In this document: piece by piece, positions 1 to 39,150 of the stretch
Position numbering within the stretch: the first letter of the stretch is position 1
Layout: every line of letters starts with the position of its first letter
From: a virus
Reading direction: 5' to 3' (one strand)
DNA: 39,150 nucleotides
Virus record (IMG/VR): IMGVR_UViG_3300050821_015342
Location: 1 to 39,150 of that record
The notes under the pieces: generated by a model
The model's input: the letters and a program-made list of their open reading frames with translations, nothing else
Told to the model about the DNA's origin: nothing
The model's database searches: none
Program-made: the position numbers and the translations under genes

Positions 1-273
1 ATGGCTCTGTGGCTCGGTTGCGGGGTGCTGAGCTACGCAGGCCAGATGGCATACGATCGGGTCCGGAATGTCGAGTACGATCACTTGTGTCGCATGGTTA
101 GAGCGGCGGCTATCTGCGACCAGGAATTAGCCCGAGAGCGCTCAGAGGAAATGCTCATTTCCTTATTCGGACCCATCGCATTGCTGACGTCCCTGGCTGG
201 CACCGGCCTCTTTCACAGCGGCCTCTCCTGGTCCAACGATCCGCGAGGGAACAGGATGGAGCCTCAGCGATGA
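1..273 (+). CDS. Small predicted membrane protein, possibly 5'-partial
   Basis: The frame opens with ATG on the first base of the window, so the true start may lie upstream. The 90-residue product has a hydrophobic N-terminus (about residues 1-18) and a clear hydrophobic stretch at about 51-72 (LISLFGPIALLTSLAGTG), consistent with one or two membrane helices. Its stop overlaps the next ATG by four bases, which suggests translational coupling. I recognise no family. A holin-like or other inner-membrane role is possible, but nothing beyond hydrophobicity supports it. Confidence 0.6.
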   Translation: MALWLGCGVLSYAGQMAYDRVRNVEYDHLCRMVRAAAICDQELARERSEEMLISLFGPIALLTSLAGTGLFHSGLSWSNDPRGNRMEPQR

Positions 274-542
274 TCGGGAAGCGCGCCGAGCCGGATGGCC
301 ATATATGCGACATCGAGCATGCCGAAGAGCTTCTTGAAACCTCTTTACGGATGTATCCCGGGCATGACTTCCGCGTCGGCATGCGCAGCGCGATGATGGA
401 TGCGGCCCATCTGTGCGACCGCATTGCTGGCGAGATACTCGCGTCCCGCCGAAAATCCAGGATGCGGGACGCTGAGGTGGCTGCGGTGCGCCGCTGCGCT
501 GATGCGATAGACAAGATGCGGACATTGGTTGACGTGCCATGA
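270..542 (+). CDS. Hypothetical small helical protein
   Basis: This 90-residue product is not recognised. It looks mostly helical, rich in Ala, Arg and acidic residues, with four cysteines spread along its length and a C-terminal CADAIDKMR segment. Small phage proteins of alphaproteobacterial phages often end in a similar alanine-rich helix. It is linked to both neighbours by ATGA overlaps (start inside the previous stop, stop inside the next start), which is the main evidence that the frame is used. Function unknown. Confidence 0.6.
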   Translation: MIGKRAEPDGHICDIEHAEELLETSLRMYPGHDFRVGMRSAMMDAAHLCDRIAGEILASRRKSRMRDAEVAAVRRCADAIDKMRTLVDVP

Positions 543-865
543 CGGTGATCGAGCGGCTGCGCGCTGCAACCGAAGGCAGCACCGAACTGGACCTGGAGAT
601 TGCCAGAGCGATCGGCCGAGACCCTGAAACCTTCACCGCCGACCTTGGCGGGGGATGGATGGCTGCAGGTGTCGAGTTCGTCCCGCGCTGGACCAGAAGG
701 GTCGAGGTTGCTGCGACTTTATTGCCAGCCGACCTGTCATGGGGCGTTGCCAGTTACGGCGGCGCTGCCAGCGCATGGTGTAGCTCAGGGGATGATTGTG
801 GGGCCGCCACCCCCGCGCTCGCGCTCTGCGTCGCAGCGCTGATGGCGAGGGGCGTTAAGGCTTGA
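539..865 (+). CDS. Phage ABA-sandwich domain protein
   Basis: The 108-residue product starts MTVIERLRAATEGS and ends in GAATPALALCVAALMAR. It has VPRWTRR near the middle, followed by a tryptophan-containing stretch. This order (VP-R-[YW]-T, then LLP..LSW, then GATPALALC-ALKAR) matches the small phage ABA-sandwich family common in alphaproteobacterial phages; family membership is from memory of that pattern. The role of the family is unknown. It is the last gene of the first small cluster and is followed by a strong intrinsic terminator. Confidence 0.75.
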   Translation: MTVIERLRAATEGSTELDLEIARAIGRDPETFTADLGGGWMAAGVEFVPRWTRRVEVAATLLPADLSWGVASYGGAASAWCSSGDDCGAATPALALCVAALMARGVKA

Positions 866-938
866 CCGGAATCGGTTTGCTGGCGCGGCATGCCAAGGTG
901 ACCGGCTGTTCGGTCATTGAACGTTTCCTCCTAAACTC

Positions 939-975
939 GCCCCTGGGCCGATCGGTTCCGGGGGCATTTTCTTTT
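939..975 (+). terminator. Rho-independent terminator after the first gene cluster
   Basis: A GC-rich inverted repeat (GCCCCTGGG pairing with TTCCGGGGGC, about nine pairs including G-T wobbles) encloses a short loop and is followed at once by ATTTTCTTTT. This is a textbook intrinsic terminator on the plus strand. It separates the 1-865 cluster from the genes that begin at 1040. A TTG-started frame running through this element (862-1047) is therefore unlikely to be a gene. Confidence 0.8.
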
Positions 976-984
976 GGAGCCATA

Positions 985-1014
985 TTGACATGTGCAGAAA
1001 TTGAGGGATGTGAT
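985..1014 (+). promoter_or_regulatory. Candidate sigma70-type promoter for the terminase-side operon
   Basis: A perfect -35 hexamer TTGACA (985-990) lies ten bases after the terminator U-tract. Eighteen bases downstream is TGTGAT (1009-1014), matching the -10 consensus at four of six positions. Transcription would begin near 1020, just before the strong ribosome site GGAAAGGA and the ATG at 1040. Position immediately after a terminator and before a long run of coupled genes supports it; the weak -10 and 18-base spacer argue for caution. Confidence 0.5.
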
Positions 1015-1039
1015 GGACCGGAATCGGAAAGGACAGATC

Positions 1040-1144
1040 ATGTCTAAGTCGGTGAAAACGGTTGTGACGGGCATAGCCTGCCTGGCGTTCGGCGTGTCGA
1101 TCGGATTTGTGTTGGTAACGGCGTTGGCGGGAGCGGTGCCATGA
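1040..1144 (+). CDS. 34-residue single-pass membrane peptide
   Basis: The ATG follows a good Shine-Dalgarno sequence, GGAAAGGA, nine bases upstream. The product is MSKSVKTVVTG followed by a hydrophobic segment of about 22 residues (ACLAFGVSIGFVLVTALAGA) and a short tail. This is a classic single-pass small membrane peptide with a positively charged N-terminus. Its stop overlaps the ATG of the next gene by four bases. It is the first gene after the candidate promoter. Function unknown; small phage membrane peptides include holins, superinfection-exclusion and envelope-stress factors, and nothing here distinguishes these. Confidence 0.6.
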   Translation: MSKSVKTVVTGIACLAFGVSIGFVLVTALAGAVP

Positions 1145-1356
1145 TCACTGATCCTCCGTTCATTTCGTGGGCGCCAGTGATCCGGGCCACTCCCCTGGAG
1201 CACCCTCTAGGTCGTACGTGCGCGCGCCATGGGCGGTTCCTTAACGGTGCCAGCCTATGTCCGGCGTGCATCCGGGAAGAAGAAGGTCGGCGGGCTCGGG
1301 CGGCAGTGGCCTTGGCCGCCGAGGAAGCGGAGCGGGCGGAGATGTACGGACTATGA
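1141..1356 (+). CDS. Small protein with a putative Cys/His metal site
   Basis: The 71-residue product carries CARHGRF and then LCPACIREEE, giving C-x-x-H and C-x-x-C pairs about 13 residues apart, which could hold one zinc ion. After that comes a charged alanine-rich helix (about 47-66). It is translationally coupled to the membrane peptide before it and the gene after it by four-base overlaps. I do not recognise a named family. A nucleic-acid or protein-binding mini zinc ribbon is a reasonable guess. Confidence 0.55.
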   Translation: MITDPPFISWAPVIRATPLEHPLGRTCARHGRFLNGASLCPACIREEEGRRARAAVALAAEEAERAEMYGL

Positions 1357-1535
1357 GCAACCTACCTGTCTGGGGAATCGTCGGGCCGCGCGGCTCTGAG
1401 GAGTTCACCTGCGAAGGCATGGAGGACTGGGAGTGGGCGCGCTGCCACTGGGACGGCTGCGAGAACTTCGTTTGCGTCCGACTGAGCGACATTCATTGCT
1501 GGGTGCACGCTGACGGTCAGCCGACCGGGGCGTAA
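1353..1535 (+). CDS. Hypothetical Cys/Trp-rich small protein
   Basis: I chose the internal ATG at 1353 rather than a longer upstream extension because it overlaps the preceding stop as ATGA and because the upstream part reads as low-complexity Gly/Arg. The 60-residue product MSNLPVWGIVGPRG contains CHWDGCENFVCVRLSDIHCW, with four closely spaced cysteines and histidines that could bind zinc. No family recognised. Confidence 0.5.
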   Translation: MSNLPVWGIVGPRGSEEFTCEGMEDWEWARCHWDGCENFVCVRLSDIHCWVHADGQPTGA

Positions 1536-1573
1536 TATATCGAAAGCCTGAAGCGGCAGCCGGAGACGGCGGA

Positions 1574-1810
1574 GTGAGCGGCCTTCTCGGCCCGCTGCTA
1601 GGGACGGGGGCCGGCGTAGGCTACTCGGCAGCCCAGGCAACGGAAGAACAGCGGCAGGCTGCGTGGCAGCCTGCCGCCCAGGCCCGTTTGAGCGATGTCA
1701 CAGCGATAGTCGGCGCACCGGCGCTCTGGTGGATGTCGCCGCCTCCTGAACCCGGCATCCACTGGACACGGACCGGTGGGAAGTCCTGGCGGGTGATGAT
1801 CGTAAGATGA
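1574..1810 (+). CDS. Hypothetical protein with Gly-rich N-terminus
   Basis: A GTG start is preceded by a GGAGACGGCGGA purine stretch. The 78-residue product begins MSGLLGPLLGTGAGVGYSAA, then has a Gln/Ala-rich helix and a C-terminal WTRTGGKSWRVMIVR. It overlaps the next gene by ATGA. I do not recognise it. Confidence 0.45.
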   Translation: MSGLLGPLLGTGAGVGYSAAQATEEQRQAAWQPAAQARLSDVTAIVGAPALWWMSPPPEPGIHWTRTGGKSWRVMIVR

Positions 1811-1986
1811 GCGAAACGCTGGTCCAGGTCCGCGCGCCGCACTTCTGCGCCGGGCTCGTCGTGGTCGGTAACCGGTGTACCGAGGCCGCGCCGATCCTGC
1901 GTAAGGCCTGCGTGGGCAAGTCGCGGCAGCAACTGCGGAACTATTTCATCCGGCGCGGCTGGAAGGCCGTGATCGTGACTCCGTGA
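1807..1986 (+). CDS. 59-residue hypothetical protein
   Basis: The frame starts inside the previous stop (ATGA) and its own TGA lies inside the next GTG start, so it is locked into the coupled series. The product MSETLVQVRAPHFCAGLVVV continues with GNRCTEAAPILRKACVGKS and a C-terminal RRGWKAVIVTP. The pattern (APHFCAGL, then GNRCTEAAPIL, then W-x-A) resembles small phage proteins often found beside replication or terminase genes. Function unknown. Confidence 0.65.
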   Translation: MSETLVQVRAPHFCAGLVVVGNRCTEAAPILRKACVGKSRQQLRNYFIRRGWKAVIVTP

Positions 1987-2186
1987 GTCGCAGTTGGCAG
2001 TGCATCGCCACGCCAGATGGTGGCCCGATTGTAGTCTGTCCTGTCGATGACCTGATTCGGCATGCGCTGCAAAGCGAGGATTGCCCATGCCGACCGTTTT
2101 GGGAGGATGGCGTTTTCGTTCACAACGCATTCGATCTTCGGCAGGAAGATGAGCGGAGCGGCAACGATAAGCCGAATCGGTCCTGA
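1983..2186 (+). CDS. Hypothetical Cys-containing small protein
   Basis: GTG start overlapping the upstream stop by four bases. The 67-residue product reads MSRSWQCIATPDGGPIVVC and then includes SEDCPCRPFWEDGVFVHNAF. The N-terminal part looks like a small beta hairpin and the C-terminus is charged. No family recognised; it belongs to the coupled small-gene run that precedes the terminase. Confidence 0.45.
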   Translation: MSRSWQCIATPDGGPIVVCPVDDLIRHALQSEDCPCRPFWEDGVFVHNAFDLRQEDERSGNDKPNRS

Positions 2187-2204
2187 CCGCGCTATAGCGG
2201 CGCA

Positions 2205-2420
2205 ATGTCAAAACCCGAGGTCCGCCCTCCCGAGGAGCACAATACGGAGACCTGGCACTGGGTGCAGGTCTTCAACCGCGAGGTCTGGCCGATCCGCTGG
2301 GAGAACCGCTCTGGCCATTGGATCAACGGCAACGCGGTGGTTTCACCGGTCCGCGCCGCCGAACTGAGGTGGGCCGACATTCGTCCAACCGAGACGCCGC
2401 CCAGTGCCGAGCCAGCGTGA
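2205..2420 (+). CDS. Small Trp-rich hypothetical protein before the terminase
   Basis: ATG start at 2205. The 71-residue product has six tryptophans (for example TWHWVQVFNREVWPIRWEN) and a Pro-rich end. It overlaps the start of the terminase gene by 17 bases, so it is probably cotranscribed. A small terminase subunit is sometimes encoded here, but this protein lacks a visible helix-turn-helix and is shorter than usual, so I do not call it one. Confidence 0.5.
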   Translation: MSKPEVRPPEEHNTETWHWVQVFNREVWPIRWENRSGHWINGNAVVSPVRAAELRWADIRPTETPPSAEPA

Positions 2421-3990
2421 CCTCGACCGGCTGGCCACGCTCCTCGCGTCGGTCAGCAAGGACCCCTACCAGTTCGTCCTGCTGTGTTTCCCGTGGGGCG
2501 TCAAAGGCACCGAACTTGAGAACCACGAGGGTCCAGACGTCTGGCAGACGATCGTTCTCAAAGAAATAAGGGACGGCCTTAAGAGTATTGACGAAGTCAT
2601 AAGGGAGGCTATAGCCAGCGGACATGGTGTTGGCAAGTCGGGATTAGTAAGCTGGCTAATATTGTGGGCCATGTCTACTATGACAGACTGTAAAGGCGTT
2701 GTCACGGCAAATACGGAGACTCAGTTAAAAACCAAAACCTGGGCCGAACTCGCGAAATGGCATCGGCTGTTCATTGGCGAGCACATGTTCGTCGTTACGG
2801 CTACTTCGATCTATTCGTCTGATCCAAAGCACGAGCGGACATGGCGCGTGGACGCAGTGCCGTGGTCGGAAAAGAACCCCCAGGCCTTCGCCGGTCTTCA
2901 TAATCAGGACAAGCGCATCCTGCTGATCTTCGATGAGGCGGCCGATATTGCCGATATCATCTGGGAGACCGCCGAAGGCGCCCTGACTGATGCCAACACC
3001 GAAATCATCTGGGGTGTGTTCGGCAACCCGTCCCACAATAACGGGCGCTTTCGGAGTTGCTTTGGACGGTTCAGACATCGCTGGAACCCGCACCATGTCG
3101 ATGGGCGCAACGCCCGTATGTCGAACAAGAAACTGTATAAGGAATGGGAGACCGATCACGGCATCGACTCGGACTTCTTCAAAATCCGCGTGCTCGGGCA
3201 GTTCCCGGACGCCAGTTCGGGCCAGTTCATCCCGATTCGGTTGGCCGAAGACGCCGCCTCTCCTGATCGTGACATCCAGGCCACGGTCTACGATCCTCTC
3301 ATCATGGGGGTTGACTGCGCCCGGACCGGCCCCGATGGCAGCGTGATCCGGTTCCGTCGCGGTCGTGACGCAAGGTCCATCCCGCCGATCAAGTATCGAG
3401 GATCGGACACCATGGAGTTCGCCGCCATCGTGGTGGCCGAGTACGAACTGCACCGGCCCGATGCGGTGTTCATCGACGTCGGTGGCCCAGGAGGCGGGGT
3501 AGTCGATCGCTGCCGTCAGTTGGGCATCCCGGTGATAGAAATCGCCTTCGGCGCCCGGGCTTTGGCCGGTAGAGGAAATGACAGTTATTACAACCTGCGG
3601 GCCCAAATGTGGGGCCTGATGCGCGATTGGCTCAAGACGGGTATGATCGACAATGATCGGGACCTGATCGACGGCATGACCAGCATCCAGTACGACTACC
3701 GGGCTTTGGAAGGGATCGACGCCATCATCCTTGAGAGAAAGTCCGAAATGCGGTCTCGCGGACTGCCTTCTCCCGACGATGCGGACGCACTTGCCTGCAC
3801 ATTCGCGATGCCTGTCCAGCCGCGCGACCACACTGCCGTCCTGACGAGCCGACTCCGTTCCGCCCACGAGTCCGAGTACCAGCCGATGGGCGAAGCATGG
3901 CGGGTCGGTCGGAATGAAGGTCGTTCGTCCGGCCAGAACACCTGGATGCCGCACGGCGACCGCTGGACACCCTCGCGTTATGGCCGTTGA
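2404..3990 (+). CDS. terL: Terminase large subunit (packaging ATPase-nuclease)
   Basis: This 528-residue protein is the DNA packaging motor and headful or unit-length nuclease that docks on the portal. The ATPase domain shows a Walker A loop SGHGVGKS (residues 72-79), a Walker B strand RILLIFDEAAD (171-181, D177/E178) and a coupling motif WGVFGNPSHNNG (203-214). The C-terminal RNase H-like nuclease domain has MGVDCARTGPDGS (301-313, D304), AVFIDVGGPGGG (354-365, D358) and SPDDADALACTFA (456-468), giving the usual acidic triad. Length is typical. The GTG start lies inside the previous gene. Codons in roughly 2550-2745, covering Walker A, are unusually rich in ATA, AGG, TTA and CTA compared with the rest of the gene. 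Confidence 0.95.
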   Translation: MPSQRDLDRLATLLASVSKDPYQFVLLCFPWGVKGTELENHEGPDVWQTIVLKEIRDGLKSIDEVIREAIASGHGVGKSGLVSWLILWAMSTMTDCKGVVTANTETQLKTKTWAELAKWHRLFIGEHMFVVTATSIYSSDPKHERTWRVDAVPWSEKNPQAFAGLHNQDKRILLIFDEAADIADIIWETAEGALTDANTEIIWGVFGNPSHNNGRFRSCFGRFRHRWNPHHVDGRNARMSNKKLYKEWETDHGIDSDFFKIRVLGQFPDASSGQFIPIRLAEDAASPDRDIQATVYDPLIMGVDCARTGPDGSVIRFRRGRDARSIPPIKYRGSDTMEFAAIVVAEYELHRPDAVFIDVGGPGGGVVDRCRQLGIPVIEIAFGARALAGRGNDSYYNLRAQMWGLMRDWLKTGMIDNDRDLIDGMTSIQYDYRALEGIDAIILERKSEMRSRGLPSPDDADALACTFAMPVQPRDHTAVLTSRLRSAHESEYQPMGEAWRVGRNEGRSSGQNTWMPHGDRWTPSRYGR

Positions 3991-4117
3991 CGTGACTCCC
4001 CAAGGCTGCGCAATTTGTCTCTGGACGGTGGTGCCGAGGTGGTCGCCACCATAGGAGCCGGAGTTACGTCCTTTCGCCGGGCTCAGACGCCGCCGTCCGT
4101 TTCGAAGGAGAGATAAC

Positions 4118-4333
4118 ATCGGCGCTCTGTTTTCATCCCCCCATACACCGGCTGCGCCGCCTCCTCCGCCGGCCGCCGCGGCGCCTGGCACGCTGGCGCA
4201 GGCGTCCACGAATGTTGCCGCGCAAAATCTGGTTAACACTGAGCAATTATTCGGGGGCACCATCACCAACCAGGGCGGCGCGCAGGGCCAGCAGCCGACC
4301 ACCGCTGATACAAAGCGCTCCCTGCTGGGATAA
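4118..4333 (+). CDS. Small Pro/Ala-rich virion-type protein, apparent ATC start
   Basis: An open frame follows a strong ribosome site AAGGAGA (4105-4111). No ATG, GTG or TTG fits; the codon at the correct distance is ATC, giving (M)GALFSSPHTPAAPPPPPAA. Many phages encode a small protein between terminase and portal that begins MG-[SG]-LF-S-P-K-P and is Pro-rich, so the reading frame and start are plausible. A CTG three codons later is the alternative. The C-terminus TKRSLLG repeats the end of the next gene. The stop overlaps the following ATG (TAATG). About 71 residues. Role unknown; possibly a head-assembly accessory. Confidence 0.6.
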   Translation: MGALFSSPHTPAAPPPPPAAAAPGTLAQASTNVAAQNLVNTEQLFGGTITNQGGAQGQQPTTADTKRSLLG

Positions 4334-4551
4334 TGGGCGCCAACTTCCACGCCGCCAATCCGAATCCGCCGGGTAGTCCGGCCAACCCGACGTCCGGCGG
4401 CGTTCAGCAGGTTGTCAGCAACGTCATCAACGGAATGAACGGGGTGACCGCCTCTCCCCCAGGCATCGTCGGCAACCTGGTCGGCGGCCTTGGTGGGAGC
4501 GCTCAGCCGGCGGTGGGAGCCGCCGCCGCGAAACGTTCACTGCTCGGGTAA
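4333..4551 (+). CDS. Small Gly/Asn/Pro-rich protein with KRSLLG tail
   Basis: The 72-residue product MGANFHAANPNPPGSP is followed by a valine/asparagine/glycine-rich centre and ends AAAAKRSLLG. The terminal hexapeptide KRSLLG is identical to that of the preceding gene, which suggests a tandem duplication of the tail or a shared docking signal. Start and stop are joined as TAATG, so translation is probably coupled. No known function; context between terminase and portal suggests a virion or head-assembly role. Confidence 0.6.
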   Translation: MGANFHAANPNPPGSPANPTSGGVQQVVSNVINGMNGVTASPPGIVGNLVGGLGGSAQPAVGAAAAKRSLLG

Positions 4552-4638
4552 CTTTCACCGTACGATCACGCAGCAGACCCCTTGGGAATCGGTGCCCTTC
4601 GGTCCTATCAGCCGACAACCGAGTAGGAAGCACCACGG

Positions 4639-4848
4639 GTGTCGCATCTCACGCCTTACAGAGACATCGGAGACCCGAGCCGGGTCGGCTGGATGTGCCC
4701 CGGCTGTCTCCACCCCAATCTTCTCAGCAACGGTTTGATCAAGTGCGAGGCGTGTGATCACTCGCTTGACCAGAAGAAGGTGCGCCAGGCGATTCAGATG
4801 CGGCGTCAACGATTGTCGGTCCGCATCGGCGGATGGTTGGTGGGCTGA
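4639..4848 (+). CDS. Zinc-ribbon-like small protein
   Basis: GTG start with TAGGAAG about nine bases upstream. The 69-residue product contains MCPGCLHPNLL followed by IKCEACDHSLD, a two-knuckle C-x2-C / C-x2-C arrangement typical of a zinc ribbon, then a basic helix (KKVRQAIQMRRQR). It could bind nucleic acid or protein. The stop and the next start share one base (TGATG). Confidence 0.6.
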   Translation: MSHLTPYRDIGDPSRVGWMCPGCLHPNLLSNGLIKCEACDHSLDQKKVRQAIQMRRQRLSVRIGGWLVG

Positions 4849-5561
4849 TGGCATATCATTTCATAATCTGGGCGGCGACCCGGACATCGTCGACAAGCCT
4901 CGCGAGCGCGACCAACGCCGAGAACGAGCCGTTTCATTTCGGCCCACCGCCCAACCGGCTCAACTGGGCCTATGCGGACTGGCAGAAGCAACGCACCAAT
5001 GAGAAGCTGATCTCTGGGCTGTCTCTGGCCCTCTCTGATCGGCCCTGCTTCAAACATTTGCCGGAGTGGTTCGACGATGACTTCAACGTCGGTCTGGCGA
5101 AACGATCGACCGCTTTCGGCTATCGCCACATTCACCTGATCCGGCTCAACGAACTCGAGCGGCTGATCAGCAACGATGTTGCCGGTCAGTTGGATGCGTG
5201 GTGGCCAAAAGAAGCGAAGGAGCGGTTTGCCGAGTTACGGAGTGGCACACGAAGGCTCAACCCATTGGACGTGCCTCGGCTGATCGGTAACGCCAAACGG
5301 GTGCGGGCTGCATGGAATGCTGTTGAGCCGCATCTGTCGCCGGTTCTGACTGTTCTTCAGGAACGTTTGACCGGCAAGGACGCGGACACCAGGATCGGGA
5401 CGCTCCGCAAGATCGCCGACTTTCTCGACCTCCCTTCGGACAGCTTGCGCGATCTCGATTTGTCGATGCGCAACGGCGGCCAGAACACGGCGCAAATCCT
5501 CGATCTCTTGCCCAACGTCGGGGAACTGAGAACGCGGCTGATGGAGGAAGGTCTAGCATGA
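4848..5561 (+). CDS. Sulfotransferase-like protein (PAPS-dependent family)
   Basis: The 237-residue product begins with a strand-loop-helix, FIIWAATRTSSTSLASA (residues 5-21), which resembles the 5'-phosphosulfate-binding loop of sulfotransferases (R-[TS]-[GS]-S-T). HIHLIRLNELERLISND (94-110) matches the 3'-phosphate-binding segment with Arg and Ser, followed by QLDAWW as in Stf0-like enzymes. IGTLRKIADFLDLP (183-196) matches the usual late helix. Expected activity is transfer of sulfate from PAPS to a glycan or lipid. The loop has SS where most have GS, so activity is not certain. The ATG at 4848 overlaps the previous stop. It lies two genes before a glycosyltransferase. Confidence 0.65.
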   Translation: MAYHFIIWAATRTSSTSLASATNAENEPFHFGPPPNRLNWAYADWQKQRTNEKLISGLSLALSDRPCFKHLPEWFDDDFNVGLAKRSTAFGYRHIHLIRLNELERLISNDVAGQLDAWWPKEAKERFAELRSGTRRLNPLDVPRLIGNAKRVRAAWNAVEPHLSPVLTVLQERLTGKDADTRIGTLRKIADFLDLPSDSLRDLDLSMRNGGQNTAQILDLLPNVGELRTRLMEEGLA

Positions 5562-5866
5562 CAATTCCTGGGGATGGCGCGCTATTGCGATTCGAACTCT
5601 CAGTAGAATCAATGCGCCTCAACATCTTGCAGGCGCTATCCGCTCGGGAACTTGACCTACAGGCGTTGGTGAACTCCGAACTCGAATGCATGAAGAATGA
5701 CTTGCCAGCCATCGTTCGAAACGCCGTCCGCGATGGCACCAAGGCGGTGATTGAGCGTGCTGTCAGCGCGGCGATCTTTGACCTCCAAAGACAAATCCAA
5801 CCGGCCGTCCGTAAGGCGGTGTCGGACGTGCTTGCTCAGGCATTCCCAGAAGAGGGAGCGCTGTGA
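5558..5866 (+). CDS. Hypothetical helical protein between sulfotransferase and glycosyltransferase
   Basis: The 102-residue product is almost entirely amphipathic helix (for example VNSELECMKNDLPAIVRNAV, then QIQPAVRKAVSDVLAQAF). It has no signal or membrane segment. ATGA and GTGA overlaps join it to both flanking enzyme genes, so the three are probably made together. Function not recognised; an oligomerising helical partner is possible. Confidence 0.55.
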   Translation: MTIPGDGALLRFELSVESMRLNILQALSARELDLQALVNSELECMKNDLPAIVRNAVRDGTKAVIERAVSAAIFDLQRQIQPAVRKAVSDVLAQAFPEEGAL

Positions 5867-6960
5867 TCCCCGACTCCCGCGACGAAGCCCCGGTCCCCCG
5901 CCGCCCTCACCACGTCGCGCCGCACATCGCCTCGGCCCGGTGTGTTTTCGTGATCCACAAGCGAGAGCCGTCGCTCCCGGGAAGTGAAGCCGGTCTCGGA
6001 ATCACGATCAATTGCAACATGCGGGTTCTGCGGGAGCACGGCGTCGATGCCCAAAGCTGGGGCGTGCAGACATTCCAGCAGCTTTGCCACCGGCTGGAAA
6101 GCGAGGAGCACAAAACGGGGCGTCCGATCACGCATGTGATCGTCTCGACTCCGAATTTCCTGGTCCCGCATCAGTTTGCGGAGTTGGCCCAGAGATGGCC
6201 CGAGGTCGAGTTCGTTATGCTCGCCCATACCGGCCTGGCCTATCTGTGCATCGACGATCACGGTCCCGAAAGGATCAGGGAACTGCTCCACCTGCAAAGA
6301 GCCACCCACAACTTCAAGGTGGCGGGCAACAATCCGCGCTTCGAGTGGTTCGGCATCTACGGGGTCAGGCCGTTACTGCTGCCGAACCTTTATGATACAG
6401 GCACCTTCGTCGAACCAGTCCACCATCGCAGGAACCACGATCCGGTCAGGATTGGCTCATTTGGAGAAAACCGCCCCTGGAAGAACCAGGAGGTCGCGGC
6501 CATGGCGGCGCTGTCAATCGCCCGAAAGTTGAACGTCCGGCTGGAACTGTTCGTCAACGCCGACCGGTGGAAGCAGACCTGGGGCTACTCCCAGGCCCGG
6601 AAGGAACTGTTCGACGGATTGCCCTGGGCGTCGCTTCACACGATCGAGTGGGCAGCATGGTCGAAGTTCCGCCAGATCGTCGGTACGATGGATCTTTGTC
6701 TGCATCCCTCGTTTGACGAGACTTTTTGCGTAGTTTGCGCTGACGGTATCGCCGAAGGCGTTCCCTCGGTTGTGACAGACGCCCTGGAATGGTCACCGCG
6801 CTCCTGGCAGGCGCCAGACCCCGCCGATCCAGAGAGCGTTGCCGCTGTCGGGCTTGGGTTGTTGGCAAATCGGGCCGCGGCGGTGCATGACGGTCGCAAG
6901 GCGCTGATCAGCTATGTGGAGGCCGGGGTGCGACGGTGGTTGGACTACTTTTGCGGATAG
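5863..6960 (+). CDS. GT-B fold glycosyltransferase, GT4-like
   Basis: The 365-residue protein has the layout of a GT-B glycosyltransferase. The N-terminal domain shows VFVIHKREPSLPGSE and THVIVSTPNFLVPHQF. The C-terminal donor domain starts near RIGSFGENRPWKN (about 195-207), the usual place for the phosphate-contacting Arg/Lys. It ends with DLCLHPSFDETFCVVCADGI (277-296), where the Glu in SFDETF and the following small residues match the E-x7-E-type donor motif. VPSVVTDALEW follows, as in GT4 enzymes. It probably transfers a sugar from a nucleotide donor; acceptor unknown. GTG start overlaps the previous stop. Confidence 0.75.
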   Translation: MIPDSRDEAPVPRRPHHVAPHIASARCVFVIHKREPSLPGSEAGLGITINCNMRVLREHGVDAQSWGVQTFQQLCHRLESEEHKTGRPITHVIVSTPNFLVPHQFAELAQRWPEVEFVMLAHTGLAYLCIDDHGPERIRELLHLQRATHNFKVAGNNPRFEWFGIYGVRPLLLPNLYDTGTFVEPVHHRRNHDPVRIGSFGENRPWKNQEVAAMAALSIARKLNVRLELFVNADRWKQTWGYSQARKELFDGLPWASLHTIEWAAWSKFRQIVGTMDLCLHPSFDETFCVVCADGIAEGVPSVVTDALEWSPRSWQAPDPADPESVAAVGLGLLANRAAAVHDGRKALISYVEAGVRRWLDYFCG

Positions 6961-6969
6961 GAACCGGGA

Positions 6970-7230
6970 ATGCCGAGCACCAAAGCGACCATGCGGAAGG
7001 AGAGGATAGAGCGGCTTCTCTCCGAACTTGAGTACGAACTCGTGCGCGGAGTTACAGAGGCGGAAATCGAAGAAGACATGACCTGGCGTTACATTTTGCC
7101 GATCAGCCGGACCTTTCCGAATGGGGCCGTCATCATGGAATTCCGCATGCGACCGGTCCCGCACCACGCAGTGCCGTTCCCGTTCGAGCCGCAGAAAGCC
7201 AACCTAAGGCTTGTAGGAGAAGACTCGTGA
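6970..7230 (+). CDS. Hypothetical protein before the S53 peptidase
   Basis: The 86-residue product begins with a charged helix (MRKERIERLLSELEYELVRG) and continues with a beta-rich part containing FPNGAVIMEFRMRPVP. It is soluble, with no recognised motif. Its stop is inside the GTG start of the peptidase gene, so the two are probably coupled; a role linked to the peptidase (inhibitor or chaperone) is possible but unproven. Confidence 0.55.
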   Translation: MPSTKATMRKERIERLLSELEYELVRGVTEAEIEEDMTWRYILPISRTFPNGAVIMEFRMRPVPHHAVPFPFEPQKANLRLVGEDS

Positions 7231-8258
7231 CATTTCATCCTTACATCAAGAAACCAAGGGCCGTCGTCGATCAGCCGTGGAGCGTTCCGGCACTTTGCCG
7301 TAGGTATCAATGGCCCACCGGTTTGGCTGGCGGTGGCGTCATCGGCATCGTTGAGTGCGGAGGAGGATGGCTTCCCGCTGATCTTCTACAGTTCTGCCAC
7401 GCAAACGGCGTTGCCGTTCCGACCATCACGGATGTCCCCCTCGATCTGACCAATGCGCCCGGCAAGGACCCCGACAGTGATGGGGAGGTGGCCTTGGATA
7501 TTCAGGTCGCCGCCGCCTCGTACTACGTTGCCACCGGCAAGCCGGCGAGCATTCGGATGTACTGGGGGTCGGACATTACCGCCTGCATTCAGAAAGCCCA
7601 CCGTGATGGGTGCGATGTATGCAGCGTATCGTGGGGCAACGATGAGGCCCAATGGGGTGGTGAAGCGTTGTCAGCCCTGGGAGATGTCACCCGCGCCGCC
7701 GCCGAGGAAGGCATGATCACCTTCGCTGCCGCGGGCGACAACGATTCCTCCGATGGCGGTCCAGGGGCGGCGAACGTCGACGCGCCTGCCAGTGCCCGAT
7801 ATGTCTTTGGGTGCGGCGGCACAAGCCTTCCGCAGAGCGGTCCGGAGACCGTCTGGAACAACAATCCCGGAAATGCGGACGGCGAAGGCACCGGAGGTGG
7901 GTTCTCGACCTTCTATCCCACGTCGGCCTGGATGAACGGCGCCCCTCACGGCACTGGTCGCATGGTTCCTGACGCTGCGGCGAATGCTGACCCGAACACC
8001 GGCTACAACGTCGTGATTGCCGGACAGGTCCAGGTCGTCGGGGGCACCAGCGCGGTCGCGCCGCTCTACGCAGGCCTGTTCGCTGCATTTGGCCGGAAGT
8101 TGCCGTTCGTCGGTCCTAAAGCATGGGCCAATCATTTGGCGTTCACCGACGTCGTTCAAGGTGACAACGGCTCTTATCGCGCCCGTGTAGGGCCTGATCC
8201 CTGCACCGGCCTCGGCTCGCCGATCGGCACGAAGCTCGCCGCGCTGTTTGTGAAATGA
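7227..8258 (+). CDS. S53 (sedolisin-type) serine-carboxyl peptidase domain protein
   Basis: The 343-residue product is a near-minimal S53 catalytic domain. The Glu-Asp pair is in DSDGEVALDIQVAAA (E87, D91). The oxyanion-hole Asp is in FAAAGDNDSSDGG (D171). The nucleophile is in VGGTSAVAPLYAG (S275). The C-terminal calcium site is suggested by FTDVVQGDNG (D308) and GPDPCTGLGSP (D324). Family enzymes are acid-active endopeptidases usually made with a long propeptide; here the frame starts directly at the catalytic domain (IGIVECGGGW near 39-48) and no signal peptide is visible. It may process virion proteins or digest host material. Phage S53 peptidases are uncommon in my knowledge. Confidence 0.85.
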   Translation: MTFHPYIKKPRAVVDQPWSVPALCRRYQWPTGLAGGGVIGIVECGGGWLPADLLQFCHANGVAVPTITDVPLDLTNAPGKDPDSDGEVALDIQVAAASYYVATGKPASIRMYWGSDITACIQKAHRDGCDVCSVSWGNDEAQWGGEALSALGDVTRAAAEEGMITFAAAGDNDSSDGGPGAANVDAPASARYVFGCGGTSLPQSGPETVWNNNPGNADGEGTGGGFSTFYPTSAWMNGAPHGTGRMVPDAAANADPNTGYNVVIAGQVQVVGGTSAVAPLYAGLFAAFGRKLPFVGPKAWANHLAFTDVVQGDNGSYRARVGPDPCTGLGSPIGTKLAALFVK

Positions 8259-8279
8259 AAAAGCGCGCGGATTAAAAGT

Positions 8280-8447
8280 TTGAGCAAATCGGATACAGAC
8301 CGGAGGGCGGCGCCAGTGTGCGTGCCGGAGCAGATAGAGCCGCCGTCCATGCCCAGCGACTTCTGGGGCCAGATCGTCATACGGTACGCCAAGGGCGTCC
8401 CTGTGCTGATAGAAGTAACAAGGACCACAAAGGTCGAAGCGTCGTGA
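8280..8447 (+). CDS. Small hypothetical protein (about 55 residues)
   Basis: This short frame begins at TTG (8280) or at a GTG at 8316. It contains PSDFWGQIVIRYAKGVPVLIEVTRTTK, which resembles a widespread small phage protein pattern (F-[WY]-G-x-[IV]-x-I-x-[YF]-x-x-G-x-P-V). The end of the frame overlaps the GTG of the next gene by four bases, as elsewhere in this cluster. No clear ribosome site, so the start is unsure. Function unknown. Confidence 0.55.
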   Translation: MSKSDTDRRAAPVCVPEQIEPPSMPSDFWGQIVIRYAKGVPVLIEVTRTTKVEAS

Positions 8448-8683
8448 CGGTGATCGCTGGCCATGTATTTGACCCGATCTCTGGGGCCTGCTCGTGCGGC
8501 AGGAGATTCAGCGATATCTCCGGAGCGACCGAAAAGGACATCGAGCGGCCGTATTTCGCGCATGTGGGGAATCTGACGGAGACTGAGTACCGCGAGATCG
8601 TCGCGGAGCGGGACCGGTTGTGGGTGTCCCTGTTTGGCGGTAAGGCTGAGCGGATGCCTGATGCGGACGATTTCTCAGGCTGA
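8444..8683 (+). CDS. Hypothetical protein with C-x-C motif
   Basis: I chose GTG at 8444 because it overlaps the previous stop as GTGA. The 79-residue product begins MTVIAGHVFDPISGACSCGR and continues with RFSDISGATEKDI and a helix TETEYREIVAERDRLW. The GHVFDP...CxCGRRF start looks like a small beta-hairpin metal or DNA-binding motif seen in actinophage and alphaproteobacterial phage proteins. Function unknown. Confidence 0.55.
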   Translation: MTVIAGHVFDPISGACSCGRRFSDISGATEKDIERPYFAHVGNLTETEYREIVAERDRLWVSLFGGKAERMPDADDFSG

Positions 8684-8712
8684 TCTTGCGGTCTTAGCGG
8701 GAGGTTCGTGCT

Positions 8713-8943
8713 TTGAGCGACCACGTAAATTATACAGGCGGGGCGCGCGGCCGAAGCGGAACCGAGTGTCTCACGAACCTCCCGATGGGTTGGGATTGTC
8801 GGTTTACGCCAGAGGGAAATGTGGTTTGCGTTCACCCAGACCATCGGCCCAGGCAGTTCGATAGCATGGCCCGGAAATGGTTCGAACTCGTCCCGACGGC
8901 GGCTGGCGATACGGAACTTGTTGTGATGGACCCGCAGCCGTGA
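8713..8943 (+). CDS. Hypothetical protein, TTG start
   Basis: The TTG is preceded by GGGAGG about nine bases upstream, which decides the start. The 76-residue product MSDHVNYTGGARGRSGTEC includes LPMGWDCRFTPEGNVVCVHP, a compact beta-rich stretch, and ends TELVVMDPQP. Its TGA overlaps the next GTG. No family recognised. Confidence 0.5.
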   Translation: MSDHVNYTGGARGRSGTECLTNLPMGWDCRFTPEGNVVCVHPDHRPRQFDSMARKWFELVPTAAGDTELVVMDPQP

Positions 8944-9497
8944 ATGAGATGATCGAGCGGGTGGCGCGGGCGATAGAACAGTCGTTCTTCGGATCGCCAC
9001 TGCGCCCTGAGACCTCCGCTGAGTTGCGCGAAACCGTGTTGGAAACAGCCCGAGCCGCCATTGAGGTGATGCGAGAGCCCACCGAAGCGATGGTCGAAGC
9101 TATGGAAGGGTCCGATTTCGAGTCCTGGAGCCCCGAACCCGGCGAAGGGCGCGACAGCATCAATCTTGACGAGGCGTGGCGCGCTGGCGTTGATGCGGCC
9201 TTGAAGGATGAGCTGCGGGCCACGGTTGACCGCCGCGTCTTTACGGTGGATCAGGTCTATCCGCTTCCGAAAGGGATGGAAAGTCCCAGGCGTCTTCCAC
9301 ACGTCTATGCCGGGCGCTGCCCCTTCAGGTGGGACAAGGGCGACGGGCTGGATGCCTGGAAGGGCACTTGGCGGATTGATGGTGCAGGCCTCGATCCGTC
9401 GAGGTCGTTCAAGGTGACCAGCGTGGAAAGCTACGCCTTGCATGTCATCCGCGAAGGATCGCCTGTAGCATTGCTGGTGGAGGAGATTGAGCCGTGA
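8940..9497 (+). CDS. Phage protein with AMR-PTE-type N-terminal module
   Basis: The GTG at 8940 overlaps the previous stop and gives MNEMIERVARAIEQSF, a better start than a longer upstream reading. Residues about 1-80 form a recurring small-phage module: ERVARAI, then AARAAIEVMREPTEAMVEA region (ETARAAIEVMREPTEAM), then EAWRAGVDAALKDE. The same module makes up most of the protein at 10049. The C-terminal half (about 100-185) is a separate domain with VYAGRCPFRWDKGDGLDAW and beta-rich sequence. Function unknown. Confidence 0.6.
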   Translation: MNEMIERVARAIEQSFFGSPLRPETSAELRETVLETARAAIEVMREPTEAMVEAMEGSDFESWSPEPGEGRDSINLDEAWRAGVDAALKDELRATVDRRVFTVDQVYPLPKGMESPRRLPHVYAGRCPFRWDKGDGLDAWKGTWRIDGAGLDPSRSFKVTSVESYALHVIREGSPVALLVEEIEP

Positions 9498-9766
9498 GCG
9501 AGTGGATCGAAAACGGCCCGGCGGTCCGCTACGAAATCCGTCGCAATGCCGATGGTCTCATTCGCGAGGTCTGCTCCGGTATGAGTTGGCACGGTGATTT
9601 CATCTGGGGCGAGGGCAACTTCGCCTGCGACTGCAATCGCGAGATTTTCTTTTGCGACGCGGCTGGCGAGGACGATAGCAACCGCCATTGTGGGCACGAA
9701 GCCTACAGTGTTCGGGTCACGGCGGTCGACGATGGGCGCCTCATTTATCAGGACCACGACTGGTGA
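9494..9766 (+). CDS. Hypothetical Cys-rich acidic protein
   Basis: GTG start coupled to the previous stop. The 90-residue protein is acidic and has cysteines at CSGMSW, FACDCNREIFFC and HCGHEAY, so a metal site is possible. It has no membrane segment. I do not recognise a family. Confidence 0.55.
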   Translation: MSEWIENGPAVRYEIRRNADGLIREVCSGMSWHGDFIWGEGNFACDCNREIFFCDAAGEDDSNRHCGHEAYSVRVTAVDDGRLIYQDHDW

Positions 9767-9797
9767 GGGTTGTCTACCACATTGGGGAGCCAGCGGC

Positions 9798-10052
9798 ATG
9801 ACTGAAATCTCGGAAATTAAAAATCAGGCCGATCTGGACCGTTATTGGGCGGAACGCGGTGGGTCACCCCAAGAGCGTAAGGATCGCGTCAGGGAACTGG
9901 CTGATGCCGAACAAGAGGTGATTGCCGCTGCACTGTCGGACGTCGGCCCCGGGTGCCCCTACATCCGGTTGAAAGCCGCCGTTCTGCGCCTGGTTGAACT
10001 GCGTCACATCGCAAACAAAGCCGAATGTTTGGCAAGGACAGTCGCAATATGA
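9798..10052 (+). CDS. Hypothetical helical protein
   Basis: I chose the ATG at 9798 (MTEISEIKNQADLDRYWAER) because the frame upstream of it overlaps a real gene and reads poorly. The 84-residue product is helical and charged, with PYIRLKAAVLRLVELRHIAN near the end. The stop overlaps the next start (ATGA). Function unknown. Confidence 0.5.
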   Translation: MTEISEIKNQADLDRYWAERGGSPQERKDRVRELADAEQEVIAAALSDVGPGCPYIRLKAAVLRLVELRHIANKAECLARTVAI

Positions 10053-10303
10053 GCCAGATAGTGGAAAAAGTCGCACGGGCCATGTTTGATTCAAGGAAGC
10101 TTGGCGACTCGCTGGTTGCCTTCGACGGGAGTCGCTTCAAAGGGACGAGTTGGCGGGATCTCGAGAAACTGGCTCGCACTGCGATTGGGGCCATGCGCGA
10201 TCCAACTGAGGATATGTTGGACGCTTATCCACCGATCGCTGGTGAGAATCCCAGTGGCCTGGACATTTGGCGTGACATGATCGACGCAGCCCTGAAGGAG
10301 TGA
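10049..10303 (+). CDS. Small phage protein, AMR-PTE paralogue
   Basis: The 84-residue product MSQIVEKVARAMFDSRK contains LARTAIGAMRDPTEDMLDA and ends DIWRDMIDAALKE. The order KVARA, AI-x-AMR-x-PTE-x-M, W-x-x-MIDAAL-x-E repeats that of the N-terminal part of the protein at 8940, so the two are paralogous. This module is frequent in phages of Alphaproteobacteria; its function is not known. Start overlaps the upstream stop as ATGA. Confidence 0.6.
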   Translation: MSQIVEKVARAMFDSRKLGDSLVAFDGSRFKGTSWRDLEKLARTAIGAMRDPTEDMLDAYPPIAGENPSGLDIWRDMIDAALKE

Positions 10304-10306
10304 GCC

Positions 10307-10471
10307 GTGGACGATGACGACATCATCCGGTGTTACACGCCTCCACTTCCCGCAACCGAGCGGGAGTGGAGCGAGTGGGTCAGAGAAGGCGGCGGTTTCG
10401 TGCGTCATCGGCTTATGACGCTGGAAGAAATCCTCGCCGAGTTTCCCGGCGTAAAGGTACCGCGCTCATGA
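10307..10471 (+). CDS. 54-residue acidic hypothetical protein
   Basis: The GTG start gives MDDDDIIRCYTPPLPATERE, then EWVREGGGFVRHRLMTLEEI and EFPGVKVPRS. The frame ends inside the ATG of the next gene (ATGA), which supports use. The HRLMTLEEILAEFPG end looks like a short helix. Not recognised. Confidence 0.55.
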   Translation: MDDDDIIRCYTPPLPATEREWSEWVREGGGFVRHRLMTLEEILAEFPGVKVPRS

Positions 10472-10806
10472 GCCGTTATGAATGCGAAGAGCGCCCGGAG
10501 CCCGTAACAGCCCCACGCGTCGGGTGCCGTTGCCGCGAGTGCTACCGGGCGCGTCAGATGGTCCTTGATCCAAGGCTGATCGAAATCGTCAACGACCGAT
10601 GGCATACGCCGACCATCACGGTGTCACCCGGCTGCGATGTCGTTCACCGCGCGCTCGAGGCCTACTCAGCCGGTCAAATTGAGTATGCGGCGCTCTACAT
10701 CGAAATCATCAAGGCGCTCATCAAGCTGAGCGACGAGCATTTCAAGCAGGCGATGACCTTCGTCAGCCGGTCGCCGTTCGTCATCACGAACCCGCCTGTC
10801 ACTTGA
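10468..10806 (+). CDS. Hypothetical protein with C-x-C-x2-C N-terminus
   Basis: ATG at 10468 is coupled to the upstream stop. The 112-residue protein has VGCRCRECYRAR (about 18-29), a compact cysteine cluster that could bind metal, followed by helices (EAYSAGQIEYAALYIEIIKA). No named family recognised. Confidence 0.55.
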   Translation: MSRYECEERPEPVTAPRVGCRCRECYRARQMVLDPRLIEIVNDRWHTPTITVSPGCDVVHRALEAYSAGQIEYAALYIEIIKALIKLSDEHFKQAMTFVSRSPFVITNPPVT

Positions 10807-10937
10807 TGGGCTGGCTGCTCTGCCGCCTCGGCTTTCACCGCTGGGGCGGCTCCTACCATTACCTCTGGGTCTGCCAGCGGCAGAGCTGCTTTGCCGAGCG
10901 GATGAAGCCGAACAGGGATGTCGGGCCGTGGACGTGA
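10806..10937 (+). CDS. 43-residue DUF1660-like phage protein
   Basis: The start shares one base with the previous stop. The product MGWLLCRLGFHRWGG continues YHYLWVCQRQSCFAERM. The opening C-R-L-[GF]-x-H-[RK]-W and the second cysteine pair match the style of the short prophage proteins called DUF1660 (CRLFGHKW...C-x-R-C), which look like tiny zinc ribbons. Length and position in a coupled cluster agree. Function unknown. Confidence 0.55.
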   Translation: MGWLLCRLGFHRWGGSYHYLWVCQRQSCFAERMKPNRDVGPWT

Positions 10938-11170
10938 GTGAAGAAATCCCCACGCGCATTCGCAACGTGGTCATAAATTCGGGAAGGACACTCGACGAGT
11001 TTCGCCACATGAGCGATAGCGAGCTGCTGCGTTGCGAGGGGTTCGGAAATAAGAGCCTCAAATGGCTGAGGCGCAACTATCCTCCGGACTCTGTAACCGG
11101 CCTGGAGGCCTTTTCGGACGAAATGCTGCTCAGCGAACTGCGGCGCCGGGATTGGCTGCGCCGCAGATAG
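10934..11170 (+). CDS. RNA polymerase alpha-CTD-like helix-hairpin-helix protein
   Basis: The GTG at 10934 overlaps the previous stop and gives a 78-residue product; a GTG two codons earlier is the alternative. Residues about 8-45, RIRNVVINSGRTLDEF then SDSELLRCEGFGNKSL followed by KWLRR, match the fold pattern of the bacterial RNA polymerase alpha C-terminal domain: L-N-x-G-[IV]-x-T-[VL]-x-[DE]-L, then LL-x-[IC]-x-[GN]-FG-x-KSL. That domain binds UP-element DNA and activators. It sits last before the portal gene. It could bind DNA or host transcription machinery (inference). Confidence 0.6.
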   Translation: MSEEIPTRIRNVVINSGRTLDEFRHMSDSELLRCEGFGNKSLKWLRRNYPPDSVTGLEAFSDEMLLSELRRRDWLRRR

Positions 11171-11189
11171 GCGCCCTTCCATCGCGTCC

Positions 11190-11274
11190 TTGACATTCCA
11201 GGTCTTACTGCCGCAATAGCCGCATTACCAGCAGGCGATGAGGAAGCACCCGGGCCCGCGTAACCCCTCGCGGG
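11190..11274 (+). promoter_or_regulatory. Leader of the portal gene: -35-like site and hairpin
   Basis: TTGACA (11190-11195) matches the -35 consensus perfectly, but the -10 region near 11213-11219 (GCAATAG) is poor. Just before the portal start, CCCGCG (11255-11260) pairs with CGCGGG (11269-11274) around an eight-base loop. The portal TTG is 12 bases after the hairpin and has no visible Shine-Dalgarno sequence. The leader may therefore control portal expression, at RNA or transcription level. Low certainty. Confidence 0.3.
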
Positions 11275-11286
11275 ACGCCCGTTGCC

Positions 11287-13137
11287 TTGAGCGAAACCCA
11301 GGTCCGTTCGCGCCCTCGTACTCAGCGGTCGATCTCCTACGCCGGAGCGAGCGCTGCACGACTGTCCCGCACGCCTTCGACTCCTTCCCGCAAAACCCCG
11401 ACCCCCAAATTCTGGAAGGCGCTGCGTCCTCACCAGGAACAGCGCCTCAATATGATGCGGTCGTGGCGGTTTTCATGGATGGAGCACTACTCCCTCCTTG
11501 AGTCGTACATCCTTCCGCGTCGCGGAATCTTCATCAATTCGGCCCAGCCGACCCCGAACACGATGATCCGAGGGATGGCGATCAACCAGGCCATCCTTGA
11601 CGAAACCGGGACCTGGGCGATGCGGACCTGCGCCGCAGGACTGATGTCGAACGAGATGTCGCCCTCGCGGCAGTGGTTCAAATTAAAGCCGGCCCTCACT
11701 TCCCGGGAACAGGCGCCTCCCGAGGCAGCGGCATGGTTCGAGGAAGTCGAAAACCGCATCGCCGTCGTGATGAACCGGTCGAACTTCTACCAGGAAGCGG
11801 CCCAGATGTTCGAGGACCTGGTCACCTTCGGGACCGGGCCGATGCTCATCTACGAGGACGAGAAGGACCTCATTCGCTGTTACACCCCATGCCCCGGGGA
11901 ATACCTGCTCTCATCCTCCTCTGGGAACCGGATCGGCGTTTTCTGCCGGCTCTTCGTCATGACCGTCAGTGCGATGGTCGAGATGTTCGAACTGGAGAAC
12001 TGCCCCAAGGAAGTCCAGGACCAATGGAAGCAGAAGGGCGCGGCGCTCGAGGTCGAGTGTTTGGTCGCCCACATGATCGAGCCGAATTTCCCGGTGACGG
12101 TTCCCGGTCTCGAGGATGAAGAGGACATCGGCGTCGTCCCCGGCGGGTTTGCGTGGCGCGAGACCTATTGGTGCTGGGGCCTGAACGGCGAATATCCGAT
12201 GTCGTGGGGTGGCTTTCACGAACCGCCGTTCGTTGTTCCCCGCTGGGCCGTCACTTCCAATGACGCGTACGGCCGATCGGTCGGCATGGATGTACTGCCG
12301 GCCATTTTACAGCTTCAGGTGATGGCGGCGCGGCTTGCCGAAGCCGAAGAAAAACTCGTCAGGCCAGCCCTTTTGGCCTCCCTGGATATGAAGAACGAGC
12401 CGTCCTCGATCCTTCCGGGCCGGATCACCTACGTCCAGTCCCTCTCAGCCGACAAGGGGATGCGGCCAGTCTACACGGTCAACCCGGAAATCCGCGAGTT
12501 CATGGAATCCATGGCCGCGGTTCAGGCCAGAATTAACAAGGGCTTCTTCGTCGATCTGTTCATGGGTTTGGAACAGGTCACCAAGCAGATGACCGCCTTC
12601 GAGGTGGCCCAGAGAAACCAGGAAAAGCTGCAAGTACTCGGGCCGGTCGTCGAGCGATTGCAGAACGAGATGCTCGCCCCGGCGATTGCCCGAATTTTTC
12701 GGATTATGGAAAGGAAGTTGCTCCTCCCGCCGCTTCCGCCATCGCTCATTGGGCAACCGATCGGAATTGAATACGTCGGGGTGCTCGCCTTGGCTCAGAA
12801 AGCCGCGAAGACCGCCGCGCTCGAACGATTCATCCAGATCGTCGGACCGATGCAGCAGACCAATCCATCGGTTGCGAACGTGTGGAATCCCGAGGCCTGG
12901 ATCAGGGAATACAGCGCCGACTTGTTCCTTCCGGCCAAGATCCTCCGAACGCCAGATCAGGTGGCGGCTCTTGCTGCTCAGCAGGCCAAAGAGATTCAGG
13001 CCCAGAAAATGCTCGCCGGCGCCCAGCAAGCGGCGAACGTCGGCGAGAGCGCCAGCAACATCGATGTGGGGGGTGGCCTCAACGCGATTCAGTTGATGAC
13101 CGGCCTCGGGTCAGGAGGCGGCGGTGGAGGACAGTAA
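11287..13137 (+). CDS. Portal / head-to-tail connecting protein
   Basis: The 616-residue protein matches the T7/BPP-1-type head-tail connector family. Diagnostic stretches are EHYSLLESYILPRRGIF (about 66-82), CAAGLMSNEMSPSRQWFKL (115-133), FGTGPMLIYEDEKD (174-187), YGRSVGMDVLPAILQLQ and PALLASLDMKNEPSS followed by LPGRITYV. The C-terminus is Gln/Ala-rich and ends in a Gly tail. Twelve such subunits normally form the ring through which DNA is packaged and to which the short tail attaches. Length fits the family (usually 500-600) with an extended basic N-terminus of about 45 residues. The start is TTG with no clear ribosome site, so the N-terminus is uncertain. Confidence 0.92.
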   Translation: MSETQVRSRPRTQRSISYAGASAARLSRTPSTPSRKTPTPKFWKALRPHQEQRLNMMRSWRFSWMEHYSLLESYILPRRGIFINSAQPTPNTMIRGMAINQAILDETGTWAMRTCAAGLMSNEMSPSRQWFKLKPALTSREQAPPEAAAWFEEVENRIAVVMNRSNFYQEAAQMFEDLVTFGTGPMLIYEDEKDLIRCYTPCPGEYLLSSSSGNRIGVFCRLFVMTVSAMVEMFELENCPKEVQDQWKQKGAALEVECLVAHMIEPNFPVTVPGLEDEEDIGVVPGGFAWRETYWCWGLNGEYPMSWGGFHEPPFVVPRWAVTSNDAYGRSVGMDVLPAILQLQVMAARLAEAEEKLVRPALLASLDMKNEPSSILPGRITYVQSLSADKGMRPVYTVNPEIREFMESMAAVQARINKGFFVDLFMGLEQVTKQMTAFEVAQRNQEKLQVLGPVVERLQNEMLAPAIARIFRIMERKLLLPPLPPSLIGQPIGIEYVGVLALAQKAAKTAALERFIQIVGPMQQTNPSVANVWNPEAWIREYSADLFLPAKILRTPDQVAALAAQQAKEIQAQKMLAGAQQAANVGESASNIDVGGGLNAIQLMTGLGSGGGGGGQ

Positions 13138-13312
13138 ACCCACCAAAGTCGAGAAGTCCTCGGTTCACTACGGCCGGGGGGAGTCATTCGGCGACCACTG
13201 TGCTGTGTGCCGCCACTTTGAGCCGCCCAACTCATGCGAGCGCGTGAGGGGGCACATTACCGCCGGAGGTTGGTGCCGGCTGTTCAGACGCAAACCGGTC
13301 AGGAGGGCGTAA
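13124..13312 (+). CDS. Small four-cysteine phage protein after portal
   Basis: GTG start preceded by AGGAGG six bases upstream and lying inside the portal 3' end. The 62-residue product has four cysteines, HCAVCRHFEPPNSCE and then GGWCRLF, in a C-x2-C-x8-C-x12-C pattern. A C-x2-C-HF-x-PP-x-x-C...GWC protein is common next to portal genes in related phages and resembles small iron-sulfur or zinc proteins. Role unknown. Confidence 0.65.
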   Translation: MEDSKPTKVEKSSVHYGRGESFGDHCAVCRHFEPPNSCERVRGHITAGGWCRLFRRKPVRRA

Positions 13313-13578
13313 TGCCTGGTTTTACAGTGGGGGGCGGCGGGGCTTGCTGGCAGGACACAGGCCAGGGTGCGTCCGACCGATTGGCCAGTTGGGACGGATT
13401 CACGGCTGATCCTTCGCCGATGGTCGAGCCGGCGACGTCTATCATTCTGCGCCAGGACGACAATGGAGGGGTCACTCCTCTTGGCCAGGGCGGCTGTGGG
13501 TCGTGGGCGCCAATTCTGGACGGGTCCAGCAACGGCGCAACATCTGGCGGCGACGAGCCGATCTTTATCAATGAATAA
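13312..13578 (+). CDS. Hypothetical Gly-rich protein
   Basis: ATG overlaps the previous stop (TAATG). The 88-residue product MPGFTVGGGGACWQDTGQG is rich in Gly, Ser and Asp and has no helices, which fits a small structural protein. It contains three cysteines. It overlaps the start of the large exported fibre-like protein by eight bases. Function unknown. Confidence 0.5.
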   Translation: MPGFTVGGGGACWQDTGQGASDRLASWDGFTADPSPMVEPATSIILRQDDNGGVTPLGQGGCGSWAPILDGSSNGATSGGDEPIFINE

Positions 13579-16500
13579 GCTCCGCTGGCTACTTCCGCTT
13601 CTTATCGTTTGCTCCACGTGGAGCGTCCCGGCGTTTGCCCAGTGCGCCAGAGGCCTGCTGGTCAACTGTCCGCCAGCGGTTGATCCGCTCGCCACCGATT
13701 TCGTCTACGGCTGGCAGAACGCGGAGAATCCCCATTCCCGCAAGTTCACGCTCAGCCAGTTGATGACTGCCGCAGGAGGGCCGGGCGCTCCGACCTATTC
13801 GGTTCAGTACAACAACAACGGGGTATTCGGCGGGATTTCTCTCGGCCTCAACCAGGTTCCGCTTGGCCAGTCCTTAGGCGCGCCGGTTGCCGCCACGTTG
13901 GGCACGGCGGCGTTCTTCAATATTGGAACAGCGGGAAGCACCATTCCCCTGCTGAACACCAACAACACGTTCTCCGGCAACGACAATTTCACCGGTTCGG
14001 TCAGCATAAGCGGGGTTCAGCAGATCTTCCCGCCGTCTGGCCTTCTGGTCGGTACCACCGATACTCAAACGCTCACCAACAAGAGCATCAATGCCTCCGA
14101 GGTGAACAGCGGTGTTCTGGCCGTCGCCAATGGAGGAACGGGACTCGCTTCAGGCACGTCCGGCGGCGTGCTGGCTTTCACGGCTTCGGGGGTTTTGGCC
14201 AGTTCGGGGACTCTCACACAATTTGGTCCGATCCTCGGGGGAGGTGCCGGAGCCGTCCCAACTGCGGGCAGCCGCAAGGGCAACACGACCATCTTCGCCA
14301 CGACAAACGGCGCGTTCGTTACCGGCGACTGCATGCAGGCTGACGGCAACGGCAATATCGTCGATGCCGGCGGACCATGCGGTGGCGGCGGCGGCTCCGG
14401 CACAGTCACGGCGGGGACCGCCAACCAACTGGCCTATTACGCGTCCTCCGGGACAACGGTTGCTGGCCTCTCCAGCGCCAACAACGGCGTCCTCGTCACC
14501 AACGGAAGTGGTGTTCCCTCGATCAGCACAACCCTTCCGAACGGTCTGGCGATGGGCACGCCGGCGTCTCTGACCCTCACAAATGCCACCGGAACCCCGG
14601 CCTCGCTTGGCCTGGCAAACGCCACAGGAACCCCTTCGTCGATCAACCTGACGAACGGATCGGCACTTCCGATCTCAGGTATTACCGGGCTTGGTACTGG
14701 CGTCGGAACTGCTTTGGCTGCGAGTGTCAGCGGATCGGGCGGGATTGTGCTGGCGACCTCGGCCACCCTGACGTCTCCCACCTTGGTCACGGCTGCTCTG
14801 GGAACGCCGACCGCGCTTGTGCTTACCCACGCCACAGGTCTTCCAAACGCCGGACTGATCAATCCCTCCACCACAGTCAATGGCCAAACCTGCACGCTTG
14901 GGTCGAGTTGTACGATTACGGCAACCGCCGGATCGATTACCGTGGGAAGCACGACCGTCTCTGGGGGGACCACCGGTCGTATCGAGTACAACAATGCCGG
15001 CACTTTAGGGGAACTGGCGACCTCCGGGTCCGGCAATGTTGCTCTGACCACGTCCCCGACTTTCACGACGCCAAACCTTGGTACGCCTTCCACCTTGGTG
15101 CTGACCAATGCAACCGGCCTACCAAATTCAGGTCTGATCAACACCACCATCACGGTCAACAGCACGGTCTGCACACTCGGATCGTCCTGCTCTCCCACCG
15201 CAACTGCGACCTCCGTCACCGTGGGAACCACCACTGTCGCAAGTGGCACCAACGGGGACATCGAGTACAACAACGGCGGAACACTCGGTGAAAAAGGCGT
15301 CACTGGCACCGGAAACGTGGTCCTTGCCACTTCTCCGACATTGGTCACGCCCGCCCTCGGGACCCCTTCTGCCCTGGTCCTTACCAATGCGACAGGTCTA
15401 CCGAATGCTGGGCTGATCAACGCCTCGACGACCGTCAATGGCGTGGTCTGCACCCTGGGGTCGACCTGCGCCGTGACCGCCACTGCGGCATCGATCACCC
15501 CGGGAAGCACCACCATTGTCGGCGGCACAAGCGGGGCCGTCGAATACAACAATGCCGGCACCCTGGGTGAGCTGACCCCGACCGGGACAGGAAACGTCGT
15601 TCTGGCCACCGGTCCGACAATCGCCAGCCCGACCATTACAGGGACGTTCACTGCTACGGGTCTGGTCAGCAACGCCGATCTGGTAAATCCCTCGGTTACG
15701 GTGAACGGTACTACCTGCACCTTGGGGTCAAGCTGCTCCCCGAGTGCCACGGCCACATCGGTCACCGTTGGCACCACGACGGTCCTCAGCGGCACCAGCG
15801 GCGACGTGCTGTACAACAACGCCGGAGTGATGGGGAACCTCGCCACGACCGGCTCAGGGAACGTGGTACGGGCCACTTCTCCCACTCTCACAACCCCGGC
15901 GCTTGGTACTCCCAGCGCTCTTGTTTTGACCAATGCGACTGGCCTGCCGAACAGCGGGTTGCTCAACCCCTCTACGACGGTGAACGGGCAGACGTGTACT
16001 CTGGGCTCTACCTGCACGATTACTGCGACAGCCGGAACCATTACCGTCGGCACCACGGCAATTTCTGGAGGAACGAGCGGGCGGATCGAGTACAACAACG
16101 CGGGTCTTTTGGGGGAACTCACCACAACGGGTTCAGGCAACGTCGTCCTGAGCACCTCCCCGGCGCTCACCACCCCGAACCTAGGAACCCCTTCTGCGGT
16201 CAACCTTACGAACGCGACCGCAGTCCCCGCCGCTCAGTTGACCGGCATTGTTGCCACGACAAACGGCGGGGCGGGTACCATCAACGGCGCTCTCGCGGGC
16301 AACGGCTCCGGGACGGTCTCAAGGGCGGCCTGCGCGGGTCTTTCGAATGCCGGGACCGGGTGCTCGACCAATACAGGGACGTCCGGAGCGACCATTCCCC
16401 TCTTGAACGGCAGCAACACCTGGTCGGCTGGACAGTCGGTGGCGCCCTCGGTTCTGACTTTTGGCTCGACAATCACGCCGAACGCTGCGCTCTCGAACAA

Positions 16501-16756
16501 TTTTACGGTGACGGTGACCGGCAGCTTCACAATGGCCAACCCGACCAATTTACAGGCGGGCCAAACGATGAACTTCTGGATCACCCAGGATTCAACGGGG
16601 GGACGCGTTGCAAGCTGGGGAAGCGCCTATCAGGCGTCAGGGGGAGCCGCCGCGACCTTGATCCTCAGCACAGCCGCCAACGCCAAGGATCTCGTGAGTT
16701 GTCAGTCTGACACGACTTCTACCATGACCTGTTCGATCCAGACGGCCATCCACTAA
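13571..16756 (+). CDS. Giant repeat-rich fibre-like protein with Sec signal peptide
   Basis: The ATG at 13571 gives 1061 residues starting with a typical Sec signal peptide: MNKLR, a hydrophobic core LLPLLIVCSTWSV and a PAFA|Q cleavage site. The mature part begins as a fibre-like neck (ENPHSRKFTLSQLMTAAGG, YSVQYNNNGVFGG). It includes an ANGGTGLASGTSGGVLAF module also found in the protein at 37054, then five tandem units of about 93 residues with LGTPSALVLTNATGLP and YNNAGTLGEL, and a C-terminal beta-rich domain (FTVTVTGSFTMANPTNLQAG). The YNN-[GA]-G-x-LG repeats occur in phage tail fibres. A Sec signal on a phage fibre is unusual. Overlaps the next gene by one base. Confidence 0.75.
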   Translation: MNKLRWLLPLLIVCSTWSVPAFAQCARGLLVNCPPAVDPLATDFVYGWQNAENPHSRKFTLSQLMTAAGGPGAPTYSVQYNNNGVFGGISLGLNQVPLGQSLGAPVAATLGTAAFFNIGTAGSTIPLLNTNNTFSGNDNFTGSVSISGVQQIFPPSGLLVGTTDTQTLTNKSINASEVNSGVLAVANGGTGLASGTSGGVLAFTASGVLASSGTLTQFGPILGGGAGAVPTAGSRKGNTTIFATTNGAFVTGDCMQADGNGNIVDAGGPCGGGGGSGTVTAGTANQLAYYASSGTTVAGLSSANNGVLVTNGSGVPSISTTLPNGLAMGTPASLTLTNATGTPASLGLANATGTPSSINLTNGSALPISGITGLGTGVGTALAASVSGSGGIVLATSATLTSPTLVTAALGTPTALVLTHATGLPNAGLINPSTTVNGQTCTLGSSCTITATAGSITVGSTTVSGGTTGRIEYNNAGTLGELATSGSGNVALTTSPTFTTPNLGTPSTLVLTNATGLPNSGLINTTITVNSTVCTLGSSCSPTATATSVTVGTTTVASGTNGDIEYNNGGTLGEKGVTGTGNVVLATSPTLVTPALGTPSALVLTNATGLPNAGLINASTTVNGVVCTLGSTCAVTATAASITPGSTTIVGGTSGAVEYNNAGTLGELTPTGTGNVVLATGPTIASPTITGTFTATGLVSNADLVNPSVTVNGTTCTLGSSCSPSATATSVTVGTTTVLSGTSGDVLYNNAGVMGNLATTGSGNVVRATSPTLTTPALGTPSALVLTNATGLPNSGLLNPSTTVNGQTCTLGSTCTITATAGTITVGTTAISGGTSGRIEYNNAGLLGELTTTGSGNVVLSTSPALTTPNLGTPSAVNLTNATAVPAAQLTGIVATTNGGAGTINGALAGNGSGTVSRAACAGLSNAGTGCSTNTGTSGATIPLLNGSNTWSAGQSVAPSVLTFGSTITPNAALSNNFTVTVTGSFTMANPTNLQAGQTMNFWITQDSTGGRVASWGSAYQASGGAAATLILSTAANAKDLVSCQSDTTSTMTCSIQTAIH
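14798..16180 (+). repeat. Five tandem 93-residue coding repeats in the fibre-like protein
   Basis: Units start at 14798, 15077, 15356, 15635 and 15902. Four are exactly 279 bases; the fourth is 267 bases and has a diverged first part (ITGTFTATGLVSNADL). Each holds LGTP-x-[AT]-LVLT-[NH]-ATGLP, VNG-x-x-CTLGS-[ST]-C, TVG-[ST]-T, GTSG-x-[IV]-EYNNAGTLGE and GSGNV-[AV]-L. Every unit keeps two cysteines in a C-x5-C pattern. The DNA has diverged clearly between units, so the array is old rather than a recent duplication or assembly artefact. Confidence 0.85.
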
Positions 16757-19700
16757 TGCGTGCCGGTCTGCTCTTCGCCTCGGTTTTGCTGCTCGCTTCC
16801 TCTGGTGCGTACGCCCAGTGGGGCAATATCCAGCCAGGCAACCATTATGGACCTCCTCCTCCAGCCGGGTGCGCTCAGGGCTCGCTCTACGCCGATGGAT
16901 GTCCAGGAGCGCCTACGGGCACGATCCAGTTTCCGACGCTGCGTGCCTCCTACGCGCATCCCGCGCCATTCAATTTCGCCGGGGCAGACTACTACGCAGG
17001 CATCCCGACCGGCACATCGCTTGTCGATCCGTCCACGATCTCGATGTCGGGCGTCACGGTCAATGCGAGCGCGCACACCGTTACGATCTCCGGCAACAAC
17101 GTCACATTGAGCGGGATCAACTACGGCCTCGACAATGGCTGGGAACTTTTTGTCAACGGCGCGAATGACATCGTCCAGAACAGCCTTTTCACGGTTGGAT
17201 CAAATCAGGGTTCCCAGGGCACCGTGCTGTCGGTCTCTACCTCCGCCTCCAATTTCTCGTTTCTGGATAACGAGGTCAACGGCGCGAACATCCCGGTCAC
17301 GTCTCAGGTCGGCTATACCCTCGGCTTTGCGAACACTGGTTCGCTGACCATTCAGTACAATTATCTCCACAATTCCGGTGGAGATATGGTAGAACTCAAC
17401 AACATAAACGTCAGCCCGTTATTGATACGATATAATCTGTTCTACAACATCGGTTTGATGACGCCCCATTCGGACACGGTGCAGTTCTGTGGCTCCAGGG
17501 TCAGCGCCGGCAAGGACGAGTTCAACACGGTCTATCAGGCAACCAGCGGGTTGAACGGCGAAGGCCTGATGGTCAACAACTCGGAATGCACCGGGTCCGC
17601 GATCACAAACTTGATCCTGCGCGACAACACCCTGCTCTCGAAGGTCAGTGACAACTTCCTGACCGGTCAGACCATCACGCAGGACGCCGGGTCGGCGAGC
17701 GGCAGCAAAAACACCGTCTACGACAACTGGGTTGACCCGACCGGGATCAACGCCGCCGGGGCGTCTCCCTGGTTCCCCACCGGGTTCTACACGTCGACGC
17801 TCGGAACGCCTGCCGCGCTGTATGGCATGACCAACATGATCAGCGGCGCGACGATCGCGGTCCCGACCGTCACGACCAAGTACAACGGCTTCTACACGTA
17901 TCCCGACTCCGCCAGCTATTCGCCATCGCTGAGCAGTATCTTTTCCATCACACCCTCTCCGGCCAGCGGCAACGTCACAACGGGGCAGACCGTCACCTTT
18001 ACCCTTCTGATGAATGCCGTGACGGTGGTAAGCGGCACGCCGACGATCGCCTTGAACAGCGGCGGCACGGCCTCCTACGTCAGCGGGTCTGGCACCAATA
18101 CGCTGGTTTTCAGTTATACTGTCCAGAGCGGCAACACCGCATCAACCCTCGCTGTGACCTCGATATCAGGGACGGCGAAGGACGACGTCGGCAACCCGAC
18201 GCTGTTCGCCCCGCTTACCAACCTGACCACCAGTTTCACCGGGTTGAGCGTCAACTCGGGAGGGGCGACGCTCGCCTTTACCGTGCTCAACGGGGGGGGT
18301 ACCAGTTCGACGACGACAGGAAGCGGCACCTATACGGTGACTGTTCCTACAGGTCTTACCTCCTGTTCGTACGGCGGCGGCCTCTCAGGATCGTCCACGG
18401 CATCGGGCTTCTCCGCGTCAGGGGGTACTTGGAGCGCCACGTTCACGACGCCTGCCTCGGCTGGCACCGGTACGCTGACGTGTACCGGGGTCACCAATGT
18501 GAACACGGTGACCTCTCCATCTGCGACCTTCACCGGAGGCGGGGGCGGAGCGCCGGTCGTTAACGTGACCTCGGGTTCGTTCACAGGGTCGATCGCAAGT
18601 TCCGGTGGACAGGGCACGCTGACGACAAGCGGCTCGGTCTCTGGAACGCTGACCTACAACCAACTACTGGAGAACAGTGGAGCGGTGATCGCAAGGATCA
18701 TCAATTCTCCTTCTTCAACGCACTGGAATCTCGATACGCCCCTGACGGCCAGCAGCACGACGCTGACCTCGATCACCCCGTTCTGGGCGTCTTCCACCTC
18801 CGGAACAGTTTCCGGAACGCCGCCGACTCAAGGGCCGGGGAAAGCACAGACCGGCCAGACCATCGGGACTGTCACTGCCACGAACAGCCCGACGGGTTTC
18901 GCGATTACCGGATGCACCGCTCCCGGGTCGGTGGACTGTACTGGGTGGTTCTCCGTTAATTCCAGCGGCGTTGTGACCGTGACGAGTACTGGCGCGACCA
19001 ACATAGCGCCGACCAATGCCGGGGCGATCTACGACGTAACGTTCACGGCAACGAACGGGTCAGGGACCAGCCCCGGGCAGATGATCCCGATAGTGTTCTT
19101 CAACGATGGGGCACTGTCGGCCTCTTCTGGGGGCACCATCACAAATCCCACGCTCTTCAGCGGCTATTCTTTCAGGCCGCCATGGCAGGTCGCTGGCGTT
19201 GACTATGCAGTTGGGACTCCAGGAGGAACCCTCAATGTCGCGGCGTCGGGAAACCTGCCGGCTGGGTGCTCAGGGGGATCGAGTGGAAATCTCACCTGCA
19301 ACACCGCTGGCATCACCATACAAGGGTGGGACTTCTATACCCACTGCTATGCCATCATTGTCGAAGCCGCCAATATCAGCATCATCGGCAACAAGCTCGG
19401 ATGCGCGACCGCGATCTCAAGCCCGCCGATCGACCTGATAGGTGGAAACAACAACACCTACATTGCGTACAATACGATCAATCAGAATGGCATTCTCGAC
19501 ACCAACACGTCGGGCGCGCAAATCTACCAGAGCAGCGGCGGCAGTTTTCTCGCCGAATACAATGTGATTGAAAACTCCGGCGAAGACGTTGTTGATGTGG
19601 CGGGCGGAGCCTCCGCGCAGCAATACAACTATGAGACAAATGACGGACAGGCCGGCGGCGGCGTTCACCCTGATTTCATGCAGCCACAGGGTAGCCTGGC

Positions 19701-20025
19701 TCAGACCTCGACTTATCAGTATGTGACGGCCTATCAGGACAACCCGCCCGGCGGCGGATCGCAGGGCTTCAGCTTCGGCGACAACAGCACGCCACAGACC
19801 GGGACACAGACGTTCAATAATGGGGTTCTGGTTGCCACCGGAAGCAACGCGGCGATCAATGAGTGGATCAGGCTCTATTCCACTGGTGCCGCTGGCTACA
19901 CGGTGACCAACAATTACGTCGATCTCACGCAGGCCGGCAGCTTCTGGCTTGGCACCGGTAACGGAACTCTGACCATATACAATAACGTGTCCTTCTCCGG
20001 CGCGACGATCACCAACACACCATGA
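16756..20025 (+). CDS. Exported double beta-helix protein with Ig-like linker
   Basis: The 1089-residue product has a Sec signal peptide (MRAG, core LLFASVLLLASS, site AYA|Q). Residues about 59-395 form a right-handed beta-helix, shown by stacked short strands with Asn/Gly turns (NNVTLSGINYGLDNG, FSFLDNEVNG, LTIQYNYLHNSGGDMVELNN). At about 396-500 there is an Ig-like domain (SITPSPASGNVTTGQTVTFT). At about 697-775 there is a cadherin-like part (TGQTIGTVTATNSPTGFAIT). A second helix runs from about 796 to the end (NISIIGNKLGC, NNTYIAYNTINQNG). Each helix opens with a related segment (YAHPAPFNFAGADYYAG and YSFRPPWQVAGVDYAVG). It may be a surface depolymerase-like or adhesive protein; no catalytic site is evident. 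Confidence 0.75.
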   Translation: MRAGLLFASVLLLASSGAYAQWGNIQPGNHYGPPPPAGCAQGSLYADGCPGAPTGTIQFPTLRASYAHPAPFNFAGADYYAGIPTGTSLVDPSTISMSGVTVNASAHTVTISGNNVTLSGINYGLDNGWELFVNGANDIVQNSLFTVGSNQGSQGTVLSVSTSASNFSFLDNEVNGANIPVTSQVGYTLGFANTGSLTIQYNYLHNSGGDMVELNNINVSPLLIRYNLFYNIGLMTPHSDTVQFCGSRVSAGKDEFNTVYQATSGLNGEGLMVNNSECTGSAITNLILRDNTLLSKVSDNFLTGQTITQDAGSASGSKNTVYDNWVDPTGINAAGASPWFPTGFYTSTLGTPAALYGMTNMISGATIAVPTVTTKYNGFYTYPDSASYSPSLSSIFSITPSPASGNVTTGQTVTFTLLMNAVTVVSGTPTIALNSGGTASYVSGSGTNTLVFSYTVQSGNTASTLAVTSISGTAKDDVGNPTLFAPLTNLTTSFTGLSVNSGGATLAFTVLNGGGTSSTTTGSGTYTVTVPTGLTSCSYGGGLSGSSTASGFSASGGTWSATFTTPASAGTGTLTCTGVTNVNTVTSPSATFTGGGGGAPVVNVTSGSFTGSIASSGGQGTLTTSGSVSGTLTYNQLLENSGAVIARIINSPSSTHWNLDTPLTASSTTLTSITPFWASSTSGTVSGTPPTQGPGKAQTGQTIGTVTATNSPTGFAITGCTAPGSVDCTGWFSVNSSGVVTVTSTGATNIAPTNAGAIYDVTFTATNGSGTSPGQMIPIVFFNDGALSASSGGTITNPTLFSGYSFRPPWQVAGVDYAVGTPGGTLNVAASGNLPAGCSGGSSGNLTCNTAGITIQGWDFYTHCYAIIVEAANISIIGNKLGCATAISSPPIDLIGGNNNTYIAYNTINQNGILDTNTSGAQIYQSSGGSFLAEYNVIENSGEDVVDVAGGASAQQYNYETNDGQAGGGVHPDFMQPQGSLAQTSTYQYVTAYQDNPPGGGSQGFSFGDNSTPQTGTQTFNNGVLVATGSNAAINEWIRLYSTGAAGYTVTNNYVDLTQAGSFWLGTGNGTLTIYNNVSFSGATITNTP

Positions 20026-20041
20026 ACCGAAATGAGTACCG

Positions 20042-20302
20042 ATGCCTGAACTTCTGAACCAGCGGATCAGCGGCACGCCGATGTCCGAGAAGGATTGTTT
20101 TGAACGGGCGATCTTTCACGCCACCGGCCTGCGGGATTCGGTCCGCGGTCTTGCATTGTTGAGGCACAATGACACCAACCACGCCTTCGGCTGGCTGGCC
20201 ATCGTACAAGTGCTTGACCAGTTGGTCGATAACATCAAGAAATTGATGGTGCGCGGGGTGAATCGGTCGAACCTGATTCTGCCGTCCCGCTTTCGGGAGT
20301 GA
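20042..20302 (+). CDS. Hypothetical helical protein
   Basis: The 86-residue product MPELLNQRISGTPMSEKD is soluble and helical, with WLAIVQVLDQLVDNIKKLM as the main amphipathic helix. It follows the double beta-helix gene by 16 bases, so it is likely in the same transcript. No family recognised; a chaperone for the preceding fibre proteins is a possibility from position only. Confidence 0.55.
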   Translation: MPELLNQRISGTPMSEKDCFERAIFHATGLRDSVRGLALLRHNDTNHAFGWLAIVQVLDQLVDNIKKLMVRGVNRSNLILPSRFRE

Positions 20303-20308
20303 TCTGAC

Positions 20309-20653
20309 ATGGCATTGATCGGTAATGAGCGGATTTACGTGACCGGGGTTATCAACGGCGGTCTGGCGGCGCAGAATTTCAGCGTCACCACCCAGAACAT
20401 CGCCAATCTGGCAAACGGGAACCCAAGCCCTCTGACCGGCCTTGAGCCGGTTTGGGTACGCGGCGTCTCCCCGACCAGCGGCCAGTGCTCCATCCTGTTC
20501 CGGACCACCACAGGGGCCATTGCGGCCCTGGGATCGATTGCCCCCTCCACTCTGGCCGGGACCGAGGTGACGCTGATCGGTCCACCCGAGACGGGAAGCG
20601 CGCCGGCCTCCGTTTACGAGCAGGTCACCACGCTGCAGATCGCCAACTCCTGA
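20309..20653 (+). CDS. Small beta-rich protein, probable virion component
   Basis: The 114-residue product MALIGNERIYVTGVINGG continues with AAQNFSVTTQNIANLANG and GQCSILFRTTTGAIAALG. It is rich in Thr, Ser, Gly and Val and has no charged clusters, like small phage decoration or fibre-base proteins. It has no signal peptide. Function not recognised. Confidence 0.55.
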   Translation: MALIGNERIYVTGVINGGLAAQNFSVTTQNIANLANGNPSPLTGLEPVWVRGVSPTSGQCSILFRTTTGAIAALGSIAPSTLAGTEVTLIGPPETGSAPASVYEQVTTLQIANS

Positions 20654-20877
20654 CCTGTTTGGCCTGCGGCGCTGAGACCGGAGCAATTCAGCACGGTTTT
20701 TTCGTCGGCCCGCTTGACGGGAATCGGCCTCCTACCTGGAAGGTGACCGCGCCGAGGTATTTCGCCATGCGTGACCGAAAGGTGATCGCTGGCTTTTGCT
20801 CGGCGCAGTGCAGCCTGACATGGTACCAGGAGAACGAGCTTTGGGCGACGCCAAACGGAAAGCCGAACGCGCGCTGA
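20650..20877 (+). CDS. FCS-type zinc-finger small protein, non-ATG start
   Basis: The coding sense is clear from LTCLACGAETGAIQHGFFVG near the start and GFCSAQCSLTWYQENELW near the end, a C-x2-C plus F-C-S-x-x-C pair like FCS/MYM-type zinc fingers. No ATG or GTG lies upstream of the first cysteines. The best candidates are CTG at 20650, which overlaps the previous stop as CTGA, and TTG at 20659. The 3' end contains the start of the next glycosyltransferase gene. About 75 residues. Function unknown. Confidence 0.55.
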   Translation: MTCLACGAETGAIQHGFFVGPLDGNRPPTWKVTAPRYFAMRDRKVIAGFCSAQCSLTWYQENELWATPNGKPNAR

Positions 20878-22520
20878 TTTCAGTGCTGATCCCCGAGCGG
20901 GGAAGGCCGGAGATGCTTAATCGACTGGTCTATTCCCTGTTCGAGAAGGCCGCCGATGATCGTCGATTTGAGGTGCTCGTCGCGATCGACGAGGACGACC
21001 CGGCATGGCATCGCGATTCATTGGACAGACAGCTTGGCCACTGGGCGCTTTCGTCACAGGCCAAGGTTGAGGTTGGCCCGCGTCCGAAGACCCTGGGCGA
21101 GAAGCTGAACATCCTGGCAGCCAAAGCGAGCGGTGACATTTTGTGGTTCATCGCCAACGACTACGAGATGCTGACTGAGGGATGGCCGAGGATCGTGCGG
21201 GAGGCCGTGGCAAAGTTCCCAGGTGGCCTTGGGATTGCCTTTCCGAAGGACAGCCTTCACCCCGACCACGCGTCCTTTCCGATCATGACGCGAACCATGT
21301 ACGAGGCCAGTAAAATGTTCGCCCCGCCGTGGTTCCCCTACTGGTACGTGGATACCTGGTGGGACGAAGTTGGGTTAATGCTTGGGGTCAGGCCGGAAAT
21401 CGCCGTGGAAGTCTCTGCCCCCGAAGGACGTGGCACGCCGCAAGGTCTGCGGGACGTTACTTTCTGGGCGACATTCTTCGACCGGATGCGGCCGTTCCGG
21501 ATGAGAGACGCCAGAGGCCTGGCCTGGGCCGTCTGGGGAAAGGACAGCGAACGCACCCGTCAAATGGAGGCGATGATCGAAAGCCGGGCCGCGTTCTGTG
21601 CCGCACGAAATGGCCATCTGGTCACACCCGAGTTTGCCGCGATCTGGGAGGGGAAACGAGACGGAACCCCAACCCCGGAGTACGACAAAGTGAAGGCTTA
21701 CGCGGCGGCGATGCTCGACAATATCGTTCCACAGGAGCGCCAGGCGAAGCCTGTGCGGGTAGCGGTCGCTGTGCCGTCCGGGCGCTCGTGCGAAGCGGGC
21801 ACGATGACGAGCATCGCCGGGCTGATGGCCTACTCGTCGGGGTACCAGGACCTGGAGTTGATGCTCATCAACCTGCAAATGTCGACCATCTCGATGGCGC
21901 GCAATAACATTGTCCAACGGGCCTTGGACAACGGCTGTGATTACATCCTGTGGATTGACGGAGACATGAAGGTCCCTGCCGATACGTTGCTTCGTCTGTT
22001 GCAGTGCGGGAAAGAGATTATAGGAGCCACATATTGTAAGCGAGTGGCTCGCGACGATGGGACGCACGAAACGCTAGGTCGGTTTGCGCCTGTCGTCGAA
22101 GGTCATGAGTACGACGACCCGCGCGAGGCCACGCTTCTTCCTGGGGGAGTAATGCTGGTCAAGGCGGATGTATATCGCGCCCTGTCATGGCCTTGGTACG
22201 CGGATGTTTTCCGCTGGGCGCCAGACAAGGACGGTCTTGCAGCATTCAAGGAGATGGTCCGCGAGAGCCTGCTGGCGCCCCCTTCGGAGGACGTGCTTGC
22301 GAGTCTGGATGGTTCGGTGTTTGGCGAGTGGCTTGCTGACGGCTACAACGTCAGTTCGATCAACTACAATTCGGAAGATTACTTCTTCTGCGTCAAGGCG
22401 CGGCGGGCCGGGTTCACCGTTTGGTGCTCCTTGAGTTTGACAAACGAGGTGATTCATCTCGGGGAGTACGAAGTAACTTGCCGGATGCCTGACGGCGCGC
22501 TCAAGCTGGCTGCGGAGTGA
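20841..22520 (+). CDS. Two-domain GT-A glycosyltransferase
   Basis: TTG at 20841 is preceded by CAGGAGAA at good spacing, giving 559 residues. The first GT2-like domain opens ALISVLIPERGRPEMLNRLV (11-30), with FEVLVAIDEDDP and GDILWFIANDYEM (98-110) where the D-x-D-like acid is replaced by ND. The second domain starts near residue 306 (VRVAVAVPSGRSCEAG), has RNNIVQRALDNGCDYILWID then GDM (D371-G-D373 type metal site) and GATYCKRV, and ends with a C-terminal NSEDYFFCVKARRAGF acceptor-side motif. The second domain looks active; the first may be degenerate or may bind a different donor. It ends 20 bases inside the convergent methyltransferase gene. Confidence 0.8.
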   Translation: MGDAKRKAERALISVLIPERGRPEMLNRLVYSLFEKAADDRRFEVLVAIDEDDPAWHRDSLDRQLGHWALSSQAKVEVGPRPKTLGEKLNILAAKASGDILWFIANDYEMLTEGWPRIVREAVAKFPGGLGIAFPKDSLHPDHASFPIMTRTMYEASKMFAPPWFPYWYVDTWWDEVGLMLGVRPEIAVEVSAPEGRGTPQGLRDVTFWATFFDRMRPFRMRDARGLAWAVWGKDSERTRQMEAMIESRAAFCAARNGHLVTPEFAAIWEGKRDGTPTPEYDKVKAYAAAMLDNIVPQERQAKPVRVAVAVPSGRSCEAGTMTSIAGLMAYSSGYQDLELMLINLQMSTISMARNNIVQRALDNGCDYILWIDGDMKVPADTLLRLLQCGKEIIGATYCKRVARDDGTHETLGRFAPVVEGHEYDDPREATLLPGGVMLVKADVYRALSWPWYADVFRWAPDKDGLAAFKEMVRESLLAPPSEDVLASLDGSVFGEWLADGYNVSSINYNSEDYFFCVKARRAGFTVWCSLSLTNEVIHLGEYEVTCRMPDGALKLAAE

Positions 22521-23127
22521 ATCTCCCGCCGTAGATCGTCATCACATCGCCAAGTTGGGCCACGGTGCCGATCACGTCGATGTCGATGCCGCTGGTTCTG
22601 AAAGCATCCTCGTAAAATCCAGGCTCCCGGAAGCGCCACCAGCGGGTCACATCCGGCCGGGCAGAAACGTGATCAACGACGACAACCAACCCATTGTCCG
22701 AAAGGATCGAGGCAAGGTCCGCGACCGTGCCCCATAGCGGGATGTTCGGCTCGCCAAGCACGCCCAGCGTAAAGATCAGATCGAACCAGGTTCCGGCTTT
22801 GCGCGTTTCGTCGAAGAACCGGTCCGGCGGGCAGCACACGTAATCCACTGCGGTATGCCATTGTGCCATGCGGATCATCTCGGGGCTTGGATCGAAGCCC
22901 ACGGCCCTGCCGTCGATCAGGTTGGCCAGCATATGGGTGAACCGGCCATACCCGCATCCGAAGTCGAGCGCGGTCTTTTCGCAACCGCGAAGGTGGGGTC
23001 GAATTGCTTCCCGAAGGACCGGGATTTGCCGGGCGGTCTCGGCGTCCAGCTTGGCCCCCGATATGGTTGGGTTGATCACGACCTGGCGACCGTGGGCGCG
23101 TACGAGGCCGTCCCAGATGTCGGTCAA
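22501..23127 (-). CDS. Class I SAM-dependent methyltransferase
   Basis: The 208-residue product has the Rossmann methyltransferase motifs in order: ALDFGCGYGRFTHML (53-67, SAM-binding motif I), AVGFDPSPEMIRMAQ (75-89, acidic residue after strand 2), FDLIFTLGVLGEPNI (motif IV-like) and LSDNGLVVVVDHVS. It resembles small-molecule or sugar methyltransferases more than DNA methylases: no DPPY-type motif and no target-recognition domain. TTG start overlaps the previous stop by four bases. It is the last gene of the leftward operon, next to glycosyltransferases, so a glycan acceptor is plausible. Confidence 0.8.
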   Translation of the reverse strand: MTDIWDGLVRAHGRQVVINPTISGAKLDAETARQIPVLREAIRPHLRGCEKTALDFGCGYGRFTHMLANLIDGRAVGFDPSPEMIRMAQWHTAVDYVCCPPDRFFDETRKAGTWFDLIFTLGVLGEPNIPLWGTVADLASILSDNGLVVVVDHVSARPDVTRWWRFREPGFYEDAFRTSGIDIDVIGTVAQLGDVMTIYGGRFTPQPA

Positions 23128-23405
23128 GCAAATACATCCGGGTGTAATTCGTAGCCCATCTGGCGCAGCTTCTGGTTATCTTCGTTCCGGCGATATTCCA
23201 GTGGATTGCCGCTGGCGTCGGCGGCCCGAGCGTCAGTCTGGAGGAAATCTTCTGGGCCTCCTGGGCCACCGATTCTGATCCAACTGGTGTATGCCCGGTA
23301 GGGATTGCCTTCCCGGTAAGCGGGCACAACGTCGCCCCTGTCCTCGTGTTCTGCTTCAACGATCTCGCCGTCTGACAGCCTTATCAGTTTGATTTTCATG
23401 CCCAT
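23124..23405 (-). CDS. Small EDRG-motif protein related to a capsid-protein segment
   Basis: I chose ATG at 23405 because AGAGGA lies six bases upstream; a longer upstream reading overlaps the glycosyltransferase antiparallel to nothing useful. The 93-residue product MGMKIKLIRLSDGEIVEA then has HEDRGDVVPAYREGNPYRAY (20-39) and TSW. The same pattern, EDRG-x-[VI]-[VM]-P-[AG]-Y...P-[FY]-x-A-x-T, is found in the proteins at 33888 and 34181 and in the major capsid protein (residues 194-220). The opening MKI-x-x-[RL]-[LM]-S is also shared. Function unknown; likely a virion-related beta domain. Confidence 0.65.
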   Translation of the reverse strand: MGMKIKLIRLSDGEIVEAEHEDRGDVVPAYREGNPYRAYTSWIRIGGPGGPEDFLQTDARAADASGNPLEYRRNEDNQKLRQMGYELHPDVFA

Positions 23406-24331
23406 GGTGCATCCTCTGCTCGATCGAGCGGTGCCGGTTCCAAAATCCCCATGTTGGCAGAGATCGCTCGCCTGAGGATTTCGTTTGTTTCGCCGGTGAG
23501 ATCCCGGCCGAGAAACCGCCGGAGCGCTGCGGTGCTGGCAAAGTCGGACTTTCGGCTGATCTGGTCCTCCCTGAGATAATGGAGCGCCCGTATTTGGCGC
23601 AGCTCCTCCGGGTACAGTTCCTCGAACTCCCGCTGGTTGGGGAAGTTGTACCGAAGCGGAAGGGAGATGTAGGGAACGCCGGCCTTTGCGATGGCGATGG
23701 CGAGTGCCAGTTGGTCGAACCAATAGTGATCGGTCATCGCCTGACGCATCTGGTTGATCGCCATATGATAGTGCGGGATCATCGCCAGGAAGCAGTCCTT
23801 CGGTATGACCACCATGCCGCTGTTAGGGTAGTGACAACCTTTGCTCCCAGGGGGCGCCATGAAGCCTGCTCCGGTGTACGGCGTCTCGAAAGGGGGCACT
23901 GGCGTATCGCAGATGCGAAACAGCCGCCGGAAGTCATCGTCTGACAGGGGCGGAACGTGGGCCTGCACGCCCTGTACGGCATCCCGGCACAGCAGATCGT
24001 CCAGAGTTCCGGTGAACAGAACATCAGCGTCGGCGATGACGATATGATGCCCGCGCACCGGGACTGACCACCTTTTGTTGATCTGCCCCAGGTAGGGAGC
24101 GCGGTTTCCGGCCCACCGGTCGAACTCCTTGCCGGCGACCCATTCGTATTCGATCCGCTCTCCCTGGAAGGCGTGCTCGACCAGTTCGTGGTCGCGCGAC
24201 ATCGGGCAGGAGTGTCCGATATAGACGCGCACGATCGCATCGGGATGGAACCGCCTCAGGGACGCGGCCTGCAAGACCACCTGATTGCAGAACGATGGCG
24301 TCGGGGAGATTGCGACTCTAAGTTCGATCAT
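23396..24331 (-). CDS. GT8-like glycosyltransferase
   Basis: ATG at 24331 follows GAGGAAG five bases upstream and overlaps the previous stop (ATGA), giving 311 residues. The N-terminus MIELRVAISPTPSFCNQVVL and VRVYIGHSC are the first strands of a GT-A fold. HHIVIADADVLFTGTLDDLL (95-114) holds the D-A-D metal-binding motif typical of GT8/GT24-like enzymes. GCHYPNSGMVVIPKD (about 155-170) and YWFDQLALAIAI match the usual acceptor-side and late helices. It probably moves a sugar from a UDP donor; acceptor unknown. It overlaps the next gene by ten bases. Confidence 0.75.
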   Translation of the reverse strand: MIELRVAISPTPSFCNQVVLQAASLRRFHPDAIVRVYIGHSCPMSRDHELVEHAFQGERIEYEWVAGKEFDRWAGNRAPYLGQINKRWSVPVRGHHIVIADADVLFTGTLDDLLCRDAVQGVQAHVPPLSDDDFRRLFRICDTPVPPFETPYTGAGFMAPPGSKGCHYPNSGMVVIPKDCFLAMIPHYHMAINQMRQAMTDHYWFDQLALAIAIAKAGVPYISLPLRYNFPNQREFEELYPEELRQIRALHYLREDQISRKSDFASTAALRRFLGRDLTGETNEILRRAISANMGILEPAPLDRAEDAPWA

Positions 24332-24876
24332 TTGCGCTTCCTCGTGGCTTTCGCAGGGACCTCTCCATCGAGGCGCAATATCTGTGCCAACGAGCCTGGA
24401 ACGTCGGAAAGTGCCACGAAAAGGTCCTGATGTGCTACAAACAGCCCGATATGCGACTGAGGCGCCGTGATCTTCCACCAGTCGCCCTTTCGCTCTACGA
24501 GAAGGGTAAACCGCTCCGGCAGGCCGCTCAGGTCGACAGGAGCAGCGGGAGCGGAAGGCGGCGCATACGGCGGGTCATCCTGGTGGCGGGACGGCGGCGT
24601 GTAATGTTCCGCTGGCGCGTAATACGCCGACCCAGAAACTGCTGCCGGAAGTTCGGCGGCCAGTCCGAGTTCCCGCTCCCGCTCTGCGATCATCCGCCCG
24701 TAGTCCACCTCCGGTGCTTCGAACGAAGTGTCAGGGGCGCCCATGGCGGGAATGTTGCCGATCGGTCCCTGGTCAGCGGCGAGCGCGCCCATCGACCCGG
24801 AGAGTTGGGTCCAGCCGTTCTCTGCCGAACCGCCCCTTGCGGGAGGCGCTGAGATTACTCTGGGTCTGCGAGCCAT
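24328..24876 (-). CDS. Hypothetical protein with disordered N-terminus
   Basis: The 182-residue product starts MARRPRVISAPPARGGS and has a long Pro/Ala/Gly-rich region to about residue 115. It ends in a compact beta domain, FTLLVERKGDWWKITAPQSH then IGLFVAHQDLFVALSDV, with a basic tail RKRK. No family recognised. It overlaps the downstream gene by four bases and the upstream one by 22 bases. Confidence 0.55.
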   Translation of the reverse strand: MARRPRVISAPPARGGSAENGWTQLSGSMGALAADQGPIGNIPAMGAPDTSFEAPEVDYGRMIAERERELGLAAELPAAVSGSAYYAPAEHYTPPSRHQDDPPYAPPSAPAAPVDLSGLPERFTLLVERKGDWWKITAPQSHIGLFVAHQDLFVALSDVPGSLAQILRLDGEVPAKATRKRK

Positions 24877-25211
24877 GCGTCCGGCACCTCTATTTCCAGG
24901 ACGTTTGCCATGAAGGCGACGGCGTTGCGGTCCTTATCTGCTGGCACCGCGAGGCGCATTTGTATCCACTTTACGATCGCGTTGTGCTGGCGGATGACCG
25001 GCGCAGATGCGTGTGAAGCGCCCCAGTTATCCATCGTCTGTGTCTCGGCAATACGGGTGACCCTCCCTAGCTCGCCGAGAGCATGATGGTGGATCATCGT
25101 TGAACGCAGCAACTCGGTTCGGCAGGTATCCAGTGCCAGTTCGAGACGGGCTGCCCACTCGGCATCCGTCTCATTAGGCTCCCGGTAGAGAATATAGGAA
25201 CTGGCTGGCAT
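24855..25211 (-). CDS. Hypothetical protein, paralogue of the next gene's C-terminus
   Basis: The 118-residue product MPASSYILYREPNETDAEW is helical. Its last 40 residues (RQHNAIVKWIQMRLAV, then AVAFMANVLEIEVPDAW) line up without gaps with the C-terminus of the adjacent 25219 gene (RQNNEIRRMTERLLAQ, then ALVKFLASTLDIELPERW). That suggests a local duplication. No known function. Confidence 0.55.
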   Translation of the reverse strand: MPASSYILYREPNETDAEWAARLELALDTCRTELLRSTMIHHHALGELGRVTRIAETQTMDNWGASHASAPVIRQHNAIVKWIQMRLAVPADKDRNAVAFMANVLEIEVPDAWLADPE

Positions 25212-25218
25212 AGCGTTT

Positions 25219-25584
25219 TTATGGCTCCGTTGCTTGGCGCTGCATTTGTTGCCACCGCTCGGGCAGTTCGATGTCTAGCGTCGAGGCCAGAAACTTCACC
25301 AGCGCGTATCCCGGGCCGGGAGGCTGGGCCAGAAGCCTTTCGGTCATCCTGCGGATTTCGTTGTTCTGCCGCTGCGAGGGCGACATGCTACCCATGTTTT
25401 GCTCGTTGGCGCGGGCTAGTTCATCGGCCCGGCGATAGGCTGCCACTTCGCCTGCCGCGCGGTTCCATCCCTCGGTAGCCTTGGCGAGCTTCTGTTTGAG
25501 TTCCCGTATCTCCCGGTCCCCGCTCTGGATTTCGGCCTGTTCCAGCATTCCGGCCCAGAGCCATTTGGCAAATCGGATGATCAC
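25219..25584 (-). CDS. Hypothetical coiled-coil protein
   Basis: I chose GTG at 25584, which overlaps the sulfotransferase stop as GTGA. The 121-residue product MIIRFAKWLWAGMLEQAEIQ has a heptad-like charged helix (DREIRELKQKLAKATEGW) at about 24-42 and a C-terminal module shared with the 24855 protein. The hydrophobic aromatic N-terminus might sit at a membrane. Function unknown. Confidence 0.55.
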   Translation of the reverse strand: MIIRFAKWLWAGMLEQAEIQSGDREIRELKQKLAKATEGWNRAAGEVAAYRRADELARANEQNMGSMSPSQRQNNEIRRMTERLLAQPPGPGYALVKFLASTLDIELPERWQQMQRQATEP

Positions 25585-26330
25585 GGCTTTGTCGCCTCGC
25601 TTCTGAGTTGCTGCCACAGGATGTCGACTTCCATCGGGAGGTCTGCCTCTGCCGGTTCGTGCCAGAGGGACTCGTCCATAAACTCCGAGACGAAGCGGCG
25701 TCCCTCCTGGCGGTCAAGCGCCAGGTCAAGCCGGGCGGCTAGCCGAGACAGTTCAGCGGCCGGCTGGGCCATCATGATGTCGTAATCGACGACGAGAGAC
25801 CGATTGGCCTGCGCGGCCCGTTCCTGGATTGCCAACCTGTTGTAACGCAGCCACAGTGACAGAGAAACTTCTCGGCTCATTCCATCCCTTCGTTGCAGGG
25901 AAGCTGCCACCGCTTCCGGGTGTCGAATGGCTTGGATGAAGGACACACTGCACCCCAGTCCATCGAAGATCGGCCGCCAGAACGGCATCAGCACGCAGAG
26001 CCTTGGGTCCTTGACTGCGAAGATCGGATGCTGGTCCAGTTCTCTGCGCAGGAGATGTTCCGCCGCCCCTCTCAGGTAAATGAGGTCCGGTCGCTGGTAC
26101 TGGTCCGTCTGGCATAAGTCTGAGGGTGGGGCGTCCCACCGCGCGCCGCACAGTTCGAGGACCTTCTCATTGATCGTCAGGACGCCCTGGTGCTCCCAGA
26201 AGCCGGTTGGATTATCCGGACCGCTCCACTCGGCGGCCTCGCCAAGTTCGGCGCCCAGGCATTTCAGTGACCGCGCCACGAGGCTTGTGCCGGACCGGTG
26301 CATTCCAAGGCAAACCAGGAGTCGGCTCAC
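25581..26330 (-). CDS. Sulfotransferase family protein
   Basis: The 249-residue protein starts with a canonical 5'-phosphosulfate-binding loop, LLVCLGMHRSGTSLVARSL (4-22). FAVKDPRLCVLMPFW (104-118) and SFIQAIRHPEAVAASLQRR (130-148, the Arg/Ser 3'-phosphate-binding segment) follow in the correct order, and the C-terminus is helical. This is a convincing PAPS-dependent sulfotransferase fold, similar to bacterial carbohydrate sulfotransferases. GTG start overlaps the upstream stop. It is the second sulfotransferase in the window. Acceptor unknown; the neighbouring glycosyltransferases suggest a sugar. Confidence 0.85.
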   Translation of the reverse strand: MSRLLVCLGMHRSGTSLVARSLKCLGAELGEAAEWSGPDNPTGFWEHQGVLTINEKVLELCGARWDAPPSDLCQTDQYQRPDLIYLRGAAEHLLRRELDQHPIFAVKDPRLCVLMPFWRPIFDGLGCSVSFIQAIRHPEAVAASLQRRDGMSREVSLSLWLRYNRLAIQERAAQANRSLVVDYDIMMAQPAAELSRLAARLDLALDRQEGRRFVSEFMDESLWHEPAEADLPMEVDILWQQLRSEATKP

Positions 26331-26497
26331 AGGAACCAGTCCCGTGGGATCGTCTGGTGAAACGGCAGCAGAAGCAGCCAGAACGTTGCCGTCCAGCTGA
26401 GGGCTACGCTGATTCCTCCCGCGAGCGCCCAGCTGATCAGGCAGCCGCCAATTGCGGAAAGGCCGATGTAAGCGAGGACGACCAGGAGGCGGCTCAT
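26327..26497 (-). CDS. 56-residue two-helix membrane protein
   Basis: The frame starts at an ATG overlapping the previous stop (ATGA) and ends inside the sulfotransferase GTG. The product MSRLLVVLAYIGLSAIGGC is followed by a second hydrophobic segment ISVALSWTATFWLLLLPF and a short charged tail (HQTIPRDWFL). Two transmembrane helices and small size fit class II holins, but position inside an enzyme operon is atypical for lysis genes, so the role is open. Confidence 0.6.
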   Translation of the reverse strand: MSRLLVVLAYIGLSAIGGCLISWALAGGISVALSWTATFWLLLLPFHQTIPRDWFL

Positions 26498-26736
26498 GCG
26501 CTATGGTCCTCCAGTTGCTTGGTCAACTCGGCGATTTTCCGGTCACGTTCGGCGATGGCGTTGAGGTACCAGGGTGACCCGTTGTCGTCGATGACCTCGG
26601 GGTAGTGCTGTGCGCGGACCACAGATAGCACGGGGCAATCCTTCGCGTGGTCTTTTCCCGGCTGCGCTCCGCAGGATGGACAGGCAGCAGGAGGAGCCGG
26701 GGCCGGGCCGAGGATGGAGCTGAACCCGAACATCAT
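26494..26736 (-). CDS. Small protein with Cys motif and C-terminal coiled coil
   Basis: ATG at 26736 overlaps the previous stop. The 80-residue product MMFGFSSILGPAPAPPAAC contains CPSCGAQPGKDHAKDCPVL, a C-x2-C/H/C metal-ligand pattern, and ends in a helix AIAERDRKIAELTKQLEDHS with heptad spacing. The MMFGFS...PAP start resembles small phage head-associated proteins. Function unknown. Confidence 0.55.
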   Translation of the reverse strand: MMFGFSSILGPAPAPPAACPSCGAQPGKDHAKDCPVLSVVRAQHYPEVIDDNGSPWYLNAIAERDRKIAELTKQLEDHSA

Positions 26737-27185
26737 GGTTGATCCGCCGAGATGCGTTCGACCTGAACCTCGCCTCCGGCCCACACACAATGCTCGATCG
26801 TCAGTCGGACTGCCTGTCCGGCTGTAGCGCCAGCAGCCATGGCGCCTTCCGCAAATGCTTTGGCGATTTCCTCGCCCAGCGTGCACGGCGTCGTAAGCGG
26901 CGTAAAGACAAGCCTGCGGTCGGCGAACCAGGGTGAGCCGTCCCGCTTGATCCACAAAAGATGCATCGGATCATCGTCGTCGTCAGCAAACTTCGGGTGC
27001 TCGTCTTTCATGCCGTCAGCAAACCAGACGCCCGCGAGGTGGCTGTCCCCGCCGTGTCCTGCTGCTGCGAGCAGTCCGTTTTCCGAACGGATGATCTTGC
27101 TTTCGGGGATGCGTACCCGCCTGCCGCCAGTAAATCCAATACCGTCAGAGGCCAGTTCGCCGTCCTTGTATGCGATGATTGTCAT
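26733..27185 (-). CDS. Ntn-hydrolase (proteasome-beta-like) phage protein
   Basis: The 150-residue product begins MTIIAYKDGELASDG. A Thr at position 2 after Met, followed by [IV]-x-[YA]-[KR]-DG-x-[LM]-[AS]-[AS]-D, is the signature of small phage and bacterial proteins related to proteasome-beta/HslV peptidases, where Thr becomes the N-terminal nucleophile. GLLAAAGHGGDSHLAGVWF and AGATAGQAVRLTIEHC fit the later strands and helices. The usual Lys33-like residue is not obvious, so activity is uncertain. Possible peptidase in virion maturation or an inactive relative. Confidence 0.6.
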   Translation of the reverse strand: MTIIAYKDGELASDGIGFTGGRRVRIPESKIIRSENGLLAAAGHGGDSHLAGVWFADGMKDEHPKFADDDDDPMHLLWIKRDGSPWFADRRLVFTPLTTPCTLGEEIAKAFAEGAMAAGATAGQAVRLTIEHCVWAGGEVQVERISADQP

Positions 27186-27203
27186 GATGTCGCGTTCCCG
27201 GCC

Positions 27204-27293
27204 TTACCCGTACATACTTTCGACCGCGCGGGTTTGCCGATGCCGCCAGCACCATACGCCTTCGGGGAACTGGCGGTTACAGAGGTCAGGCAT
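27204..27293 (-). CDS. 29-residue Trp/Cys-rich mini-protein
   Basis: A short ATG frame with a good GGAGAG site five bases upstream encodes MPDLCNRQFPEGVWCWRHR and then QTRAVESMYG. The aromatic- and cysteine-rich composition is not what random GC-rich DNA gives, and it fills the otherwise empty 154-base gap between two leftward genes. Function unknown; small size makes the call tentative. Confidence 0.4.
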   Translation of the reverse strand: MPDLCNRQFPEGVWCWRHRQTRAVESMYG

Positions 27294-27339
27294 TGCGCTC
27301 TCCGCGACGGAACAGCGGGAAGGCGGCGGTCCCCGATCT

Positions 27340-28284
27340 TCAAGCGGTGCAACCCATGCGGCGCGGATCGCCGGATGTTGTCACCGGACGGATGGACTTT
27401 GGTGCGGTGGCGTCTTTCGATTTCGCGTCGGCCAGGGCCTTTTCCATCTGGTCGCGGGCCGGACGGATCACGTTGCCTGAGACAACGTCACCGACGGCCC
27501 GGTGGAATTGCTCGTGCACCTCGTCGGGAATGGCCTCTCGACCGGTCACATTACCATCGGCGTCGGTCACCGGACGGGTTGGTCCATGGTAAGGAACTGA
27601 GCCAGCCTCGTCGGCCTTGACCATCCGGCGGTCGGACAGTTCGGCGATCCGAGCGTCTCGGTCGGTCAGCATTTCCCGGATCAACTCGTTCTCGGCTTCG
27701 AGAGCGGCGATGTGCGCCCTGGCTTCTTTGGCAATCTGCAAACCAAGATGCTCAGCCTCGCGGGTTTCTTTTCTGGCCTGTGAGAGAGCGGCTCGCCATT
27801 CGTCGAACAGCGCGGTCTGATCTTCTTTTGGCGCAACGGCAGCCATCGCGCGGTAGATCGCGACGAGGTCGTCCCGGTCGGTCTGGATCGGACAGTCCTC
27901 GTAATAAATGACAAGGCCGGCCTCAATCATCTCCTCGGTCACGGGGATCGTCGCCTCAGTGTGATCCACGGCGCTGGAACTAACCGAGGTCCATGCGGCC
28001 TCAGGCGCTTGCGGCCTGGGCGCGTCCCTACAGATCGTCACGCTCGTGATCGCGCCATCCTTGATCTCGCAGGTGAACATCGGGGCATCGCTCTCGCTCA
28101 AGGGAACTACTGGGCTCCCGGCATAGGGCGCACTGCTGTCGCCGCAGGCTTGACGACGGGCGCGGCCCGCGATGACGGCGTTCTCTGCGACTTCCAGCCA
28201 GTTCGCGCAGTCCGCCTCCCACACCTCGTCGGCCGCAGCCAGGACCGCCGCTACTTCCATCTCCGTCATTGGCTCGTCGCTCAT
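27340..28284 (-). CDS. Hypothetical protein with coiled-coil centre
   Basis: The ATG at 28284 shares one base with the upstream stop, and gives 314 residues starting MSDEPMTEMEVAAVLAAADE. A central segment at about 180-235 is a long charged helix (KETREAEHLGLQIAKEARAH then ENELIREMLTDRDARIAEL). The N-terminus has VTEEMIEAGLVIYYED, a helix pattern seen in the AMR-PTE-type small phage proteins. The C-terminus is polar and Pro/Asp-rich. No enzyme motif seen. Function unknown. Confidence 0.6.
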   Translation of the reverse strand: MSDEPMTEMEVAAVLAAADEVWEADCANWLEVAENAVIAGRARRQACGDSSAPYAGSPVVPLSESDAPMFTCEIKDGAITSVTICRDAPRPQAPEAAWTSVSSSAVDHTEATIPVTEEMIEAGLVIYYEDCPIQTDRDDLVAIYRAMAAVAPKEDQTALFDEWRAALSQARKETREAEHLGLQIAKEARAHIAALEAENELIREMLTDRDARIAELSDRRMVKADEAGSVPYHGPTRPVTDADGNVTGREAIPDEVHEQFHRAVGDVVSGNVIRPARDQMEKALADAKSKDATAPKSIRPVTTSGDPRRMGCTA

Positions 28285-28367
28285 CAGAACAGCACCCCCA
28301 AAATCATTGCCAGCGCGACCGTTATAGCGAGGAACGCCGGAAGAAACCATGCGCCTGGGTCTTTCAT
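28284..28367 (-). CDS. 27-residue single-pass membrane peptide
   Basis: The ATG overlaps the stop of the ribbon-helix-helix gene (ATGA) and the stop shares a base with the next ATG (TGATG), so it is held between two genes by coupling. The product MKDPGAWFLPAFLAITVALA followed by MILGVLF is almost entirely one membrane helix. It has no separate ribosome site, so it depends on readthrough of ribosomes from upstream. Function unknown. Confidence 0.5.
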   Translation of the reverse strand: MKDPGAWFLPAFLAITVALAMILGVLF

Positions 28368-28543
28368 CCCTTCAACTTGTCCCGCCAGTCCGGCGGCCGG
28401 TTCTCGAACATGGTCTGTAGCTTGTGCCGGATCAGCGCCGGAACAGTCAGGCCGAACACCCGCGCCTCTACCTTGAGCCAGTCCAGCACGTTCGGCTGCA
28501 TCGGCACCGTGATTCGGTACTCCGAGATCGAGCCGCTCATCAT
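28364..28543 (-). CDS. Ribbon-helix-helix-type putative regulator
   Basis: The product contains ISEYRITVPMQPNVLDWLKV then EARVFGLTVPALIRHKLQTM. This is the strand-helix-helix order of ribbon-helix-helix DNA-binding proteins, with the strand SEYRITVPM. The start is uncertain: ATG at 28543 gives 59 residues, and an ATG at 28609 would add 22 residues that look non-coding. I prefer the shorter form because it leaves about 100 bases for regulatory DNA before the rightward gene at 28643. Two TGCAT direct repeats (28550-28554, 28562-28566) lie just upstream and could be an operator. It heads the leftward operon. Confidence 0.6.
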   Translation of the reverse strand: MMSGSISEYRITVPMQPNVLDWLKVEARVFGLTVPALIRHKLQTMFENRPPDWRDKLKG

Positions 28544-28642
28544 TGCTGTTGCATCACATACTGCATGATTCCCGATTACGCTGTTTTTGCGCGTCGCGTC
28601 CAGAGCCATTGATACCGAAAGAAATTCCAGAAATGAGGCGGC

Positions 28643-28984
28643 ATGGATGATGCCACCCGAAGGTTCCTGATCGGCGACCCGGCGGCGTACGACAGCCCCG
28701 AGCAGATCAAGGAATCAACGGACAAGGAGAACGCCGAGGTCCTGCGCCAACGTCGGTTGCGCCAGGTTGAGGCGGCCATCCTGGAGACCCCGATGGGCCG
28801 GGAATGGCTCTGGGGGGTGCTCTCCGACCTGAAGGTTTTCGAGGTGACAATCGCCGTGTCGGGTTCGCCGTTTGAACAAGGTCTCTGGGCAGGGCAATCC
28901 CTGGCGGGTCAGCGCATGATGCGCCGGTTTGCAGCGGCCCGGCCGGAATTGTTCGCGCAAATGCTGGCCGAAAACGATGTCTGA
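28643..28984 (+). CDS. Bbp19-like phage protein
   Basis: The 113-residue product has VEAAILETPMGREWLWGVLS then DLKVFEVTIAVSGSPFEQGL and GQSLAGQRMMRRFAAARPEL. This matches the Bbp19-like domain named from Bordetella phage BPP-1: T-x-x-GR-x-[WVL]-L-x-x-[LF]...FE...F-x-x-G-[RQ]-[RS]-x-G. It sits directly before the scaffold, as in relatives. Its molecular role is not established, but placement suggests capsid assembly or a virion component. A GAGG ribosome site precedes the ATG. It overlaps the next gene by eight bases. Confidence 0.75.
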   Translation: MDDATRRFLIGDPAAYDSPEQIKESTDKENAEVLRQRRLRQVEAAILETPMGREWLWGVLSDLKVFEVTIAVSGSPFEQGLWAGQSLAGQRMMRRFAAARPELFAQMLAENDV

Positions 28985-29849
28985 GTCAGCCTCCCCAGGC
29001 GCCGCTCAGCCGGAACCAACGCCTGGCACTCCCGCCGGGGCGGTGGAAGCTGCTCCGGCGGCTTCTTCCGAGATGGTTGCTCCGGTCGAAGCCGTAGCTG
29101 CTCCGGCGGTTGAAGAGGCGCCGAAGCCTTCTTTGGTCTCTGAGGCCAAAGCTGAGCCTGCCGAAGAGGTAAAGCCGGAAGCGGCCCCCGAATCGAAACC
29201 GGAAGAGCCCAAAGCCGAGGAGCCGAAGGCTGAAGAGCCCAAGGAAGAACCCAAGGCCGAGGAAAAGCCGGAAGAGAAGAAACCTGAGCCCCGCCCAGCC
29301 CCGGTCTTCGAAAAGTACAAATTCCCCGACGGCGTTACCGTCGATGAGGCCCGGGTCACAGCGTTCAACGGACTTCTGGGGGATGCGGAAACCCGCATCG
29401 CTACCGATCCGGAACAGGCCCACGCGGTCATGCAGGAACTCGGACAAAAGTTGGCCGACTTCCACATCCAGGAAATAGCCAATGCTTCTCAGGCTGCGGC
29501 CCGTCTGAATCGTGAGCACTGGGACCGCACCCGGGAAAACTGGGTCAAGGAATTTCGCGACGATCCGGTGCTCGGAAAGAACCGCGCCGATACGACCCTC
29601 TCTCAGATCGGCGCCTTGATTGACATGTACGGCTCCCACGCCGGTGGTGATGAGGTCACCCGTCTCAGGGATGACTTCACGATGACCGGCATGGGCGACA
29701 CACCCCGAATGATCCGGTTCATGAACTGGGCGGCATCTCGCCTCGTGGAGACCCGGCGCATCGTCATGCCGCAGCCAACAATCAAGGCTCCGGCGCAGAC
29801 GCCTGGACAGAAACTTTACGGAAACACCCCTATGACGAGGACAGCCTAA
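28977..29849 (+). CDS. Capsid scaffolding protein
   Basis: The 290-residue protein has an acidic low-complexity N-terminal half with KPEEPKAEEPKAEEPK-type repeats (about 60-105), followed by a helical C-terminal half (FEKYKFPDGVTVDEARVTAF, AHAVMQELGQKLADFHIQEI). The end, LRDDFTMTGMGDTPRMIRFM, is like the LR-x-x-x-x-TG-[LM]-G-[ND]-x-P-x-[ML] segment of podoviral scaffold proteins. Scaffolds of this type template procapsid assembly and leave before maturation. It lies immediately before the major capsid protein with a one-base stop-start overlap (TAATG). Confidence 0.85.
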   Translation: MSESASPGAAQPEPTPGTPAGAVEAAPAASSEMVAPVEAVAAPAVEEAPKPSLVSEAKAEPAEEVKPEAAPESKPEEPKAEEPKAEEPKEEPKAEEKPEEKKPEPRPAPVFEKYKFPDGVTVDEARVTAFNGLLGDAETRIATDPEQAHAVMQELGQKLADFHIQEIANASQAAARLNREHWDRTRENWVKEFRDDPVLGKNRADTTLSQIGALIDMYGSHAGGDEVTRLRDDFTMTGMGDTPRMIRFMNWAASRLVETRRIVMPQPTIKAPAQTPGQKLYGNTPMTRTA

Positions 29850-30892
29850 TGGCATTCCTTTCTTTGATGGACGCCGCCCGCCGCATGGACCCTGACGGGC
29901 AGATTGCGACCATCGCTGAGCTATTGTCTCAGACCAACGAATTTTTCCGCGACATGACCTGGACCGAGTCCAACACCGACACCGGCCACAAGTCCACGGT
30001 CCGTACCGGATTGCCCCAGGGCGTGTGGCGCATGGCCTATGCCGGTGTGCCCTACGCCCGTTCGACCACCGCCCAGGTGACCGACGGTCTCGGGTATCTC
30101 GCAGCCTACTCGCAGATCGACAAGCGGGTTGCCGATCTCGGCGGAAAGGTCGCCCAGATCCGCCTCACTGAGGACTCGGCCTTCCTTGAAGGTATGTCCC
30201 AGCAGATGGCGACCACCTTCTTCTACGGCAACCAAACCACGCAGATGTCGCAGTTCACCGGGTTTGCACCGCGGTTCAACACGGTCTCGACGTCAAACGC
30301 CCAGAACGCCCAGAACGTCATCAACGGCGGTGGCACCGGGTCCTCGAACCTGTCGATCTGGCTCGTTGGTTGGGGCGACATGACCAACTTCGGCATCTTC
30401 CCGAAGGGCACCAAGTCCGGCCTCGTGTTCGAGGACCGCGGCGACATCGTTCCTGGTTACGATAGCAACCAGAACCCGTTCCCGGCCTACACCTCGTACT
30501 TCGAATGGAACGCCGGTCTCGTCGTGAAGGATTGGCGCTACTGCGTCCGCATCGCCAACATCGACACCACCACCGGCGCACAAGGACTGTTCGGCACCAC
30601 CCCGCCAGACCTGTTCCTGCTCATGTCCAAGGCTGTCGTCCGGTTCCCAACCCTCACCAAGCGCGCATCAGGAATTACCGAGACGGACGCACCCGACGAA
30701 CCGGCGCCGGGCATCAATCCTGGGTTCTACACGAACCGCACAGGGCGCGAGTCGCTGGACATTCAAGCTATACGTGACAAGAATGTTCTCCTAAAACCCA
30801 CCGAGTATGCTGGGAATCCGGTCATAGAGTTCCGTTCTATCCCCATACGTGTGTGTGACACATTGTTAAACACGGAATCGACCTTGACTTAA
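29849..30892 (+). CDS. Major capsid protein (HK97-fold expected)
   Basis: The 347-residue protein matches the capsid family of BPP-1/T7-like podoviruses: LLSQTNEFFRDMTWTESNTD, TGHKSTVRTGLPQGVWR (46-61), GVPYARSTTAQVTDGLGYL (66-84), FPKGTKSGLVFEDRGDIVPG (184-203) and WRYCVRIANIDT (229-240). It ends with the usual [FE]-RS-IPIRVCDTLLNTE. Residues 194-220 carry an EDRG...PGY...FPAYTSYFEW loop that recurs in three small proteins elsewhere in the window. The last 45 codons use ATA, TTA, AAA and CTA far more than the rest of the gene. An HNH endonuclease gene follows after 122 bases. Confidence 0.93.
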   Translation: MAFLSLMDAARRMDPDGQIATIAELLSQTNEFFRDMTWTESNTDTGHKSTVRTGLPQGVWRMAYAGVPYARSTTAQVTDGLGYLAAYSQIDKRVADLGGKVAQIRLTEDSAFLEGMSQQMATTFFYGNQTTQMSQFTGFAPRFNTVSTSNAQNAQNVINGGGTGSSNLSIWLVGWGDMTNFGIFPKGTKSGLVFEDRGDIVPGYDSNQNPFPAYTSYFEWNAGLVVKDWRYCVRIANIDTTTGAQGLFGTTPPDLFLLMSKAVVRFPTLTKRASGITETDAPDEPAPGINPGFYTNRTGRESLDIQAIRDKNVLLKPTEYAGNPVIEFRSIPIRVCDTLLNTESTLT

Positions 30893-30941
30893 CCAACCAT
30901 CTGAAAAGACTGTATATCCAGGTGACTTTTGTTAGTCCAAT

Positions 30942-30994
30942 GATCGGATTTATCGGGACTCATGGCGCAAGCCATGGTATGCTCGCGTCCGATC
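30942..30994 (+). promoter_or_regulatory. Two-stem RNA structure in the leader of the HNH gene
   Basis: GATCGGA (30942-30948) pairs with TCCGATC (30988-30994). Inside, CATGGC (30961-30966) pairs with GCCATG (30971-30976) around a GCAA loop, a GNRA-type tetraloop that stabilises RNA hairpins. The outer stem ends just before the GGAAAGGA ribosome site of the endonuclease gene (ATG 31015). Such leader structures control expression of free-standing phage homing endonucleases, for example in T4; here the role is inferred. It could also reduce read-through from the capsid gene. Confidence 0.5.
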
Positions 30995-31014
30995 TGTTGG
31001 AAAGGACAAAAGTC

Positions 31015-31875
31015 ATGCCTTGGAGCGATAAGGACCGCGAGAAGTACGGCAGCAGCTATTCTGAGTGGTCGTCGGAGCGGAAGCAGCACAACCTCGACTG
31101 GCAGAAGGCTCGCCGCGATGCGAAGGCGATCGAGGAAGGGCGCACCCCGGGAAAGGTCGGGCGTCCCCCAGTACTGACGCCCGAGGAAAAGGAAGCGAGC
31201 CGGATCGCGCAGAACAAGAAGCGGACGGCTCGCACGCTTGCGAAGCGGACGGCCCAGAGGGCTACCAAGGCTCTTGCTGAGGGACGCGTCCCAGGTCAGG
31301 CCGGCCAGCCTCGCGTTCTAACCGACGAGGAGCGGCTTGAGCACGTCCGCGCCAATTACGCCCGGTGGCGCCAAAGGCATCTTGAGGAAGCGCGCTTGGC
31401 AGACGCTGAGCGAGCCCGAGCCAGGACGGCTGCCCGCGCGGTTGCGGAAGGCCGTGTGCCCGGCATTGTAGGCCATCTCGCGACATTCTCGGCAGAGGAA
31501 CTGGCCGCCTACCTTGAGCGCTGGCCGCGCGACAAGGATGTCTACCACAACCGCATCCAGACCCAGAACTCGCGGGCCAAGAAACTTGGCCTGCCTGGCA
31601 AGCTGACCGCGATGGATATTCGCGAAATCTATATCGAGCAGGCCGGTCACTGCGCTTTCTGCGCCAAGCCATTTGGCGACGAGATTCCTGAGATCGACCA
31701 CTGGGTTGCCATGAACAACGGTGGCCCGAACACACGCGACAACATCCGGCTGCTGCATAAGACGTGCAACCGGACGAAGGGCGACAGGCCGCTTGAGGCG
31801 TACGGGCTGTTCCCGCTGCATCAGGCGATGACCGATCGCCCACCCGACGATCCTTTTCTCACTCAACAGGAATGA
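31015..31875 (+). CDS. HNH endonuclease with three N-terminal repeats
   Basis: ATG at 31015 follows GGAAAGGA at eight bases, giving 286 residues. The C-terminal catalytic domain has HCAFCAKPF (C213, C216), IPEIDHWVAMNNGGPN (D228-H229) and NIRLLHKTCNRTKGDR (N243, H248, C251), a complete zinc-stabilised HNH motif. The basic N-terminus holds three copies of an AEGR-[VT]-PG-x-x-G element (residues 38-58, 86-106, 142-162), each after an Arg/Ala-rich helix, likely DNA-binding repeats. It is probably a free-standing homing endonuclease inserted between capsid and cement genes. The 3' end contains the ribosome site of the cement gene. Confidence 0.85.
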   Translation: MPWSDKDREKYGSSYSEWSSERKQHNLDWQKARRDAKAIEEGRTPGKVGRPPVLTPEEKEASRIAQNKKRTARTLAKRTAQRATKALAEGRVPGQAGQPRVLTDEERLEHVRANYARWRQRHLEEARLADAERARARTAARAVAEGRVPGIVGHLATFSAEELAAYLERWPRDKDVYHNRIQTQNSRAKKLGLPGKLTAMDIREIYIEQAGHCAFCAKPFGDEIPEIDHWVAMNNGGPNTRDNIRLLHKTCNRTKGDRPLEAYGLFPLHQAMTDRPPDDPFLTQQE

Positions 31876-31878
31876 GTC

Positions 31879-32391
31879 ATGCTTTTTGACCTGAATCTCC
31901 TTTTCTGGCACTCCGGCACGGGCGAACAGCTTACATCTGGCGAGTATGTGAACCTTGCCGGTTTGACGGCTGGTTCGGCGTCGTCTGTCATCAATTTGGG
32001 CAATGCGCGCGATCTGGGTATCGGCAACGGGCCGGATACGCCGATGGTTGCGCTGTCGGTCGGGACGGCGATTACCTCGTCCTGCCAGTCGACCTTGTTG
32101 AACTTCCAGTTCCAGGGTTCGACCAACTCGGTGCTGTGGACCACGTATGCTGAGTCAGGCGCGGCCTCGACGGCTTCGTATGTGGCTGGTGCGCAGCCGC
32201 TGCCGATCAACGTGCCGCGGCGTCCGACCGGGGTTGGCCTGCCGCTGTATTACCGGATCAACCTCGCGCAGACCGGCAATGCCGTCGCGGAGACGATCTC
32301 CACCGGGTCGATCATCGGCGGGATTGTGCTGGCGCGGGCGGATTCCCCAGATACACTCGGCCTTTATCCGAGTGGCTTCCAAGTTAGCTGA
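31879..32391 (+). CDS. Bbp16-type capsid cement protein
   Basis: The 170-residue product has ASSVINLGNARDLGIGNGPD then TPMVALSVGTAI, LLNFQFQGSTNSVLW, and RPTGVGLPLYYRINLAQTG near the end. This order matches the Bbp16 family cement proteins of BPP-1-like capsids (DLG-x-x-RD-[IL]-G-x-G...LQ-x-S-x-[DN]...LP-x-x-x-RY-[LI]-R-L). Cement proteins stabilise the expanded shell. It would normally follow the capsid gene directly; here the HNH gene separates them. AGGAATGAG just upstream serves as ribosome site. Confidence 0.8.
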   Translation: MLFDLNLLFWHSGTGEQLTSGEYVNLAGLTAGSASSVINLGNARDLGIGNGPDTPMVALSVGTAITSSCQSTLLNFQFQGSTNSVLWTTYAESGAASTASYVAGAQPLPINVPRRPTGVGLPLYYRINLAQTGNAVAETISTGSIIGGIVLARADSPDTLGLYPSGFQVS

Positions 32392-32401
32392 TTATATCAG
32401 C
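32387..32401. other. Short inverted repeat between convergent genes
   Basis: GCTGAT and ATCAGC form a six-base inverted repeat around TAT, at the point where the rightward cement gene and the leftward HNH-AP2 gene meet. There is no long T-tract on either side, so it would be a weak terminator at best. Listed because nothing else occupies this 16-base junction. Confidence 0.25.
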
Positions 32402-32407
32402 GAACTT

Positions 32408-32968
32408 TCATACCGCTTCGTCAACGTCATCCTCCCTGGAGAAGTCCCCGTGAAGCAGGCGCGATACAACCCGGTAGCACTTGGAGGCATCCTCGGCTGT
32501 CTTCCAGTACCCCAGGCTGTGCTCGCGCCCGCCCACGGTAATGCGGGCATGCCAGAGGCCACTTGCCTTGTGGAGTCGAACGCCTCTGTAGCCGCAGACG
32601 TTGTTGGCCTGAGCGGTCCGGTTGACGGTGTTCAACTGGTTTGTGGCCAACCGGAGATTTACGATCCGATTGTCGTCTCTGATCATATTGATGTGATCGA
32701 TCTGATCGGGCGGCCAGGAGCCATGGACGTAGCACCAAGCTACCCTATGGGCCAGGAACTTGCGGTTGAAAAAGGTGAGCATCCGGTACCCGAGACCCAT
32801 CGTTGTTCCGGCGACCTTCCCAGCGTTCTTTCCGTTCCATCCGAGGGAACAACCTGCGGTGCCCTCTTCTCGGTGCTTCCATACGAAGACACCGGTCTCG
32901 GGATCGTAGCCAACGAGGCGTCGGATCTCTTCGGCGCTCACCTCTGCTTCTCCAGGATGTTCTTCCAT
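32408..32968 (-). CDS. HNH homing endonuclease with AP2 DNA-binding domain
   Basis: The 186-residue protein has the usual layout of HNH-AP2 homing nucleases. GYDPETGVFVWKHR (20-33) and GYRMLTFFNRKFLAHRVAW (60-78, H74) lead into the catalytic PPDQIDHINMIRDDNRIVNL (86-105, D91-H92, N100/N104) and LRLATNQLNTVNR. Residues 127-166, YRGVRLHKASGLWHARITV then HSLGYWKTAEDASKCY, form an AP2 domain. It lies antisense between the cement gene and the next virion gene. With 31015 it makes two unrelated HNH genes bracketing the cement gene. The region up to 33035 (66 bases) holds no other gene. Confidence 0.88.
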   Translation of the reverse strand: MEEHPGEAEVSAEEIRRLVGYDPETGVFVWKHREEGTAGCSLGWNGKNAGKVAGTTMGLGYRMLTFFNRKFLAHRVAWCYVHGSWPPDQIDHINMIRDDNRIVNLRLATNQLNTVNRTAQANNVCGYRGVRLHKASGLWHARITVGGREHSLGYWKTAEDASKCYRVVSRLLHGDFSREDDVDEAV

Positions 32969-33034
32969 TCACCATCTCCCAATCGACAGGATGGATATGC
33001 TTCACCGTCGGATTCGCAACAAGGCATGAACTGA

Positions 33035-33649
33035 ATGTCTGACACCAAAGAAAACGACCCGAACGAAGTACTCAAGATGCAGACCGCCGATCCGGCGGTG
33101 TTGCAGAATGAGATCGCGCAGCTTCGGGCGGCGCTGGCCCAGAAGGACGCTCAGATTGCCCGGCATCCGAGCAATCGGCAGTTGCCGCAGTACTTTCTGA
33201 ACGAGGCGGCGTTCCTCGAGGACAACCACTATCCGCGGGGCTGCACCCTCGAATGGGACGGCGAGCCGAACCAGGAGATGGTTCCGGTCAATGCTCCTGC
33301 CGAAGCGCGGATGCGGGCGTTCCTTCAGCACGTCACCGAAGGGGCGATGGAGGTTGCGGCGCAGCGGGGTCGGCACTTCTACGGCCTCGTGTCGGACCGG
33401 AACGTGCTGCTCGATACCTATCGGCAGGACGTGACCAAGGAGATGGCCCAGCCGACGGCTCCGGTCATTCAGATGCCGGTCCGTCGGGACGAGGTTCCGG
33501 CGATGCCGACCACGGACGCGGCGATTGCTGCGGCGCGTCGCCAGCCGCGTACGAACTCCAAGGTCGGCAAGGTTGAGGTTCCGACATCGGGCAAGCCTGA
33601 CCGCGGCGCGCCGATGCTGCCGGCCATCGTGGGAAGGGCGGCAGGCTGA
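33035..33649 (+). CDS. Virion-associated hypothetical protein with coiled-coil start
   Basis: The 204-residue product has an N-terminal heptad-like helix (LQNEIAQLRAALAQKDAQIA, 23-42). Next is a conserved-looking segment YFLNEAAFLEDNHYPRGCTL then EWDGEPNQEMVPVNAPAEAR. This YF-x-[NT]-E-x-[AC]-FL-[DE]-D-x-x-YP-x-G...DGEPNE-x-M-x-P-x-N pattern occurs in capsid-region proteins of many podoviruses. The C-terminus is Pro/Arg-rich and likely disordered. Location among capsid genes suggests a virion role. The ATG is preceded by AAGG. Confidence 0.65.
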   Translation: MSDTKENDPNEVLKMQTADPAVLQNEIAQLRAALAQKDAQIARHPSNRQLPQYFLNEAAFLEDNHYPRGCTLEWDGEPNQEMVPVNAPAEARMRAFLQHVTEGAMEVAAQRGRHFYGLVSDRNVLLDTYRQDVTKEMAQPTAPVIQMPVRRDEVPAMPTTDAAIAAARRQPRTNSKVGKVEVPTSGKPDRGAPMLPAIVGRAAG

Positions 33650-33888
33650 TGGCCTGTCAGGACTGCTCCTACTGGACGCCTGGGTCCGTGATCCCGCTCA
33701 CCGATCCTGTCCTGAGGGCGACGTACGGTCTCTGCCGTCCGCAGTTCGGCCTTCTGCCGTTCTGGGCGGCGAGAGCGGAGCGGGACATGCAGACCAACAC
33801 GCTTCCTGTTGAAGGTTCGGGTTGCCCCGGGTTCCAGGCGATCGGGCCACACGCAAGGGCAGCGCGTAACCTGGCGAGGGCCGCCTGA
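33649..33888 (+). CDS. Small Cys-containing protein
   Basis: ATG overlaps the upstream stop. The 79-residue product MACQDCSYWTPGSVIPLTD has C3 and C6, a third cysteine in GLCRPQFGLLPFW and a fourth in GSGCPGFQAIG. The C-x2-C-x-[YF]-W...GLC...GCPGF layout resembles the small four-cysteine proteins found near capsid genes and is similar in style to the 13124 product. Function unknown. Confidence 0.6.
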   Translation: MACQDCSYWTPGSVIPLTDPVLRATYGLCRPQFGLLPFWAARAERDMQTNTLPVEGSGCPGFQAIGPHARAARNLARAA

Positions 33889-34181
33889 TGAAAGTCGTTC
33901 GGTTGTCCGACAATGCCGAGCTTGATGCGATCTTCGAGGATCGGGGTTGCGCCATGCCTGCGTACGATGCGCGCGGCGAATCCTTCCCGGCATGGACTGG
34001 CTATTTCGAGTGCGGCGACGCGTGCGCCTACATTCAGTTTGACCTTCGCGTTGCTCAGGCAGCCGGTTCTCCGGCTCGGGCAAACGCTCTGCTGCGAACC
34101 GAGACCGAGGATTTTATCCGCCAGCTTGGGTTCGAGCCGATCGGCGTCCCGAATTGTGAACTTGCCGACGGGATTCTCTGA
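33888..34181 (+). CDS. EDRG-motif small protein, one copy
   Basis: The 97-residue product MKVVRLSDNAELDAIFEDRG continues with MPAYDARGESFPAWTGYFEC (16-42 for the whole motif) and a helical C-terminus. It is paralogous to the next gene and to 23124, and shares the EDRG...P-[AG]-YD...FPA-x-T-x-YFE segment with the major capsid protein. Coupled to both neighbours by one-base overlaps. Function unknown; a beta-hairpin domain that could pack on the capsid or copy its loop is possible. Confidence 0.65.
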   Translation: MKVVRLSDNAELDAIFEDRGCAMPAYDARGESFPAWTGYFECGDACAYIQFDLRVAQAAGSPARANALLRTETEDFIRQLGFEPIGVPNCELADGIL

Positions 34182-34744
34182 TGAAAGTCACCCGCATGTC
34201 GAACGGCGCCGTTCTGGACGCCATCATGGAAGACCGGGGAACAATCGTTCCCGGTTACGATGCCGAAAGCAACTCGTTTCCGGCGTCCACGGTCTACTTC
34301 GAGTGCGGCGAGACGTACGCCTATCACCAGCTCGATCTGAGGCTGCTTCGGAACGGCCTGACGGAGGAAATCGCCCGCGAACATCTGCGTCGATTTCTCT
34401 CTGGTCTGGGCTTCGAGGCTAAAGACGAGGACCTTCCGGCCCCGGAGATCAAGACCACGCAGCTTTCGGTCATCGAGGCGCGGAGCTACGACGACCGGAG
34501 CCTCGATGTGCGCGGAAAGCACTACGGCGACATCGTGCCGGGATGGGACGACAACAGGAACCCATTCCCGGCGATTACGACCTACCTCGAGATCGAGGGC
34601 GAGCCGCACTGGATCGTAACCAATAAGCTCCACGCCCTGGCGGCCGGGCTTGACCCGGAGGAGGAGCACCAGACCGCGCTGCGTAAGATGCTGTCGGAGC
34701 GCCGCATCCGCGCCCCCGTCGGGCTGCTTGGACTGGACTGCTGA
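34181..34744 (+). CDS. EDRG-motif protein, two copies
   Basis: The 187-residue protein starts MKVTRMSNGAVLDAIMEDRG, with IVPGYDAESNSFPASTVYFE following (first copy, about 16-43). A second, more diverged copy lies at about 115-139: HYGDIVPGWDDNRNPFPAIT then TYLE. The second copy resembles the capsid protein segment (GDIVPGYDSNQNPFPAYT) more closely than the first. Between and after the copies are helical parts (EEIAREHLRRFLSGLGFEAK). It appears to be an internal duplication or fusion of the 33888-type unit. Function unknown. Confidence 0.65.
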   Translation: MKVTRMSNGAVLDAIMEDRGTIVPGYDAESNSFPASTVYFECGETYAYHQLDLRLLRNGLTEEIAREHLRRFLSGLGFEAKDEDLPAPEIKTTQLSVIEARSYDDRSLDVRGKHYGDIVPGWDDNRNPFPAITTYLEIEGEPHWIVTNKLHALAAGLDPEEEHQTALRKMLSERRIRAPVGLLGLDC

Positions 34745-35307
34745 TGCCCTGGAACGCCGCCTCCTTCAAATCCCGGCACAATCACGGTCTCTCGACCGCT
34801 GATGCGGGGAAGGCTGCGGATCAGGCGAATGCCATTCTCAGGAAGACCGGCGACGAAGGGCTGGCGATCTCTGTCGCAAACAAACACGCGAAATCCCGGT
34901 CAGCACGGATGTATGGCAAGAAGGCCGTGAGGGGTTACGCCGAGGGCGGCGAGGTTGATCCAGCCAACGATAATTTTGGCGCCAAGGCTCTGACGCCGGA
35001 CCAGTTTGACGCTCGCCTCAAGGAAGTCCTCTCGAAGATTCCCCCTGGTGGCACACGCAAACCAAAGGATGACGGTAAGGCGTCTGGCGGCCAGATCAAA
35101 CGGGTCACTGGCAAACCGGTTGGCAAGGACGACGGTATGATCCCGGCCCAGAAGGGCGAGTACGTAATCAGAAAGTCAGCGGTCCAGAAGTTGGGGACGG
35201 GCGTGATGGATAAGATCAACGAAGGCCACCTTCCGAGCGGTGCGGCCATTGCGCACGCGACCCATTCATCGAAGCTCTACGGGGCAAAGAAGGTGCGCCA
35301 TGGCTAA
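34744..35307 (+). CDS. Basic phage protein with YGKK-VR motifs
   Basis: The 187-residue product begins MPWNAASFKSRHNHGLSTAD with AADQANAILRKTGDEGLAIS and ANKHAKS, a helical module widespread in phage capsid-region proteins. After it come RMYGKKAVRGYAEGGEVD, a disordered Lys/Gly region, then DDGMIPAQKGEYVIRKSAVQ, a motif also frequent in phage structural proteins (DD-x-[VI]-PA-x-[LK]-x-x-GE-[FY]-V-[IV]-RK-x-AV). It ends SKLYGAKKVRHG. Very basic, so it may contact DNA or acidic partners inside the virion (inference). Confidence 0.65.
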   Translation: MPWNAASFKSRHNHGLSTADAGKAADQANAILRKTGDEGLAISVANKHAKSRSARMYGKKAVRGYAEGGEVDPANDNFGAKALTPDQFDARLKEVLSKIPPGGTRKPKDDGKASGGQIKRVTGKPVGKDDGMIPAQKGEYVIRKSAVQKLGTGVMDKINEGHLPSGAAIAHATHSSKLYGAKKVRHG

Positions 35308-35539
35308 GCACTGGATCAAGGCTGCGATCAAACACCCGGGGGCATTGAAAGCTGCGGCGAAAGCTGCCGGCGAGTCCACCCGTGAGTTCGCCGAGGCGCA
35401 CGAGCACGACAGCGGCAAGACGGGCAGTCGGTCGCGTCTGGCGCTCACGCTGATGGGCATGCACCACGGTTCCGACCACAAGCCCGAGGCCGAGGTGGCT
35501 TCGCGGCTCTACGGCAAGAAACGAGTGAGGTCTGGCTGA
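35300..35539 (+). CDS. Small basic protein with YGKK-VR tail
   Basis: I chose ATG at 35300, which overlaps the previous gene by eight bases. The 79-residue product MAKHWIKAAIKHPGALKAAA followed by STREFAEAHEHD and TGSRSRLALTLMGMHHG matches a small phage protein pattern (KHPGAL...GKTGKRARLALTL). The C-terminus SRLYGKKRVRSG repeats the tail of the previous gene. Function unknown, probably virion-associated. Confidence 0.65.
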   Translation: MAKHWIKAAIKHPGALKAAAKAAGESTREFAEAHEHDSGKTGSRSRLALTLMGMHHGSDHKPEAEVASRLYGKKRVRSG

Positions 35540-36045
35540 TGGCTGAAGCACCGAAGAAAGGGGCGGCAAGCCTGTACGGCAAGCCACCTCGGATCGAGGA
35601 AGACAAGGGCGAAGGCGATTCCGCCCGCAGTCCCGGTGGCGCTCCCAAGGAGGCCATGGGGAAGGCTGAGAAGACTGCCGGAAGGGCCGAGACCCACGGC
35701 GACATGAAGAGCGGCGAGGGCGACGCCAAAGGAGATGTGATGGCTGGCACCGATGGGATCGAAACGCATCACGCCCAATCCAACGAACGTGAGTCCATGC
35801 ACGGCCGTCATATGACCGAGCACGCTCACCTCCACGGGCGGCACGAGAAGGAACATACCCTTCGCGCGACAGGCCATCATCACGAGGACCACGCTGAGAT
35901 GGTCAAGCGCCATCATGGTGAACTTCGCGAGATGCACTCGCGGCACGAGCGCGAGATGAAAGAGCAGGGCGAGCGCCACGCTGGCATGGCTCCATCTGCG
36001 GACATCAAGGAGAAGTCGGTCGGCGATTCCGGGACCGAGAAGTAA
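35539..36045 (+). CDS. Histidine-rich disordered/helical protein
   Basis: The 168-residue product starts MAEAPKKGAASLYGKPPRIE, carrying the SLYGK variant of the tail motif from the two genes before. Residues about 75-150 contain most of its 19 histidines in a charged helix: MHGRHMTEHAHLHGRHEKEH, then GHHHEDHAEMVKRHHGEL and REMHSRHEREMKEQ. The i, i+3/i+4 spacing puts histidines on one face, suitable for metal binding or a pH-sensitive helix. No family recognised. Start and stop are coupled to the preceding gene by one base. Confidence 0.6.
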   Translation: MAEAPKKGAASLYGKPPRIEEDKGEGDSARSPGGAPKEAMGKAEKTAGRAETHGDMKSGEGDAKGDVMAGTDGIETHHAQSNERESMHGRHMTEHAHLHGRHEKEHTLRATGHHHEDHAEMVKRHHGELREMHSRHEREMKEQGERHAGMAPSADIKEKSVGDSGTEK

Positions 36046-36059
36046 CCAGGAGAATCTGA

Positions 36060-36332
36060 ATGCCTGCCAACCATATCGGAAGCGTCGGTTTCAGTGAGCC
36101 GGCCCCTCCGGCGCCTAGGCTTAGCCGCATCTGCTCTCTGGCCGAAGAACTCCATTCGGTGATTTCCTCGGTGGAAAGCCAGGTCGATCGCATCTGCGGC
36201 GGATCGCCCGAGGCTCAGAATGCTGGTCCGGTACCGGTGCCCAATGGCCTCAACGCACAGATAGAGCAGCTGCTCGAACGTGTCATGCGCCGAATGCGGG
36301 TGGTTGACGCAGCCTTGATAGCGGAAGCCTGA
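36060..36332 (+). CDS. Small helical protein in the capsid operon
   Basis: CAGGAG gives a good ribosome site upstream of the ATG. The 90-residue product MPANHIGSVGFSEPAPPAPR has a Pro-rich N-terminus and two helices, LAEELHSVISSVESQVDRIC and LNAQIEQLLERVMRRMRVVD. Proteins with this two-helix layout (L-[CA]-x-x-L...I...L-x-x-R) are common beside podoviral capsid genes. Function unknown. Confidence 0.55.
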   Translation: MPANHIGSVGFSEPAPPAPRLSRICSLAEELHSVISSVESQVDRICGGSPEAQNAGPVPVPNGLNAQIEQLLERVMRRMRVVDAALIAEA

Positions 36333-36343
36333 GGAGACGCCGC

Positions 36344-36676
36344 GTGGCCTCGTTTACCCATCTGGTCGACCTACAGCGGACCGACGAGGAGAAGGCGGAG
36401 GACCGTGCCGAGTCTATGGGCTCGCCAGGGTTGGGCATGCCGGACGTACCGTACGGCCTCTGTCTGTGCCTGACCGAGCGGGAGTTGGAAAAGCTCGAAC
36501 TCGACGACGACGCAGAGGTCGGGGATCTCCTGCACGGGACCTTCATGGCGAAGGTCACCAGCATCTCCAAGAACGATACGGGCGGCGGGGCACGTTGTCG
36601 GATCGAGCTTGCGGTCGTCGGAATGTCGATCCTGGAAAACGAGAGCACCGAAATTCCCGGTGAGGACGAAGACTGA
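36344..36676 (+). CDS. Capsid staple-like protein
   Basis: GTG start with GAGGAGA seven bases upstream. The 110-residue product has PDVPYGLCLCLTERELEKLE (about 34-53), VGDLLHGTFMAKVTSISKND and RCRIELAVVGMSI. The order P-x-YPYGL-x-[IL]-x-L-x-x-x-x-LEKL...VGD...[AM]-x-A-x-V-[TR]-[SR]-[VI]-S matches the small beta-barrel proteins annotated as capsid staple proteins in podovirus-like phages. It would sit on or between capsomers. Coupled to the next gene by one base. Confidence 0.65.
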   Translation: MASFTHLVDLQRTDEEKAEDRAESMGSPGLGMPDVPYGLCLCLTERELEKLELDDDAEVGDLLHGTFMAKVTSISKNDTGGGARCRIELAVVGMSILENESTEIPGEDED

Positions 36677-37017
36677 TGCTGGTCCGGTTCCTCTCGCGGG
36701 GCTTTCACAACGGGTCGATCGTCGAACCAGGGGATGTGATCACGGTCGACGATAACACCCGGCTGGGCCAGCACATGGTCCGGCTGGACGGGGACAACGA
36801 CCACATCGTCGATGCCCAACCGTTTGCCGGGGCGTTTCGTGCCGACCTCGCCTATTCGCCTGACCCTGCCGAACTGCGGGCGCAACTGACCGAGGAGGCC
36901 ATCAGGCGGGCCGAGGCGACCAGAGCGCGTGAAGCGGCGGAAGAAGCTGCCAGGGTGGCTGCGAGTACGGAGCCGCAGCCCTCTGTTGATCAACCAAAAG
37001 GCGCCGCCGGCGGCTGA
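36676..37017 (+). CDS. Small beta-domain protein with charged helix tail
   Basis: The 113-residue product MLVRFLSRGFHNGSIVEPGD followed by VITVDDNTRLGQHMVRLDGD is a short beta unit with the [VI]-x-PGD-[VI]-x-x-VDD pattern of small phage head or decoration proteins. The C-terminal third is an Ala/Glu/Arg helix (EEAIRRAEATRAREAAEEAA). Function unknown; capsid-operon position suggests a structural role. Confidence 0.6.
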   Translation: MLVRFLSRGFHNGSIVEPGDVITVDDNTRLGQHMVRLDGDNDHIVDAQPFAGAFRADLAYSPDPAELRAQLTEEAIRRAEATRAREAAEEAARVAASTEPQPSVDQPKGAAGG

Positions 37018-37053
37018 CGCCTCGGACGGCTCGCCTGTAGCCGGAGCGCGAAG

Positions 37054-38289
37054 GTGCCGAGATTTCTCAAGTTCCTGATCCTGCTGGCGGTGCTTTCGGT
37101 GCCGCGGCTGGCCTTCGCCCAGGGTGCTGTCGCCCAGGCGCCGGGCGCTGTCACCCAGTATGACTTCGCCTGCTGGTACGGAAACGGACTGATCTTCGAC
37201 TGCGGGCTATCGTCGCTCTCGCCGGTGACACTTCCTGCCACGCCAACCGGTAGCCTCCTTGGCAACGCCACCGGGTCAACCACCGCGGCCCAGGTGACGG
37301 CACTTACCGCCTTGATCGACTCGATCTGTCCTGGGGTTGCCCAGGGCAATCTGATCTATCGCGACGTTGCCGCCTGGCAGTGCCTCGCCACCGGGACATC
37401 CGGGTATTTTCTCCAGAGCAACGGCTTTGCGGCCAATCCGTCGTGGGCGGCAGCGGCCGGCACAACTTACTCGGCGGACGGAACCACCCTCAGCCTTTCC
37501 GGTAACACCTTCTCGCTGATTACGCCTGTCGCGGTCGCCAGCGGGGGCACAGGGTTGGCCTCAGGTACGAGCGGTGGTGTGCTGGGTTACACGGCCTCGG
37601 GCACTCTGGCCTCGTCTGCGGCCCTTACAGCACATGGTTTGGTATTGGGTGGGGGCGCCGGGGCAACGCCTTACCCGATTGCGTCACTTGGAACCTCTGG
37701 GCAGGTGCTTCAGAGCAACGGCCCGTCGGCTGATCCGTCCTGGGGCGCTGTGGCTTCGGGCACCGTCACCTCGATCGCGACTGCGAGTGGGATAACCGGG
37801 GGTACCATCACGGCCACCGGAACGATCAGTTGCGTCTCGGCGACATCCTCCACGGAAGGCTGCGTCACTCCGGACGGCACCGCGACGCACTTTCTCAACG
37901 GAGCGGGGAGTTGGGTTGCGGCGACCAATGCCAACTACGTCACGCTCTCCGGAACTGCGCAGGCTCTGACGGGCGGTTTTCATCCAACGGAGTTCTCCAA
38001 CGGCACCGCGACCACCGGGACCAAGACAATCGATTGCGGAAACGGCCCGCTTCAGTCCCTGACCAACGGAGGCAACTTCACGCTGGCGCTGAACACCTCA
38101 GCCAGCCAGAACTGCCGCCTGATCGTGGTCAACAACGGCTCGGCCGGGACCATCACGTTCTCTGGTTTTTCCGAGGGATCGAATACCGGCGACGCGCTGA
38201 CCACGACGAACGGCAATGTGTTTGCGATCGTCCTGGATTATAGCGCGACCGCCTCGGCCGCCCATTACTTGGTCAGTGCCTATCAATGA
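37054..38289 (+). CDS. Fibre-like protein with Sec signal peptide
   Basis: GTG start with a GGAG site nine bases upstream. The 411-residue product opens with a Sec signal (MPRFLK, core FLILLAVLSVPRL, site AFA|Q). The mature chain has TPTGSLLGNATGSTTAAQVT and the module ASGGTGLASGTSGGVLGYTA, then LVLGGGAGATPYPIASLGTS and GQVLQSNGPSADPSWGAV, a repeat class typical of phage tail fibres. It ends in a beta domain (FTLALNTSASQNCRLIVVNN). It shares the GGTGLASGTSGGVL module with the 13571 product. Coupled to the next gene by ATGA. Confidence 0.75.
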   Translation: MPRFLKFLILLAVLSVPRLAFAQGAVAQAPGAVTQYDFACWYGNGLIFDCGLSSLSPVTLPATPTGSLLGNATGSTTAAQVTALTALIDSICPGVAQGNLIYRDVAAWQCLATGTSGYFLQSNGFAANPSWAAAAGTTYSADGTTLSLSGNTFSLITPVAVASGGTGLASGTSGGVLGYTASGTLASSAALTAHGLVLGGGAGATPYPIASLGTSGQVLQSNGPSADPSWGAVASGTVTSIATASGITGGTITATGTISCVSATSSTEGCVTPDGTATHFLNGAGSWVAATNANYVTLSGTAQALTGGFHPTEFSNGTATTGTKTIDCGNGPLQSLTNGGNFTLALNTSASQNCRLIVVNNGSAGTITFSGFSEGSNTGDALTTTNGNVFAIVLDYSATASAAHYLVSAYQ

Positions 38290-38999
38290 GGCGCTTTCTC
38301 GCCTTCCTTGGGGTCTGGCTGTTCGCCTTCCAGGCGTTCGCGGTCACCTGTACGATCGATCCGTCAAATATTGGTTCGAACATCGCCCTCTCGGGCGGAA
38401 ACCTCACCTGGTCCTCGACCAACTCAGGGGCGGTGTCCGGGCGTGGCACCGTAGGCTACCTGGCTGGTACCGGCGTCACAAACTCCAGCTACCTCAAGTA
38501 CTTCGAGATGGAGGTCAACACGGCCGGCACCTCGGCTTTGGGCGCCGAAGTCGGACTGCTGAACAACGGAGAGGTATTCACCAACTACGCTGGTCAATCC
38601 AGCAACAGTATCAGTCAGGAAGCCTCCACAGGTGACGTGTTCTACCTGGGAGGCGTCGCCGCCACCTATTCGACTGCTGCGGCCACCAACGTCGTCAGCG
38701 TGGCCACGGATTTCTTCCACGAGAAGGTGTGGTGGCGGGTCAACGGCGGCAACTGGAACGGTGCGGCAATAGGTAGTCAGAACCCGGCCACGAACACCGG
38801 CGGTCAGAACCCTGGTTTCCTGTTCAATAACGGGGGCTACTTCACGATCTACCCGGGCTTTGGAAGCCGGCAGAGCGGACCGGGGGGGACGTTCAATCTG
38901 GCCGGCCCGTTCGCTTACACGGTTCCCGCTGGGTATAGCGCGTGGTGCTCAACGCAGCCGCCGGCGAGCGCCGGTTTTTTCCACGTGAGTCCGCCGTGA
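38286..38999 (+). CDS. Exported SPRY-like beta-sandwich protein
   Basis: The 237-residue product has a signal peptide (MRRFL, core AFLGVWLFAFQ, site AFA|V). The mature part, SYLKYFEMEVNTAGTSALGA with GLLNNGE, VFYLGGVAATY and VSVATDFFHEKVWWRVNGGN followed by WNGAAIGSQNPATNTGG, fits the SPRY/B30.2-like pattern seen in some phage tail proteins: K-x-YFE-[MV] early, then VA-x-D-x-x-x-x-K-[VI]-W-[WF]-R, then a GNWN loop. It may bind a surface ligand. It follows the fibre-like gene in the same way that the beta-helix gene follows the 13571 gene. An intrinsic-terminator-like hairpin lies inside its 3' end. Confidence 0.7.
   Translation: MRRFLAFLGVWLFAFQAFAVTCTIDPSNIGSNIALSGGNLTWSSTNSGAVSGRGTVGYLAGTGVTNSSYLKYFEMEVNTAGTSALGAEVGLLNNGEVFTNYAGQSSNSISQEASTGDVFYLGGVAATYSTAAATNVVSVATDFFHEKVWWRVNGGNWNGAAIGSQNPATNTGGQNPGFLFNNGGYFTIYPGFGSRQSGPGGTFNLAGPFAYTVPAGYSAWCSTQPPASAGFFHVSPP
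38961..38980 (+). terminator. Intrinsic terminator-like hairpin inside the end of a gene
   Basis: CCGGC (38961-38965) and GCCGG (38970-38974) pair around GAGC and are followed directly by six T residues. That is a compact intrinsic terminator shape on the plus strand. It lies 17 bases before the stop codon of the SPRY-like gene, so ending here would produce a message without a stop codon. It is at the meeting point of the rightward operon and a leftward gene, where a terminator is expected. Confidence 0.5.
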
Positions 39000-39004
39000 C
39001 GGGC

Positions 39005-39150
39005 CTAGTTCTTGGGGGGCGCTTCGCTGGTGCCGGGCGTGTGCGGCTCGGAAGCGGCACTGGGCTTGTCCGGGGTAACCCAGTGCCAGTCGTCGCCACT
39101 CCACTGAAGAACCTGGCCGGGGGCGCCTGGCTTGACCGTCGAAATCTTCC
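39005..39150 (-). CDS. 3' end of a leftward fibre-type protein (5' end outside window)
   Basis: Reading the minus strand from the right edge gives an open frame with KISTVKPGAPGQVLQWSGDD then WHWVTPDKPSAASEPHTPG and a stop at 39005-39007. PGQVLQW-[SD]-G-x-x-W is a common C-terminal or linking motif of phage tail fibre and short-tail proteins. At least 48 residues are in the window; the start is beyond it. It is convergent with the rightward SPRY-like gene, only five bases away. Confidence 0.6.
   Translation of the reverse strand, partial: KISTVKPGAPGQVLQWSGDDWHWVTPDKPSAASEPHTPGTSEAPPKN

Follow-up and report, generated by a model that had tools for sequence, protein, structure and literature searches.

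A homing-type HNH gene adjoins a synonymously recoded capsid gene end in a podovirus

Results

A gene for an HNH protein lies directly behind the major capsid protein (MCP) gene of a podovirus, and wherever we found it at this site the adjoining MCP 3' end was rewritten, largely synonymously, with rare codons. We consider it likely that this gene is an intronless homing element of the free-standing kind, its carrier being spared by the recoded MCP end and its expression being gated by an RNA hairpin. The window (the whole stretch of 39,150 bases analysed) is related by its MCP to the Rauchvirus/Tr60_Ab31 group. The HNH gene is present or absent at a single site, its HNH motif is intact, its product carries repeats, its leader contains a covarying hairpin, and the recoding is one-sided and found in all carriers. 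A preliminary description of this DNA had recognised the nuclease, the repeats and a structured leader; it had missed the leader's likely role, the mobile hot spot behind the MCP gene and the recoded MCP end.

Variable occupancy of the MCP-Bbp16 junction

In the window, the MCP gene (29849..30892, plus strand; GP7 family, PF20911, E 1.6e-114), which is the probable target gene, is followed by the HNH gene (31015..31875, plus strand; 286 aa) and then by a Bbp16-like gene (31879..32391, plus strand), the right flank of the insertion. We compared 66 distinct MCP loci, window included. An HNH gene occupied the MCP-Bbp16 junction in ten (the window, L003, L004, L007, L010, L011, L022, L035, L066 and L089) and the other 56 were non-carriers. 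The junction was otherwise nearly empty, with a gap of 14-45 nt in eight HNH-free relatives inspected base by base. MCP and Bbp16 are intact on either side of the HNH gene, and Rfam detected no intron. A genome scan with the MCP returned one distant prophage-like locus, L128.

The MCPs of the window and L003 are 97% identical, whereas their HNH genes share just 33% identity. L010 is a carrier and its sister L012 is HNH-free. An MCP tree that left out the final 60 codons required seven or more gains or losses of the HNH gene, six of them forced by supported branches; six of the ten carriers belong to one clade. Such a presence/absence pattern is the one that would be expected of a free-standing homing gene.

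One-sided recoding of the MCP 3' end

Between the MCP body and its last 60 codons, GC3 dropped from 0.84 to 0.56 in carriers (n=10), compared with 0.79 to 0.77 in non-carriers (n=56; Mann-Whitney p 5e-7). In the window, the recoded tract covers codons 297-347 (30737..30889, plus strand), with GC3 of about 0.5-0.6 against 0.82 in the body. We scored AGA, AGG, ATA, CTA, TTA and GTA as rare, as a share of all Arg, Ile, Leu and Val codons. Rare codons accounted for 5 of 19 such codons in the window's tract and 1 of 59 in its body. Their share reached 28.2% in carrier MCP ends, as against 9.6% in HNH genes; carrier MCP bodies stood at 1.2% and non-carrier ends at 4.3%. Carriers used the family's major codon less at the end (0.38) than in the body (0.67), and non-carriers hardly differed between the two (0.63 at the end, 0.64 in the body). 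The changes share a left edge near codon 297 and are scattered over codons 297-346; beyond the HNH gene, the 5' end of Bbp16 is unaffected.

All seven carrier/non-carrier pairs chosen on the tree differed in the same direction for both GC3 and rare codons. With a stricter, thresholded tree pairing, 4-5 of 6 pairs did so and none went the opposite way (p 0.06-0.13). Two pairs illustrate the nature of the change. From body to end, amino acid identity between L010 and L012 went from 0.97 to 0.96 and synonymous difference from 0.36 to 0.60; between L004 and L062, the values went from 0.94 to 0.92 and from 0.28 to 0.54. The tract is also the most conserved part of the MCP, the kind of sequence that a homing enzyme would be expected to attack. 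These data fit best with a tract that would be the immunised target of an HNH cutter.

Import is the main rival and we judge it unlikely: donors with AT-rich third positions would have supplied the MCP 3' ends during homing, the odd codons being a donor signature and not the product of selection for immunity. The GC3 of the HNH genes (0.48-0.73) is indeed below that of MCP bodies, and low-GC3 MCPs exist in some members of the family. Furthermore, the MCP ends of L007, L011 and L089 differ in amino acids too, so some tracts may have been imported, not rewritten in place, and import may apply to these three. However, the tracts use the six rare codons three times as much as the HNH genes do. They also retain clade-specific residues while codons change (AGAP...RVV in L010 and L012; LLRPTEYAGQP...VVDALL in L004 and L062). 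The common left edge argues against import as well, as does the finding that MCP ends differ as much between two carriers as between a carrier and a non-carrier.

Rare-codon MCP ends, with shares up to 24%, also occurred in a few non-carriers. In HNH-free L072-L074, L018, L019, L021, L090 and L097, MCP ends showed lowered GC3 and mostly rare codons as well. HNH-free phages with such ends are candidates for lost homing genes or for resistance alleles.

A leader hairpin with a nested promoter-like site

The HNH reading frame is open over 30922..31875, and its best start is the ATG at 31015, with GGAAAGG nine bases upstream. In the leaderless homologues L089 and L022, the HNH gene starts directly past the MCP stop, at the residue matching the N-terminus given by ATG 31015. 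The sequence ahead of this start in the window is predicted to fold into a 95-nt hairpin (30922..31016, plus strand) of -48.9 kcal/mol, compared with -30.3 for shuffles (z -5.4 to -6.0; no shuffle as low). Its 3' arm comprises the Shine-Dalgarno sequence GGAAAGG (30999..31005, plus strand) and extends into the start codon, so both are predicted to be paired in read-through RNA. The preliminary description had the feature begin at 30942 and a structured leader with a GNRA loop end just before the ribosome site. Structure and loop stand, but the hairpin begins at 30922 and takes the ribosome site and start codon into its pairing. The GNRA loop, GCAA, caps the apical stem CATGGC/GCCATG (30961..30976, plus strand) and is not conserved in L007 or L011.

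The leaders of L007 and L011 align to that of the window without gaps. When the window structure was laid on this three-leader alignment, 73% of cells were paired, compared with 36-48% when it was slid. Compensatory changes were present at 8 pairs, against 1-4 when the structure was slid by 1-3 bases. This covariation, from three sequences, is moderate evidence that the predicted hairpin forms. The hairpin is missing from HNH-free junctions and from the three carriers that have no leader (L022, L035 and L089), and a hairpin switch would therefore not be essential. Rfam, run on the window, matched no group I intron, omega RNA or other known RNA. An IscB/OMEGA identity was discarded on the lack of an omega RNA family match there.

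We sought the best sigma70-like site independently in each of the seven leaders. The E. coli promoter matrix used is only a guide and may not suit the host's sigma factor. In all seven the site appears to lie within the hairpin. The spacer was 16-17 nt in each leader, and the distance from -10 to start was 37 nt in five, 40 in L004 and 57 in L066. Against shuffles, p was <0.002 in L007, 0.01 in L010, 0.03 in L003, 0.05 in L004, 0.07 in L011, 0.24 in L066 and 0.48 in the window. The window site, GGGACT-17 nt-TATGCT (30955..30983, plus strand), is weak, lies inside the hairpin with the apical stem as its spacer, and is homologous to TTGACA-N17-TATCAT of L007.

A transcript from this nested site would lack the 5' arm, so that the hairpin could not form and the ribosome site would be freed. 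In silico, the unpaired probability of the Shine-Dalgarno region rose between read-through and promoter-initiated RNA from 0.29 to 0.69 in the window, 0.38 to 0.66 in L007, 0.33 to 0.61 in L011, 0.28 to 0.45 in L010, 0.18 to 0.41 in L004 and 0.16 to 0.23 in L003; no rise was predicted for L066. The HNH gene is probably switched by a hairpin that masks its ribosome site and by a putative internal promoter, the latter proposed from base sequence.

We regard it as quite unlikely that the hairpin serves chiefly as an RNase III-like element, placed between late genes for mRNA processing or stability. The long paired stem right behind the most abundant late message would suit that role. On the other hand, the 3' arm spans the ribosome site and start codon, HNH-free junctions and leaderless carriers do without the hairpin, and five copies have the promoter-like site at a fixed internal distance.

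It seems very unlikely that the tract reflects regulatory recoding, in which changes at the MCP 3' end would serve the HNH gene behind it by providing a promoter or by slowing ribosomes. At the MCP end, promoter scores averaged 8.6 for carriers against 3.2 for non-carriers, with TTGACA-N17-AARAAT frequent at codons 303-312, and several T4 homing genes are served by promoters within the 3' end of the gene before them (PMC2988022). Yet in 9 of 10 carriers these promoters were no better than synonymous codon shuffles, the codon changes are dispersed over the whole tract, and six of the seven leadered copies already possess a promoter-like leader site, with a weaker one in L066. A promoter within the MCP end may coexist with the recoding, but would leave the spread of changes unexplained.

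Autorepression of the I-TevI type, through a leader operator resembling the homing site, was also considered and rejected: no similarity exceeded shuffles except in L010 (p 0.04). A translated N-terminal extension was rejected as the explanation of the leader. Third codon positions do not stand out as most variable (14/11/16 for the three positions, against 62/51/123 in the real coding region), and L089, L022 and L035 lack the leader.

In all seven leadered copies (window 30922-31014; L003, L004, L007, L010, L011 and L066) the HNH reading frame stays open through the leader. The leader would encode hydrophobic peptides of 27-33 residues, and openness had p 0.26-0.40 in each by shuffles. Because the frame is open in 7/7, which is more than an entirely untranslated leader would require, a second HNH isoform may exist.

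The HNH protein and its repeats

The window protein (P0001) matches PF01844 at residues 213-258 (31651..31788, plus strand; E 2.8e-9, 37.4 bits against a cut-off of 21.4), in agreement with its earlier identification as an HNH endonuclease. Residues C213, C216, D228, H229, N243, H248, C251, N252 and K255 are invariant in 10 homologues. Foldseek against the PDB gave just weak HNH-domain matches (best E 7.8e-3). The HNH superfamily motif is intact, and P0001 would be a free-standing endonuclease of the homing type. That it is instead a packaging or recombination nuclease of the endonuclease VII kind, as its best PHROG (phrog_1035, 'endonuclease VII') might suggest, is extremely unlikely given that the gene is missing at the same locus in most relatives, that unrelated copies replace it, that the neighbouring gene is recoded, and that P0001 has no Pfam Endonuclease_7 (PF02945) match at E 0.1, three homologues matching weakly and below cut-off.

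Ahead of the nuclease domain, P0001 carries three copies of a repeat with consensus AxAEGRxPGxxGxPxxLTxEE, spaced by 48 and 56 residues: repeat 1 at residues 38-63 (AIEEGRTPGKVGRPPVLTPEE...; 31126..31203), repeat 2 at residues 86-110 (ALAEGRVPGQAGQPRVLTDEE...; 31270..31344) and repeat 3 at residues 142-167 (AVAEGRVPGIVGHLATFSAEE...; 31438..31515), all on the plus strand. A profile trained solely on the copies of other phages scored them at 36.9, 41.8 and 36.6 bits, whereas the best of 1000 shuffled N-termini reached 7.1 bits. These scores confirmed the motif and spacings first proposed in the preliminary description. Its view of the repeats as modular was also supported. Copy number varied at this one site: three in the window, L007, L011 and L089, two in L022 and L035, one clear copy in L003, L010 and L066, and none in L004.

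No Pfam model covers the repeat even at E 5, and NUMOD is absent among those matches, so that the repeat is not a NUMOD-type element by this search. P0001 shares the nuclease domain and an Arg-rich helical N-terminus with PHROG 1035 and PF01844 HNH proteins; unlike that domain, the AEGR-PG-GxP repeat lies outside any Pfam model and represents an undescribed addition to HNH proteins. In an AlphaFold model (pLDDT 80, pTM 0.40), long helices are linked via PGxxGxP loops, each repeat spanning the end of one helix, the loop and the beginning of the helix that follows. GRP or RGRPP, the AT-hook core, occurs in several copies, a resemblance that we treat as a lead. A role of the repeats in DNA reading is plausible.

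Scanning viral contigs with the DNA pattern of the repeat yielded mostly chance frames, plus small one-copy zinc-ribbon ORFs. The latter, in L042, L049 and L051, are 80-120 residues long and have one AARAIAEGRxPGRxGRPP copy ahead of a Cys-rich segment resembling a zinc ribbon, placing the motif outside HNH proteins.

A proposed recoded-rescue mechanism

We propose that the HNH protein, guided to its target by Arg-rich helices and the AEGR-PG-GxP repeats, would cut the conserved 3' part of the MCP gene in co-infecting HNH-free phages. Repair off the carrier genome would then install the HNH gene along with the MCP 3' end next to it. The carrier would be spared because its codons 297-347 are synonymously rewritten, mostly to rare codons, destroying the target and keeping the capsid protein. 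Read-through RNA from the strong capsid operon would fold and hide the HNH ribosome site, and RNA started within the hairpin, lacking the 5' arm, would be translatable. If the cut fell near the left edge at about codon 297, recoding up to the HNH gene would bar repair from ending short of it. With the tract recoded from cut site to insertion point, repair could not part immunity from the cutter.

Tentatively, but as a real possibility, these phages may have evolved several times a natural recoded-rescue homing drive in which an HNH cutter is tied to the synonymously rewritten end of the very essential gene that it attacks. Partly recoded non-carriers would then be resistance alleles or past carriers. 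In the engineered home-and-rescue drive HomeR, a homing cutter reportedly sits beside a synonymously recoded 3' end of the targeted essential gene. Engineered recoded-rescue drives are designed Cas9 drives in insects, and the likeness is an analogy only.

A free-standing homing gene has to leave the genome that carries it uncut, which is usually explained by a mere difference in the target. In the accepted model of intronless homing, the donor resists cutting through target polymorphism (PMC12724721). The genes of T4 SegF and SegG and of Skunavirus HNH enzymes adjoin an essential gene, with the cut expected 100-plus bases off and the donor protected by target polymorphism (PMC2988022, PMC12724721); we propose the same layout and protection here. 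We looked for a comparable synonymous tract in T4 gene 56, beside segF, and rejected it: that gene differs throughout in both amino acids and codons, so the pattern is not that of the MCP tract, which is local, nearly synonymous, rich in rare codons and present in 10/10 carriers. A literature search that reached little of the subscription journals found no report of a synonymous tract beside a homing gene. Intronless homing is already known; what is new here is the sharp, nearly synonymous rare-codon tract. Its recurrence in unrelated carriers could serve as a signature of homing targets and cut sites without experiments, and these phages offer a natural test bed for how homing drives hold cutter and immunity together.

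The leader also has precedents. In T4 I-TevI, I-TevII, I-TevIII and segB and in Aeh1 mobE, a stable hairpin sequesters the ribosome site in read-through RNA, and a promoter inside or just upstream of the hairpin gives RNA unable to form it (PMC2988022). The window has a like arrangement, predicted from its sequence, which differs in belonging to an intronless podovirus gene sited after a capsid gene and in having a putative promoter of sigma70-like and not T4 late type. Timing would differ too, the masked RNA here presumably being capsid-operon read-through. This would extend the T4 hairpin-promoter switch beyond T4-type phages.

Further observations in the window

A second homing-type gene (HNH_3 plus AP2, phrog_99) occupies 32408-32968 on the minus strand, antisense to its neighbours, the Bbp16-like gene and the late gene that follows. 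The last Bbp16 codons adjoining it have GC3 0.5, possibly another recoded end. Downstream, the ORFs at 33888-34181 and 34181-34744 hold one and two copies, respectively, of a segment of about 27 residues (EDRGDIVPGYDxNxNPFPAxTxYFE-like) that has a single counterpart in the MCP (residues 193-219; 55-73% identity, E 4e-5 to 2e-6). These ORFs possibly encode capsid-associated proteins with a reused MCP loop.
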